A stretch of DNA of 48,584 bases from Candidatus Raymondbacteria bacterium RIFOXYA2_FULL_49_16 (lineage in GTDB: Bacteria > Fibrobacterota > OXYB2-FULL-49-7 > XYB2-FULL-49-35): the NCBI GenBank assembly GCA_001789205.1, contig MFYT01000031.1, positions 9,059 through 57,642 on the forward strand. The letters run 5' to 3'. A model generated the notes under the pieces. The model searched no databases. It was not told the origin of the DNA and saw only the letters and a program-made list of their open reading frames with translations. The translations under genes were made by a program, and so were the position numbers. Positions 1 to 48,584 of this stretch are shown piece by piece; position 1 is the stretch's first letter; each line of letters starts with the position of its first letter.

Positions 1-1596
1 ATCCGCGCCGAGAAATACGAAAAAGCGCGCTGGATACTCACCCTTTTTCCCAAACAGTACAGTCAGTCGCCCTACACCAATAGAGTCCATTATCTCTACG
101 GACTTCTGCTCGCGTACGATGGCGATGTTTTTGCCGCTGCCAAGCGCTTTCTGTATGTCTATAAATACGAACCTAATCCCGATCTTGCGAGGGCCGCGAA
201 AAACGGCGCGCTCCTCCTTTTTGAATACCGCCTGACACCAGAACAGGTCCTCGACCTTGCCAGCCGCCTTGATCAGAACGATGACATGACCGGATGGGCC
301 TGGTTTTTCGCCGCGCGCCTTCTGCTGGGTCAGAAACGGTTTGAAGAAAGCGGTGCGCTCTTTACCAAATTCATCGACGTTTTTCCGCATCATCCGGAAA
401 ACGCAACTGCGCGCGGCCTGCTCGCTTCCGCTGAAAGCGGCAAGGAGGCGGTCATTAAAATCGGCGTGCTTCTGCCCCAGACCGCAGACTATAGTTACTA
501 CAACGAGATAGGGCAGGGTGTCCTTAAAGGGATTGAATTGGCCGCGGCCGAATACAATAAGGCGGCCGCTGTAAAGGTGAAACTCATTGTGCGTGACACA
601 AAGGCCGATCCCGTACTTACGTATAAGATCACCGAGGACCTTTTAGAGAGAGAAAAGGTCGCAGCTTTTATCGGGCCGCTCTCGAGCGAGGAACTTTGCG
701 TCACTGCGGCGCTCACTGAAAAGGCAGGAATCCCGGTTATTGCACCAACAGCCTCGGCCACGGGCATTGATTCGCTCGGGTCCCATGTCTTTTTGCTGGC
801 GACCACCAAAGCAACACAGGCAAAATTCCTGGCGCGTTATGCGTTTGATTCCCTTAAGATAAACGAATATATCATCATTTTTCCCAACGACAACTATGGC
901 AATACAATGGCGTCGGCCTTCCGTGATGTCATCGAGGAACGCGGCGGTTCCCTCTTTGCGTACGAAATGTACCAAAAGGGCGAAAAGAACTACAAAGATA
1001 TCCTCGACCGCATACACGAGAAAAAAGTTGAGGAGGTCTTTGCAAAGCGGGCGCTTGAACGGGGCGAAATCCTGGGACGGACCGACCGGCAGTACGTTGA
1101 GGTCGACTCCCTCTTTATGGCCGATTCGGCCGTGGAAGTTGGCGCCATTTTCATACCCGGGTATCCCGATGAGATTGTGATGCTCGCGCCCCAGGTACCA
1201 TTTTACAAGATCCATACCCAGATGTTGGGATCGCGCGGCTGGTACGACTCAAATGTATTGAAACACGCGGGCAGGTACATGGAAAACGCGATCATCGTGG
1301 TCGATTATGTCGACAACTCGGATTCGCCCCAGTGGAAAAGCTTTCAGACGCTTTTTACCAAGGCGTTCCAAACAGCGCCCGATCCCAACAATGCCCTGGG
1401 ATTTGACGCAGCGAGCCTGCTCTTTGACCGGATCAGGGGAGCGGATGGCGCCCGTCTGCTCAAACGGCTGCAAAAAACAGAGGAATATGCAGGCGCCTAT
1501 GCCACCTTCAGGTTCACCCCTGATTTTCACGCGAACACATCCACGGTCTTTCTGCGCATCAAAGACGAAGAGTTCACGCGGCTGCCAATCAAATGA
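1..1596 (+). CDS. Periplasmic ligand-binding protein with N-terminal helical repeats, 5' partial
   Basis: The reading frame is open from base 1, so the first 5' codons lie outside the window; 531 residues are visible. Residues 1 to about 145 are helical and TPR-like (FAAKRF-, FEESGALF-type pairs). From about residue 150 a type I periplasmic-binding fold begins (IKIGVLLPQTADYSYY, then GQGVLKGIELA), as in branched-chain amino-acid binding proteins and the LpoA-type penicillin-binding-protein activators, which also join TPR and Peripla_BP_6 domains. The family senses or binds small ligands or acts on peptidoglycan synthases in the periplasm; which applies here cannot be told. The stop lies four bases before the next gene's ATG, so the two probably share a transcript. 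Confidence 0.8.
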   Translation: MRAEKYEKARWILTLFPKQYSQSPYTNRVHYLYGLLLAYDGDVFAAAKRFLYVYKYEPNPDLARAAKNGALLLFEYRLTPEQVLDLASRLDQNDDMTGWAWFFAARLLLGQKRFEESGALFTKFIDVFPHHPENATARGLLASAESGKEAVIKIGVLLPQTADYSYYNEIGQGVLKGIELAAAEYNKAAAVKVKLIVRDTKADPVLTYKITEDLLEREKVAAFIGPLSSEELCVTAALTEKAGIPVIAPTASATGIDSLGSHVFLLATTKATQAKFLARYAFDSLKINEYIIIFPNDNYGNTMASAFRDVIEERGGSLFAYEMYQKGEKNYKDILDRIHEKKVEEVFAKRALERGEILGRTDRQYVEVDSLFMADSAVEVGAIFIPGYPDEIVMLAPQVPFYKIHTQMLGSRGWYDSNVLKHAGRYMENAIIVVDYVDNSDSPQWKSFQTLFTKAFQTAPDPNNALGFDAASLLFDRIRGADGARLLKRLQKTEEYAGAYATFRFTPDFHANTSTVFLRIKDEEFTRLPIK

Positions 1597-1600
1597 CCGT

Positions 1601-2809
1601 ATGCCAGGACCATTAGTAAAACCCCTTTCGATCGCGCTTGCCGGTGTTTCAGGATACGGCGAATTCTACCTTTCATACCTGCTGAAAGGCGCGCCTTCCC
1701 TGTTGCACCTGGCCGCGGTTGTTGACCCGCGCATTGAGCACTCCTTTTTTCTGAAACCCCTGACTGAAAAAGGGGTGAAGCTCTATACCGATTCAGACGC
1801 TTTTTTTAAAGAAGGCCGCGCCGACCTGCTTATTATTGCTGCGCCTATTCATTTTCATGCGCCCTATGTTGTTTCCGCTCTGAAACGCGGGATGCATGTG
1901 CTCTGCGAAAAGCCGCTCTGCGCAACTGTCCAGGAGGCGCGGGAGATGCTCGGCGCCCAGACAACAACACCCGGTCTGAAAGCTGCGGTGGGATATCAAT
2001 GGTCTTTCAGCAGCGCTATCCAGGCTCTCAAGGCCGATATCATAAACGGTGTTTTCGGCAAACCCCTGCGGCTGAAAACGTTTGCCGCATGGCCCCGGAC
2101 CATGGCGTATTACACGCGCAATTCGTGGGCGGGAGCGCTCAAGGATGCGGCTGGCCGCTGGGTGTTCGATGGACCTGTTAATAATGCCCTGGCGCATTAT
2201 CTGCACAACATGTTTTACATTATCGGGAAAACCGCTGACTCCAGCGCTGTGCCCCGGACAGTGGAGGCCGAATTGTACCGGGCATACAATATACAGAGTT
2301 ATGATACTGCCGCGCTGAGATGTTTTACCGAAGACAGCGTTGAGATCCTCATGCTCTGTTCACACGCTGTGGAGAACTCAAAAGGGCCCATATGTGAATA
2401 TGTCTTTGAAAAGGGCGTTGTTCGGTTCGATGACCACATACTTCGGGCCGCCTTCAGCGACGGTACAACTAAAAGCTACGGATGTCCGGAGATGCAGCCC
2501 TACCGGAAGGTGGAATGGGCTGCCGAGGCGATACTTTTTGACCAGCCCATGCCTTGCGGTATTGCCGCGGCAATGAGCCAGACCCTCTGCATCAATGGCA
2601 TGCACCAGTCTGTCCGCGAATCTGTTGTCTTTCCAACCGATATGGTGCATGTATCGCAATCAGGGAAAAGCGAACAGCGATGGGTTGCTGGTCTGAGCGA
2701 AACGCTTGAAACCTGTTTTAACGAGAATACGCTGCCCTCTGAGAAGGGCGTTCCCTGGGCAAAAAAAGGCAAGAGTGTTGACCTTTCGGATTCCGCTTAC
2801 ATCTTCTGA
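1601..2809 (+). CDS. Gfo/Idh/MocA family NAD(P)-dependent oxidoreductase
   Basis: A 402-residue protein with an N-terminal Rossmann fold (IALAGVSGYGEFY, residues 11-23) and the family signature CEKP at 102-105, where the Lys is the usual catalytic residue. These enzymes oxidise or reduce sugars, inositols or related polyols with NAD(P). The open frame extends upstream into the preceding gene, but homology starts at the ATG at 1601, just after that gene's stop. No strong ribosome-binding site is visible, consistent with translational coupling. The substrate cannot be named. A GH2 enzyme and a sulfatase elsewhere in the window would fit a glycan-degrading lifestyle, but they are not adjacent. 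Confidence 0.85.
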   Translation: MPGPLVKPLSIALAGVSGYGEFYLSYLLKGAPSLLHLAAVVDPRIEHSFFLKPLTEKGVKLYTDSDAFFKEGRADLLIIAAPIHFHAPYVVSALKRGMHVLCEKPLCATVQEAREMLGAQTTTPGLKAAVGYQWSFSSAIQALKADIINGVFGKPLRLKTFAAWPRTMAYYTRNSWAGALKDAAGRWVFDGPVNNALAHYLHNMFYIIGKTADSSAVPRTVEAELYRAYNIQSYDTAALRCFTEDSVEILMLCSHAVENSKGPICEYVFEKGVVRFDDHILRAAFSDGTTKSYGCPEMQPYRKVEWAAEAILFDQPMPCGIAAAMSQTLCINGMHQSVRESVVFPTDMVHVSQSGKSEQRWVAGLSETLETCFNENTLPSEKGVPWAKKGKSVDLSDSAYIF

Positions 2810-2980
2810 TCTGTTTCTACTGATTACCTGATTTTGTAGTTATTGTAGAATTTTACTAATAGCAATATTTCTAAACAGAGCCTATTGCATTTTTTATTTA
2901 GAAGAAAATAGTTTTATCTTAAGCGCATAAGTAGGCGTCGCATTTAAGCCCTTGCTCATTTCTTTTATCTGGAGATAACG

Positions 2981-3832
2981 ATGGAGAATGAAATTATTAA
3001 AGAGACAGCACTGGAAATAGATGACGGGTTGGACGATCCCACGAACCAGGGCGACAATTTGCAACCAGCACTCGATGTTTCGCGCAGAGGTGCCATGTAC
3101 TACAGGCCAAATGACGGCCATGGAGCGGGTGGAATGTATATTCGTTGGAAATGGTTGCGCAATTTCAAGCGCAACCAAAGCTTCCTTGCATTTACCAACA
3201 GAAGCTATGATGATTTTACAATTACCGATGGATTAGGGAGCGGCATCGGTTACATTAATGATCTTACCAAGCACGGATGGGACCCTGCCACTATCGTTGA
3301 TGAGACAAACCATTACTCGGTCATACTCACGGGCACGGGAACAGCCGATGTCACGTTGCGAAATTTGCAGAATTTCACCCATGCGCCTGGAACGGTCTAT
3401 GATGCGACCATCAACAGCAGCCCTGTTGCATCGGTGACTGCTGATGAATTCGGCCTAGTGACTATTCCCGCAGTGGCAAATTCCGCGGTCATCGATCTTG
3501 TGGTGCACGGGTCGTCTGTTGAACAGACCAGCGATATCGGGGCTGTGGAGATTACAGCAACACCTAATCCGTTTAATCCGGCGGTTATGATAGCTGTTAG
3601 TATGCAGCGGGCAGCAAGCGGGAGAAATTATCAGATAGATATTTATAATGTTTATGGCAAGTTGATTCAGAAACTTACAACCGCAGCCTGCTCGCCTCGC
3701 TTCGCGGGCAAAGCAGGCCAACCACCAGCTGGCATTACCTGGAATGCGTTGGGCTAGCCGGCAGGTGTGTATATTGCTCGGGTAAAGACAGGGGACAGGG
3801 TTTTTTCAAAAACACTGATGCTGGTGAGATAA
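2981..3832 (+). pseudogene. Secreted-protein remnant with C-terminal sorting domain, interrupted by an in-frame TAG
   Basis: An ATG with a GGAGATAACG leader opens a frame of 258 codons that stops at TAG (3755-3757). Reading on in the same frame gives 24 more codons (PAGVYIARVKTGDRV, ending LMLVR) to a TAA at 3830. This is exactly the missing end of a PNPFNP-type sorting domain (ATPNPFNPAV begins near residue 193). There is no signal peptide although such domains occur on exported proteins, so the 5' part is probably also lost. Before the sorting domain there is a beta-rich region without a recognised family. A palindrome is embedded in frame just before the stop (see separate entry). Read-through or a sequencing error at the TAG cannot be excluded. 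Confidence 0.7.
3688..3720. repeat. REP-like palindrome inside a coding sequence
   Basis: An imperfect inverted repeat: left arm GCCTGCTCGCC, right arm GGCAAAGCAGGC, with a short loop containing CGCTTCGCG. It sits in frame in the sorting domain, where it encodes an Arg/Ala/Gly-rich stretch that sorting domains normally lack. This suggests a short palindromic element inserted into the gene. Confidence 0.5.
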
Positions 3833-3852
3833 GGGCCGCTGCAGGGAGTATA

Positions 3853-3884
3853 AAAGGCGTCAGCATGAACCCATGGACGCCTTT
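3853..3884 (-). terminator. Hairpin overlapping the sulfatase stop codon
   Basis: Nine-base perfect arms AAAGGCGTC and GACGCCTTT around a 14-base loop. On the minus strand the 3' arm ends in a short T-run. It lies between two convergent genes, so it could stop transcription from both sides. Confidence 0.5.
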
Positions 3885-5334
3885 ACTCCATCATCAGGAT
3901 ACCAGTGTTTACATGGTCTTCAAGCCGCTTGTGAAAACATTGGTTGGGGTTTTTCCCGTGTTTTCCCGTGGTGGCGGTATAGATGTACTCGGCAGGCCGG
4001 GGTATGGGCGTTACTGTCAGGCGGTGGATGAGCGCTTTTCGCATATCAGCAACCTGTTTTGTTTCTTTTTTTGAAAGGTCTTTTTGCTCGTGAGGATCTT
4101 TTTTTAGGTTGTAGAGTTCCTCTTTGCCCGAGAAAGAGAAATTGATATACTTCCAGGCGCCGTCGCAGACCATGGTATAGGCTTTTTCAAATTGGTAGCC
4201 CTCTTCTGAAAAAGCGTACTTACGTTTGAACTTTTTACCATTCCAGAGAGGGACAAGGGACTTTGACGGACTTTCGAGCAGGTGTTCCTGCACGTTCGGA
4301 GCGCCCGCGACCTCAAGGAATGTCGCGACAATATCCAGATTTTCAACAGCGGTATTGTTAGTACCCGGCTTTTTAATTATTTTTTTACCAGCCGCGATGA
4401 AAGGCACGCGGGCGGAACCATCGTAGGGATGACTCTTGGACGTAAGGCCCAAATCACCGAGCATGTGGCCATGGTCGCTAGTAAAAATAATGAATGTATT
4501 GTCGTACAGTTTTTTTTCCTTTAATTTACTTATCACGTTGCCCATGTACGCATCCACCTGTTCGCAGAGAGCGGCGTATGCGGCCCTGTGACGCTGGTAA
4601 TACGACACCATGTTTTTGGGACATCCTGGCGGCACAGGCATGTCCTTTTCCTGGTAATGTTCAGCATACTTTGCGACCGGGTCGTGCGGAAAATGAGGGT
4701 TGCAGAAGGAGAGGTGCAGGAAAAAGGGTTTGGCCCCTGTGTACCCGTCAAGAAATTCGCAGGCCTTTTTTGCGACCAGGTAGTCGACTGTGTCCTCTTC
4801 CTTTAAAAAGGTGGGTGCAGGCTCATTTTCCCTGTTGTTGACAACCCTGACCCGCATCAGGTCGTGCCGGTAGGCGTTGATGAGCCCTTTTTTCCGCAGA
4901 TGATAGGTCCAGTTGTCCTCGGTTCCGCCAACCATTGATTTGCCGCCCATGCTCCACAGGTAATCGAACCCGAATTGCCGTGTGTATGGCTGGGCCTTTA
5001 CCAAATCCACATTACCCTCGTAAAAATGCTCTTTGCCCACAAGCGCTGTAAAATAACCGAGTTTTTGCAAGGCCTTGGGAAAGGTGCGCAAATCACGGTT
5101 GAGGTCGCCGCTGTTGTTGTTCATGCCGTGCTGGTGGGAGTAGAGACCGGTAAGCCATGAACAGCGTGAGGGCATGCACAGCGGGTTTACGGAATATGCG
5201 TTTGGATGGAAAATACCTTGGGCAGCAAGCGCGTCCATGGTCGGAGTGCGCACCGGTACCTTGCCCAGAAAGCCCAGGTAATCAAACCGGTGCTCGTCAG
5301 TGGTAATGAAAAGAAGGTTGAGTTTATCCGGCAT
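3883..5334 (-). CDS. Sulfatase (arylsulfatase/type I sulfatase family)
   Basis: A 483-residue hydrolase of sulfate esters. The formylglycine signature C-x-P-S-R is at residues 53-57 (CMPSR), the N-terminal metal-binding region is TTDEHR (11-16) and a second metal motif SDHGHMLGD lies further in. Activation would need a formylglycine-generating enzyme, which is not in this window. A longer frame starts at a TTG six codons upstream, but GAGGAGGG lies immediately before the ATG at 5334, so this start is preferred. No signal peptide is visible, so the enzyme may be cytoplasmic or the substrate imported. The substrate is unknown; sulfated polysaccharides are a typical target of this group. Confidence 0.9.
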   Translation of the reverse strand: MPDKLNLLFITTDEHRFDYLGFLGKVPVRTPTMDALAAQGIFHPNAYSVNPLCMPSRCSWLTGLYSHQHGMNNNSGDLNRDLRTFPKALQKLGYFTALVGKEHFYEGNVDLVKAQPYTRQFGFDYLWSMGGKSMVGGTEDNWTYHLRKKGLINAYRHDLMRVRVVNNRENEPAPTFLKEEDTVDYLVAKKACEFLDGYTGAKPFFLHLSFCNPHFPHDPVAKYAEHYQEKDMPVPPGCPKNMVSYYQRHRAAYAALCEQVDAYMGNVISKLKEKKLYDNTFIIFTSDHGHMLGDLGLTSKSHPYDGSARVPFIAAGKKIIKKPGTNNTAVENLDIVATFLEVAGAPNVQEHLLESPSKSLVPLWNGKKFKRKYAFSEEGYQFEKAYTMVCDGAWKYINFSFSGKEELYNLKKDPHEQKDLSKKETKQVADMRKALIHRLTVTPIPRPAEYIYTATTGKHGKNPNQCFHKRLEDHVNTGILMME

Positions 5335-5464
5335 ACCACCCTCCTCACGCAATAATAATAGCTCAAATTTTAAAAAAGTAAAATAACTAAATTACTGAGT
5401 CTGTTTGTAGAAAAATATCTTGATTCAGCGCTCCCGGCAATGGGTATTGTCGGACTTCGCGTTC

Positions 5465-5530
5465 TTAACGCGCCAGCACTATCTTTCTGATTAGGCGTTT
5501 ATTGCCGAACATGGTTTTGATGAAAAACAA
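5465..5530 (-). pseudogene. Orphan C-terminal tail of a sorting domain
   Basis: On the minus strand a frame preceded by a stop encodes LFFIKTMFGNKRLIRKIVLAR and then TAA. This matches the final beta-hairpin of PNPFNP-type sorting domains (GLYFIK...GNK...KIVL). No start codon and no remainder of a protein precede it. It lies upstream of the sulfatase and next to the start of the 880-aa gene, whose arrival may have removed the rest. Confidence 0.5.
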
Positions 5531-5616
5531 CTAGTAGTTATGGAAAACTCTAGAGAAAAAAAGTATTTTTAGGAAACCTAAAATATTTTGGATGCTATTA
5601 ATAATGAGGATATAAA

Positions 5617-8259
5617 ATGTTAACTGCGATAAGGAAGGCTCTGCTCGTTGGAATGATTCCTGCTGTTCTTTTTGCGCAGCAGGTATTTTATGATCTTGAT
5701 GCACAAACTCGTGCATTGTTTCGTTTTGATGAAGCTGCAGGCGATACCGCCTACGACATTTCGGGAACATCCGTTCCAGATGGACACTATTTTCTTGTTG
5801 TGCAAGGAGATTGGTTCGACGAAGAGGTCTTAACCGGGGTTCGGATTAAAAATAATACTGCGGCTTGTTTGTACCCTTATCCTGATGTATATAATTATCC
5901 GCAAATGATTGAAGAACATATTAAGGTCATTTCTTGCTCGGCCTTTACTTATTTTAATTTATTTGATTTTGGAAATTTTGAACTTGGTTTTCATGATAGT
6001 CTTTTTATTTCCGATAATATTTCTCACGTGCAGTCCATGACACCTTTTCCAGTTAACGAGTGGGTCGATGTCGCATGGCAGAATGATAATGGGTGGTGCA
6101 AAATATTCCTAAACGGGAAGTTGGTTGGAAAAGCAACCGGAACCGTTTCGGGTATCTCCAGCCCCTGGTTTGTTGGACGGAACGATGCGGAATCTTTGGA
6201 AGTATTAATTGACGAGATACGAATATCTAATATTGCGCGATATGTGGATACCGGAAATCATGAACCCATAATAATCACGCAACCGAAAGATACTTGTATT
6301 ATGGTTGATAGTCTTTTTTATCTACGAACTATATCGTTTGACTTTGATGGTGATTCCATAGAGTTTACGTGTATCCAGGCCCCAATGTTCATTTCAATGG
6401 ATAGTACGGGAACCCTTTCGGGAGTTCCTTATGACACTGGCTTGTATTTGCTTAAGGTGAGTGTCTCTGATGGTCAAAGCGTGCCTGATACGTTGCGACA
6501 CACGCTTCGTGTAATGGGCCATCCGGCCAACAGACCTCCGATATTCGATTCGCACGATCAACGGAGTGTTTTGATTAATTATAGTTTATACGATACGGTG
6601 TTCGCTAATGATCCAGATGGAGATATTGTTTCATACAACATCATCGAGGCCCCTGATTCAATAGATATTGATGGTGTCACGGGAATAATAAGGTATCGTT
6701 TTACTGTCCCCGGTGATTTTTCTGTATCCATCCAATCTACCGATAGGAAAAACCGTTATGATACCCTTTCATTTAATGTCCATGTTTACGCAAACAGTGC
6801 GCCAATATTCTTGAATATCTTTAGTGAAGAAGATACCGTTGTTGAAGCGATGACCCCCTTTTTATATTATTTGTCTATCTCTGATTCTAATAACGACAGG
6901 ATTATACTCACTCTTATAAAGTATCCTGACTCCCTTCGCCTCAATCAGGATTCCAATATTATTACCTGGACCCCTCGCAGCCAGGATACGGGAAGTTATT
7001 TGGTTAGTCTTAGGGTTTCAGATACGCTTGGTGCTTCTGATACATTAAGTTTTAATCTTGTCGTGTGCCCTTTTAACCATCCGCCTGAAATTATCTCTAC
7101 GCCCAACTATACGACTAATGCATTAACAATATGGACATATTTTGTCGTTGCCATAGATCCTGATGGGGATAGTATTCATTACTATCTTGGTGATCACCCG
7201 TCAGGAATGACTATTAATGGATTCACAATCCTCTGGCACCCGATGAGGAATCAGATGGGTACATGCTGCGTTGAGGTCGTTGCACAGGATATAGGTGGTA
7301 AATCAGACACACAAACTATAATCCTCAACGTTCTTCCGTCTCCATATGAGCTTGCATTCTACACTCTACTCCCAGCAGACAATCATGTATATATTACCGA
7401 GACAGATACGCTGACGTTCTGTGCAGAGTTATGGAATGGAGATAGCACAGCCCAGTTTTGGTATCGTATCTATTTGCAAGATAGTGTTACAAGTGATACT
7501 AATAAATGGATCATGCGCACTGATTATCTGTCGAATGGAAGGTGTACGGTTACGGTTGTGGCAGGGGAAGGGATGGATTCCATTGAATACTCATGGTATG
7601 TTACTATATACAATAAATCTATCCCGCCTCAAATTATAAAGCCTATCAATGCAGATTCCCTATGGGGCGATTCTCTGCTTGTCTGGCGCGTTTCTGATCC
7701 TGATTTTAACAAGGACTCTGGTATCTATAATATTGAATTCTATAGGGATAGTCTGCTCACAAGGTGCATTTATACGGTGGACTCTATTTTTGATACATCC
7801 GTTGTTCTGAAAGATATAATTCGACCAGGTTATTTTCCAGACAGTACGATGATATTTTGGCGGGTCGCTGGCAGAGAACCCTCTGGATATCATCTAGGTT
7901 TCAGCACACCACAACACAAATTCTTTTTCTGTATGCTCGAAGATATTGCTGTCGAGAAGGTTCGTGCTCGGGCAATTCCAAAAATATATGAGCTAGGACA
8001 AAATTCTCCGAATCCATTCAATCCATTCACAACTATTCCGTTCGGTTTGCCGAAGAACGCTGATATTACATTGTATATTCATGATATTAATGGAAGACTG
8101 GTAATGCGTTATATTTTAGATGGACTTAATCCTGGGTATTATCAAATTCAGTGGAACGCAATTGATTTATCCGGCAGAGTTTGCCCGAATGGCTTGTATG
8201 TTTACACACTAAAAACGAGCGATTGGGTAAAATGCCAAAAAATGGTATTGATTAAATGA
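5617..8259 (+). CDS. Secreted multi-domain protein: LamG-like domain, Ig-like repeats, C-terminal sorting domain
   Basis: 880 residues. A signal peptide covers about residues 1-20 (cleavage near VLFA/Q). Residues 30 to about 210 resemble a LamG/concanavalin-like fold (ALFRFDEAAGD at the start, LIDEIRISNIARY at the end). Several Ig/cadherin-like repeats follow to about 585, each with a DPDGD or similar turn and an SGVPYDTG-like closing motif. A further beta region leads to the sorting domain (SPNPFNPFTTIPFGLP, ending KMVLIK). Such proteins are exported to the cell surface, probably for adhesion or polysaccharide binding. The gene is much richer in A+T than its neighbours, which suggests recent acquisition or different selection. 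The ribosome-binding site is weak (GAGGAT). Confidence 0.85.
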   Translation: MLTAIRKALLVGMIPAVLFAQQVFYDLDAQTRALFRFDEAAGDTAYDISGTSVPDGHYFLVVQGDWFDEEVLTGVRIKNNTAACLYPYPDVYNYPQMIEEHIKVISCSAFTYFNLFDFGNFELGFHDSLFISDNISHVQSMTPFPVNEWVDVAWQNDNGWCKIFLNGKLVGKATGTVSGISSPWFVGRNDAESLEVLIDEIRISNIARYVDTGNHEPIIITQPKDTCIMVDSLFYLRTISFDFDGDSIEFTCIQAPMFISMDSTGTLSGVPYDTGLYLLKVSVSDGQSVPDTLRHTLRVMGHPANRPPIFDSHDQRSVLINYSLYDTVFANDPDGDIVSYNIIEAPDSIDIDGVTGIIRYRFTVPGDFSVSIQSTDRKNRYDTLSFNVHVYANSAPIFLNIFSEEDTVVEAMTPFLYYLSISDSNNDRIILTLIKYPDSLRLNQDSNIITWTPRSQDTGSYLVSLRVSDTLGASDTLSFNLVVCPFNHPPEIISTPNYTTNALTIWTYFVVAIDPDGDSIHYYLGDHPSGMTINGFTILWHPMRNQMGTCCVEVVAQDIGGKSDTQTIILNVLPSPYELAFYTLLPADNHVYITETDTLTFCAELWNGDSTAQFWYRIYLQDSVTSDTNKWIMRTDYLSNGRCTVTVVAGEGMDSIEYSWYVTIYNKSIPPQIIKPINADSLWGDSLLVWRVSDPDFNKDSGIYNIEFYRDSLLTRCIYTVDSIFDTSVVLKDIIRPGYFPDSTMIFWRVAGREPSGYHLGFSTPQHKFFFCMLEDIAVEKVRARAIPKIYELGQNSPNPFNPFTTIPFGLPKNADITLYIHDINGRLVMRYILDGLNPGYYQIQWNAIDLSGRVCPNGLYVYTLKTSDWVKCQKMVLIK

Positions 8260-8289
8260 GTTGATATACACTAGAGTGTAATGAATACT

Positions 8290-8353
8290 CCCCGCAGCAA
8301 GCAGCGGGGTATCAAGAAAATCCAAGAAAACAAAGAATCGCAGCAAGCTGCGA
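8290..8353. repeat. Two tandem REP-like hairpins
   Basis: Hairpin 1 (8290-8309) has arms CCCCGC/GCGGGG and hairpin 2 (8338-8353) has arms TCGCAGC/GCTGCGA. Both share the core CGCAGCAAGC and are followed by GGTATCAA or GGTATTAA, so they are two diverged copies of one unit about 46 bases apart. They lie between two genes and could also act as a transcription terminator or mRNA stabiliser for the upstream gene. Confidence 0.6.
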
Positions 8354-8417
8354 GGTATTAACCCGGATATACGAATAAATATCGATACAAGAAGAGGTGT
8401 TAACAATCGGGAGTGCT

Positions 8418-9515
8418 ATGGACTATCGTGACTACGGAACAACAGGCAAAAAGATATCAGTGATAGGCTTTGGCGGCATGCGCTATGCCGAACCCCGCAA
8501 TATAGAGGCCATGGCCGAGATCACGGTTGCTGCCGCGAAACTGGGCATCAACTATTTTGACACAGCTCCCTGGTACTGCGACGATAAGTCAGAGGATATT
8601 CTGGGTACCGCGGTGCTCGAAATGAAGCGCCAGAAACTTCCGCACTATATTTCAAGCAAATCAGGGGCAAATACTACTGATGAGTTCTGGAAGGACCTTG
8701 AGCGTTCGTTACGGCGTCTCAATGTCGACGCCGTTGATTTTTACCATTGCTGGGGGGTTAATCGGCCTGAAACCTTCCGCACCCGGAACGTCAATAAGGT
8801 CATTGAGGCTTTTTATACAGCAAAAGAACAAAAGCTTGTGCGCCATATTGTCGCCTCGAGCCATATGTCCGGACAAGGTATCAAAGACCTCATGGCTGAT
8901 GGCGTTTTCGAAGGGTTCACCCTTGGTTTCTGCGCCATTAACTTTCCCTTTCGTATAGAAGCATTGCACGAAGCCTACCAGAGGCAGCTTGGCGTGGTCA
9001 CCATGAATCCCCTTGGCGGCGGCATGATTCCAGATCATCCTGACCGGTTCGGCTTTATCCGTACCCGGCTAGACCAGGATATTGTTGAAGCGGCAATACA
9101 TTTCATTCTGGCGCACAAAGAGGTAACATCAGCTTTGGTTGGATTCAGGTCTGTGGCCGATGTGCATGCTGCTGTGCGCGCGGCTGAATCCTATGTTCCT
9201 ATTCCCGAGACAGAGATTAGCCGGATACGGACCAATATTGAAGGCCAATTCGACGAGTTGTGCACTACCTGCATGTATTGCGACGGGTGTCCGCAGGGTA
9301 TTCATGTGCATAGATATATGGAGGCCTATAACTACTATATGCTCTATGGGAAAGATACTGATAAGTTCAAAGACCGCATGAAATGGCACTGGAACGACGA
9401 GGACTATGCCATGCTTGAAAAATGCACTGAGTGCGGCTTGTGCGAGGAAAAGTGCACGCAGAAACTGCCTATTATCGACAGGCTTGCTCATATCAGGGAG
9501 TTTTTAAAAAAATAA
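8418..9515 (+). CDS. Aldo/keto reductase family oxidoreductase with C-terminal Fe-S clusters
   Basis: 365 residues. The aldo/keto reductase tetrad is visible: Asp48 and Tyr53 in DTAPWYC, Lys81 in ISSKSG and His110 in DFYHCWG. The C-terminus carries two cysteine groups, C282-x2-C285-x2-C288-x2-C291 and C336-x2-C339-x2-C342-x3-C346, as in 4Fe-4S ferredoxin-type domains of the predicted aldo/keto oxidoreductases common in anaerobes. The substrate is unknown; electron transfer through the clusters is likely. The frame could start at a GTG at 8397, but CGGGAG four bases before the ATG at 8418 favours that start. Confidence 0.9.
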   Translation: MDYRDYGTTGKKISVIGFGGMRYAEPRNIEAMAEITVAAAKLGINYFDTAPWYCDDKSEDILGTAVLEMKRQKLPHYISSKSGANTTDEFWKDLERSLRRLNVDAVDFYHCWGVNRPETFRTRNVNKVIEAFYTAKEQKLVRHIVASSHMSGQGIKDLMADGVFEGFTLGFCAINFPFRIEALHEAYQRQLGVVTMNPLGGGMIPDHPDRFGFIRTRLDQDIVEAAIHFILAHKEVTSALVGFRSVADVHAAVRAAESYVPIPETEISRIRTNIEGQFDELCTTCMYCDGCPQGIHVHRYMEAYNYYMLYGKDTDKFKDRMKWHWNDEDYAMLEKCTECGLCEEKCTQKLPIIDRLAHIREFLKK

Positions 9516-9527
9516 TTGGGTGTTGGA

Positions 9528-9956
9528 TTAGAACTGCGGGCGAGTGGTAATTGCGCTCTGAAGCTTTTTGAAACTCGAGAACCGTACCCCATAGTTGAAT
9601 AATATCTGGTTTTCCGCCATTTTTGCATTTTCCATATCAATATCTACATTGTTCTCGCCGCTGCTGTTTGAGGAATCAAATGGCTGGTATGAATAGGGGT
9701 GGACTTTTTTCAAACGGGCCAATTTGCTGATTTCCATGTGTTTGTCATTGGTTACCGCGCCTTTTGATTCAAGCTTCAACGCCTGGCGAAGCTCTTTTTC
9801 AAAACTCACTTCCTGACGTTTATATCCAGGGGTCCCAACATTGGCAATGTTCTGGGCAACTGCTTTTGAGCGCAATGTACCCGCATCGAGGCTTTTATAG
9901 GTGGCCTGCCGGGCTACTTTGTCGAAAAGGAGCTTTTCTATACTCAGGGGTTTCAT
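9528..9956 (-). CDS. flgB: Flagellar basal-body rod protein FlgB
   Basis: 142 residues with both ends of the FlgB family: the N-terminal rod motif (AVAQNIANVGTPGYKRQEVSF) and the C-terminal motif NNVDIDMENAKMAENQILFN followed by SFKKLQSAI. FlgB forms the proximal rod between the MS ring and the distal rod in the periplasm. A TTG ten codons upstream is possible, but the ATG at 9956 matches the family start. No clear Shine-Dalgarno is visible. Its usual partners flgC and fliE are absent and the neighbours are unrelated, so the gene stands apart from any flagellar cluster in this window. Confidence 0.88.
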   Translation of the reverse strand: MKPLSIEKLLFDKVARQATYKSLDAGTLRSKAVAQNIANVGTPGYKRQEVSFEKELRQALKLESKGAVTNDKHMEISKLARLKKVHPYSYQPFDSSNSSGENNVDIDMENAKMAENQILFNYGVRFSSFKKLQSAITTRPQF

Positions 9957-10116
9957 TTCATGGTAGTATTGCAAAAGGCGTGCCAAGCAGTTTGTAAGGT
10001 CTTATCTTATTTAAAGTTAGGGTTAATGCCATGAAATACCTTTATAAAAAGCGGCTGCTTTTACTTCAAGTATGCATATTTTTCCCAATAAAGGAAATAT
10101 CTATATAATAAAGAAA

Positions 10117-10145
10117 GAGCCCGGTTCCTTTTGGAAACCGGGCTC
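10117..10145 (-). terminator. Rho-independent terminator of the RRM gene
   Basis: A strong hairpin with arms GAGCCCGGTTTCC and GGAACCGGGCTC around an AAAA loop (minus-strand sense), followed on the minus strand by TTTCTTT. It lies about 50 bases after the RRM protein's stop. Confidence 0.85.
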
Positions 10146-10198
10146 TAAGAAATATCAGAAATATTCTTAAGCGGGATATTTACCCGTATATTAACTGA

Positions 10199-10510
10199 TT
10201 AATAGCGATTGCCGTGTCCGAATCCACCCCTTCCGCGACCACCACCGCCGCCGCCGCCTTCTGGTTTGGGGCGTGCTTCGTTAACAGTGAGAGCGCGTCC
10301 TTCAATTTCTTTGCCATTCATCGCTGAAATGGCTGATGATGCTTCCTGGTCCGTGGTCATTTCCACAAACCCGAAACCTTTTGAGCGGCCAGTATCACGG
10401 TCTGTGATAACCTTGGCCGATGCTACGGTGCCGCAGGCCTCGAACATCTGTTGAAGTTCGCTGTCGCCAATACTGTAAGCGAGATTGCCTACGTACAACT
10501 TCTTACCCAT
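10199..10510 (-). CDS. RNA-binding protein with one RRM and a Gly/Arg-rich tail
   Basis: 103 residues. The RRM occupies about residues 3-80 with RNP2 (LYVGNL) and RNP1 (KGFGFVEM). The tail is a glycine/arginine-rich segment of about 18 residues. This is the layout of bacterial Rbp proteins (cyanobacterial RbpA-like and others), which bind single-stranded RNA and are often induced by cold. A strong ribosome-binding site (AAAGGAG, seven bases before the ATG) and a strong terminator suggest a highly expressed single-gene transcript. Confidence 0.93.
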   Translation of the reverse strand: MGKKLYVGNLAYSIGDSELQQMFEACGTVASAKVITDRDTGRSKGFGFVEMTTDQEASSAISAMNGKEIEGRALTVNEARPKPEGGGGGGGRGRGGFGHGNRY

Positions 10511-10734
10511 CGAAAAACTCCTTTGAAATGAATTGTTTTTTTTATGGCGCCCTGAACAGGGTGTTTAGGGACCCATAAACTTACATTAATATATAAATAG
10601 TATCCGTTAAAAAGCCAGTTATTTATTAAATAACCGGAAGTTGCGGGTTAAACCGCAAGGCGCGCGGTACGTTCCTGCAATTGGATCATTTTCGCGGAAA
10701 CCAGTTTTTTCATGGTCCGCGCCTCTAAAAACCA

Positions 10735-11000
10735 GCAACGGGCACTGTCGCAGAAGCTATGGCGCCGCCGATCATAAAACCGATGAGGCCAAGGGCGAAA
10801 TAGTTGAACGGAGCGAGCGAGGCGATGGTCTTCTGATCGATGATGTTATAAACCCGTGGCGCCGATCAGTATCCCCATGGTGATATACCCAACAACCTGA
10901 GGTATGCGGATTTTTTGAAACAACCGGCCGCCGAAGGTGCCGCCGACAACTGCGACTCCCAGGAGCAGAAGCGCATTGAGTCGTTTCAACCGTTTGACAC
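10735..11000 (-). pseudogene. Fragment of a CPA2-type Na+(K+)/H+ antiporter
   Basis: On the minus strand the sequence NALLLLGVAVVGGTFGGRL, then IPQVVGYITMGILIGATGL, matches the first two transmembrane helices of Kef/NapA-type antiporters. A stop follows at 10846, but shifting the frame by one continues the homology: IIDQKTIASLAPFNYFALGL and then IGFMIGGAI. Nothing recognisable follows. The gene is therefore frameshifted near 10850 and truncated to about 85 of some 400 or more codons. Confidence 0.75.
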
Positions 11001-11029
11001 TAGAATATATTTTCCTGTATGAGACAGTT

Positions 11030-11599
11030 ATGGAACCAAACAATATCAAACCGTTGAAAATAGTCACGGTACGCATGGTCTGCAAAAGCGCGGCAATGCT
11101 CGTCATCAGCATATGCGCGGGTTTTTTCTATCAATTGCATTCCGGAAGCAAGGAATTTGGGACAAGAGGCGCGACGTCTTTCAGGATCATGGCTAAAAAC
11201 GGCGCTAGCGATGGTGAAGAGCGGAGAAATAATGTCTATTTTCCGGGTGAACGCCTCCAGTGTATCTACTCCTGCGCGGATAAAAACAAGTTTATTCTAC
11301 TCAGCGTTGATGATGAAGGCGATGTTTCGGTGTACTGCCCGCAGATTGGAGACAGCTCCATTGTTTTAGAAAAGGGGAACGATGTGCCGTTGGTCAACAC
11401 GATACTGTTGGACGGCCATATTGGGCCCGAACTGTATGCGGCGATTTTTTCCGAAGAAAAGCTATCGGTCGTTGCGGTACGTGCTGGCATTGGCGAACAA
11501 TTATTGGCGGGAACACCCATCGGCAAGATTGTTATCAATGTTGGTCATGACGCTGACGCAAGGACTGTTTTTATCGAAAAGCGACAAAAGGCTCGCTAG
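11030..11599 (+). CDS. Single-pass membrane protein resembling the outer half of an anti-sigma factor
   Basis: 189 residues. One transmembrane helix lies near residues 25-40 (SAAMLVISICAGFFYQL). An exported beta-rich domain follows (FPGERLQCIYSC, LLSVDDEGDVSVYCPQIGD, then VPLVNTILLDGHIGPELYAAIF). I do not recognise the family with certainty; it resembles the DUF4384-like domains found after a zinc-finger and a membrane helix in putative anti-sigma factors, but the zinc-finger part is missing. The frame is open further upstream, but that region overlaps the antisense antiporter remnant, so the ATG at 11030 was chosen. The last four bases overlap the convergent gene's stop through a shared CTAG. 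It may be a truncated gene. Confidence 0.55.
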   Translation: MEPNNIKPLKIVTVRMVCKSAAMLVISICAGFFYQLHSGSKEFGTRGATSFRIMAKNGASDGEERRNNVYFPGERLQCIYSCADKNKFILLSVDDEGDVSVYCPQIGDSSIVLEKGNDVPLVNTILLDGHIGPELYAAIFSEEKLSVVAVRAGIGEQLLAGTPIGKIVINVGHDADARTVFIEKRQKAR

Positions 11600-12594
11600 T
11601 GCGGACCGCCTTCAGGGAATCGAGGTACAACTTCCGGGTTTACCAGGTTTGGCGGAACCTTGCCCTGTATCATGGCGATGAGGTTCTCCGCAGCCATGAC
11701 TGCCATGCGCGTCCGGGTCTCCTGCGTTGCGCTGCCAAGGTGAGGCGCACAGACAACATTTGCCAGATCAGTCAACCCCGGTTTTGGCATTGGCTCATCC
11801 TCATATACATCCAGACCTGCCGCGGCAATCCGTTTTTCCCTGAGCGTTTTGACCAGGGCGGTTTCATCGATCACAGGCCCGCGCGAAGTGTTTATTAAAA
11901 TGGCCGAAGGCTTCATAAGCCCAAACTCACGTGGACCAATGTAATGACGTGTTTTATCCGTAAGGGGCACATGCAGGGAGATAAAATCAGATTTCTTGAG
12001 TAACTCCTCAAGTGCAACTCTGCGCGCGCCAAGCTCCTGTTCCATGCGCGTATTTTCATGCCTGCTTGCATAGAGCACGGTCATGCCAAAGCCTTTACTT
12101 TTCAGCGCCATGTTTTCACCAATACGGCCCGCACCCGCTATGCCCAAGGTTTTTCCGGTTATGTCCGCGCCAAGGAACTGCATGGGTCCCCAGCCTTTCC
12201 ATGCTCCTTTTCTGAAATAGGCGTCGCTCTCAGCTATGCGGCGCGCTGCCGCAAAGAGCAGGGCCCAGGCAAGATCAGCGGTCGCGTCGGTCAGGACCCC
12301 GGGGGTGTTGGATACCATGATGTTGCGCACTGTGGCTGCGACGACATCGATGTTGTTGTAGCCCACCCCGTAGTTGGCAAAGCCTTTTACATTGGAGGCG
12401 GCATTCATGATTTCAACATCAATGGTGTCGCTTATGGTGCACAATACACCGGTACGTCCCGTTACTTTTTCAATTAGTTCAGACTTCGAAAGAACCCGAT
12501 CGTGCTGATTGATGTCGACTGAAGCGCAGGATTTTTTCAGTACCTCTATTCCCGCCTCGGGAATAGAGCGTGTAACAAAGATAGAATAATTCAT
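11596..12594 (-). CDS. D-isomer-specific 2-hydroxyacid dehydrogenase (glyoxylate/hydroxypyruvate reductase-like)
   Basis: 332 residues. The NAD-binding motif is GIAGAGRIGENMA and the catalytic residues are all present: Arg in NTSRGPVID, Glu in DVYEDEP and His in CAPHLGSAT. The enzyme reduces a 2-oxoacid such as glyoxylate or hydroxypyruvate with NAD(P)H in the cytoplasm. The exact substrate is not determined by what can be seen. It is intact although it lies inside a stretch with three damaged or shortened genes, so it is probably under selection. Confidence 0.9.
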   Translation of the reverse strand: MNYSIFVTRSIPEAGIEVLKKSCASVDINQHDRVLSKSELIEKVTGRTGVLCTISDTIDVEIMNAASNVKGFANYGVGYNNIDVVAATVRNIMVSNTPGVLTDATADLAWALLFAAARRIAESDAYFRKGAWKGWGPMQFLGADITGKTLGIAGAGRIGENMALKSKGFGMTVLYASRHENTRMEQELGARRVALEELLKKSDFISLHVPLTDKTRHYIGPREFGLMKPSAILINTSRGPVIDETALVKTLREKRIAAAGLDVYEDEPMPKPGLTDLANVVCAPHLGSATQETRTRMAVMAAENLIAMIQGKVPPNLVNPEVVPRFPEGGPH

Positions 12595-12662
12595 GAATCA
12601 AAAATACATTAAACTGATTTTATCTGCAACCGATACAGCCATAGTATTATTTTTCAAGGCTC

Positions 12663-13191
12663 ATGAAAAGATTTCAAGTAGTGTTGCTTGCCGCGTTCCC
12701 GGGCCTGTTGTGGGGCACCGCCTTTCCTGCGATCAAAATTGGTTTACGTTATGCAGACCCGTTTTTTTTCGCCGCCATACGGTTCATGCTCGCGGGATTG
12801 CTGCTCATAGCGCTTGCGGGCCCGATAAAAGAGTATTGCGCTACCTTGGCGCGTGAAGCCAGGACTATTATATTTGTCAGTCTATTCCAGACCGTAGGAC
12901 TCTACGGCCTCTTTTTCTGGGGAATGGCCTATTCGACCGGTGTGCAAGGCGCGATCATCACAGGGTCAGGACCAGTGATGGCTGCCGTGTTCGCCCATTT
13001 TTTGGTCCAAGGCGACCAGCTCAACCGCACAAAGGCCCTGAGCATTGTCTGTCTGGAAGTTCCTGGTGCCGGTGTCGGGCGTACTGCTCAGTTGGGCCTT
13101 GTTACCCGGTGAATCGCCCGATCTTCCCTCGTGCGCGGGCATGGTGTTTGTGGCAGGCGCGATCATGTTGATGAATCGCAGCGCGGGATTA
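12663..13191 (+). pseudogene. EamA/DMT-family transporter with internal deletion and frameshift
   Basis: The first 125 or so codons encode a good DMT N-terminal half (LLWGTAFPAIKIGLRYADPF, then ALSIV). The frame then reads nonsense to a stop at 13112. In the next frame from about 13051 the C-terminal end of the family appears (KFLVPVSGVLLSWALLPGE, MVFVAGAIMLMNRS). About 110 residues between the two parts are missing, so a deletion near 13045-13050 removed several helices and changed the frame. EamA proteins export or import small metabolites; this copy cannot be functional. Confidence 0.8.
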
Positions 13192-13680
13192 CAGGAAGAT
13201 CAACAGGAGGACCAGCAATCCGCCGCCCAAAGCCCCATAGAAAAAGGGCCGCTGATGTATTGACCGTTCGAGCGCGGGATACGCGTACATGCCGCGGATG
13301 CCGTCTTTTCCCAGTTTCAGCCAAGTCTTTTCCGGTTTGCCCGCAGGGGATTTTCCCTCAAGCGTATAGGCCTGAACCCGCGCTGAACAGAACAGCGTGT
13401 CGGTGGCAACGCGTTCAACGGTAAAATTACTGATAATCGAGAAGCAGCCGTTTGCGTCAGGATACCTGATCAATTGGTTCGACTGGTGCGCATCGCCACC
13501 CTGGAGCACTTTCATTCCGTTTATGCTGTCCGGTCCAAAGACAATGCCCGCTATGCCGGTAAACGAACCCGCCTTGAAAAAGGAATCAATATGTACGGAA
13601 TCAATGTACCGCGGTGAAAGTCCGGGAAAGGCGAACACACCAGCCGCAAGCACGCACCAGGCAAGACAGAGGCCACGCAT
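13189..13680 (-). CDS. Exported hypothetical protein with C-terminal membrane anchor
   Basis: 163 residues; I do not recognise the family. A signal peptide is clear (LCLAWCVLAAGVFAFPG, residues 4-20). A middle region of about 120 residues follows, with motifs such as GIAGIVFGPDS and NGCFSIISNF. A final hydrophobic helix FFYGALGGGLLVLLLIFL ends the protein, which would place the middle part in the periplasm. The start was placed at the ATG at 13680 because the signal peptide begins there; the longer frame overlaps the divergent ldhA-like gene. Its 3' end touches the EamA remnant on the other strand. Confidence 0.6.
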   Translation of the reverse strand: MRGLCLAWCVLAAGVFAFPGLSPRYIDSVHIDSFFKAGSFTGIAGIVFGPDSINGMKVLQGGDAHQSNQLIRYPDANGCFSIISNFTVERVATDTLFCSARVQAYTLEGKSPAGKPEKTWLKLGKDGIRGMYAYPALERSIHQRPFFYGALGGGLLVLLLIFL

Positions 13681-13724
13681 GAAAGGGAAAATACTATTTT
13701 TTAACCACACATAGGGAGGGACCC

Positions 13725-14768
13725 ATGGAAAAGAAGATAGCGTTCTTCGACGCCAAGCCATACGACCGGCTGGCTTTTGATACGGTCAACAGCGATTTTG
13801 GATTTTCAATAACCTATATTGACGCGCATCTGAACGCCCAGACGGTACGGCTTACCACGGGGTTCGACGCGGTATGTGCTTTTGTCAACGACATTCTCGA
13901 TGGCGCCGTTATTGGGCAGCTAGCCGCCAATGGGATACATATCGCGGGCCTGCGGTGCGCCGGGTACAACAACGTTGATTTCAAAGCCGCTTTTGGAAAG
14001 GTCCACGTGGTTCGTGTGCCCGCCTATTCCCCCCATGCTATTGCCGAGCATGCCGTGGCCCTCATGCTGTCGCTCAACCGGAAGATCCACAAAGCATACC
14101 ACCGCACCCGGGACGGCAATTTCTCCATCAACGGCCTGCTGGGGTTCGATATGTACGGAAAAACAGCGGGTGTGGTGGGCACGGGAAAAATCGGCCAATG
14201 CCTCATTACCATTCTCAAGGGGTTTGGCATGAGGGTCCTGGCGTATGACCCCAAGCCCAATCAGGATTATGCCAGGGAGGCGGGCATTACCTTTGTTTCC
14301 CTGGAGCAGTTGTACAGCGAATCAGACATTCTTTCCTTGCATTGTCCTCTCACTCCTGAAACCGAACACATGATCAATGTTCAGGCTATCAGCATGATGA
14401 AGAACAATATCATGATAATCAACACAGGCAGGGGAAAGCTCATAGATACCGAAGCGCTTATCAATGCACTCAAATCGGGCAAGGCGGGCTCAGCGGGCCT
14501 CGATGTCTACGAAGAAGAGAGTGATTATTTTTTTGAAGATAGGTCAACAGAGATGATCCGGGACGATATACTCGCCCGGTTGCTCACCTTCCCCAATGTT
14601 CTTATCACTTCGCACCAGGCTTTTTTCACTGAAGAGGCGCTGACAAACATTGCGCAAACCACGCTTGGCAATTTCAAGGAATACTTTGACGGAGGCTGGC
14701 TGAAAAACGAGATATGCTATCGCTGCGGCGCTGTGTGTCCCAAAGAGCAAAACAAACGATGCTTTTAG
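13725..14768 (+). CDS. ldhA: D-lactate dehydrogenase (LdhA-like, fermentative)
   Basis: 347 residues, closely following E. coli LdhA along its length: LRCAGYNNVDFKAA, VRVPAYSPHAIAEHAVALML, the NAD-binding GTGKIG, SDILSLHCPLTPET, and the active-site Arg (NTGRGKLID), Glu (DVYEEESD) and His (ITSHQAFFT). It reduces pyruvate to D-lactate with NADH, re-oxidising NADH in fermentation. GGGAGGG lies five bases before the ATG. The C-terminus has an additional Cys-rich segment (CYRCGAVCPKEQNKRCF, four cysteines) not present in E. coli LdhA. Confidence 0.9.
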   Translation: MEKKIAFFDAKPYDRLAFDTVNSDFGFSITYIDAHLNAQTVRLTTGFDAVCAFVNDILDGAVIGQLAANGIHIAGLRCAGYNNVDFKAAFGKVHVVRVPAYSPHAIAEHAVALMLSLNRKIHKAYHRTRDGNFSINGLLGFDMYGKTAGVVGTGKIGQCLITILKGFGMRVLAYDPKPNQDYAREAGITFVSLEQLYSESDILSLHCPLTPETEHMINVQAISMMKNNIMIINTGRGKLIDTEALINALKSGKAGSAGLDVYEEESDYFFEDRSTEMIRDDILARLLTFPNVLITSHQAFFTEEALTNIAQTTLGNFKEYFDGGWLKNEICYRCGAVCPKEQNKRCF

Positions 14769-14773
14769 ATTGA

Positions 14774-15922
14774 TTAATCTATCGTGAAATAGAACGGATA
14801 GACGACCGCCAGGTCGCCCTTATCCTTTACTGGCTGAAATTTCAGGTCCAAGATTTTTATTGTCAGTAGTGAGTCGAACACTGCCTGGCCTGTGGTGGAC
14901 GTGACAATTGAAGGGTTTGCCACCCTTCCCGAAGGCTGAATGACAAACCGGACAATCACCCGCCCCTGGAATACCTTTTCTTTCCGCAGGAATTGGTTGT
15001 AAAACTGATTGAAGGAAAACATGTTTTTCTCAATCACCTGCCGGACATACGTTGGATCACGCAGAGCGTCCTCGGGTATGTGCATCTTGGAGAGGGCGAC
15101 AGGGTTCGGTCTTGTCTTGAGTGAGGTCTTGACCGAAACATTTGCCTTGCCCCCTTCTTTTGGCGCCATGACTTCCGCTTTTTGGGTTGCGGATGGAACA
15201 GGGGGCGCCGGGTGATCGACTAAATGCAGCGCTTCAAGCGTGGCCATGAATGACAGGTCGTTTCTATACTCGTTGATTTTTCTGAGTCTGACCAGGGAAA
15301 GACCAACCCACTGCACCAGTTCCCTGAATTCCTGGATAGACCTGCCCTTTATTTTGCAGGGGACCTGACCAGGATTGACCACCGCGCATTCTCCTCTTTT
15401 TACGTCAATGGGGCAGAGAGAGTCGTTGTCCATCACGGAGACCACACCCTCCAACACATTGATGGTCGTTTCTCCGGAATCCACTTCCACGGAGTAGGCA
15501 GTCCCCCGTATGGATGTTGTAAGTTTCGGGGTGAGGGTCCTGAACGATCCTATTGTTGGAAGAAGCACTACATTGGTATATACCTTGCCGTGGAAGACCG
15601 TGACCGTGACATTTGACTTTTCATCAGCTGTTATGGCAGCTTTGGTGTCGTGTGCGAGAACAATATAATCCGAATCATTGAAGGTAACGGTCATTTTGCC
15701 GTTGTACGACAACAGCAGCGTGTCACCCGAAGAGACCTCTGTTCCGGCTCGGGCAAATTGCATTATTGTTCCCTGGAAAATAAAGCAGTCGCCTTCAGCG
15801 GATTGTACAGATATTGAGCACGCTGGAGCAGATTTGGCCTTTTGACAGCGTATTCCGGATCCTGCGACAAAACAGATTCCCAGAAGGATAAAGACCCACC
15901 ATGGGTTATTAATGCGCTGCAT
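14774..15922 (-). CDS. FecR-domain protein with TonB-like/AgmX C-terminal domain
   Basis: 382 residues. An N-terminal signal or anchor (WWVFILLGICFVAGSG) is followed by a FecR domain (about 40-185; GTEVSSGDTLLLSYNGKMTV and TTSIRGTAYSVEV) and a linker. The C-terminal 90 residues resemble the AgmX/PglI or TonB C-terminal fold (VFQGRVIVRFVIQPSGRVAN, IVTSTTG). FecR domains sense signals in the periplasm or bind surface structures; TonB-like C-termini contact outer-membrane partners. No sigma factor or TonB receptor is adjacent. The ATG at 15922 has GGAGG five bases before it, so the longer upstream frame was rejected. Confidence 0.8.
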   Translation of the reverse strand: MQRINNPWWVFILLGICFVAGSGIRCQKAKSAPACSISVQSAEGDCFIFQGTIMQFARAGTEVSSGDTLLLSYNGKMTVTFNDSDYIVLAHDTKAAITADEKSNVTVTVFHGKVYTNVVLLPTIGSFRTLTPKLTTSIRGTAYSVEVDSGETTINVLEGVVSVMDNDSLCPIDVKRGECAVVNPGQVPCKIKGRSIQEFRELVQWVGLSLVRLRKINEYRNDLSFMATLEALHLVDHPAPPVPSATQKAEVMAPKEGGKANVSVKTSLKTRPNPVALSKMHIPEDALRDPTYVRQVIEKNMFSFNQFYNQFLRKEKVFQGRVIVRFVIQPSGRVANPSIVTSTTGQAVFDSLLTIKILDLKFQPVKDKGDLAVVYPFYFTID

Positions 15923-15964
15923 TGAACCTCCGGTTTTGTTCCAACCCCTGTTATGGACGATCAA

Positions 15965-16005
15965 TTGGTAAAAAAATAACCCTCCAAGGCGGTCAAAACA
16001 AGGCA
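15965..16005. repeat. Imperfect direct repeat, copy A
   Basis: TTGGTAAAAAAATAAC, then CTCCAAGGCGGTCAAAAC, resembles copy B at 16336-16374 over about 39 bases with a few differences and one or two gaps. The pair brackets the 35-aa ORF. Confidence 0.4.
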
Positions 16006-16101
16006 AATATTACCTGATTACAGTGGCGGTCCTATGGACTGAGAAAATAAAATACGAAACGATTAGCTGAAATGATATACCAGAAAAGAGAGGCTTGAAT
16101 G

Positions 16102-16209
16102 TCAGGCGTAGACGCCGGTTTTTTTGGCCTTTTTCTCCGCCCGTTTTTCCATCAGGGTCTTTGCGGGTTTCTTCTTTTCCTCTTTTTTGGTAACATGCTC
16201 TTTACCCAT
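16102..16209 (-). CDS. Small lysine-rich protein, 35 aa
   Basis: An ATG with AAGGAG seven bases upstream opens a frame for 35 residues (MGKEHVTKKEEKKKPAKT, then LMEKRAEKKAKK, ending TGVYA) and a TGA. About 40 percent of the residues are lysine and the rest are mostly Glu, Ala and Thr. No hydrophobic segment is present. The strong ribosome-binding site and clean frame support expression. The charge pattern would suit nucleic-acid or ribosome binding, but the family is not recognised. It is the only gene in the interval between the FecR and AsmA-like genes. Confidence 0.65.
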   Translation of the reverse strand: MGKEHVTKKEEKKKPAKTLMEKRAEKKAKKTGVYA

Positions 16210-16335
16210 GTTAAGACTCCTTAGGACTCGTTAATGTTTAAATGGCGTATTTTATCGCCATCGACCACACTATGAGAAAGCATTCAAACCATGGCAGTTA
16301 TTGTTTAACAATCCCTTAGTGTTTAAATATAACGC

Positions 16336-16374
16336 TTGGTAAAAAATAAACCATCCATGCCGTTAAAACAAGCA
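16336..16374. repeat. Imperfect direct repeat, copy B
   Basis: TTGGTAAAAAATAAACC, then ATCCATGCCGTTAAAAC, is the partner of copy A at 15965-16005. Nothing else is visible between here and the small ORF. Confidence 0.4.
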
Positions 16375-16379
16375 CTTTT

Positions 16380-17714
16380 TCATTTGAATAATTTATTTAT
16401 CAGGCTGCCCGCCCGTTTGATAATGGCGCCCGCAGCACGGTTTTTAACGCTTTTGTCCAGGCTTATCTGGAGCTTAGATAAAGGACCATACATTTCACCT
16501 TTGGTATCGCACCGGCCGCCAGGGCTGGGAATCAGGATTTCACGGGAGACCATGGGAGGCAGGCGCGAACAAAGTTGCGGGGAGAACGATATGCGCACTT
16601 GTTCCTTTGCCTGCATGTCCAGGCCAATCCATCCGGAACCAGTGATATTGGCTACATTGCCGGTACCTTGCAGGTCCGGAGTGTTCATTTTTCCTTTTGA
16701 CAGAACAAGCGATGTCTTGATGATGTCGAACTGCAGATGGTTGAGGGCGGGCAGAAAAAGAAGCGTGGCAAGGGTCTTTTGAAACGGCAGACCCGAGATC
16801 AACAGGTCTTGTGCGGAAAATTTGCCCTTTCCCTGCCACGCATTCGGGTCCATGCCCTTGCCATGCAGAGTAAGATCAACGCTGACTTTTCCTGACGCTT
16901 TCACTTCTCCAAGACGAACACTGCTCAGCACTTTTTCCAGCACAATATGATTGAGGGATATAGTGCCATCCAGAGAAAGCGGTGCAAGCGTGCGCATGGA
17001 AACAGAAAACCGGCCTTTGCCTCCATAGGTTGAAAACCCGGCATTTTCAATTTTAAGGGAATCGGGAGACAATGAAAAATAAGTCTTGAAACCAGTGATC
17101 AGATATGGATACACGGGCCACAGGCTGTCCGCGTGCAGGGTGCCTGTGACAGAAACCAGGGTGTTGACTGACGCTGCAAGGGAAAGGGAAAAGCCTTGTA
17201 TCTTCATTTTATCACCAGGCTTCTGTTGTGCAGTAAGCGAGCCGTTTGTTATTTCCAATTTATTGATTTCAATATCAATTGGCAGGTCGAGAGGGAGCTT
17301 TCCCAAGGGAAGCGGCAGCACGGGAATGAGGCTCGTTTTAGCAGACTGGGGCTGCGTATACGCTTGTTGAGGTAGGATCATGGTTATTTCAGGCTCAACA
17401 ATAGTAATCGCATGGATATGCGCTTTTCCCCTTACCAGGGCCAGGAATTTGTATGACAAACGGATTGTGGGAACATGTACGCGAATTGCTGGTTGTTTGT
17501 CCTTTCTGGTTACATACGACACATTGGACAACGAGAGTCCGCGCCAGAGCTGGATGGATATTTTATCGATGGCAAGCGTATCACCCTGGATTAACTTATC
17601 CGCCTGTTCTTTGACTAGCCGGTCCAGCGATTTTAAAGATAGGGGGATAAAACCCAGAATTATGAGCAGTACGAGCATTGTAACGCATAAAATGGCAATA
17701 GGATGGCGACGCAT
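16380..17714 (-). CDS. AsmA-like envelope protein
   Basis: 444 residues. A single N-terminal helix (PIAILCVTMLVLLIILGFIP) anchors a long beta-rich periplasmic region, typical of the AsmA/DUF748 group (IDKISIQLWRGLSLSNVSY, LGEVKASGKVSVDLTLHGKG, and an AQDLLISGLPFQKTL segment near the end). Proteins of this group bridge inner and outer membranes and take part in phospholipid transport or outer-membrane assembly. This one is shorter than the large YhdP/TamB types. The start at 17714 was chosen because the membrane helix follows it directly; the ribosome-binding site is weak. Confidence 0.75.
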   Translation of the reverse strand: MRRHPIAILCVTMLVLLIILGFIPLSLKSLDRLVKEQADKLIQGDTLAIDKISIQLWRGLSLSNVSYVTRKDKQPAIRVHVPTIRLSYKFLALVRGKAHIHAITIVEPEITMILPQQAYTQPQSAKTSLIPVLPLPLGKLPLDLPIDIEINKLEITNGSLTAQQKPGDKMKIQGFSLSLAASVNTLVSVTGTLHADSLWPVYPYLITGFKTYFSLSPDSLKIENAGFSTYGGKGRFSVSMRTLAPLSLDGTISLNHIVLEKVLSSVRLGEVKASGKVSVDLTLHGKGMDPNAWQGKGKFSAQDLLISGLPFQKTLATLLFLPALNHLQFDIIKTSLVLSKGKMNTPDLQGTGNVANITGSGWIGLDMQAKEQVRISFSPQLCSRLPPMVSREILIPSPGGRCDTKGEMYGPLSKLQISLDKSVKNRAAGAIIKRAGSLINKLFK

Positions 17715-17832
17715 TGAGATAAAAATAGCATTTTTCTTGAAGATGTGACAGGTTTTGTCATATCTGATCGTTATCTTTATACCTGGGAAAACCATAACAG
17801 ACCCAAATGATGTTTAAAAAAGGAGCGATGAG

Positions 17833-19374
17833 ATGTTTTCAAAATTAAAATCTTCAGCAGTGCTGGGGGTTGACGCCTATACAGTTGAAATTGAGATCGA
17901 TTCAGGCCATGGTCTTCCCTCGTATGCCCTTGTCGGACTTCCCGATGCAGCGGTAAAAGAAAGCCGGGAACGGATTTTTTCAGCTATCAAAAACAGCGGG
18001 TTTACGATACCTTCGAACCGGACTACCATTAATCTTGCGCCAGCTGATATTAAAAAGGAGGGTTCGGGGTTTGACCTGCCACTTGCCCTTGGTATTCTTT
18101 CAGCAAGCAATCAGATTGAGCCGTTTGACCTGTCTGAATATATTATTCTTGGCGAATTGTCCCTTGATGGCCGGGTACGCCCTGTTCGCGGGGTATTGCC
18201 CATGGCCATTACTGCGCGGAAAAAGGGGGTCAAAGGTTTTATTGTTCCTGCTGATAATGCCAGTGAAGCAGCTGTTGCAAAAGGACTCAAGGTAATCCCT
18301 GTGCGGTATTTGCAGGACACCGTGGAATTTATTGTAGGTCAGAAGACAATCGAACCTTTTGAGATCGATATTGAAGGTTTGTTTAAAAAGGCCATGAGAT
18401 ATCCGGTTGATTTCTCGGATGTCAAAGGACAGGAGCATGTGAAGCGCGCGCTTGAGGTCGCAGCCTCGGGTGGTCATAATATTTTGATGCAGGGGCCTCC
18501 GGGATCTGGTAAGACAATGCTGGCCCGCCGCATACCCACCATTCTGCCCGACCTGACATTGGATGAGGCGTTGGAAACCACGAAAATACACAGTGTATCG
18601 GGTCTTTTAAAATGCGGCACAGGTATTGTGGCAAACAGACCTTTCAGGTCCCCGCACCATACAATCAGCGAAGCTGCGCTGGTTGGCGGCGGTACTTTTC
18701 ATCTGCGGCCGGGTGAGGTGAGTTTGGCGCACAATGGTGTGCTGTTTCTCGACGAGTTGCCTGAATTCAAGAAAACAGTGCTGGAAGTTCTGAGACAGCC
18801 GCTTGAAGATGGATATGTGAGTATAAGCAGAGTGGCAAACTCCCTTACCTTTCCATCACATTTTATGCTGGTCGTTGCCTTGAATCCATGTCCCTGCGGG
18901 CATTTTGGCGATGACAACAGTCCGTGTCTTTGCACTGAGAAAATTGTACTCAACTACCGGTCGCGCGTATCTGGTCCGCTCCTGGACCGTATTGACTTGC
19001 ATGTTGATGTTCCCGCCCTCAAGCACGATGAACTGACCGGCATTCCTCAGGGAGAATCTTCGGCGCAAATCCGTGCGCGGGTCAACAAGGCACGTGAGGT
19101 ACAGCTCAAACGGTTTGAAGACCTTCAGAATGTTTTTTGCAATGCGCATATGGAATCAAAGCAGATCAGGGAGTACTGCAAGATCAATGCTGACGGGGAA
19201 AGCATATTGAAGATGGCCGTGCAACGGTTGGGACTTTCGGCGCGTGCGTATGACCGGATACTCAAGGTGGCCCGGACTATTGCGGATATGGAAGGGCAGG
19301 AGCATATTGGGTCGAGTCAGCTATGCGAGGCAATACAGTACCGGAGTCTGGACAGAAGTCTGGCGATGCGGTAG
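17833..19374 (+). CDS. comM: YifB/ComM family Mg-chelatase-like AAA+ ATPase
   Basis: 513 residues, full length for the family. An N-terminal Lon-like S5 domain ([18 protein letters not shown]) precedes the AAA+ module with Walker A GPPGSGKT at 221-228 and Walker [13 protein letters not shown] Cys-rich insert ([17 protein letters not shown]) follows, and the C-terminal Mg_chelatase_C domain ends the protein. ComM is a hexameric helicase that drives branch migration during integration of DNA in natural transformation; the same protein is widespread in non-competent bacteria. AGGAGCGATGAG precedes the ATG. A 24-base segment of the Cys-rich region recurs at 24266-24289. Confidence 0.95.
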
Positions 19375-19403
19375 GGGGGGGAACGGCGACAGCGAGCAGG
19401 GGC

Positions 19404-19432
19404 GGTACCTGGGACCGGTGGTGCCAGGGACC
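19404..19432. repeat. RAYT-associated palindromic repeat, upstream copy
   Basis: Two 13-base units facing each other, GGTACCTGGGACC (19404-19416) and GGTGCCAGGGACC (19420-19432), separated by three bases. They differ from perfect inverted repeats at two positions. The unit lies 20 bases before the RAYT start codon. Confidence 0.75.
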
Positions 19433-19451
19433 TACGGCTTAGGAGATAGTT

Positions 19452-20090
19452 ATGAGAATGCCACGAATAAAATACCCCAATGCAATATACCATATTTATA
19501 ATCAAGGCGTTAATCGTGGGACAGTGCTTTTTGATAATGAAGATAATGAGTATTTTCTTTGGTTGCTGAATTCATTAAGAAAAGAATATCATGTAAAAGT
19601 TTTCTGTTTTGTAACCATGATAAATCACTATCATTGCTTGCTTCGGACGATTGAGCCAAATATCTCAGATGTAATGCAGCGCCTTGGATATTATTTTGTT
19701 AAATTTATCAATAATAAATATCGTCGAGTGGGCCCTTTATTCCGGAATAGATTTCAAAGTCAGCTGGTTGAAAGCGAGGATTATCTTAGAAATGTTATTG
19801 CATATATTCATAATAATCCATTAGTGGCTGGACTCATTTCTGAAATCCACGATAGAAATGAAGCGGTTTTCACCAGTTTTCATGATTTAGTAGGCTTGAC
19901 GGCTGATTTTCCTTGGATCGACAAACAGGACCTAGGCGCTTTACTGCAGTTGCCGGTTGAATCTGAACAATTTAGGCAACTTTTATGGCGTCCAATTGCG
20001 AAAGAAAGTTTTTACGATATTACCATGATTGAACGTATTAACCAGCGAATTAGACAACGTCAAGGGCAAAGACCCTTGGTGGCCGCATAG
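19452..20090 (+). CDS. REP-associated tyrosine transposase (RAYT, Y1_Tnp/IS200-like)
   Basis: 212 residues. The HUH motif H59-Y-H61 sits in CFVTMINHYHCLL, the tyrosine region is YYFVKFINNKY (80-90), then GPLFRNRFQS and the closing IAYIHNNPLVAG, all diagnostic of the RAYT branch of IS200/IS605-type nucleases. These single-copy proteins nick and rejoin single-stranded palindromic REP sequences. AGGAG lies before the ATG. The gene is A+T rich compared with comM and the kinase on each side and is flanked on both sides by the 13-base units it would be expected to act on. Confidence 0.92.
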   Translation: MRMPRIKYPNAIYHIYNQGVNRGTVLFDNEDNEYFLWLLNSLRKEYHVKVFCFVTMINHYHCLLRTIEPNISDVMQRLGYYFVKFINNKYRRVGPLFRNRFQSQLVESEDYLRNVIAYIHNNPLVAGLISEIHDRNEAVFTSFHDLVGLTADFPWIDKQDLGALLQLPVESEQFRQLLWRPIAKESFYDITMIERINQRIRQRQGQRPLVAA

Positions 20091-20094
20091 GAAT

Positions 20095-20139
20095 GGTCCC
20101 TGGTACCATCGGTCCCTGGCACCAAGGGTACCAGGGACC
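20095..20139. repeat. RAYT-associated palindromic repeats, downstream copies
   Basis: Three 13-base units: GGTCCCTGGTACC (20095-20107), GGTCCCTGGCACC (20111-20123) and GGTACCAGGGACC (20127-20139), each separated by three bases. The third is the exact reverse complement of the first. The array starts five bases after the RAYT stop. From here to 20264 nothing else is visible. Confidence 0.85.
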
Positions 20140-20264
20140 GATCAGATCCAAACGGTTTGCCGGGCATTCAACTTCAGGCTCTTATTTTTCAGATTGGTGT
20201 TCAAGTCTGAATGGAGAGCATGAAGTACCGCAGGTTCAATAACGAATTTCTTCGAAAACGTGAA

Positions 20265-21491
20265 TTAGGCAAAGTGGAAAAAAAAGGTTGCGCCTTTGCC
20301 TTTCTCGCCTTCAGCCCAAATTGCTCCGTTGTGCTTTTCAACGATTTTTTTTGCAATCATAAGGCCGATTCCGCTACCCTTATACTTCTGGGCGGGACGC
20401 AGCAGCTTGTCGGGCGTGAATAACCAGTCGGATTCCTGCATGTCAAATCCAACGCCATTATCGCGAATAAAATAGCAGCGTTTTCCATCCTTGTCCAATG
20501 CACCCAGCTCAATGCGGGCAATCTTTTTTTGGGAAGTGAATTTCCATGCGTTGTGGATAAGATTCTCGACCAGGAGCCGGATAAGATCCGGGTCCGCGTG
20601 CACGGTTAAGCCCGCTTGAATTTTGGTGACTGCTTCGCGTTGCGGATGGGAAGCCTTCAATCCCGCAAGGCAGCCTTGGACCATCGCGCTTAAGTTGATA
20701 TTACTCAAATGAATATTCCGGCGCGAGATTCCTGAAAAGGTTGACAAGTCGATAATGGCGCGAGCCATGCGTTCTACGGATTGCGTAATATGGGTTAGGG
20801 CTATCTGAAAGTTTGTTTCCGGTTTTGCCTCGGCTTCCATAGACAGTACTTCAGCGTTTACGGTAATGGCGTTTAAGGGGTTCCGTAAATAATGGTAGAC
20901 CGAGCAGGAAAATTCCACCAATTCCTTATTTACTAGGGCCAGCGCTTCCCGCTGCTCGGCTATTTGCTGCACGGCCTCTTTCGAGGCCTCCAGTTCGGTC
21001 TGGTCCATCACGATAAAACAAATGCTGATGGAATCGCCGAAATTGAGCGCATTGGCGGAGACCCTTGCCGGGATTGAAGTTCCATTGGCCGAAAGGAAGA
21101 CCAGTCGTTTTTTTGCGGGTTTGGTCTTGGCTTTGGCAAGAAACGCCGGCATTTTAATACGGTCCGGTTTTTTAATAAACTCTTCCAGGCGGCATCCAAG
21201 AATCTTTTCCATCGGAAGACCGAGTATGTTGCTGAACTGCTGATTGCAGAAAAGGATTTTCCCTTCAGGCGAGGTGGTAAGACCGCCCTCGCCCATCGAC
21301 TCGACGAGACGGCGATACACCAGTTCCTCGCCGGACAGCGTAAAAACTTGCTCGCCTTCGCGGCCGCTTACAACGATGGCATCCACCGCACCTTCACGAA
21401 TCGCCCGCAGTACCTCTTCCGCCTCCAGGCATTTAATCCGCAGATCTTCGTTTTCCTTCTGTAGCTGATTCAGCGTCTTGGATTTCTTCAT
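20265..21491 (-). CDS. PAS-domain sensor histidine kinase of the Kai operon
   Basis: 408 residues, no membrane helices, so cytoplasmic. An N-terminal coiled coil (about 5-30) leads to a PAS domain (about 60-170, SMGEGGLTTSPEGKILFCNQ). The HisKA region has the phospho-acceptor His200 in CSVYHYLRNPLNAI, and the HATPase domain carries the N box (NLIHNAWKF), G1 (DNGVGFDM) and G2 (GSGIGLMIAKK). Its ATG overlaps the stop of the second kaiB by four bases, so it is translationally coupled. The likely role is output from, or input to, the KaiBC system, comparable to SasA or the PAS kinases found with non-cyanobacterial kai genes. No response regulator is adjacent. Confidence 0.88.
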   Translation of the reverse strand: MKKSKTLNQLQKENEDLRIKCLEAEEVLRAIREGAVDAIVVSGREGEQVFTLSGEELVYRRLVESMGEGGLTTSPEGKILFCNQQFSNILGLPMEKILGCRLEEFIKKPDRIKMPAFLAKAKTKPAKKRLVFLSANGTSIPARVSANALNFGDSISICFIVMDQTELEASKEAVQQIAEQREALALVNKELVEFSCSVYHYLRNPLNAITVNAEVLSMEAEAKPETNFQIALTHITQSVERMARAIIDLSTFSGISRRNIHLSNINLSAMVQGCLAGLKASHPQREAVTKIQAGLTVHADPDLIRLLVENLIHNAWKFTSQKKIARIELGALDKDGKRCYFIRDNGVGFDMQESDWLFTPDKLLRPAQKYKGSGIGLMIAKKIVEKHNGAIWAEGEKGKGATFFFHFA

Positions 21492-21835
21492 TCGTTTTTC
21501 TTTAGCTGCAGATCCAACCCGACGAGGATTTTCTTTTTGTCAGACATGCTTCCGATGAACCTGCGCAAAGGAAGGGGAAGTTTCTTGATGAGGGTTGGAG
21601 CCGCGATGATTTGCTCCCCACGCAATAGCATTGGCTTCTGATAGATATCGATAACCTGAAGGTCGTACCGTCCTTTTAGATGGTCTTCACAGATTTTTGT
21701 GATATTTTGGATGGCCTGCGATGATTTTGGGGTGATACCCGCCACATAAAGCCTGAGCACGTATTTTTGTTTGGAAAAAACCACAGCCTTTTTCGCTAAT
21801 GCCTTTGCGGCGCTGGAAGTTGGTTTTTGTTTCAA
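21488..21835 (-). CDS. kaiB: KaiB-like protein, second copy
   Basis: 115 residues with the KaiB thioredoxin-like fold: KYVLRLYVAGITPKSSQAI, LQVIDIYQKPMLLRGEQIIA, APTLIKKLPLPLRRFIGSMS and LVGLDLQLK. KaiB binds phosphorylated KaiC and controls its autokinase/phosphatase balance. A GTG at 21850 keeps the frame open upstream, but GGAAGGAG lies five bases before the TTG at 21835, directly after the stop of the first kaiB, so TTG is preferred. An N-terminal extension of about 20 residues (KQKPTSSAAKALAKKA) precedes the fold. It differs from the first copy at many positions, so the duplication is old. Confidence 0.9.
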   Translation of the reverse strand: MKQKPTSSAAKALAKKAVVFSKQKYVLRLYVAGITPKSSQAIQNITKICEDHLKGRYDLQVIDIYQKPMLLRGEQIIAAPTLIKKLPLPLRRFIGSMSDKKKILVGLDLQLKKNE

Positions 21836-21836
21836 T

Positions 21837-22172
21837 TCATCTCCTTCCACCGATTGTCAAATTACGTTCCTTCAGGTCAAGCCCGACCAGGACGCGCTGG
21901 GTGTTCGAAAGATCACCGATAATCTTGCGCACCGGTTGGGGCAGCTTCCGCACCAAGGTGGGCACAGCGATGATCTGGTCCCCGCCGGCCAGCTTCGGAT
22001 TCTTCAGCAAATCAATGACCTCGATGCTGTAGCGATCCGCAAGAAACTCGTCACAAATCTTCTGCAAATTGGCAAAGGCGGTTATAGCTTTTGGGGTTTG
22101 TCCGGCGACATATAGGCGAAGTTCCCACTTCTTTGTGATTTTGGTTCCTTTAGTTCGTTTTGCGGTTTTCAT
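21837..22172 (-). CDS. kaiB: KaiB-like protein, first copy
   Basis: 111 residues that match cyanobacterial KaiB almost end to end: [60 protein letters not shown] and [10 protein letters not shown]. It lies 19 bases after kaiC and directly before the second kaiB. In cyanobacteria KaiB switches between two folds and binds the KaiC CI ring; whether this copy does the same is inference. The last bases form the ribosome-binding site of the next gene. Confidence 0.94.
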
Positions 22173-22191
22173 TCAGGCTTCCTTTTTTCAG

Positions 22192-23922
22192 TTAGTCTGC
22201 TTTTCGAATCAGGGACATTTCTTTTTTTCGATGATGCATGACTCCAATCCGGCATCGTTCAGCATCCGCTGAAATCCTCAGCTCTTCCGCCAAGCCGGCT
22301 AACTGAACCTTCAATGCTTCTACCTGTCCCTTTAAGGTCAGATGCTGCTGTCGCAGTGCCCGCTGCCTGCGTTCAGAGGATTGCTTATCTGAAAGTTTCT
22401 GCGCATTGTCTTTGGATTCCTGCACCTCCCGGGCTGAACCGGTCAAAACAGCGCCCGCTCCTATGTACACATCCCGGAGATGAACGCCCTTGCCGGACAG
22501 CACGAATTCCCGTACCTGGTTTGAATGCGCCATACCGCGGGATTTGAGCACATAAAGCAGCCGGTTGCGTTCGCCATCGGTTTCAAGATGCCGAAGCAGT
22601 ATCCAGGTGTCCATGAGGGATGAGATACCCACCTCGCTCTGCGCGCTGGCGCCGCCTCCTTCCGTAAGGCTGGTGAAGACAGTGGTAATCTGCTTATTCT
22701 TCAAGTAGTCAATTATTCGGGTCAGCATTGACTTGACTTCAAGGCTTTCTCCGATAGCGGCGAGGTTGGTAATGGGATCCATTATGACGGCAGTCGGGTG
22801 GAACTCTTCGACCAGCTTATGAATTCTGACAAGGTGCGCCTCCAGGCCGTAAAGCGTGGGACGAGTGGAATGAAATTTAAGCAGGCCCTTCCCTTCCCAT
22901 TGGTTCAAGTTTATGCCGACGGAACCCATATTCCGCTTTATCTGTTCGGGCGATTCCTCAAACGAAAAATAGATGCACTTTTCGCCCTTCCTGCATGTTT
23001 TATCGGCAAATGCGGCGGCGATGCTCGTCTTGCCGCTGCCCGCCGTACCGCTGACAAGAACGCTGGTGCCGCGAAAGTATCCCTTGCCGCCAAACATGGT
23101 GTCCAATCTGTCAATGCCAGTTGGAATTCTGTCATTACTGACCGGATACGTCAGGCCCAATGAACTGATGGGCAGTACCGACAAGCCATTCTCATCAATG
23201 ATTGTCGGGTATTCATTGGTCCCATGTTTGGATCCTCTATATTTTACTATTCGCAGGCGACGGGTCGCGACTTCATTGACAATACGATGGTCGAGCAGTA
23301 TGACGCAGTCACTGACGTATTCCTCCAGCCCATTGCGGGTCAGGTGCTTTTCCCCTTTTTCACCCGTTATAATGGTTGTTACTTTTTTGGTCTTCAGCCA
23401 GCGAAACAGCCTGCGCAGCTCGGCACGCAAAACAGCCTCATTCGAGAATCCCGCAAACAAAGCTTCAATCGTATCAAGAACCACCCGTTTTGCGCCGATG
23501 CTGTCGATCATATTGCCAAGCCGGACAAAAAGGCCTTCAAGGTCGTATTCGCCCGTTTCTTCGATCTCACTTCTCTCAATGTATACATAATCGATGGCAA
23601 GTTTCTTTTGCCGAATATGCTCCTTGAGGTTCATCCCCAATGAGGCGACATTGGTGGCCAGTTCCTCGGTGGTTTCTTCAAACGCCATAAAAACACCCGG
23701 CTCATTGAATTCCGTGATTCCACGGCTGATAAATTCCATGGCCAGAAGCGTCTTTCCGCATCCTGCAGAACCGCAGATTAATGTTGGGCGACCCAGCGGC
23801 AGGCCTCCTTCAGTGATTTCATCCAGGCCGCTTATCCCTGTTGGGCATTTTTTAAGCGCTGATATTACTCGCTTGTTGCGCTTATGTTGCGTCCTACTGA
23901 ATCTTGTCGAATTTTTGGCCAT
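22192..23922 (-). CDS. kaiC: KaiC-like dual-RecA ATPase
   Basis: 576 residues, slightly longer than cyanobacterial KaiC (519). The CI domain has Walker A GSAGCGKT (51-58) and the catalytic Glu pair at 82-83 (AFEETTEE). The CII domain has Walker A GTAGSGKT (292-299) and Glu pair 322-323 (SFEESPEQ). The phosphorylation site S431/T432 of S. elongatus aligns with Ser434-Ser435 (VGISSLMDTW), and T426 with Ser429. The final 80 residues form a charged coiled coil (ALRQQHLTLKGQVEALKVQ) in place of the usual KaiA-binding tail. AAGGAAGG lies before the ATG. Operon order is kaiC, kaiB, kaiB, kinase; no kaiA is present in the window. Confidence 0.95.
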   Translation of the reverse strand: MAKNSTRFSRTQHKRNKRVISALKKCPTGISGLDEITEGGLPLGRPTLICGSAGCGKTLLAMEFISRGITEFNEPGVFMAFEETTEELATNVASLGMNLKEHIRQKKLAIDYVYIERSEIEETGEYDLEGLFVRLGNMIDSIGAKRVVLDTIEALFAGFSNEAVLRAELRRLFRWLKTKKVTTIITGEKGEKHLTRNGLEEYVSDCVILLDHRIVNEVATRRLRIVKYRGSKHGTNEYPTIIDENGLSVLPISSLGLTYPVSNDRIPTGIDRLDTMFGGKGYFRGTSVLVSGTAGSGKTSIAAAFADKTCRKGEKCIYFSFEESPEQIKRNMGSVGINLNQWEGKGLLKFHSTRPTLYGLEAHLVRIHKLVEEFHPTAVIMDPITNLAAIGESLEVKSMLTRIIDYLKNKQITTVFTSLTEGGGASAQSEVGISSLMDTWILLRHLETDGERNRLLYVLKSRGMAHSNQVREFVLSGKGVHLRDVYIGAGAVLTGSAREVQESKDNAQKLSDKQSSERRQRALRQQHLTLKGQVEALKVQLAGLAEELRISADAERCRIGVMHHRKKEMSLIRKAD

Positions 23923-24145
23923 GTATGCCTTCCTTAATAAGTAATGTTGAAATCGCCGCCGGACGATACCGCATCGAGAAAACTTCTATCCTGTATTGTT
24001 ACGCGCGTGGGAAAAGCGCACAATGAAAATAAAATGAAACTTATGCAAGAGAAACAAGCATGCCTGCCTTCATGCCGTCCTCTTTAAGGTAGTTTAATAA
24101 AATTACTTTATTCTGCATTGCTTATCAAGCTATATCTTTCCGGAC

Positions 24146-24173
24146 AAAAAGGCAGTTTCGCCGTTGCCTTTTT
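24146..24173. terminator. Bidirectional rho-independent terminator-like hairpin
   Basis: Nine-base perfect arms AAAAAGGCA and TGCCTTTTT around a ten-base loop. It lies between the divergent kaiC and rapA genes, upstream of both, so its parent gene is not evident. The rest of 23923-24265 shows no coding region; it probably holds the kai promoter. Confidence 0.55.
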
Positions 24174-24265
24174 CCACTCATATTTAAATTCATAAGAAGC
24201 ACCAAATTTTCATAACTCATATACTCATCAACACCTTAGCCTAATAGCATAAAATGGGGGCCAAA

Positions 24266-24289
24266 TCCCTGCGGGCATTTTGGCGATGA
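24266..24289. repeat. 24-base exact copy of an internal comM segment
   Basis: The 24 bases TCCCTGCGGGCATTTTGGCG plus ATGA are identical to 18891-18914, inside the comM region that encodes CPCGHFGDD. Both flanks diverge at once, although AACA follows one base later in both. It is 28 bases before the RAYT-type palindrome upstream of rapA. Confidence 0.8.
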
Positions 24290-24316
24290 TAACAACTGGG
24301 TGGAGGAAATACAAGA

Positions 24317-24346
24317 TGTACCTGGCACCGTTTGGTACCAGGTACC
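24317..24346. repeat. RAYT-type palindromic repeat, outlying copy
   Basis: TGTACCTGGCACC (24317-24329) and GGTACCAGGTACC (24334-24346) form a near-perfect inverted repeat of the same 13-base unit found around the RAYT gene 4 kb away. Related, more degenerate CCCAGGCACC and CCCAGGGG pieces follow up to about 24372. Confidence 0.75.
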
Positions 24347-24481
24347 GCCCGTCCCAGGCACCTCCCAGGGGAATGGTCTCTGGGCGCTATGGTCAAGCAA
24401 CTTCTTTCAGTCATAACCAAAGACCGTGTATATTATAAGCCATTGTGCTCACATAGACACAGGGCTACTTCCAATTATATT

Positions 24482-27289
24482 ATGACCAATTCCTTTGCAG
24501 TAGGCCAACGTTGGGCCAGCGACGCAGAGCCTGATTTGGGGCTTGGTATTGTGTCAGCACTAGACGCTCGAACCGTTGACTTGTCTTTTCCCACATCACA
24601 AACAACACGCCGGTACTCCCGTTCTGGCGCGCCGCTACGGCGCATCCTGTTTAAGCCAGGTGATACTATCCAGGACCAAAGCGGCAATTCACTGCGCGTC
24701 TCAGAAATTACGGAAACAATCCCCAGCGGATGTGTAGTATACCGATGCGGTACGGTTACGCTTCACGAAAACGCTATCGCGGATACGGTGAATACCGCTA
24801 CTCCCATGCAGCGGCTGCTATATGGAAAAAGCGGCACGTCAGAAGCATTTGCGTCACGGTTGCGCATGCTTCACTATCATGCCACTATTCTGCAATCTCC
24901 TGTCCGTGGGTTTGTCGGAGGCCGGGTAGAACTTTTACCGCATCAGTTGTTTATTGCGGACACGGTTTCCTCCAGGCATACTATCCGGGCCATGCTTGCC
25001 GATGAAACAGGACTGGGCAAGACCATTGAAGCCTGTTTGATATTGCACCGGCTTGTTGTTTCCGGAAAAATCAGCCGGGTTCTTATTCTTGTGCCTTCTC
25101 ATCTCGTTTATCAGTGGTTTGTTGAGCTGCTGCGCAGATTTAATCTCTCTTTTGCAATCGTTTCCAAAGAACAGTCTGAAACACTGGGTACAGGCGAACA
25201 CCCTTTTTCCCATGCCCCCTTTTTCATCGCTGATATTGAGGTTTTGACCCAGAATACCGAATATGGAAATAGCGCGGTCACGACGGATTGGGACATGGTT
25301 ATTGTCGACGAGGCGCACCACTTGGAAAAAGAGGGGACGGGCTTTTCTTTGGTCAAACGGTTTTCAGAACAGGTCAAGCACCTGCTTTTCCTGACCGCGA
25401 CTCCGGAACAGTATGGCCGCCACAACCATTTTACGCTGCTCCAATTACTCGATAGAGAGAGATATCCGCGGTTTGAGGATTATGAAAGAGAATCTGAAAC
25501 ACATCACTCCATCCTGACATCTATTGAAAAAACGCTTTTGGCCCAGGGAATTGATTTGACGGTTACTTCTCCGGAGACCGTCCACATCGGGTTTTCGGAC
25601 GCAGATGGAGAAGCGCTGCCATATCCCGGAAAAATGAATTTAGGAATGCTCATTGATGTGTATGGCATTGGCCGGACCATGTTCCGGAATACGCGAAGGA
25701 ATATCGCGGGTTTTCCCAAACGGGAGGTCCATATTATTCCGCTTGAAATGGATGGCCCGGCATCGGGGTGCGACCCGCTCGTACCATGGCTCATAACGCT
25801 GATGAATGGCATGCCAGAAGCCAAGGTCCTGGTCATTTGCAGTACAAAAGGAAAAGTAGAACAATTGCATAAAGAGATTGGCCGCACCATGCGGATGAAC
25901 ATCTCACTCTATCATGAAGCCATGACCATTCTTCAGCGGGACAGAAACGCCGCCTGGTTTGCCGATGAGCACGGGGCGCGCCTGCTTATTAGCAGCGAAA
26001 TCGGGAGCGAAGGGCGTAATTTCCAGTTTTGCCAATCGCTTGTCTTGTATGATTTGCCTTTGAATCCTGAATTGCTTGAACAACGCATTGGACGCCTCGA
26101 TAGAATCGGCCAGAAGGCCATCATTCATATATATGTGCCGTATGTAAAAAATACCTCGCATGAAATACTATGCCGATGGTATCATGAAGGACTGAATGCT
26201 TTTGCGTGCAATGTACCAGCGGCTGGCCGTGTCTTTGAGGAGGTCCGGACCGATTTATTCCGATACTGTGAACAAGAATCCGTTAAGGCATGCACAGTTG
26301 AGGTGCAGGCATTTATAACAAATACTCGTGCTTTATGCGTTGCATTCTCCCAACAAATTACGGATTCGCGGGACAAACTGTTTGCCATGATATCGCACCA
26401 GTCAGGACGTTCCCAAAACCTTATTCGGAAAGGCCAAGATGCCGTATTAGCCAGGGCAACAGAAGTCGTTATGGGTCAACTCTTACGGATGTATGGCATT
26501 GCCATCGAAGACGCGGGTCAAAAAAAATATGCGCTGGTGACGGAGCATGTCACAGACCCGGAGTTTCCGCTTCCACGAAATCCCAGTCCCATTATTACCT
26601 TCAGCAGGGAAATTGCGCTTGCCAGGGAAGAGGTGGAATTCATCACCATGGACCATCCCATGCTTATGGGAGCATTGGAGCTGTATCTTTCGTCTGAAAA
26701 CGGGACCTGCGCATTTTGTGTTTGGAAGGACGGCCGGAAACAGGAGCGGGTGCTGGAAATCGTCTTTGTTCTTGAGTGCATAGCTCCGGCGGAGCTTAAT
26801 AGCGGCCGTTTTTTGCCGCCTGCACCTATCCGTGTCGTGGTTGCCCCGGATGGCCGTGATGTGACATCGAACTTCCCTGCGGAACGCATCGATGCCGCCT
26901 GTTTGGACCGTACGCAAGAAAGATTTACAAACCAAGAGAACCCAATAGTTCCTCTTTTGCAGAGCATGATGAAACAGGGTGAAGCGATTGCGGGAAAAAC
27001 GGCAAAACAGGTGGTTCGGAAAGCCATGGATTCCATGCGCCATCTGTTTACTGAAGAAATGGAAAGACTTCTCATCTTGGAAAAACGGGGCGGACTTACT
27101 ATGGTCCAAGAGAAGGAATTATGCGATAAAGAATTGGCGGAACTCGAAAAGTATATGCAGGCTTCGCGGATCAGACTGGATTCTTTGCGCGCAGTTTGGC
27201 CCAATCCTTCTGCATCAACGTATAATAATCGGAAAAACGACAAAGGGTGCGCTTCTATGGCGTCTGAATTTGATGACGAGACGAAGTGA
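24482..27289 (+). CDS. rapA: RapA/HepA-like SWI2/SNF2 ATPase
   Basis: 935 residues, close to E. coli RapA (968). The N-terminal region FAVGQRWASDAEPDLGLGIV matches the start of RapA, which fixes the ATG at 24482; the longer upstream frame runs through the repeat. Helicase motif I is DETGLGKT (174-181), motif II is DEAH (276-279), LFLTATPEQ is motif III, and motif VI is QRIGRLDRIGQ. RapA binds RNA polymerase and recycles it after transcription by translocating on DNA. No ribosome-binding site is clear. Full-length similarity through the C-terminal part (ITFSREIALAREEVEF) supports function. Confidence 0.9.
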   Translation: MTNSFAVGQRWASDAEPDLGLGIVSALDARTVDLSFPTSQTTRRYSRSGAPLRRILFKPGDTIQDQSGNSLRVSEITETIPSGCVVYRCGTVTLHENAIADTVNTATPMQRLLYGKSGTSEAFASRLRMLHYHATILQSPVRGFVGGRVELLPHQLFIADTVSSRHTIRAMLADETGLGKTIEACLILHRLVVSGKISRVLILVPSHLVYQWFVELLRRFNLSFAIVSKEQSETLGTGEHPFSHAPFFIADIEVLTQNTEYGNSAVTTDWDMVIVDEAHHLEKEGTGFSLVKRFSEQVKHLLFLTATPEQYGRHNHFTLLQLLDRERYPRFEDYERESETHHSILTSIEKTLLAQGIDLTVTSPETVHIGFSDADGEALPYPGKMNLGMLIDVYGIGRTMFRNTRRNIAGFPKREVHIIPLEMDGPASGCDPLVPWLITLMNGMPEAKVLVICSTKGKVEQLHKEIGRTMRMNISLYHEAMTILQRDRNAAWFADEHGARLLISSEIGSEGRNFQFCQSLVLYDLPLNPELLEQRIGRLDRIGQKAIIHIYVPYVKNTSHEILCRWYHEGLNAFACNVPAAGRVFEEVRTDLFRYCEQESVKACTVEVQAFITNTRALCVAFSQQITDSRDKLFAMISHQSGRSQNLIRKGQDAVLARATEVVMGQLLRMYGIAIEDAGQKKYALVTEHVTDPEFPLPRNPSPIITFSREIALAREEVEFITMDHPMLMGALELYLSSENGTCAFCVWKDGRKQERVLEIVFVLECIAPAELNSGRFLPPAPIRVVVAPDGRDVTSNFPAERIDAACLDRTQERFTNQENPIVPLLQSMMKQGEAIAGKTAKQVVRKAMDSMRHLFTEEMERLLILEKRGGLTMVQEKELCDKELAELEKYMQASRIRLDSLRAVWPNPSASTYNNRKNDKGCASMASEFDDETK

Positions 27290-27449
27290 TCTGTTTTAAA
27301 AAAGTCCTGCTTCTTGGCGTCTGAACAGGAAGGTGGCCGTACGGTGAGTGAATTGGTCGCCGGCAGTGCAGGCCTCGGGAACCGCGTCGTCTCATTTTTC
27401 GCTTGTTTCCTGGATTCGGGAGTGTCTATTTTTTGAAACAAAACGACAC

Positions 27450-28556
27450 ATGAAATCCATTCCAACACCCTATTATCTGATTGACGAGCGAAAGCTCCTA
27501 AAAAACCTCAAGATTATTAAACGTGTGCGCGAAAAATCGGGTGCAAAGTCGGTTTTGGCGCTCAAATGCTTTTCCACGTGGGCGGTTTTTCCCCTCATGC
27601 GGCAGTACATGGATGGCACTACCAGTTCCGGGGTCTATGAGGCGCGGCTGGGACACGATAAATTCGGCAAGGAAGTGCATGCGTACAGCGTGGGCTATTC
27701 CCGCGACGACGTACAACAGGTTGCCCGTTTTGCGGACAAGATCATTTTTAATTCACTCTCGCAGCTCAAGGCCTTTGGCCGTTTTGCACAGGGAAAAAGC
27801 ATTGGTGTGCGCGTTAATCCGGGTTTCAGTTTCTCGCATTTTGACCTTGCAGACCCTGCGCGGAAATTTTCCCGGCTTGGCATCCGTGATAACCGCGAAC
27901 TGTGTGAAGCCGCTGGTCTTGTCAAAGGCGTCATGTTTCATTTTAATTGTGAAAACGATGATATCAAGAACTTATCCGCCAATATTGAGCGTATAGGACG
28001 CACCTATGGCTGGCTGATTACACAGATGGATTGGGTCAGTTTTGGCGGCGGTATTTTTTTTACTAAGCCGGGGTATGCCCTGGAAAAATTCTGCGATATG
28101 CTGAAGCGGTTCAGCGACACTTTTAACGTCCAGGTATACCTCGAACCCGGCGAAACAGCGATTACCGGCGCTGGTGAATTGGTGACCACAGTGCTCGATG
28201 TGGTGCGCAACGAGACGGATATTGCCATTGTCGACGCTTCTACCGAAGCACACATGCTTGACCACCTTATCTACCGTACTACCGCGCGGATCGTATCCCC
28301 CTCTCAGGGAAAGTTCAAGACCATGATTGCCGGCCGGTCGTGTCTGGCAGGCGATGTTTTTGGGACGTTTGCGCTGCGGACCCGGCTGCGGCCAGGCTCA
28401 ATTGTGCGCATTGGCGACGCGGCCGGATATACCATGGTGAAAAAGAACTGGTTTAATGGCATGCCCATGCCCGCGATTGTTGTGCGCAGACTCAATGGAA
28501 GGATTGAAATTGTGCGGCGTTTCAGCTACCACGATTTTTGTGCAGGCCTTTCCTGA
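27450..28556 (+). CDS. nspC: Carboxynorspermidine/carboxyspermidine decarboxylase
   Basis: 368 residues of the alanine-racemase-fold PLP decarboxylases. PLP Lys39 lies in VLALKCFSTWAVF, a signature of NspC, followed by GTTSSGVYEARLGHDKFGKE, a Gly-rich SFGGGIFF loop, and LEPGETAITGAG. It decarboxylates carboxynorspermidine or carboxyspermidine in the alternative polyamine pathway. The ATG at 27450 was chosen from alignment with the family start; the ribosome-binding site is weak. It is followed after 32 bases by the dehydrogenase of the same pathway, so the two form an operon. Confidence 0.93.
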   Translation: MKSIPTPYYLIDERKLLKNLKIIKRVREKSGAKSVLALKCFSTWAVFPLMRQYMDGTTSSGVYEARLGHDKFGKEVHAYSVGYSRDDVQQVARFADKIIFNSLSQLKAFGRFAQGKSIGVRVNPGFSFSHFDLADPARKFSRLGIRDNRELCEAAGLVKGVMFHFNCENDDIKNLSANIERIGRTYGWLITQMDWVSFGGGIFFTKPGYALEKFCDMLKRFSDTFNVQVYLEPGETAITGAGELVTTVLDVVRNETDIAIVDASTEAHMLDHLIYRTTARIVSPSQGKFKTMIAGRSCLAGDVFGTFALRTRLRPGSIVRIGDAAGYTMVKKNWFNGMPMPAIVVRRLNGRIEIVRRFSYHDFCAGLS

Positions 28557-28588
28557 CCAAGAATATACAATTAAAAAAGGAGATACTC

Positions 28589-30064
28589 ATGAAAAAGAAC
28601 GTACTGATCATTGGCGCAGGCGGCGTGGCCCATGTGACCGCGCACAAGGCGGCCATGAACAACGACGTGCTAGGGGACATTTGCATTGCCTCGCGCACCC
28701 AATCCAAGTGCGACGAGATAATCGCGAGTATCAGGAAAATGGGTCACCTGAAAAATCCGGCCGCTAAACTCTATTCGCGACAGATCGACGCGCTCGATAT
28801 TCCAGCGACCATTAACCTGATCCGTGAAACCAGGTCAGAGATCATCATCAATTTAGGTAATGCTTTTGTGAACATGTCCGTGCTCGAAGCGTGCCTCGAA
28901 ACAGGCGCTGTCTACATGGACACGGCAATTCACGAAGATCCTGACAAGGTGTGCGAAAACCCTCCCTGGTATGCCAACTACGAATGGAAACGCAAAGACC
29001 GCTGCGCGGCAAAGGGCCTTACGGCAATTCTGGGAGCGGGTTTTGACCCGGGCGTTGTCAACGCCTATTGTGCGCTTGCCCAGAAACGGTATTTCGACAC
29101 CATAGACACCATCGACATCATGGACGTGAATGCGGGCAGCCATGGCAGGTATTTTTCCACGAATTTCGATCCTGAGATCAATTTCCGGGAATTTATCAAG
29201 GTCTGGACTTGGATCAACCGGCAGTGGAAGGAATATCCAACCCATTCGGTAAAACGCGTCTACGATTTTCCTGTCGTGGGCCAGCAGCCAATATATCTCA
29301 ACGGCCACGATGAGTTGCATTCCCTGTCAAAGAACATCGATGCCAACAGCATTCGTTTCTGGATGGGGTTTGGCAATCACTATATCAATATTTTCACCGT
29401 ACTACGCACGCTTGGTTTCCTGTCGCACTTGTCCGTCACCCTTACCACGGGCCAGGAAGTGGTGCCTCTTAAAGTGGTCAAGGCGCTTTTACCCGATCCA
29501 AAGACCCTTGCGCCCGGCTATACGGGAAAAACCTGTATTGGCAATTTTGTCAAAGGCATGAAGGACGGGAAAAAGAGGGAAGTGCTTATTTACCAGGTTT
29601 CTGACCACAAGAAATGCTATCAGGAGGTCGAATCCCAGGGCATCAGCTACACCGCGGGTGTGCCGCCGATTGCCGCTGCAATGCTTGTTGCACAGGGTAT
29701 ATGGGACCCTAAGACCATGGTGAATGTCGAGGAACTTGACCCCGAACCTTTTATCGCCATTCTCGATAAAATCGGCCTGCCCACTGATGTAAAAGAGATT
29801 AAACCCGGGAGCAGGGATTCGTTCAATGGTACAGTGCGTAGTCTCAAGGAGGAATTGGCTGAATCAACGGCCACGGTCACGGTATCCGCGGCAAATCCCA
29901 TGATCGCGCTCGATGCGGCAGCGCAGAAGGCGGGGATATCACAGGCCGCCAAGGCCTTTGGCGCAGCCACTGCTAAGAAAGCAGTGAAAATAGTGAAGGC
30001 AAAAAAAAATAAAGAAGTTAAGAAGGTTAAAAAAGCCAAGAAGACCAACGTCAGAAAGAAATAA
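28589..30064 (+). CDS. Carboxynorspermidine/carboxyspermidine dehydrogenase with basic C-terminal tail
   Basis: 491 residues of the saccharopine-dehydrogenase-like family. The NAD(P) site is IIGAGGVAHVTAHKAA (7-22), followed by NLGNAFVNMSVLEACLETGA and GFDPGVVNAYCALAQK, as in bacterial CANSDH. It condenses a diamine (putrescine or diaminopropane) with aspartate semialdehyde and reduces the product. AAAAGGAG precedes the ATG at 28589. The conserved part ends near residue 430; the last 60 residues are a Lys/Ala-rich extension (AAKAFGAATAKKAVKIVKAK, then KEVKKVKKAKK), not usual in the family and of histone-H1-like composition. Confidence 0.92.
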   Translation: MKKNVLIIGAGGVAHVTAHKAAMNNDVLGDICIASRTQSKCDEIIASIRKMGHLKNPAAKLYSRQIDALDIPATINLIRETRSEIIINLGNAFVNMSVLEACLETGAVYMDTAIHEDPDKVCENPPWYANYEWKRKDRCAAKGLTAILGAGFDPGVVNAYCALAQKRYFDTIDTIDIMDVNAGSHGRYFSTNFDPEINFREFIKVWTWINRQWKEYPTHSVKRVYDFPVVGQQPIYLNGHDELHSLSKNIDANSIRFWMGFGNHYINIFTVLRTLGFLSHLSVTLTTGQEVVPLKVVKALLPDPKTLAPGYTGKTCIGNFVKGMKDGKKREVLIYQVSDHKKCYQEVESQGISYTAGVPPIAAAMLVAQGIWDPKTMVNVEELDPEPFIAILDKIGLPTDVKEIKPGSRDSFNGTVRSLKEELAESTATVTVSAANPMIALDAAAQKAGISQAAKAFGAATAKKAVKIVKAKKNKEVKKVKKAKKTNVRKK

Positions 30065-30066
30065 TA

Positions 30067-31209
30067 TTACTGGTTGATATGCACAATCTTCGCAGGCGGG
30101 AAGCCGTTGAACCGCGTTGATGAGGCGATGCTGTACGCGCCAATGTTTTTGCTGTACAGGTAGTCGCCGAGTTTGAGGTCTGACGGCAGTTCCTCGGACA
30201 TTGAGATGCAGTCAAGCGCGTCGCAGGTGGGGCCAAAGACTGTGCAAATTTGCTTGGGACCGGTTTTGAACGCGCTGAAATGGTACTGACAGTGGTCGAA
30301 CAGTATGCCCGAGAAGGTGTGGTAGACCCCGTCGTCAACGTAGTAGCAGAGTTTTCCATCCAATACCGCTTTCCCGATTATTTTTGACACTGAGGTCGCC
30401 GCGGTAGCGACCATGAACCTGCCGGGTTCGGCGAGGATCTGAATTTCGGGCGGAAAGAGCCGTTCGAGCTCGGCGTTGATCTTGCGGGCCAGTTTGCGGA
30501 AGGGTTTTACCGTGGGGTCGTAGGGCGCGGGAAAGCCGCCGCCAATATCGAGCAGGTTCATCTTATCGTATCCCCGGTCTTTGGCCTCCTTATAAATATT
30601 TGCCGCAAGATTGATCGCCTGCACGTAGTTATCGAAATTTGTAGTCTGGCTACCCACGTGAAAGCTGAGTCCCTCGACCACGAGCCCGGCATTGTGCGCT
30701 TCAAGAATGAGATCAACAGCCTCTCCCGGCGCTGCCCCGAATTTTGACGACAACTCCACCATGGCGCCCGTGTTAGCGACCTTGAGGCGCAGGGCCAGGC
30801 CTGCACGCGGCGCGTATTTCCTGATTTTCTGGATTTCTTCCCGGTTGTCGAAGGTGACCAATGGTTTGTATTGGTCCAGCTCCTGGAGCGTCTCGTTAGT
30901 TTTAATGGGATGCGCGTAGATGATTTTGTCCCAGATCCAGTCCTGACGCTGCTTTGCGGGCATGTCCCTGATATATTCGTATACGATACTGAGTTCGGGC
31001 ATTGATGCCACGTCAAAGCTTGCGCCCGCGTCGAACAGGGTCTTTACCACTTCAGGGTCCGGGAGGGCTTTGACAGCATAGTAGGCTTGCACGCGCGGCA
31101 GGTATTTTTTAAAAATAGCGTAGTTGCGTCTGATGACCGCATGGTCTATGATAAAGAGGGGGGTCCCGTGTTTCTTTACAAGCTGCTTAAGTACGGAACT
31201 TGCGGCCAT
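30067..31209 (-). CDS. Ornithine (or lysine/ornithine) decarboxylase, alanine-racemase fold
   Basis: 380 residues. PLP Lys47 lies in AYYAVKALPDPEVV, the Gly-rich loop is DIGGGFPAPY, the phosphate site is EPGRFMV, and the active-site Cys and Asp are in GPTCDALD with DDGVYHTFSG nearby. All are typical of eukaryotic-type ornithine decarboxylases found also in bacteria. It decarboxylates ornithine to putrescine, or lysine to cadaverine. It faces the two carboxy(nor)spermidine genes with three bases between the stops, so the locus could provide putrescine and turn it into spermidine. AAAGGAGG lies before the ATG. Confidence 0.92.
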   Translation of the reverse strand: MAASSVLKQLVKKHGTPLFIIDHAVIRRNYAIFKKYLPRVQAYYAVKALPDPEVVKTLFDAGASFDVASMPELSIVYEYIRDMPAKQRQDWIWDKIIYAHPIKTNETLQELDQYKPLVTFDNREEIQKIRKYAPRAGLALRLKVANTGAMVELSSKFGAAPGEAVDLILEAHNAGLVVEGLSFHVGSQTTNFDNYVQAINLAANIYKEAKDRGYDKMNLLDIGGGFPAPYDPTVKPFRKLARKINAELERLFPPEIQILAEPGRFMVATAATSVSKIIGKAVLDGKLCYYVDDGVYHTFSGILFDHCQYHFSAFKTGPKQICTVFGPTCDALDCISMSEELPSDLKLGDYLYSKNIGAYSIASSTRFNGFPPAKIVHINQ

Positions 31210-31338
31210 GAGAACGCCTCCTTTGACTTTTTTAACGACATCTGCTGCACAATGGATCCTCTTACGCGCTGCTGTAAAGAATATTGTTTTTTGACCGTGA
31301 AGTGTTCCAGCATTTTGAGGCGCTTGATTCGCGGTAGG

Positions 31339-32838
31339 TCAGAGCGCTGTGAGATAGTAGACCTTTGTTTTTTCCACAAAGGCATCAAAGATTTCTTCGT
31401 TGTGCGAAATCATAAGGAAAGAGGCGCCCTGCCGCCGTTTTTTCTCGAGTAACGCGAGCACCTTTTTAATGCTGGCAAAGTCGAGTCCATTGAGCGGTTC
31501 GTCGAGTATGATAAGGCTGGTATCGAGTATCAGGGTGCGCAGGAGATTCAACCGCTGCTTCTGGCCGCCGCTCAGGAAGGCGACCTTTTTCGAGAGAAAA
31601 GCGTCCGTAATCTCTCCTTCAAAGAGTTCTTCCAGTCTTTGCTTTAAGCCCTGCATGGTGAGAGGTGTCCGCAGGGGCAAACCCGCGAACGTCTCTTGCA
31701 CGGTCGCCTGCAGGTTAAGCGCCTCGTCAGCGTGTTGAAAGACCAGCCCGGCCTTTTTACCCCAAATCTCCTGTTGCCAGACTTCCTGCGGAGATGTATG
31801 GTCTATGATGCGGTCCATGAAGTCCATTGAGAAATTCTGGGCTTTGTAGAGGCCCATGACGATTTTTGCCAGGGTGGTCTTTCCCACGCCGCTCTGCGCC
31901 TTCAGGTAGACGGTCTCGCCCTTGCCGATGATGAGCGGCGCCGGTGTTTTGGCAACAGGATCGCCGCAGACGCGCATTTTTTTATTGAATATGGTGAAAT
32001 CCGGTTTTATAGTCAGCAGTGGTTTACCGCCTGTTGCATCCTGCTTTGCGCCCGTGATGGAAGAGAGCCATCCCAGATAGGACTGGGGCGAAAAGTCGTT
32101 GACTGCTACGGTCGCGTCTCCAGTGCGCGACAGTTCGTGGTAAAGCACATGCGGAGAAAGATCCCGGTGACTACCGTAGACTTCGCTGATGATCGAATAA
32201 TCGTGCGTAATGATGAGGGCTGTGAATTTTTTCTCATGGAACCTGTTGAAGAGCATGGTGAGGAAAAGGTTCCGATAGGTGTTGTCCAGGCTTCCGGTGG
32301 GTTCGTCAAAGACAAAGAGCGCTGGACCGGTTGCCGCGTCTTTACCGGTGTATGCGGATATTTTTTTAAAGGCCATGGCAAGGAGAATGCGCTGTTTTTC
32401 TCCGCCGCTTGGCCTGTAGGGTTTTGGGAAGAGGTTGGTGATGGAACGAATGGTTTCCGCAGGGGCTTTTTCCCAGAGCTGCTCGAGAATCAGCTGTTCG
32501 TGTTCGGTCGAGACGAGCGACCCTTCCCTGAGCTGGTCCTTGATTTTCATAAGGGGATTGAGGTGCGACGAAGGTTCCTGGAAAACAAAGAAACTGTTGT
32601 GCCGTACCGCGCGTGTCCAGGGGTCGTTCAGGTGGTCCCGGTAGGGCTGGTTGTTTATGGCAATGTCGAATTCGGCGGGATTGAGCAGACCGTAGAGCGC
32701 CTTGGCTATTATTGACTTACCAATGCCCGACTCACCAAAGAGAAATGTGATCGCGTTGGCGGCAACGGAAAAATTGTCGACCGACACCAGTTGCCGGCCT
32801 TGGGCGCCTATGCGTACCGCGTATGAGGAGGCGTTCAT
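31339..32838 (-). CDS. ABC transporter ATP-binding protein with two fused nucleotide-binding domains (Opp/Dpp-like)
   Basis: 499 residues. NBD1 has Walker A GESGIGKS, signature PSGGEKQR and Walker B LFVFDEPTGSLD; NBD2 has Walker A AQSGVGKT, signature LSGGQKQR and Walker B LIILDEPLNGLD. This corresponds to the DppD/DppF pair in one chain. It is the last gene of the operon, and its ATG overlaps the preceding permease gene by four bases. The complex would import an oligopeptide or similar solute with ATP. The N-terminal domain is less conserved than typical DppD proteins. Confidence 0.88.
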   Translation of the reverse strand: MNASSYAVRIGAQGRQLVSVDNFSVAANAITFLFGESGIGKSIIAKALYGLLNPAEFDIAINNQPYRDHLNDPWTRAVRHNSFFVFQEPSSHLNPLMKIKDQLREGSLVSTEHEQLILEQLWEKAPAETIRSITNLFPKPYRPSGGEKQRILLAMAFKKISAYTGKDAATGPALFVFDEPTGSLDNTYRNLFLTMLFNRFHEKKFTALIITHDYSIISEVYGSHRDLSPHVLYHELSRTGDATVAVNDFSPQSYLGWLSSITGAKQDATGGKPLLTIKPDFTIFNKKMRVCGDPVAKTPAPLIIGKGETVYLKAQSGVGKTTLAKIVMGLYKAQNFSMDFMDRIIDHTSPQEVWQQEIWGKKAGLVFQHADEALNLQATVQETFAGLPLRTPLTMQGLKQRLEELFEGEITDAFLSKKVAFLSGGQKQRLNLLRTLILDTSLIILDEPLNGLDFASIKKVLALLEKKRRQGASFLMISHNEEIFDAFVEKTKVYYLTAL

Positions 32839-33707
32839 AAGCGGTGCCTTTCGGCAAAACCATTGGCAATGTGGTGCATGCAGAGCAGGGTAAAGACAAT
32901 GAGAAAAGCCACGGTAAGTCCCAGAAGATGGGTAAAAGGCAGGTGCGCCGCGTACGAAGGGTGGGTGAGCGTATATCCCAGGGCCAGAATGTCTTGTTTA
33001 CTGTCTATTTTCGCCAGCAGGCTGCCCAGGGTCGAAGGCAAGTTCACGGCATTGACGTTGTTGGAAAGTCCCACGGAGATGATGAAATCGACCGAGCACT
33101 GGAGAAAGACCGCCATGCCAAAGACCGCGATGAGCTTGTTGAGGATATGGACGCGGCTGTTTTTCCAGAGGATGTCGAAATTCACGATCCGTTTCTCCTG
33201 AACGCCGCATACGCGCATGGCGTTGTAAAAATCGAGCCTCCGGAAGTGGTCAATGCGCTCGCGCATCAGGTCCGTGAGTTCGAGGAAAATAAAAAGACCC
33301 ATGCCCACTGCCATAAAAGGCGCAATGGCCGCTGAAGAGGAGAGCGATCCTTTCTGCACCAGCGACGCCACAAGCACATAGAAAAGGAGTACGCCCACTA
33401 TCTGGGGCACGGACCTGAGCAGATTGAGCGCAAAGGAGAGCGTAAGATAGGGCACCCGCATGGTGCGCATGGTCAGGGTATGCAGGAGGTTAGTCGCAAC
33501 CCAGGCAAAGAGAAGGGTGCATAGTGTGACCAGGAAGGCAATAGCCATGGTGTTCCAGAACCCCTGAATTATTTTCATAAAGGCGGGCCGGTTGAGAAAG
33601 GCCAGATCCCAGAGGACAATGCAGAGAAGGCCCGCGACCCATACGGTAAGCCAGCGCGTATCCTTGTGCGTCCGCAACTGTGCGAATAGTTTTTCAGTGG
33701 TTCTCAT
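32835..33707 (-). CDS. ABC transporter permease, DppC-like
   Basis: 290 residues with about six membrane helices (WLTVWVAGLLCIVLWDLAFL first, LLGLTVAFLIVFTLLCMHHI last). The EAA-type coupling loop is near FYNAMRVCGVQEKRIV, and the DppC-like closing region contains LGSLLAKIDSKQDILALGYT. It forms the transmembrane path with the neighbouring DppB-like protein and is energised by the fused ATPase. It overlaps both neighbours (4 and 14 bases). Sequence is divergent from characterised Opp/Dpp proteins, so the assignment rests on helix layout and operon position. Confidence 0.8.
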   Translation of the reverse strand: MRTTEKLFAQLRTHKDTRWLTVWVAGLLCIVLWDLAFLNRPAFMKIIQGFWNTMAIAFLVTLCTLLFAWVATNLLHTLTMRTMRVPYLTLSFALNLLRSVPQIVGVLLFYVLVASLVQKGSLSSSAAIAPFMAVGMGLFIFLELTDLMRERIDHFRRLDFYNAMRVCGVQEKRIVNFDILWKNSRVHILNKLIAVFGMAVFLQCSVDFIISVGLSNNVNAVNLPSTLGSLLAKIDSKQDILALGYTLTHPSYAAHLPFTHLLGLTVAFLIVFTLLCMHHIANGFAERHRL

Positions 33708-34737
33708 ATTTCAGCCATTCTTTGTGAGCGAGATAGTCAGCGGCCATTTCAGTCGCTTTAACGGTAAAAAAGATGCCGAGTATAATGGCGATCACGATGT
33801 CGTAATTTCCATAGAGCAACTGTCTGAGCATTTCGTAACTGAAATGGCCGTGGATATTGAGCGCCATTTCAATGATAATGAGTCCGGTGATAAGGAACGA
33901 GGCCTGCTCTTTGATTGTGGAAAAATACTGAACGCGGGCGTTCATGAAAATATGGTTGAAAACGTGACCGTCAAACCGTTTTAAAGGTCTGACTATTGCG
34001 GCGAGAGAGATGCCGGTCCTGGTATCCCAGGTGTTCCGCAAATTTTTGGCAAGCGCGGTCTCCACATATCCTTTTCTGCTTTCAGCCGTGAGAAAGGCGT
34101 GGAACTTGTTTGCATAGGTCATAAGCAGGCCGTTGGAGACCACGCCGAGGAGCACCATAAAAAAGAGCGTGTCTGTGTTGAATTCAGTGCGAACGGAATA
34201 GGCTATGACATAGGCCGGGGAAAAGAGCACCAGGCTCGCGCCAATGGACAGGGCCCGCAGGAAGTACTGGCGCACACGCCTTCCGGGAATGGGTTCCCGA
34301 CGTTCGGCCACAAAGCGCCAGACCGCCAGGGTTTGCACGCCATACCATGAAATAGCCATGACCAGAACATAGACGAAGAGAAATTTTAGATACATACCAA
34401 AGAGCTGGACCGCTTTTGCAGCAGAGAGCTCTTCACGCATATCGGAGGTCTGGACCGAGCGATTGAACGCCTCCTGCCGGTATCGCAGGGCCGCGGTAAC
34501 CAGCGAGTCGTTACGGTCATGGCTGCCGGGAAAATAGATGTCCATGACGTCCCGCAGCAGTGCGCGCTGAAAAGGGTCATCGTAGTCCATAAAGGAGAGG
34601 CTGGTGTAGTCGCGGATGCCGGACAGGGACGCGGTCCTGGCTGTATCCTGCCTCGATTTCAGGATAAAGAGCGCGCAGATCAGCACCAGGGCGACCAGGA
34701 CAAAACTGAGCAGATGCTCGGTAACACGGGCCTTCAC
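33694..34737 (-). CDS. ABC transporter permease, DppB-like, GTG start
   Basis: 347 residues. The first helix LLSFVLVALVLICALFIL is followed by a periplasmic loop of about 100 residues, then five further helices. The EAA-loop region is KGYVETALAKNL and the closing segment SFLITGLIIIEMALNIHGHF followed by YGNYDIVIAIILGIFF matches DppB. The start was set at GTG 34737, whose GTGA overlaps the upstream gene's TGA; a longer frame would run through that gene. The large first periplasmic loop is unusual and may bind the operon's exported proteins. Confidence 0.8.
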   Translation of the reverse strand: MKARVTEHLLSFVLVALVLICALFILKSRQDTARTASLSGIRDYTSLSFMDYDDPFQRALLRDVMDIYFPGSHDRNDSLVTAALRYRQEAFNRSVQTSDMREELSAAKAVQLFGMYLKFLFVYVLVMAISWYGVQTLAVWRFVAERREPIPGRRVRQYFLRALSIGASLVLFSPAYVIAYSVRTEFNTDTLFFMVLLGVVSNGLLMTYANKFHAFLTAESRKGYVETALAKNLRNTWDTRTGISLAAIVRPLKRFDGHVFNHIFMNARVQYFSTIKEQASFLITGLIIIEMALNIHGHFSYEMLRQLLYGNYDIVIAIILGIFFTVKATEMAADYLAHKEWLKYENH

Positions 34738-35597
34738 TGCGCGCCGCCTTTGGGTGCTACCATGATCTCGTTTGTGGAAAAGGTCATGCGTATTGGTTTG
34801 CCAATTAGGGCGTTTTCCATGGTCCTGACAAGGGAGCGCGTGCTTTCGTATAGCGCGTCTCCAACGCTTGGAGCGCCAGAAAGCGTGCACTTTATTTCAG
34901 AGGAAGTACAGACCGTTTTCCAGCGCGGGGCAGACTTGTCCTGACTGGTCAGGGTATTAAAATGGCTGAAAAAGGCATCATAGGACTTGTTTGCCGCCTC
35001 ACAGACGGCTCTGACCGCGGAACATGACGCTGCGTCAAGAGTATCGGCTGAAATGTCCACTTGCCGGGCATGGGTTGCTTTCCAGGCGCTTGCGGGCGTA
35101 AGCGCGCTCCACCGTATTTTTATAGGCCCGGAAACGGACGCTAGACAGTAGGCGTTGCGGTAACGGAAGAGTCTGACCAGGCGTTCATTGGCAGTGAATA
35201 ACCCGCTTTTTTGCAAGGCAGATGGACCTGTACCGTATGCCACGCTTTGTGCCTTTAGTATGGTGATTGTGTCATTGAGCAAAACGCAACCTTTGAGTTC
35301 TGCCCGGCCCGCTGAATCGGGCTTGCCCTTGAATCTTCCGTCTTCATCTTTCAGAACATGCCAAACCGTGTTATGGAATGATCCTTTCAGGGACGTTGTT
35401 ATCTGGTCTCCGAGGAGTTCTTCCCGGTTTAGGATAATGAGGGGAACAGGCGAGGAGAAAAGCCGCTTCTCCTCATTGGAGAGCGGTTGTTCGTACTGGT
35501 TCAGGATGCTATAGGCCCCTGGATTGGTCAGAAAAAGAACATCGACACGTTCTTCTGCAAAGGAGAGAGAGAGCAATAATAAGATGAGTGCGATCAT
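34734..35597 (-). CDS. Exported protein of the ABC transporter operon, unknown function
   Basis: 287 residues; not recognised. A signal peptide occupies about residues 1-15 (IALILLLLSLSFAEE). The mature part has no membrane helix. It begins VDVLFLTNPGAYSILNQYEQ, contains six cysteines (for example KGCVLLND, NAYCLAS, SCSAVRAVCE) that could form disulfides, and ends IRMTFSTNEIMVAPKGG. Position between the solute-binding protein and the two permeases, with coupled translation to the first permease, suggests that it works with the transporter in the periplasm. It could be a second binding protein or an accessory factor. Confidence 0.75.
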   Translation of the reverse strand: MIALILLLLSLSFAEERVDVLFLTNPGAYSILNQYEQPLSNEEKRLFSSPVPLIILNREELLGDQITTSLKGSFHNTVWHVLKDEDGRFKGKPDSAGRAELKGCVLLNDTITILKAQSVAYGTGPSALQKSGLFTANERLVRLFRYRNAYCLASVSGPIKIRWSALTPASAWKATHARQVDISADTLDAASCSAVRAVCEAANKSYDAFFSHFNTLTSQDKSAPRWKTVCTSSEIKCTLSGAPSVGDALYESTRSLVRTMENALIGKPIRMTFSTNEIMVAPKGGAQ

Positions 35598-35606
35598 ACA
35601 AAGGTT

Positions 35607-35673
35607 AAGGTTACGTGTTAAGTTTTGAGGGTAAGGAAAACCCGTCTTAACCTCAAAACTTAACCATAACCTT
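35607..35673. repeat. Palindromic element within the ABC operon
   Basis: Exact 14-base arms GTTAAGTTTTGAGG (35617-35630) and CCTCAAAACTTAAC (35651-35664), extended outward by AAGGTTA and TAACCTT, with a 20-base loop. It fills the only real intergenic gap in the operon (between the binding protein and the next gene) and could lower or stabilise expression of the genes after it. The GGTTAAG words look like a mobile palindromic repeat. Confidence 0.75.
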
Positions 35674-35678
35674 TTTGG

Positions 35679-37409
35679 CTACTTCCCGGCTTTTTCCTGC
35701 CACTTTTCGATTGTCGAGAGCTGCGATGCGGTTCCGTACAGGTCCACGGTATTATTGTCAAACTGGGTCGAAAAATAGGCCAGCGACGGCAGGGAGAAGA
35801 GCCAACTTCCCAGAGCGATCTCCTGGTCGAGTTGATCGATGTACTGGGCATAGGCTTGTTTGTCACCGATCTCGCTTGTTGACATGAATCCGTAGACATA
35901 GTCCAGAAGCTTCTTGAAATTCTCTTTCTCAGGTGATACCTCGAGATCGATGCGCGAGAAGTTCTTGTCCGAGGTAAACGAGCGGTCGTCGATCACAGTG
36001 GCGCCCGATGGGTTGACGGCGGTCGCCAGGTTGATGCGGTGGAGGTTGAAGTCGGGTTCGCGTAAAAGCACCTCGTAGAGGTCGAAGAGGAAATTGCTCC
36101 GATACCCGGTGATGGGGACCAGCACGGCGTCGTAGTTCCCGCTGCGCAGGTCCTCATTTTGTACCGCGAGGGCTTTTATTTTACCGCTGGTCACTGACGG
36201 ATCGTTCAGGATGTCGATGAGTTCGGACAATTCCTCGCGCAGGTCGTAATTGACGCAGGTCTGGATGACCACTGTGTCGGGCAGCACTGAGAGGTTGGGC
36301 CGGTCATCGGCCGCGATGTGGAGGGGGGTCACGATTTTCTCTTCAACATAATACGAGGAACTGGGGAAAATGCTGTAGTTCAGGTATTCGGCGTAGTTGT
36401 TGCCCGCGCCGCGGTAGTTCGCTATGTTCCGCTGCTGTTCGGTCCCTATGCGAAAGAAACGCTCTACAATTTTTTTATTGGAAACAAGCTTGCGCAGTTC
36501 AGACCGCTGCTCCAACGTCAGGCGTTCGACGTTGTAGAGCAGCGCGAAGAAGCAGGTGGCAATGCTCGACTTGTAAAAATAGGCCTTGGCGTCCATGAGA
36601 ATGGGCGAGATACAGCCAAAGGGCGTACTCAGCAGGGCATTGAGGTTCCGGTTTTTCAGCTCGGTGGTATAGGTGCTGTTGTCGATGAAGGGCCGAAGGA
36701 TGACAAAAGGTATGGTCGCTCCCGCCTCGGGCATTTTCGTGAAATAGATGTTCTCCTTGTATTCGCCCGCTTTCAGGTAAGGACCGGTGCCAACGGTATA
36801 TTCAGGCGCGTCCATCTCCGACTCCGCGGGAATGATCTTGAACGAGAGAACCTCTTTAACGTCGTTCTCTGACCAGATGCGGTCGCCTTTGAACTGGAAG
36901 AGGATCTCGTCGTTTTCATCGGGTCCCGAGAAATCAAAGTCCTTCACCGCCTGTGATACTAAAATGTAGTCAGGAGAGAGGCTACCCAGTTTCTGGATCC
37001 GGCGCAGGGTAAATTTGAGGTCTTTTGCCATGAAATAGATGTTTTTCTTTTGGTTCACAGCGATCTTGTCCTTCTCCATGGTCACCATGAAGCTCTTGTG
37101 CCACCGTTTTTTCGGTTTCAGACGCACGGAGACTACGTTGTTTTTGTCCATGCCCATGTATTCGCCCAGGCCGTCTTCATAGACAATGCCGCTTTTGTTT
37201 GCGGACACATTGAAAAGGCCGTCAAAGACCACTTCGTCCAGTTTGTCGGCAAGGGGGACAGAGCTGGGCACATGGGGGTCTATACGCGGTTTCTGATGGG
37301 CAATGTAGGGCATGACAATGCGGCCCGAAAGGTTTTTGCTGAAAACGAAAATATAGAGAAGGGCCGCCGCGGCCAGCACAACGGCCGCAATGATGATACC
37401 TTTTTTCAT
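35679..37409 (-). CDS. Extracellular solute-binding protein, family 5 (Opp/Dpp-like)
   Basis: 576 residues. An N-terminal hydrophobic segment (IIIAAVVLAAAALLYIFVF) is a signal or anchor without a lipobox Cys. The mature part has the family 5 hallmarks: LADKLDEVVFDGLFNVSANK, YEDGLGEYMGM followed by VSVRLKPKKRWH, and later ELSELIDILNDPSVTSGKIK. It would bind the transported solute in the periplasm. A gap of 30 bases separates it from the large lipoprotein upstream, and it is followed by the palindromic element. The C-terminal third is divergent and the ligand cannot be predicted. Confidence 0.8.
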   Translation of the reverse strand: MKKGIIIAAVVLAAAALLYIFVFSKNLSGRIVMPYIAHQKPRIDPHVPSSVPLADKLDEVVFDGLFNVSANKSGIVYEDGLGEYMGMDKNNVVSVRLKPKKRWHKSFMVTMEKDKIAVNQKKNIYFMAKDLKFTLRRIQKLGSLSPDYILVSQAVKDFDFSGPDENDEILFQFKGDRIWSENDVKEVLSFKIIPAESEMDAPEYTVGTGPYLKAGEYKENIYFTKMPEAGATIPFVILRPFIDNSTYTTELKNRNLNALLSTPFGCISPILMDAKAYFYKSSIATCFFALLYNVERLTLEQRSELRKLVSNKKIVERFFRIGTEQQRNIANYRGAGNNYAEYLNYSIFPSSSYYVEEKIVTPLHIAADDRPNLSVLPDTVVIQTCVNYDLREELSELIDILNDPSVTSGKIKALAVQNEDLRSGNYDAVLVPITGYRSNFLFDLYEVLLREPDFNLHRINLATAVNPSGATVIDDRSFTSDKNFSRIDLEVSPEKENFKKLLDYVYGFMSTSEIGDKQAYAQYIDQLDQEIALGSWLFSLPSLAYFSTQFDNNTVDLYGTASQLSTIEKWQEKAGK

Positions 37410-37439
37410 GGGTCTGCTCCTATAAAAAGAGTTACTTGG

Positions 37440-39815
37440 TTAATTTTTCTTGATAATGGGTTTCTGGGCCATGACGCTGAGAGCAAAGGCCTTAAACGAA
37501 TTGTGATAGAAATAGATGTCGAGATAATTTCCCTTGTCCTTGACCATTTGAACGGGTGTGATCTGGCATTCCCAGTTTGACGCGGCCGTGGGCGCCGAGA
37601 TGGTGAACCTGCCCTCATTTTTCAGAAGCTTGTTGTTCATCATGAGTTTTTCGTACCACTGGGCAGCGGCCGCGTTCTGCGCCACCTCCTTGGGGAGCTT
37701 GATGTTTATGTCATAGACCGGGAATTTGGCTTCGGAATCGATATTAATGTTCAAACGCACGAAGTAGAGGTTTTTTCCCTGCCGTTTGTCCGTTGTGGGC
37801 AAAGCAAAGACCCTGCGATAGACCGTGGGTTTTGAGATGAGTTTCGCCGACTTGGGATTGCATTCCGCGACGCGCATGGCAATGTCCCTGTCAGTCCCTT
37901 TATAGTGCGCGCCATGTACCACAACCGCGCGCGCTTTGAGTACGCCGCTGTCGTCAGGGTTTTTGAGGAATTCGTCGTACAGGAGTTTGATCGCTTTTTC
38001 CGGGAATTCGTTTTCCTTCAGCTTTGCCAGATGCGCGACAAGCTTCTCTTTACGCTGTACCAGCGCGGTCTTTGATCCCGAGGAAAAGGTGATGTCGTGC
38101 ACGGGCAGGAAGACCGAATCGGTATAGAGTGAATCGACATTGTCGAGAGTTTTCCATTGTTCTTCGCAGAAGGCATCGACGCGTTGCCGGGTAACCAGGT
38201 CAACTTTGATATATAGCGAGTCCTCGAGGTCTGATACGGTCTGCTCTTTAAGCGCGGCGATTTTTGGCATGTCGATGAAGTTTTTGTCCCTGTTCAGCTT
38301 GAAGAGACCCGTTTCTGCTCCGCCCCATGCGGCGTTCGCAAGCGATGCGCGCACGGTCCGCGCCTGCTCCTCGACTGATATGCGGTCCAGGGAGCGGTAT
38401 TTATCGACCAGAAAAGTGAGGCTGAGGTTCTGCTTGAGGATACCGAGCGCGCTGCTGTGGTCTTTTTGCGCCCTGAAGGCGTTTACCTGGCGCACCAGGG
38501 AATCGGCCAGCGCATACTGCGACTGGGCGCGGTTTACATCGGCCCTGAACAGGTCGATTGCCGCGTTCAGTTTTCCCGTGCAGATGAAACCGGCGTATTT
38601 GCCGAATTCTTGGCCCAATTTCTCGGGGACCGCAACCGCGGCCGCTTTAGCGCGCACACTCGCGAAGTAGTCGTCAGCGGGCAGTGCGGTGTCTTGCACC
38701 ACTGCGGCGTTTATCTTCGCCGTTTCTTCACGTGCGGCAATAAGCCCGGTACCACGGTCGTCGAAGCTTGTGACAAAGCGGAAAAAGGCGCTGTACGACT
38801 CGGATATGGGCGTACCGGCCAACATCCAGAGCGAATCGGTCTTTCTTATTTCAGCGGTCCGGTAGTATTCCTTGTCGAGGGGCGTTGCGTCGTTTTTTTC
38901 CTTCAGGCGTATGTCAAAGAAGGCCACGGCAAGGTTAAGTCTGTTGGTGAGCAGGGTCTGCGCTTCCTGTACCACATTGGCGATAAGGCGGTCCTTCTGT
39001 CTGAAATAGGAGAGGAAGTCATTGACATGGTCCATAAAGGCCACATGGTCTCCTCGGGTCTCAATTTCAATGCGGAAGAAGTCGAGGGCAAAGAGGTAGT
39101 CGCCCTGGAAGGCGATTTCGGCCTCAAACTGTTTTTTCAGGATGACAAAATCCTGGTAGGCCTGGTCCTTGGAGTTGAGGATAGAGGGCGGGAAAATACT
39201 CTCGATGTCCATGAGTTCGGCATAGGCTTTCTTTAATTCGGCAAGATGGTTCGAGACGCTGTCCGTCACTTTTTTAAAATCAAACCCTTCGAAATGAAAG
39301 GTAACGCCTATGGTACGGTAGATGTTGTGGTCAACCACGTTCTGCCTGAAGGCCTGGCGCAGTTCCGCGTGCCGGTTTTCCCATTTGAAGCGCCATTGGG
39401 GTACATACCGGTATTCGAGCTGCAGCGCCATTTCCTGCGGCACGCCTTCAATGAGCCAGTAATAGACTGAATCGGCGCTGGTGACAGGGTATACGCTCAT
39501 GGTTTTTGGGTCGTAGGCATTGTCCTTAATTTTATCGCCAGGAATGGATTCCTTATCGAGCTTCGCGGTAAGCGATGTCTGGATTTTGTCCTTGTCGGTG
39601 ATTTTGAGCACCAGGTAGAAGTTTTTCTCAGCAGGCGCCGGAAAGGCGATGTAATATTTTTTTTCCTTCTTTAAGACCAGGTTTTTGTCCTTGGCTTTGA
39701 GCTCGAGAAAACCCTGCTCTTGGGGCGAGAGGCCCGGCTCGGGTGTAAGTTGCTTGTATACAGCGCATCCCGAAAGAAACAAACCGGTCATGAGGAGCAC
39801 TAAAAGTTTTTTCAT
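37440..39815 (-). CDS. Large lipoprotein (791 aa) heading the ABC transporter operon
   Basis: A lipoprotein signal with lipobox LSGC (Cys17). No known family was recognised. Residues 20-150 are beta-rich. A long helical middle (about 160-640) is full of heptad-like charged stretches (SNHLAELKKAYAELMD, KLVAHLAKLKENEFPEKAIK). The last 130 residues are again beta-rich (LYFVRLNINIDSEAKFPVYD). The helical span could cross the periplasm and link membranes. It is the first gene of six minus-strand genes with little or no spacing, so it most likely works with the transporter. GAAGGG lies before the ATG. Confidence 0.75.
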   Translation of the reverse strand: MKKLLVLLMTGLFLSGCAVYKQLTPEPGLSPQEQGFLELKAKDKNLVLKKEKKYYIAFPAPAEKNFYLVLKITDKDKIQTSLTAKLDKESIPGDKIKDNAYDPKTMSVYPVTSADSVYYWLIEGVPQEMALQLEYRYVPQWRFKWENRHAELRQAFRQNVVDHNIYRTIGVTFHFEGFDFKKVTDSVSNHLAELKKAYAELMDIESIFPPSILNSKDQAYQDFVILKKQFEAEIAFQGDYLFALDFFRIEIETRGDHVAFMDHVNDFLSYFRQKDRLIANVVQEAQTLLTNRLNLAVAFFDIRLKEKNDATPLDKEYYRTAEIRKTDSLWMLAGTPISESYSAFFRFVTSFDDRGTGLIAAREETAKINAAVVQDTALPADDYFASVRAKAAAVAVPEKLGQEFGKYAGFICTGKLNAAIDLFRADVNRAQSQYALADSLVRQVNAFRAQKDHSSALGILKQNLSLTFLVDKYRSLDRISVEEQARTVRASLANAAWGGAETGLFKLNRDKNFIDMPKIAALKEQTVSDLEDSLYIKVDLVTRQRVDAFCEEQWKTLDNVDSLYTDSVFLPVHDITFSSGSKTALVQRKEKLVAHLAKLKENEFPEKAIKLLYDEFLKNPDDSGVLKARAVVVHGAHYKGTDRDIAMRVAECNPKSAKLISKPTVYRRVFALPTTDKRQGKNLYFVRLNINIDSEAKFPVYDINIKLPKEVAQNAAAAQWYEKLMMNNKLLKNEGRFTISAPTAASNWECQITPVQMVKDKGNYLDIYFYHNSFKAFALSVMAQKPIIKKN

Positions 39816-39987
39816 AAGAGACCCTTCCAGACTTAAGTACGAAGACCCATTTTTTGTCTACTATCTTAATATAAACGTTGAAAACGTCCGGTGCAAATGA
39901 AAGTCGAAAAAATATCAATCAACGTGACATTCCAACGGTAGTACATGTATATTCTTGGGCCATTGCACACACGTTGCAGGAGATACC

Positions 39988-40632
39988 ATGAAACTTAAAC
40001 TGCTCGATCTGTTGCTGCCCCGGGAGACAAAGTTCTTCACGTACATGCACGATCAGGTTGATATCCTTATTGAGGGATGCCATGTATTCAAAGACCTTGT
40101 GGCCATCCTTGGTACTAAAAACGAGAATGAGATAAAGACGAAGCTCGCAAAGATCAAGGACTGCGAAATCCGGGGTGACGCTGTTGAAAAAGGGATTATT
40201 GATGAGCTCCATAAAACATTTATTACTCCCATAGACCGGGAGGACATCCACTCCATGGCCGTAAATATCGACCGGTCCCTCGATATTCTTAACAGTATCT
40301 CCCAGAAATTTGAGATATACCATATCGACAGCGTGCCTTTTAATGTGGGCGAATTCGGTAATCTCCTTCTCGAAATAGCCCTTGAATTAAGGAACCTCAT
40401 CGACGCGCTCAAGGAAAAAAGCAACGTCCAAGCTGTTGTCGAAAAGATCCACGGGCTCGAAAACAGGGGCGACTACCTTTTTCACCTGAGCATGGCCGAA
40501 CTCTTTTCCGGCTCACATCCGCCAATCGACATCATTAAGTTCAAGGAGGTCTACGAACATCTTGAAGAAGTGGTCGATTCAGTCGATTTTGTCGCGAAGA
40601 TGGTTCGTGGAATCATGGTGAAACTGGGTTGA
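39988..40632 (+). CDS. PhoU-like protein (DUF47) of a PiT transporter pair
   Basis: 214 residues, all helical. LLLPRETKFFTYMHDQVDIL, IKDCEIRGDAVEKGIIDELH, TFITPIDREDIHSMAVNID and EVVDSVDFVAKMVRG match the DUF47/YkaA family. These proteins regulate or assist the neighbouring PiT transporter. CAGGAG lies six bases before the ATG. The stop overlaps the transporter's TTG start (TTGA), so the pair is coupled. The two genes diverge from the ABC operon, with the promoter in 39816-39987. Confidence 0.92.
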   Translation: MKLKLLDLLLPRETKFFTYMHDQVDILIEGCHVFKDLVAILGTKNENEIKTKLAKIKDCEIRGDAVEKGIIDELHKTFITPIDREDIHSMAVNIDRSLDILNSISQKFEIYHIDSVPFNVGEFGNLLLEIALELRNLIDALKEKSNVQAVVEKIHGLENRGDYLFHLSMAELFSGSHPPIDIIKFKEVYEHLEEVVDSVDFVAKMVRGIMVKLG

Positions 40633-41681
40633 TCAAGGCGTCACTCTCAATGCTGAATACTCTATTGCATTTATATCAGACCCATACACTTCTGGTATTC
40701 ATTGTTTTTCTCGCCCTGCTCTTTGATTTTCTCAATGGCTTCCACGATGCGGCAAACGCCATTGCCACGGTGGTTGTCACCAAGACCCTTACCCCCTTGC
40801 AGGCGGTGCTGGTTGCGGGATTGGGAAATTTTATTGGATATTTCGCTTTTGGCGTGGCTGTGGCAAAGACCATTGGCAAGGGAGTTGTGGATATCTCGTC
40901 CGTGGTAAGTCCCGAGGCAAAACTCTTGATATTGCTTGCCGCAGTGGCGGGCGCCATTCTCTGGAACATTGCCACCTGGCTCCTGGGCCTTCCCACCTCG
41001 AGCAGTCATGCGCTCATCGGCGGGCTTATTGGCGCGGGCATTGCCGGCGTGGGCACCCAGGTAGTGCTGCTTGGCGGTGTGCTGAAAATCGTAGCATTCA
41101 TTATTATCGCCCCGGTCCTGGGCCTTGGGTTCGCGTTCATTTTTACCATCATTACCATCAGGTTTTGTTGGGGCTTTCACCCAAAAAGCACGACAAAAGC
41201 CTTCAAATGGCTGCAACTGGCATCAACGGTTTTTTTTAGCGTGGGGCACGGTACAAACGACGCGCAGAAAACCATGGGTATCATTGCCCTGGCACTCTTT
41301 GCCGGCGGCGTCACCAATTCTTTTGAACTCAAGGAATGGGTCGTTGTTTCCTGTTATATCGCCATTTCGCTGGGGACCATGATGGGTGGCTGGCGTATCG
41401 TTAAAACAATGGGCACGCGCATTACCCGGATCCAACCCATGGAGGGTTTCTGTTCGAGTACCGCGGCCGCCATTGTACTCCTCGTCACTTCACATGTAGG
41501 CATTCCTGTAAGCACGACTCATGTTATCGCAGGGTCAATCATGGGCGTGGGTACAGCGGAGGGGGCGGCGAATGTACGCTGGGTAACCGCGCGGAAAATA
41601 GTGTGGGCCTGGTTTCTCACCATCCCGCTCACAGCCTTGTGCGCGGCCCTGGTGTTCAAGACAATCGGCTTTTTTCAATAG
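40629..41681 (+). CDS. pit: Low-affinity inorganic phosphate transporter, PiT family
   Basis: 350 residues with about ten membrane helices. The two signature repeats of PHO-4 proteins are present: GFHDAANAIATVVVTKTL near the N-terminus and GTNDAQKTMGIIALALF in the middle. SSSHALIGGLIGAG and STTHVIAGSIMGVG are the paired re-entrant motifs. It imports phosphate with protons or sodium. TTG at 40629 gives coupling to the PhoU-like gene; an ATG at 40650 is the alternative. A short GC hairpin (41681-41694) follows the stop and may be a weak terminator. Confidence 0.93.
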   Translation: MIKASLSMLNTLLHLYQTHTLLVFIVFLALLFDFLNGFHDAANAIATVVVTKTLTPLQAVLVAGLGNFIGYFAFGVAVAKTIGKGVVDISSVVSPEAKLLILLAAVAGAILWNIATWLLGLPTSSSHALIGGLIGAGIAGVGTQVVLLGGVLKIVAFIIIAPVLGLGFAFIFTIITIRFCWGFHPKSTTKAFKWLQLASTVFFSVGHGTNDAQKTMGIIALALFAGGVTNSFELKEWVVVSCYIAISLGTMMGGWRIVKTMGTRITRIQPMEGFCSSTAAAIVLLVTSHVGIPVSTTHVIAGSIMGVGTAEGAANVRWVTARKIVWAWFLTIPLTALCAALVFKTIGFFQ

Positions 41682-41701
41682 CCCGTGGGCGGGCCCTTCG
41701 C

Positions 41702-43036
41702 TTATTTTTTCTGAACAGCCTTCTGTATGCTCTGATACCCGCGGTGCGCCATCAGATTGTCCAGGATAATCATGGCCGTATAGTTTTCAGCGACCGGCCA
41801 TATGCGCGCCACGATAGTGGGGTCGCGCCGGGTAATGGCGGACAATGCTTTGTTTTCAAGCGTGTATTTGTCAATGGTATGCTGCGGTTTTGCAATGGTC
41901 GGGGTTGGCTTTACCGCTAGCCGGATAATGAGGTCCTGGCCTGTGGAGAGGCCGCCTGTAATGCCGCCAGCGCTGTTTGAGTCGAAGACAACTTTGCCCT
42001 TTTCCATGTGCATTTGGTCGTTGCTCTGTATGCCGGTCATGTCCTTAACAGCAAAGCCTGAACCGATCTCAACGCCTTTGACCGCGCCAATACCGAGCAT
42101 TTGGCCCAGTTCAGCGTCGAGTTTGTCGAACACTGGTTCGCCCACACCCGCGGGCAGGCCAGTGACGCACACTTCAACAATGCCACCGCTCGAATCGCCT
42201 GTGGCTGTTATTTTGTTGATGGCCTTGATCATGTCCCGGGCAGCATCAAGGTCGGGACAGTTCAGAATATGGTTGACCCCGTACTTTGATTCGATTTCTT
42301 TTTCGCTGCTTTTTGGCGCCTTTTCCCGAATAGCGTCGATTTCCTGTTCAATCTGGGTAAATATGGCTGTTTTTTCCAGGAAGTGCATGTCAGCGTTGAT
42401 CCGGCCTTTGACGTATACCTCCTGGTAGAAGGGGTCAAAATCGCAGCGCATTTTTTTAAACGCTTCTGTTTTTCTTCTGGCAACGGTTGAATCAACCGCT
42501 CCCATGCGCACGCCAGCGGCTTCTTTCACGTACGAGAATATTTCCACCCCCAGCGCTTTTAGGACTTTTTTTGCCAGATAGCCCGCGGCGACAATGGGCG
42601 CTGTATATCTGCCTGAAAAGATGCCCGCGCCAATGGAATCGTCGAAGGTGCCGTATTTGGCGAATGAGGCGTAAGAGGCGTGGCCGGGTCTGGGGGTACG
42701 ATTGGTGTCCTGGTACTGTTTGATATGGATGAAGTGCCTGTCGAGGTTGGGTATTAGAACAGTGAGCGGGGTACCGTTGGTGTGGTTTTTATCACCAGCG
42801 TTTTCGATAGTATCAGCCGCGTTTACGCCGGTATATATAATAGGGAGATCGGGCTCCTTGCGCGGCGATGAGAGTTCGTCAGCGCCCGGTTTACGCAAAA
42901 GCAGGTCGCCGTAGATCTCCTGTTCATTTATCAGCATGCCTGCGGGCAGCCCCTGTACCGTTGCCGAAAGCCCTTCCTGATACGATCCACCCGATATTGT
43001 TGCCTGAAACATTCTTCCGAAATGACATCCGATCAT
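41702..43036 (-). CDS. Divergent chorismate synthase homologue
   Basis: 444 residues against about 360 for AroC. It keeps the fold landmarks: LLLRKPG with PRKEPD (the RRPG...REPD region), RPGHASY (His119), SGGIVEVCVTGLPAGVGEPV and FDKLDAELGQ, SNSAGGITGGLSTGQ. Key residues differ: GESHG is replaced by GGSYQEG, so Tyr19 takes the place of the catalytic His; RGGGRSSARET becomes SIGAGIFSGRYT; RHDP becomes RRDP. About 80 extra residues lie in the middle (about 175-260). It may carry out a different reaction, or be a distant synthase. AAGGAG precedes the ATG. Confidence 0.8.
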   Translation of the reverse strand: MIGCHFGRMFQATISGGSYQEGLSATVQGLPAGMLINEQEIYGDLLLRKPGADELSSPRKEPDLPIIYTGVNAADTIENAGDKNHTNGTPLTVLIPNLDRHFIHIKQYQDTNRTPRPGHASYASFAKYGTFDDSIGAGIFSGRYTAPIVAAGYLAKKVLKALGVEIFSYVKEAAGVRMGAVDSTVARRKTEAFKKMRCDFDPFYQEVYVKGRINADMHFLEKTAIFTQIEQEIDAIREKAPKSSEKEIESKYGVNHILNCPDLDAARDMIKAINKITATGDSSGGIVEVCVTGLPAGVGEPVFDKLDAELGQMLGIGAVKGVEIGSGFAVKDMTGIQSNDQMHMEKGKVVFDSNSAGGITGGLSTGQDLIIRLAVKPTPTIAKPQHTIDKYTLENKALSAITRRDPTIVARIWPVAENYTAMIILDNLMAHRGYQSIQKAVQKK

Positions 43037-43157
43037 TCAATTTCTCCTTGTTTAAGGGAGGAAATATAATTTTTTGTTCCAGGAGTGTAAAAGAAGAACC
43101 AGTATCCACTGACCCCAAGCACGTTATTCATACTCTTCAAGAGGATACTGTCTGGGA

Positions 43158-44159
43158 TTAATTCTTTCCAGGTGTTAAGTCTTTATATGGGTCGGCCCTG
43201 ATAAAAGCGTCGAACATAATCTGCTTTTTCTCGATTGGCACACCAATTGCCGCGCCATCGCCATAATCTGATAAAATAAAACCACCTTGGGGAGCGGCCC
43301 AGTGTTTCAGCAGGAGTGAAGCCTCCTGTACAATCTCACTATTGTTCTTAAACGGGAGTGTGTGCTGGATGTCGCATAGGGACGAGAAGCAGATTTTTCC
43401 CCTGAAACGTGCGCCGACTTCCTCTATTCCCAATGCGCGCGGTTGCTGCAGATTTATTACGTTGAGTCCGATATCTATGAGATCACCGATGATATCGTTC
43501 ACGAAGCCGCATGAGTGCATCCACACATGCCACCCCGCTTTCTTTACAGCACCAAAGATTTTTTTATACCGGGGTTTAAAAAATTCCCGCCACAGTGCGG
43601 GATCTATCATGAGCGCGTTTTCAGTTCCCCAATCATCGGTAAATTCAAATCCGTGTATTTTTCCGGGAAAACGGCGTGAAATATTTTCAATAATCAGGAT
43701 ATCAAAATCAACTATCCTGTCAGCAAGCATGGCTGCTTTTTCCGGCTCAATTATGAGGTCCATGAGTACGTTTTCAAATCCTCGCAGGCCTTGCATTCGT
43801 TCAAACAGGAGCATAAAGATACCGGTTTGTACATATTTGCCTTGGGAACCGGCGAATTCCCGTTCCATGCCTTCATAAAACCTGGGATTATCCGGGTCTG
43901 GCCATTGGTATGAATCCAGTTTTGACCAATCGTCCAAAGGATGGCCTTTTATCTGGCCCATGTTCGCTTCAGCCGTACGCATCCAGGTACATCCCCAGTA
44001 GTCTTTGAATTCCGTTTTGTCTTTCGGGCAAGCGCCTGACTGGTTCCAGTCGGCCCTGTGGACGTCATTTCGCCCCAGTCCGTCGAATATAAGGGGCAGA
44101 CGGTCCGGACCTTTGAATTCCACCGCGTTTTTCACCACTTCGTACGATGTCTGTGTCAT
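43158..44159 (-). CDS. Uroporphyrinogen decarboxylase-family protein (MtaA/CmuA-like)
   Basis: 333 residues of the URO-D fold. FKGPDRLPLIFDG starts the barrel. GFEFTDDWGTENALMIDPAL and WREFFKPRYKKIF are typical, and WHVWMHSCGFVNDIIGDLID carries the His-x-Cys of corrinoid methyltransferase relatives. LCDIQHTLPF and SDYGDGAAIGVP follow. Members decarboxylate uroporphyrinogen or transfer methyl groups to and from corrinoids; the HSCG motif and the lack of the heme-type N-terminus suggest the second group. A very strong ribosome-binding site (GAGGAGG) lies before the ATG. It is divergent from the AraC regulator, which may control it. Confidence 0.85.
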   Translation of the reverse strand: MTQTSYEVVKNAVEFKGPDRLPLIFDGLGRNDVHRADWNQSGACPKDKTEFKDYWGCTWMRTAEANMGQIKGHPLDDWSKLDSYQWPDPDNPRFYEGMEREFAGSQGKYVQTGIFMLLFERMQGLRGFENVLMDLIIEPEKAAMLADRIVDFDILIIENISRRFPGKIHGFEFTDDWGTENALMIDPALWREFFKPRYKKIFGAVKKAGWHVWMHSCGFVNDIIGDLIDIGLNVINLQQPRALGIEEVGARFRGKICFSSLCDIQHTLPFKNNSEIVQEASLLLKHWAAPQGGFILSDYGDGAAIGVPIEKKQIMFDAFIRADPYKDLTPGKN

Positions 44160-44206
44160 GGCTCCTCCTCTTTGTGTCTTCCTTCATAATTATAGTATAT
44201 TTGAAA

Positions 44207-44238
44207 TTGTATTGCTATTGATACTGGATACAATACAA
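44207..44238. promoter_or_regulatory. Inverted repeat in the divergent promoter region
   Basis: Perfect eight-base arms TTGTATTG (44207-44214) and CAATACAA (44231-44238) with a 16-base spacer. It sits 12 bases before the AraC gene and 48 bases before the URO-D-like gene. The position fits an operator read by the AraC protein or an overlapping promoter. Confidence 0.5.
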
Positions 44239-44249
44239 AATCAAACATT

Positions 44250-45113
44250 ATGGACAGAAAGAACCTATTCAACCAGCGCCGGATACTGATACCCTTGTAC
44301 CGGTATGGCATTTACGACATTGAGGTGTTGGGCAGGCTCAATTATTCTAGGGCTGCGCAGCCTCTGCGCACGCATGTTCACCATGGCGGCCTGGAGATCT
44401 GCTATCTTGCGCGGGGACGGCAGGTCTACAGTGTGGGTGATCGACAGTACCGGCTGACCGGCGGCGATGTATTTATCACGTTGCCTGACGAGGCCCATGG
44501 TACCGGCAGGATGCCTGAGGAAAAATCGGTTTTGTACTGGCTCGTGGTCCGGTTCTCGGGCCGGAATAGAAGTTTCTTAGGGCTTCCGGACAAGGATGGC
44601 GCGGAACTTCGCCACGCCTTGCTGGGGATGCGGCACAGGCATTTCAAAGGGTCACCAACGCTGTGTAAAATCCTCAACGACATCGTTATCACGTATCATA
44701 CAAAGGGTATGCCACTGAAAACAGCGTATCTGAGGAATAAAATCGTCGAATTCCTGATCATGGTAGTCGCATGCGCGCGCTCAGGCGGGGTAATCGGAAA
44801 AAACAGTGCGATGCAAGGGCTGCTCGATTTTATCAATGGCCGCATTACGGAAAAAATGACCGTGCCAGACCTTGCCCGCGCTGTGGGGCTCTCCGCCTCG
44901 TGGCTCAAGGCAAAATTCAAACAAGAGACAGGCATCCCTATTGCCGAATATGTTCTCAGAAAAAAAATTGATTTAGCCAAGGAATTGTTGAAAAAGGGAG
45001 AAAAGAACGTTACGGAAGCGGCCTTTGACCTTGACTTCTCATCGTCCCAGTATTTCGCGACCGTGTTCAAACGGTATACGGGGAAGAAACCAGGGGAGTG
45101 GAAACACTGCTGA
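44250..45113 (+). CDS. AraC-family transcriptional regulator
   Basis: 287 residues. A cupin-like sensing domain covers about 20-120 (HVHHGGLEICYLARGRQVYS, DVFITLPDEAHGTGRM). The C-terminal two helix-turn-helix motifs lie at about 190-285 (MTVPDLARAVGLSASWLKAK, then FSSSQYFATVFKRYTGKKPG). The ATG at 44250 has no clear ribosome-binding site. It is divergent from the URO-D-like gene and convergent with the GH2 gene, so it may sense a sugar and control these neighbours. Confidence 0.92.
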   Translation: MDRKNLFNQRRILIPLYRYGIYDIEVLGRLNYSRAAQPLRTHVHHGGLEICYLARGRQVYSVGDRQYRLTGGDVFITLPDEAHGTGRMPEEKSVLYWLVVRFSGRNRSFLGLPDKDGAELRHALLGMRHRHFKGSPTLCKILNDIVITYHTKGMPLKTAYLRNKIVEFLIMVVACARSGGVIGKNSAMQGLLDFINGRITEKMTVPDLARAVGLSASWLKAKFKQETGIPIAEYVLRKKIDLAKELLKKGEKNVTEAAFDLDFSSSQYFATVFKRYTGKKPGEWKHC

Positions 45114-45148
45114 GCATGTCCCCATTATGCAATGCTACGCGGTCTTTT

Positions 45149-47899
45149 TTATTCTTGTCGTGATTGGAGCATGTTGTAGAAAATAGTCAGGGCAGCGGGA
45201 TCGAAATCAGGACTTTTCTCCTCGATTCTTCCCCTCAACTTAAGCTGGTTGAACACCATGCTGCCTTTTCCCAGCTTCACCTCTGCCACCGCAATCTGAA
45301 AATTCTTATCAGTATAGCTTTCCTTGCCCTCGGCGTAGATTTCCGAGGAGTCCGGAAGGTTTTTTACGGCAAACTGGAAGACCGACTGCCGCTGTCCATT
45401 CATGCGCCAGAACCGGTCAGTATCAATACCTTGCCAGAAGGGATGGCGCGCGTCCTTGATAAAGAGCATCTCCACGCCCGAACGCCCCCCCATGCGTTCG
45501 ATGCTGATTGGCGCAAGATTGGTGAATGGCCAGTTGCGCTGTTCCAGGACCAGGATTTTTCCCCCGGCTTCGGCGAATTTTTTAAGCCGGGACTCATGTT
45601 TCATCATGTCTTCGTCAGCCGGTATGTCCCATCCGATAACCGCCATCCCGGCAACCGGGAGACTGTCGGGGTGCAGGATGTTTTTGCACCCAAGCGCGCG
45701 CAGCAGAGTGGCGACCTCTTTTCCCGATTCAATGACCGCAATCCGTTTTTCAATGATTTCATCGGGGCATTCAGGTTTTTTAAAGGCCATGAAGAGCCGG
45801 TGGCTCATATTTGCGCCCTGGGCGGATTCGAGAAGCGCAAGGAAATAGTACCTGCCCGGGGTCTCGGGAATTTCAAAGGTCATAGAAAGGTCCTTGGAAC
45901 CCTGGGCCGGAACAATGCCTGTGAGAACATGCGGTTTGACAATGCTTTGCTTGAGCAGCGGGGAGAAGTCGTATTCCGGCGATTCCTGGGTAAGGCCGCA
46001 GGTTATTTTCACGGGAAGCGATTTTGAGAGATCGTTTGACACAGAGACAATGAGTTTTACCTTGGACCCGCATGTTACATGGGGATCGAGCGTGTTGACA
46101 CTCACCATGACCGGCGCGAGCGCGTTGCGGCACGCTTTCTGTTCCGGGGAAAATTCCCCTTGCTTGTAATCAGGTTGAAAACCTGAGGCGATCGCCGCGT
46201 AGGGGAAGATACCGTCGAACCCGAGGATACGGAGCCATTCGGTCTCTTCCATGGCAATCCGGGCCGAGAGATCGCGGGCGATCATGGTTTCAAATTCGCC
46301 GTAGGTGCTTGTGGCGCGTGACAGAACAATGCGCTGGGCAATTTCGTTTCTGAACCCGAGATATTCAGAATTGATGATCGGCTTGCCCGAGGCACCCCAC
46401 GTGTTGGCAAAGACGGTCATTTTCTCCCTAAAGTCGCCGCCGGTGCCATACCAGGTGCCGCTGTAATCGTGTATGTCGGCCATGTCAGGGGTTTGGAAAC
46501 AGGAACGGTTTATTGGCCTGGTGGCATCCATATTTCTGAAAAATTCCGACAATTCGTTGTTTTCCCATGCTTCATCCTCGTGCGATTCGTTGGTCATGAC
46601 CCAGGTTACAATGCTGGGCCTGTTCCAGTAATGGGGGAGCATCTGTTCGATCTCGCGCAGGGCATTGGCGTGGAAGGTATTTCGTTCTTCTGGTGTAAAC
46701 CGCCAGTCTCCGAAGTTTACGGTGATGGGGAATTCGCAGAAGAGGAGCGCGCCTTCCTCGTCGCACACGTCGTTCCAGTCGTCGGTGAACGGGGTGGTAT
46801 GGGTGCGGAAAACCGTGCAGTTAAGACTGCGCATGTCGGTAATGAGCATCTGTTTGATAAAGGAACGGTCACGCGCCTTGTCTCCAAACCAGACGCACTG
46901 GTTGTATAGATCGGAACCGCGCAGTACCAGCGGCTCATCGTTCAGGTAGAAGCGGCCTTTGCTTACGGTGAATGTTCTGAAACCAAACCGGAACCGTTTC
47001 TGCTGGCAGAACCGATTGTCGTTGCTCAGGGTCATCACGACCTCGTAGAGCGCGGGGTTTGCCGGACTCCAGAAGGTAACCTTGGGACAGGGAAATTTCA
47101 GGACAATGGGGGCGCTGGTTGGCGTGGTGCGCGATTGTTCCTGGTCCAACGACACCTGTTCGACCCTGCTGACCGGCAGGGCTTCTTTCCATTTAGTGAT
47201 TGCCGCCTTTATGGTGACTCGCGCGTCGATATCGGCCGCATTGTCGAGCCAGATTTTCACTACAGCCACGGGCGGCTTAATGGCGGTCTCAACTTTAACC
47301 TCTTTGATCCTGATTTCGTCAAAAAATTCGAGCCACACCCCGTCGGTGATGGACGGTCCAGCCTTTGCCCACGGCGCGCCGCGCATTTGGAGGGGCAATT
47401 TTTTTACCGTGGAAAACGGGAGCGCGGGCCATCCGCCTATTTTAAGCGTGATAGTGTTTGTATCGCCGAATCTAATGGCGTTTTTCGCTACCGTAAAGAC
47501 AGCCGGGGAGAAGCCGCCTGAGTGCTGCCCGAGTTTTGTCTCGTTGAACCAGGCATCGTACCGCCATGTTGTTTTCCCGATGTTCACGGCCGCCATTTTT
47601 CCTGACGCGGTCCGGGGAATGAATACCCTTTTTACAAACCAGGCATAGTCGATTTCCGCGAGTTTTTCGTTTGGTTTGTCGGCCTTGATCAGGTCCACGA
47701 CGCCCTTGAACTGGTTTATGGCCTTGAAATTTTGGATCACTTTGACCCGTTCGGCGTCTTTCCAGATGTCAGCGTCTTTATACTCAATGCTTGCCAGCCA
47801 CATGCCGGTGAGATCAATGTCGTTGTCGCTGATCAGGGAGCTGTAGCCCGCATGGGTTGCGCAGGCAAAGAGGGCTAAAAGAACGAAATAGTGTTTCAT
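45149..47899 (-). CDS. Glycoside hydrolase family 2 protein (beta-galactosidase/mannosidase-like), exported
   Basis: 916 residues. Signal peptide about 1-18 (YFVLLALFACATHAG). The N-terminal jelly-roll sugar-binding domain contains RYDAWFNETKLGQHSGGFSP, and an Ig-like domain leads to the (beta/alpha)8 barrel. The acid/base Glu438 lies in VMTNESHED and the nucleophile Glu512 in PIINSEYLGFRN, with the GH2 hallmark FYLNDEPLVLRGSD before them. A C-terminal beta region follows. It would hydrolyse a beta-linked galactoside, mannoside, glucuronide or similar in the periplasm or outside. AAGGAA lies before the ATG. The AraC gene next to it is a plausible regulator. Confidence 0.88.
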   Translation of the reverse strand: MKHYFVLLALFACATHAGYSSLISDNDIDLTGMWLASIEYKDADIWKDAERVKVIQNFKAINQFKGVVDLIKADKPNEKLAEIDYAWFVKRVFIPRTASGKMAAVNIGKTTWRYDAWFNETKLGQHSGGFSPAVFTVAKNAIRFGDTNTITLKIGGWPALPFSTVKKLPLQMRGAPWAKAGPSITDGVWLEFFDEIRIKEVKVETAIKPPVAVVKIWLDNAADIDARVTIKAAITKWKEALPVSRVEQVSLDQEQSRTTPTSAPIVLKFPCPKVTFWSPANPALYEVVMTLSNDNRFCQQKRFRFGFRTFTVSKGRFYLNDEPLVLRGSDLYNQCVWFGDKARDRSFIKQMLITDMRSLNCTVFRTHTTPFTDDWNDVCDEEGALLFCEFPITVNFGDWRFTPEERNTFHANALREIEQMLPHYWNRPSIVTWVMTNESHEDEAWENNELSEFFRNMDATRPINRSCFQTPDMADIHDYSGTWYGTGGDFREKMTVFANTWGASGKPIINSEYLGFRNEIAQRIVLSRATSTYGEFETMIARDLSARIAMEETEWLRILGFDGIFPYAAIASGFQPDYKQGEFSPEQKACRNALAPVMVSVNTLDPHVTCGSKVKLIVSVSNDLSKSLPVKITCGLTQESPEYDFSPLLKQSIVKPHVLTGIVPAQGSKDLSMTFEIPETPGRYYFLALLESAQGANMSHRLFMAFKKPECPDEIIEKRIAVIESGKEVATLLRALGCKNILHPDSLPVAGMAVIGWDIPADEDMMKHESRLKKFAEAGGKILVLEQRNWPFTNLAPISIERMGGRSGVEMLFIKDARHPFWQGIDTDRFWRMNGQRQSVFQFAVKNLPDSSEIYAEGKESYTDKNFQIAVAEVKLGKGSMVFNQLKLRGRIEEKSPDFDPAALTIFYNMLQSRQE

Positions 47900-48096
47900 A
47901 AATGGAATTCCTTAAAATAAAGCTGTATAATTTTAGGGGTCATATAATGCTTGACATACAAGCTGAGATAATATACTTTATTTTCGACAAGATGTTCACG
48001 CGAATTAGTAAGTTGGCGTAGTTCGTGACAAATGTTTCTATGGGGGTTGGAGATGCGGAAAACAGCAATAGTTTTTTGTGCAATTTGATCAATACT

Positions 48097-48183
48097 ATGT
48101 CAGATGTTGCGAGCGGTATCTATGTATGCCGTTTTACAGCAGGGAACTGGACCAAGCAGATGAAAATGGTCCTGCTCAAGTGA
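48097..48183 (+). pseudogene. Orphan C-terminal tail of a sorting domain
   Basis: The frame encodes MSDVASGIYVCRFTAGNWTK, then QMKMVLLK and TGA, the classical end of a PNPFNP sorting domain (GIYVCRF, KMVLLK). In frame it can be read back to about 48028, where a TAG stops it, but no PNPFNP motif is found. It lies 68 bases before the start of a new exported protein. The rest of 47900-48096 shows nothing. Confidence 0.6.
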
Positions 48184-48251
48184 TCTTTTAGCCGCACAAA
48201 CAGGGCATTTTCCTGCATCATTTATTTGAGACCAAACCAGGAGAAGAATCT

Positions 48252-48584
48252 ATGTATAAAAAATGTATTATTATTTGCTGTTTGCTTAGCATAAGCATTT
48301 GTTTGTTTGCGCAACCCCTTTCCCCGACGTGGATCAAGAGGTATGGAGGCTTTGGAATTGAACGTGGATATTCATTGCAAATGACTATGGATGGGGGATG
48401 TGTTATTGTTGGTTCCAAAGGAGGTCTTGAGAATGCCTATATTTTAAAAGTTGATTGTAATGGTGATTCTCTATGGTCGAAAAAATATGGCGGGGATTCC
48501 ATGGATTATGCGTATTCTGTTGTCAATATGGAGAATGACGGTTATGCAATTGCAGGAGGCAATTCATCGATAATTGGGAAGGGT
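48252..48584 (+). CDS. Secreted repeat protein, 3' partial
   Basis: 111 residues are visible and the frame is open to the end of the window. A signal peptide (IIICCLLSISICLFAQP, cleavage near FA/Q) is followed by repeats of about 50 residues: WIKRYGGFGIERGYSLQMT and LWSKKYGGDSMDYAYSVVNM, with DGGCVIVGS and DGYAIAGGN between them. Such WxxxYGG...DGGxxxxG repeats form beta-propeller-like outer-surface proteins and usually end in a sorting domain. CCAGGAGAAGAATCT precedes the ATG. The A+T content is higher than in the neighbouring GH2 gene. Confidence 0.8.
   Translation, partial: MYKKCIIICCLLSISICLFAQPLSPTWIKRYGGFGIERGYSLQMTMDGGCVIVGSKGGLENAYILKVDCNGDSLWSKKYGGDSMDYAYSVVNMENDGYAIAGGNSSIIGKG

What the first reader, a model, noticed from the sequence alone, without database searches (positions are those of the whole stretch)
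41702..43036. Chorismate synthase homologue without the catalytic histidine and with an extra insert
GESHG is replaced by GGSYQEG (Tyr for the catalytic His), the RGGGRSSARET loop is changed to SIGAGIFSGRYT, and RHDP is RRDP, yet the scaffold motifs are kept. The protein is about 80 residues longer. It may be a chorismate-synthase fold with a different chemistry, or a very divergent true enzyme.
Basis: partly seen in the sequence, partly recalled or inferred. Interest (0 to 1): 0.65.

Follow-up and report, generated by a model that had tools for sequence, protein, structure and literature searches.

The report
Chorismate synthase without its invariant histidine
A bacterium makes the precursor of its aromatic amino acids with an unusual form of chorismate synthase in which a histidine described as universal is a tyrosine, and the same form is conserved in at least 80 other genomes of several phyla, where it is usually the only copy, so it is very probably a real working enzyme and a natural test of what that histidine does.

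Summary
It matches chorismate synthase over its full length (PF01264, 1.2e-93; TIGR00033 above cut-off) and its predicted fold matches only chorismate synthases. It is the sole AroC of a genome rated 100% complete that also encodes AroA, AroB, TrpE and prephenate dehydratase. It belongs to one tight, very divergent clade (best 80 relatives 70-77% identical) in Planctomycetota, Fibrobacterota, Spirochaetota-labelled and other MAGs. In 31 of 34 carrier genomes tested it is the only full-length AroC. In 20 genomes picked mainly because aroA lies beside it, that aroA is the genome's only one. All 99 clade members keep the two flavin-activating residues (His110, Asp339, S. pneumoniae numbering) and the five arginines reported to hold EPSP. 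All have Tyr for His10, lose several other invariant charged residues, and carry about 62 extra residues as a helical insert. Best reading: a genuine chorismate synthase with a remodelled phosphate-leaving-group side, not an enzyme for another reaction. This contradicts the published statement that this His occurs in all known species. Activity is untested.

The parts
41702..43036 (-). divergent aroC, 444 aa, the only chorismate synthase gene found in the genome
42977..42991 (-). GGSYQ, residues 16-20, in place of GESHG; Tyr19 stands for the invariant His10 (S. pneumoniae) / His11 (M. tuberculosis) / His17 (N. crassa), proposed proton donor to the leaving phosphate
   Evidence: Y 99/99 in the clade, H 68/68 in canonical rows
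42893..42895 (-). Arg48, equivalent of EPSP-binding Arg39 (S. pneumoniae) / R46 (P. brasiliensis), kept
   Evidence: R 99/99
42680..42682 (-). His119, equivalent of His110 (S. pneumoniae), proton donor to FMN N1, kept
   Evidence: H 99/99; role from PMC3509576
42602..42637 (-). SIGAGIFSGRYT, residues 134-145, changed loop; EPSP-binding Arg143 kept; Arg130, Glu135 (and Arg139 just after it) of S. pneumoniae lost
42263..42508 (-). insert, residues 177-258 (81 aa against 19), predicted as a helical subdomain; no Pfam match of its own
42776..42826 (-). second small insert, residues 71-87 (16 aa against 6)
41819..41830 (-). RRDP, residues 403-406: Arg403 (EPSP phosphate, R337 of S. pneumoniae) and Asp405 (Asp339, primes FMN N5) kept; His replaced by Arg404
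41804..41806 (-). Arg411, equivalent of EPSP-binding R362 of P. brasiliensis, kept
   Evidence: role from PMC11633415

Best explanation
The gene encodes a working chorismate synthase: reduced FMN plus 5-enolpyruvylshikimate-3-phosphate (EPSP), anti-1,4-elimination of phosphate, giving chorismate. It belongs to a distinct, probably horizontally spread clade of AroC. Shown here by sequence: EPSP-binding arginines Arg48, Arg116, Arg143, Arg403 and Arg411 are kept, as are His119 (protonates FMN N1) and Asp405 (lets FMN N5 act as base), so substrate binding and flavin activation should be as in known enzymes. Inferred: the step that differs is the departure of the 3-phosphate, where the invariant His is Tyr19. 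There Tyr19, or the arginines on the phosphate (Arg403, or the new Arg404), would help the phosphate leave, or no acid is needed. The extra 62 residues form a helical subdomain whose role is unknown; it may act in assembly or in supply of reduced flavin.
For: Family: Pfam PF01264 full length 1.2e-93; TIGR00033 aroC equivalog 306.9 bits against a cut-off of 212.2. Fold: AF2 model (pLDDT 80.7, pTM 0.87) matches 28 chains at E <= 0.001, all chorismate synthases; 1QXO TM 0.75 by target length. Necessity: single AroC in a genome rated 100% complete that has AroA 1.2e-122, AroB 2.0e-108, two chorismate-binding enzymes including a 513-aa TrpE-like one and prephenate dehydratase. 31 of 34 carrier genomes have no other full-length AroC. 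Context: aroA within 6.5 kb in about 40 of 91 loci, 28 of them directly upstream on the same strand. In 20 of 20 genomes searched (nearly all taken from those adjacent loci), the only AroA over cut-off lies beside this aroC. Residues: the five EPSP arginines, Lys311, His110 and Asp339 equivalents kept in 99/99; arginine roles from PMC11633415, His110 and Asp roles from PMC3509576. Constraint: 70-77% identity for the best 80 relatives across several phyla.
Against: The His that is replaced is proposed as proton donor to the leaving phosphate and was described as present in all known species (PMC2386126; PMC7144000). Other charged residues invariant in the canonical rows are also gone: E8, R38, D112, R130, E135, R139. 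NF003793, another chorismate synthase model, scores just under its cut-off (315 against 321). At least eight carrier genomes also hold a canonical AroC, so there it is not needed as the only enzyme. No activity data exist, and most carriers are MAGs.
Confidence: 0.9

Rival explanations
1. A chorismate-synthase fold recruited to a different reaction or substrate.
For: Loss of seven residues invariant in the canonical rows examined, and coexistence with a canonical AroC in seven Fibrobacterota genomes and G183.
Against: It is the only AroC in most carriers, including the complete own genome with the rest of the pathway. It lies beside the sole aroA in 20 of 20 genomes chosen largely for that adjacency. 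All five EPSP arginines and the flavin-activating His and Asp are kept.
Confidence: 0.05
2. A decaying or inactive AroC paralogue.
For: Loss of a residue called invariant (PMC2386126).
Against: 70-77% identity over full length among the best relatives, many invariant columns and no stops; sole copy in most carriers.
Confidence: 0.01
3. A bifunctional chorismate synthase whose helical insert lets it reduce FMN with NAD(P)H. This is an addition to the best explanation, not a replacement for it.
For: A conserved 81-residue insert region; bifunctional enzymes exist in fungi and M. tuberculosis (PMC2386126).
Against: Bifunctional enzymes of known structure align without this insert, and PMC2386126 says bifunctionality cannot be predicted from sequence. 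The insert has no Pfam match.
Confidence: 0.1

Closest known systems
Canonical chorismate synthase AroC (EC 4.2.3.5; PF01264, TIGR00033; structures 1QXO, 1R52, 2O12, 4LJ2)
   Same: Fold, full-length alignment, EPSP arginines, His110 and Asp339 equivalents, pathway setting with aroA
   Different: His10 is Tyr; E8, R38, D112, R130, E135 and R139 lost; RHDP is RRDP; insert of about 62 residues at 177-258 and 10 at 71-87; about 30-34% identity in most full-length comparisons; separate clade on a long stem (2.79 changes per site)
Bifunctional chorismate synthase of fungi and M. tuberculosis
   Same: Same family, and also longer than the E. coli type in some members
   Different: The known bifunctional enzymes keep the His and align without this insert; flavin reductase activity is untested here

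Membership tests
Chorismate synthase (PF01264 / TIGR00033) | Full-length match above curated cut-off | tested here: met
   PF01264 313.9 bits (cut-off 27); TIGR00033 306.9 (cut-off 212.2); NF003793 narrowly missed, 315 of 321
Chorismate synthase (PF01264 / TIGR00033) | Beta-alpha-beta chorismate synthase fold | tested here: met
   only chorismate synthases at E <= 0.001
Chorismate synthase, canonical form | Invariant His near the EPSP phosphate (His10/11/17) in GESHG | tested here: not met
   Tyr in 99/99 of the clade; so it is filed as a variant, not as a canonical AroC
Chorismate synthase (PF01264 / TIGR00033) | Invariant His near FMN N1 (His110) and Asp that primes N5 (Asp339) | tested here: met
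   window His119 and Asp405, 99/99
Chorismate synthase (PF01264 / TIGR00033) | EPSP-binding arginines (PbCS R46, R103, R129, R354, R362) | tested here: met
   window R48, R116, R143, R403, R411, 99/99; mapping by motif from PMC11633415
   Signature 2 found in the window; signatures 1 and 3 in 0 of 99 clade members
Chorismate synthase (PF01264 / TIGR00033) | Converts EPSP to chorismate with reduced FMN | not testable with these tools
   Supported only indirectly by genome content and operon
Bifunctional chorismate synthase | NAD(P)H-dependent FMN reductase activity | not testable with these tools
   PMC2386126 says sequence and structure do not predict it

The most novel reading that the evidence does not exclude
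A naturally spread chorismate synthase that makes chorismate without the 'invariant' phosphate-protonating histidine, using Tyr19 or arginines (or no acid), with three acidic and three basic invariant residues removed and a new helical subdomain; that is, the same reaction by an altered catalytic arrangement.
Probability: 0.6. Interest if true: 0.55.

Novelty: new variant of a known kind. Interest (0 to 1): 0.47.

Why it matters
Chorismate synthase is a drug target with an unusual mechanism (reduced flavin, no net redox change), and the role of its phosphate-side histidine rests on mutants and a claim of universal conservation. A clade of natural enzymes without it, apparently the sole enzyme in many genomes of several phyla, makes the question directly testable and gives a second solution to the same chemistry. 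It also warns that signature patterns built on GESHG, such as signature 1 tested here, miss a real enzyme and could wrongly predict aromatic auxotrophy.

Tried and rejected
Pseudogene or sequencing error: rejected, conserved in 99 aligned relatives. A hidden canonical aroC in the same genome: searched, none found. A special AroA partner making a different substrate: rejected; the own AroA and that of the same-order genome G001, whose AroC is canonical, share the same SKSHTIRA type, and carriers have one ordinary AroA. Insert as a known domain: no Pfam match. RHDP to RRDP as a catalytic loss: rejected, 1QXO has Ser there. Contamination as the cause of genomes with both forms: not settled; GC and tetranucleotide profiles agree well for G020 (r 0.964) and less for G024 (0.836) against cross-genome controls of 0.80-0.90. 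Tree rooting: the S. pneumoniae row and the divergent clade are both long branches that meet, so the sister group of the clade is unresolved. Paper searches found no description of this clade.

Full report
The ORF at 41702-43036 on the minus strand (444 aa) is intact. It matches Pfam chorismate synthase over the whole profile (1.2e-93) and the TIGR00033 equivalog above its cut-off, and just misses a second NCBIfam model, NF003793. The closest solved structures by sequence are all chorismate synthases. An AlphaFold2 model from 81 clade sequences (pLDDT 80.7, pTM 0.87) matches only chorismate synthases at E <= 0.001, with 1QXO (the FMN and EPSP complex) at TM 0.75 by target length. Parts of the model around the active-site loops have low confidence (segments 51-59, 101-117, 358-363, 400-403), so it supports the fold, not fine geometry.

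The scan of genome contigs gave 154 relatives; the best 80 are 70-77% identical over full length. Most are Planctomycetota (Phycisphaerae, Sedimentisphaerales); others are labelled Fibrobacterota, Spirochaetales, Lentisphaerae/Victivallales, Omnitrophota and Auribacterota, mostly MAGs. A tree puts a 34-member sample of them in one group (support 100) on a stem of 2.79 changes per site with short, taxon-mixed branches inside. This points to late spread by horizontal transfer of an already very different enzyme (inference). Its sister group is unresolved because of long branches.

Against 68 canonical rows including S. pneumoniae 1QXO (sequence confirmed), the clade of 99 has lost these invariant residues (S. 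pneumoniae numbering): E8 to G, H10 to Y, R38 to L, D112 to S, R130 to I, E135 to Y, R139 to I. It keeps in 99/99: R39, R107, H110, R134, K311, R337, D339 and the Arg of 'PRA' (window R48, R116, H119, R143, K376, R403, D405, R411). A modelling paper on the P. brasiliensis enzyme gives R46, R103, R129, R354 and R362 as the arginines that hold EPSP, mimicking the S. pneumoniae crystal structure (PMC11633415). Mapped by motif, these are window R48, R116, R143, R403 and R411, all kept. The review PMC3509576 gives His110 the role of protonating FMN N1 and the Asp that of preparing N5 as base; Asp mutants lose 300-600 fold. So the flavin side and the substrate arginines are canonical and the phosphate-side acid is not. 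The missing His is described in PMC2386126 as protonating the leaving phosphate and present 'across all known species'. PMC12697075 says arginines cannot be excluded as the acid. The other lost charges are three acidic and three basic residues, which suggests linked loss of buried salt bridges (inference; not measured).

The extra length is mainly residues 177-258: 81 residues against a median of 19, predicted as several confident helices, without a Pfam match. The same spot is shortened in some Fibrobacterota AroC proteins, so it is a tolerant place in the fold.

Function by genome content: the window's genome is rated 100% complete and holds one AroC, this one. It also holds AroA, AroB, two chorismate-binding enzymes and prephenate dehydratase, so EPSP is made and chorismate is used (inferred from gene content; AroE, AroD and AroK were not searched). 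In the phylum, about 18 of 168 genomes carry the divergent form, seven together with a canonical AroC. The only other genome of the same order held has a canonical AroC alone. Of 34 other carriers searched, 31 have no other full-length AroC; a few of those 34 are genomes of the same phylum seen again under another handle. Among 91 loci about 40 have aroA within 6.5 kb, 28 of them directly upstream on the same strand. In 20 genomes searched, nearly all chosen from these adjacent loci, the one AroA over cut-off lies beside the divergent aroC; the weak second hits (62-91 bits) are far below cut-off and are read as MurA. The adjacency in those 20 reflects the choice; that no second aroA exists does not. 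In the window itself aroC lies beside unrelated genes: a URO-D-like protein, a PHO4 transporter with its DUF47 partner, and an AraC-type regulator.

Conclusion: a true chorismate synthase of a new variant type, at 0.9 confidence. How the phosphate leaves without the His, and what the helical insert does, are open. Genomes with both forms leave a small chance of a second role there; contamination was only partly excluded.

Noticed in passing
L115 with L132; L116 with L133; L118 with L134; G037, G038, G039, G024, G183: Genomes that hold both a canonical and a divergent aroC; the canonical partners examined fall in two separate canonical lineages.
   Followed up: partly
L174-L177, L179 (G046, G048, G055, G057): A Fibrobacterota genus whose AroC (ORFs of 315-356 aa) matches the Pfam profile in two halves and lacks about 25 positions (146-171), at about the same place where the divergent clade has its insert.
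   Followed up: partly
L178 (G002:C647:11455-12713): An aroC with one in-frame TGA and two overlapping matches: a pseudogene, an assembly error or a recoded stop.
   Followed up: no
L122 and L123 (G041): Two divergent AroC copies in one genome, 73% and 64% identical to the window protein.
   Followed up: no
window 39955-41681: A PhoU_div (DUF47) and PHO4 phosphate transporter pair next to aroC on the other strand.
   Followed up: partly
window 43158-44159: Protein weakly like uroporphyrinogen decarboxylase (URO-D, 4.5e-10), upstream of aroC on the same strand and next to an AraC-type regulator; not a regular neighbour of this aroC elsewhere.
   Followed up: partly
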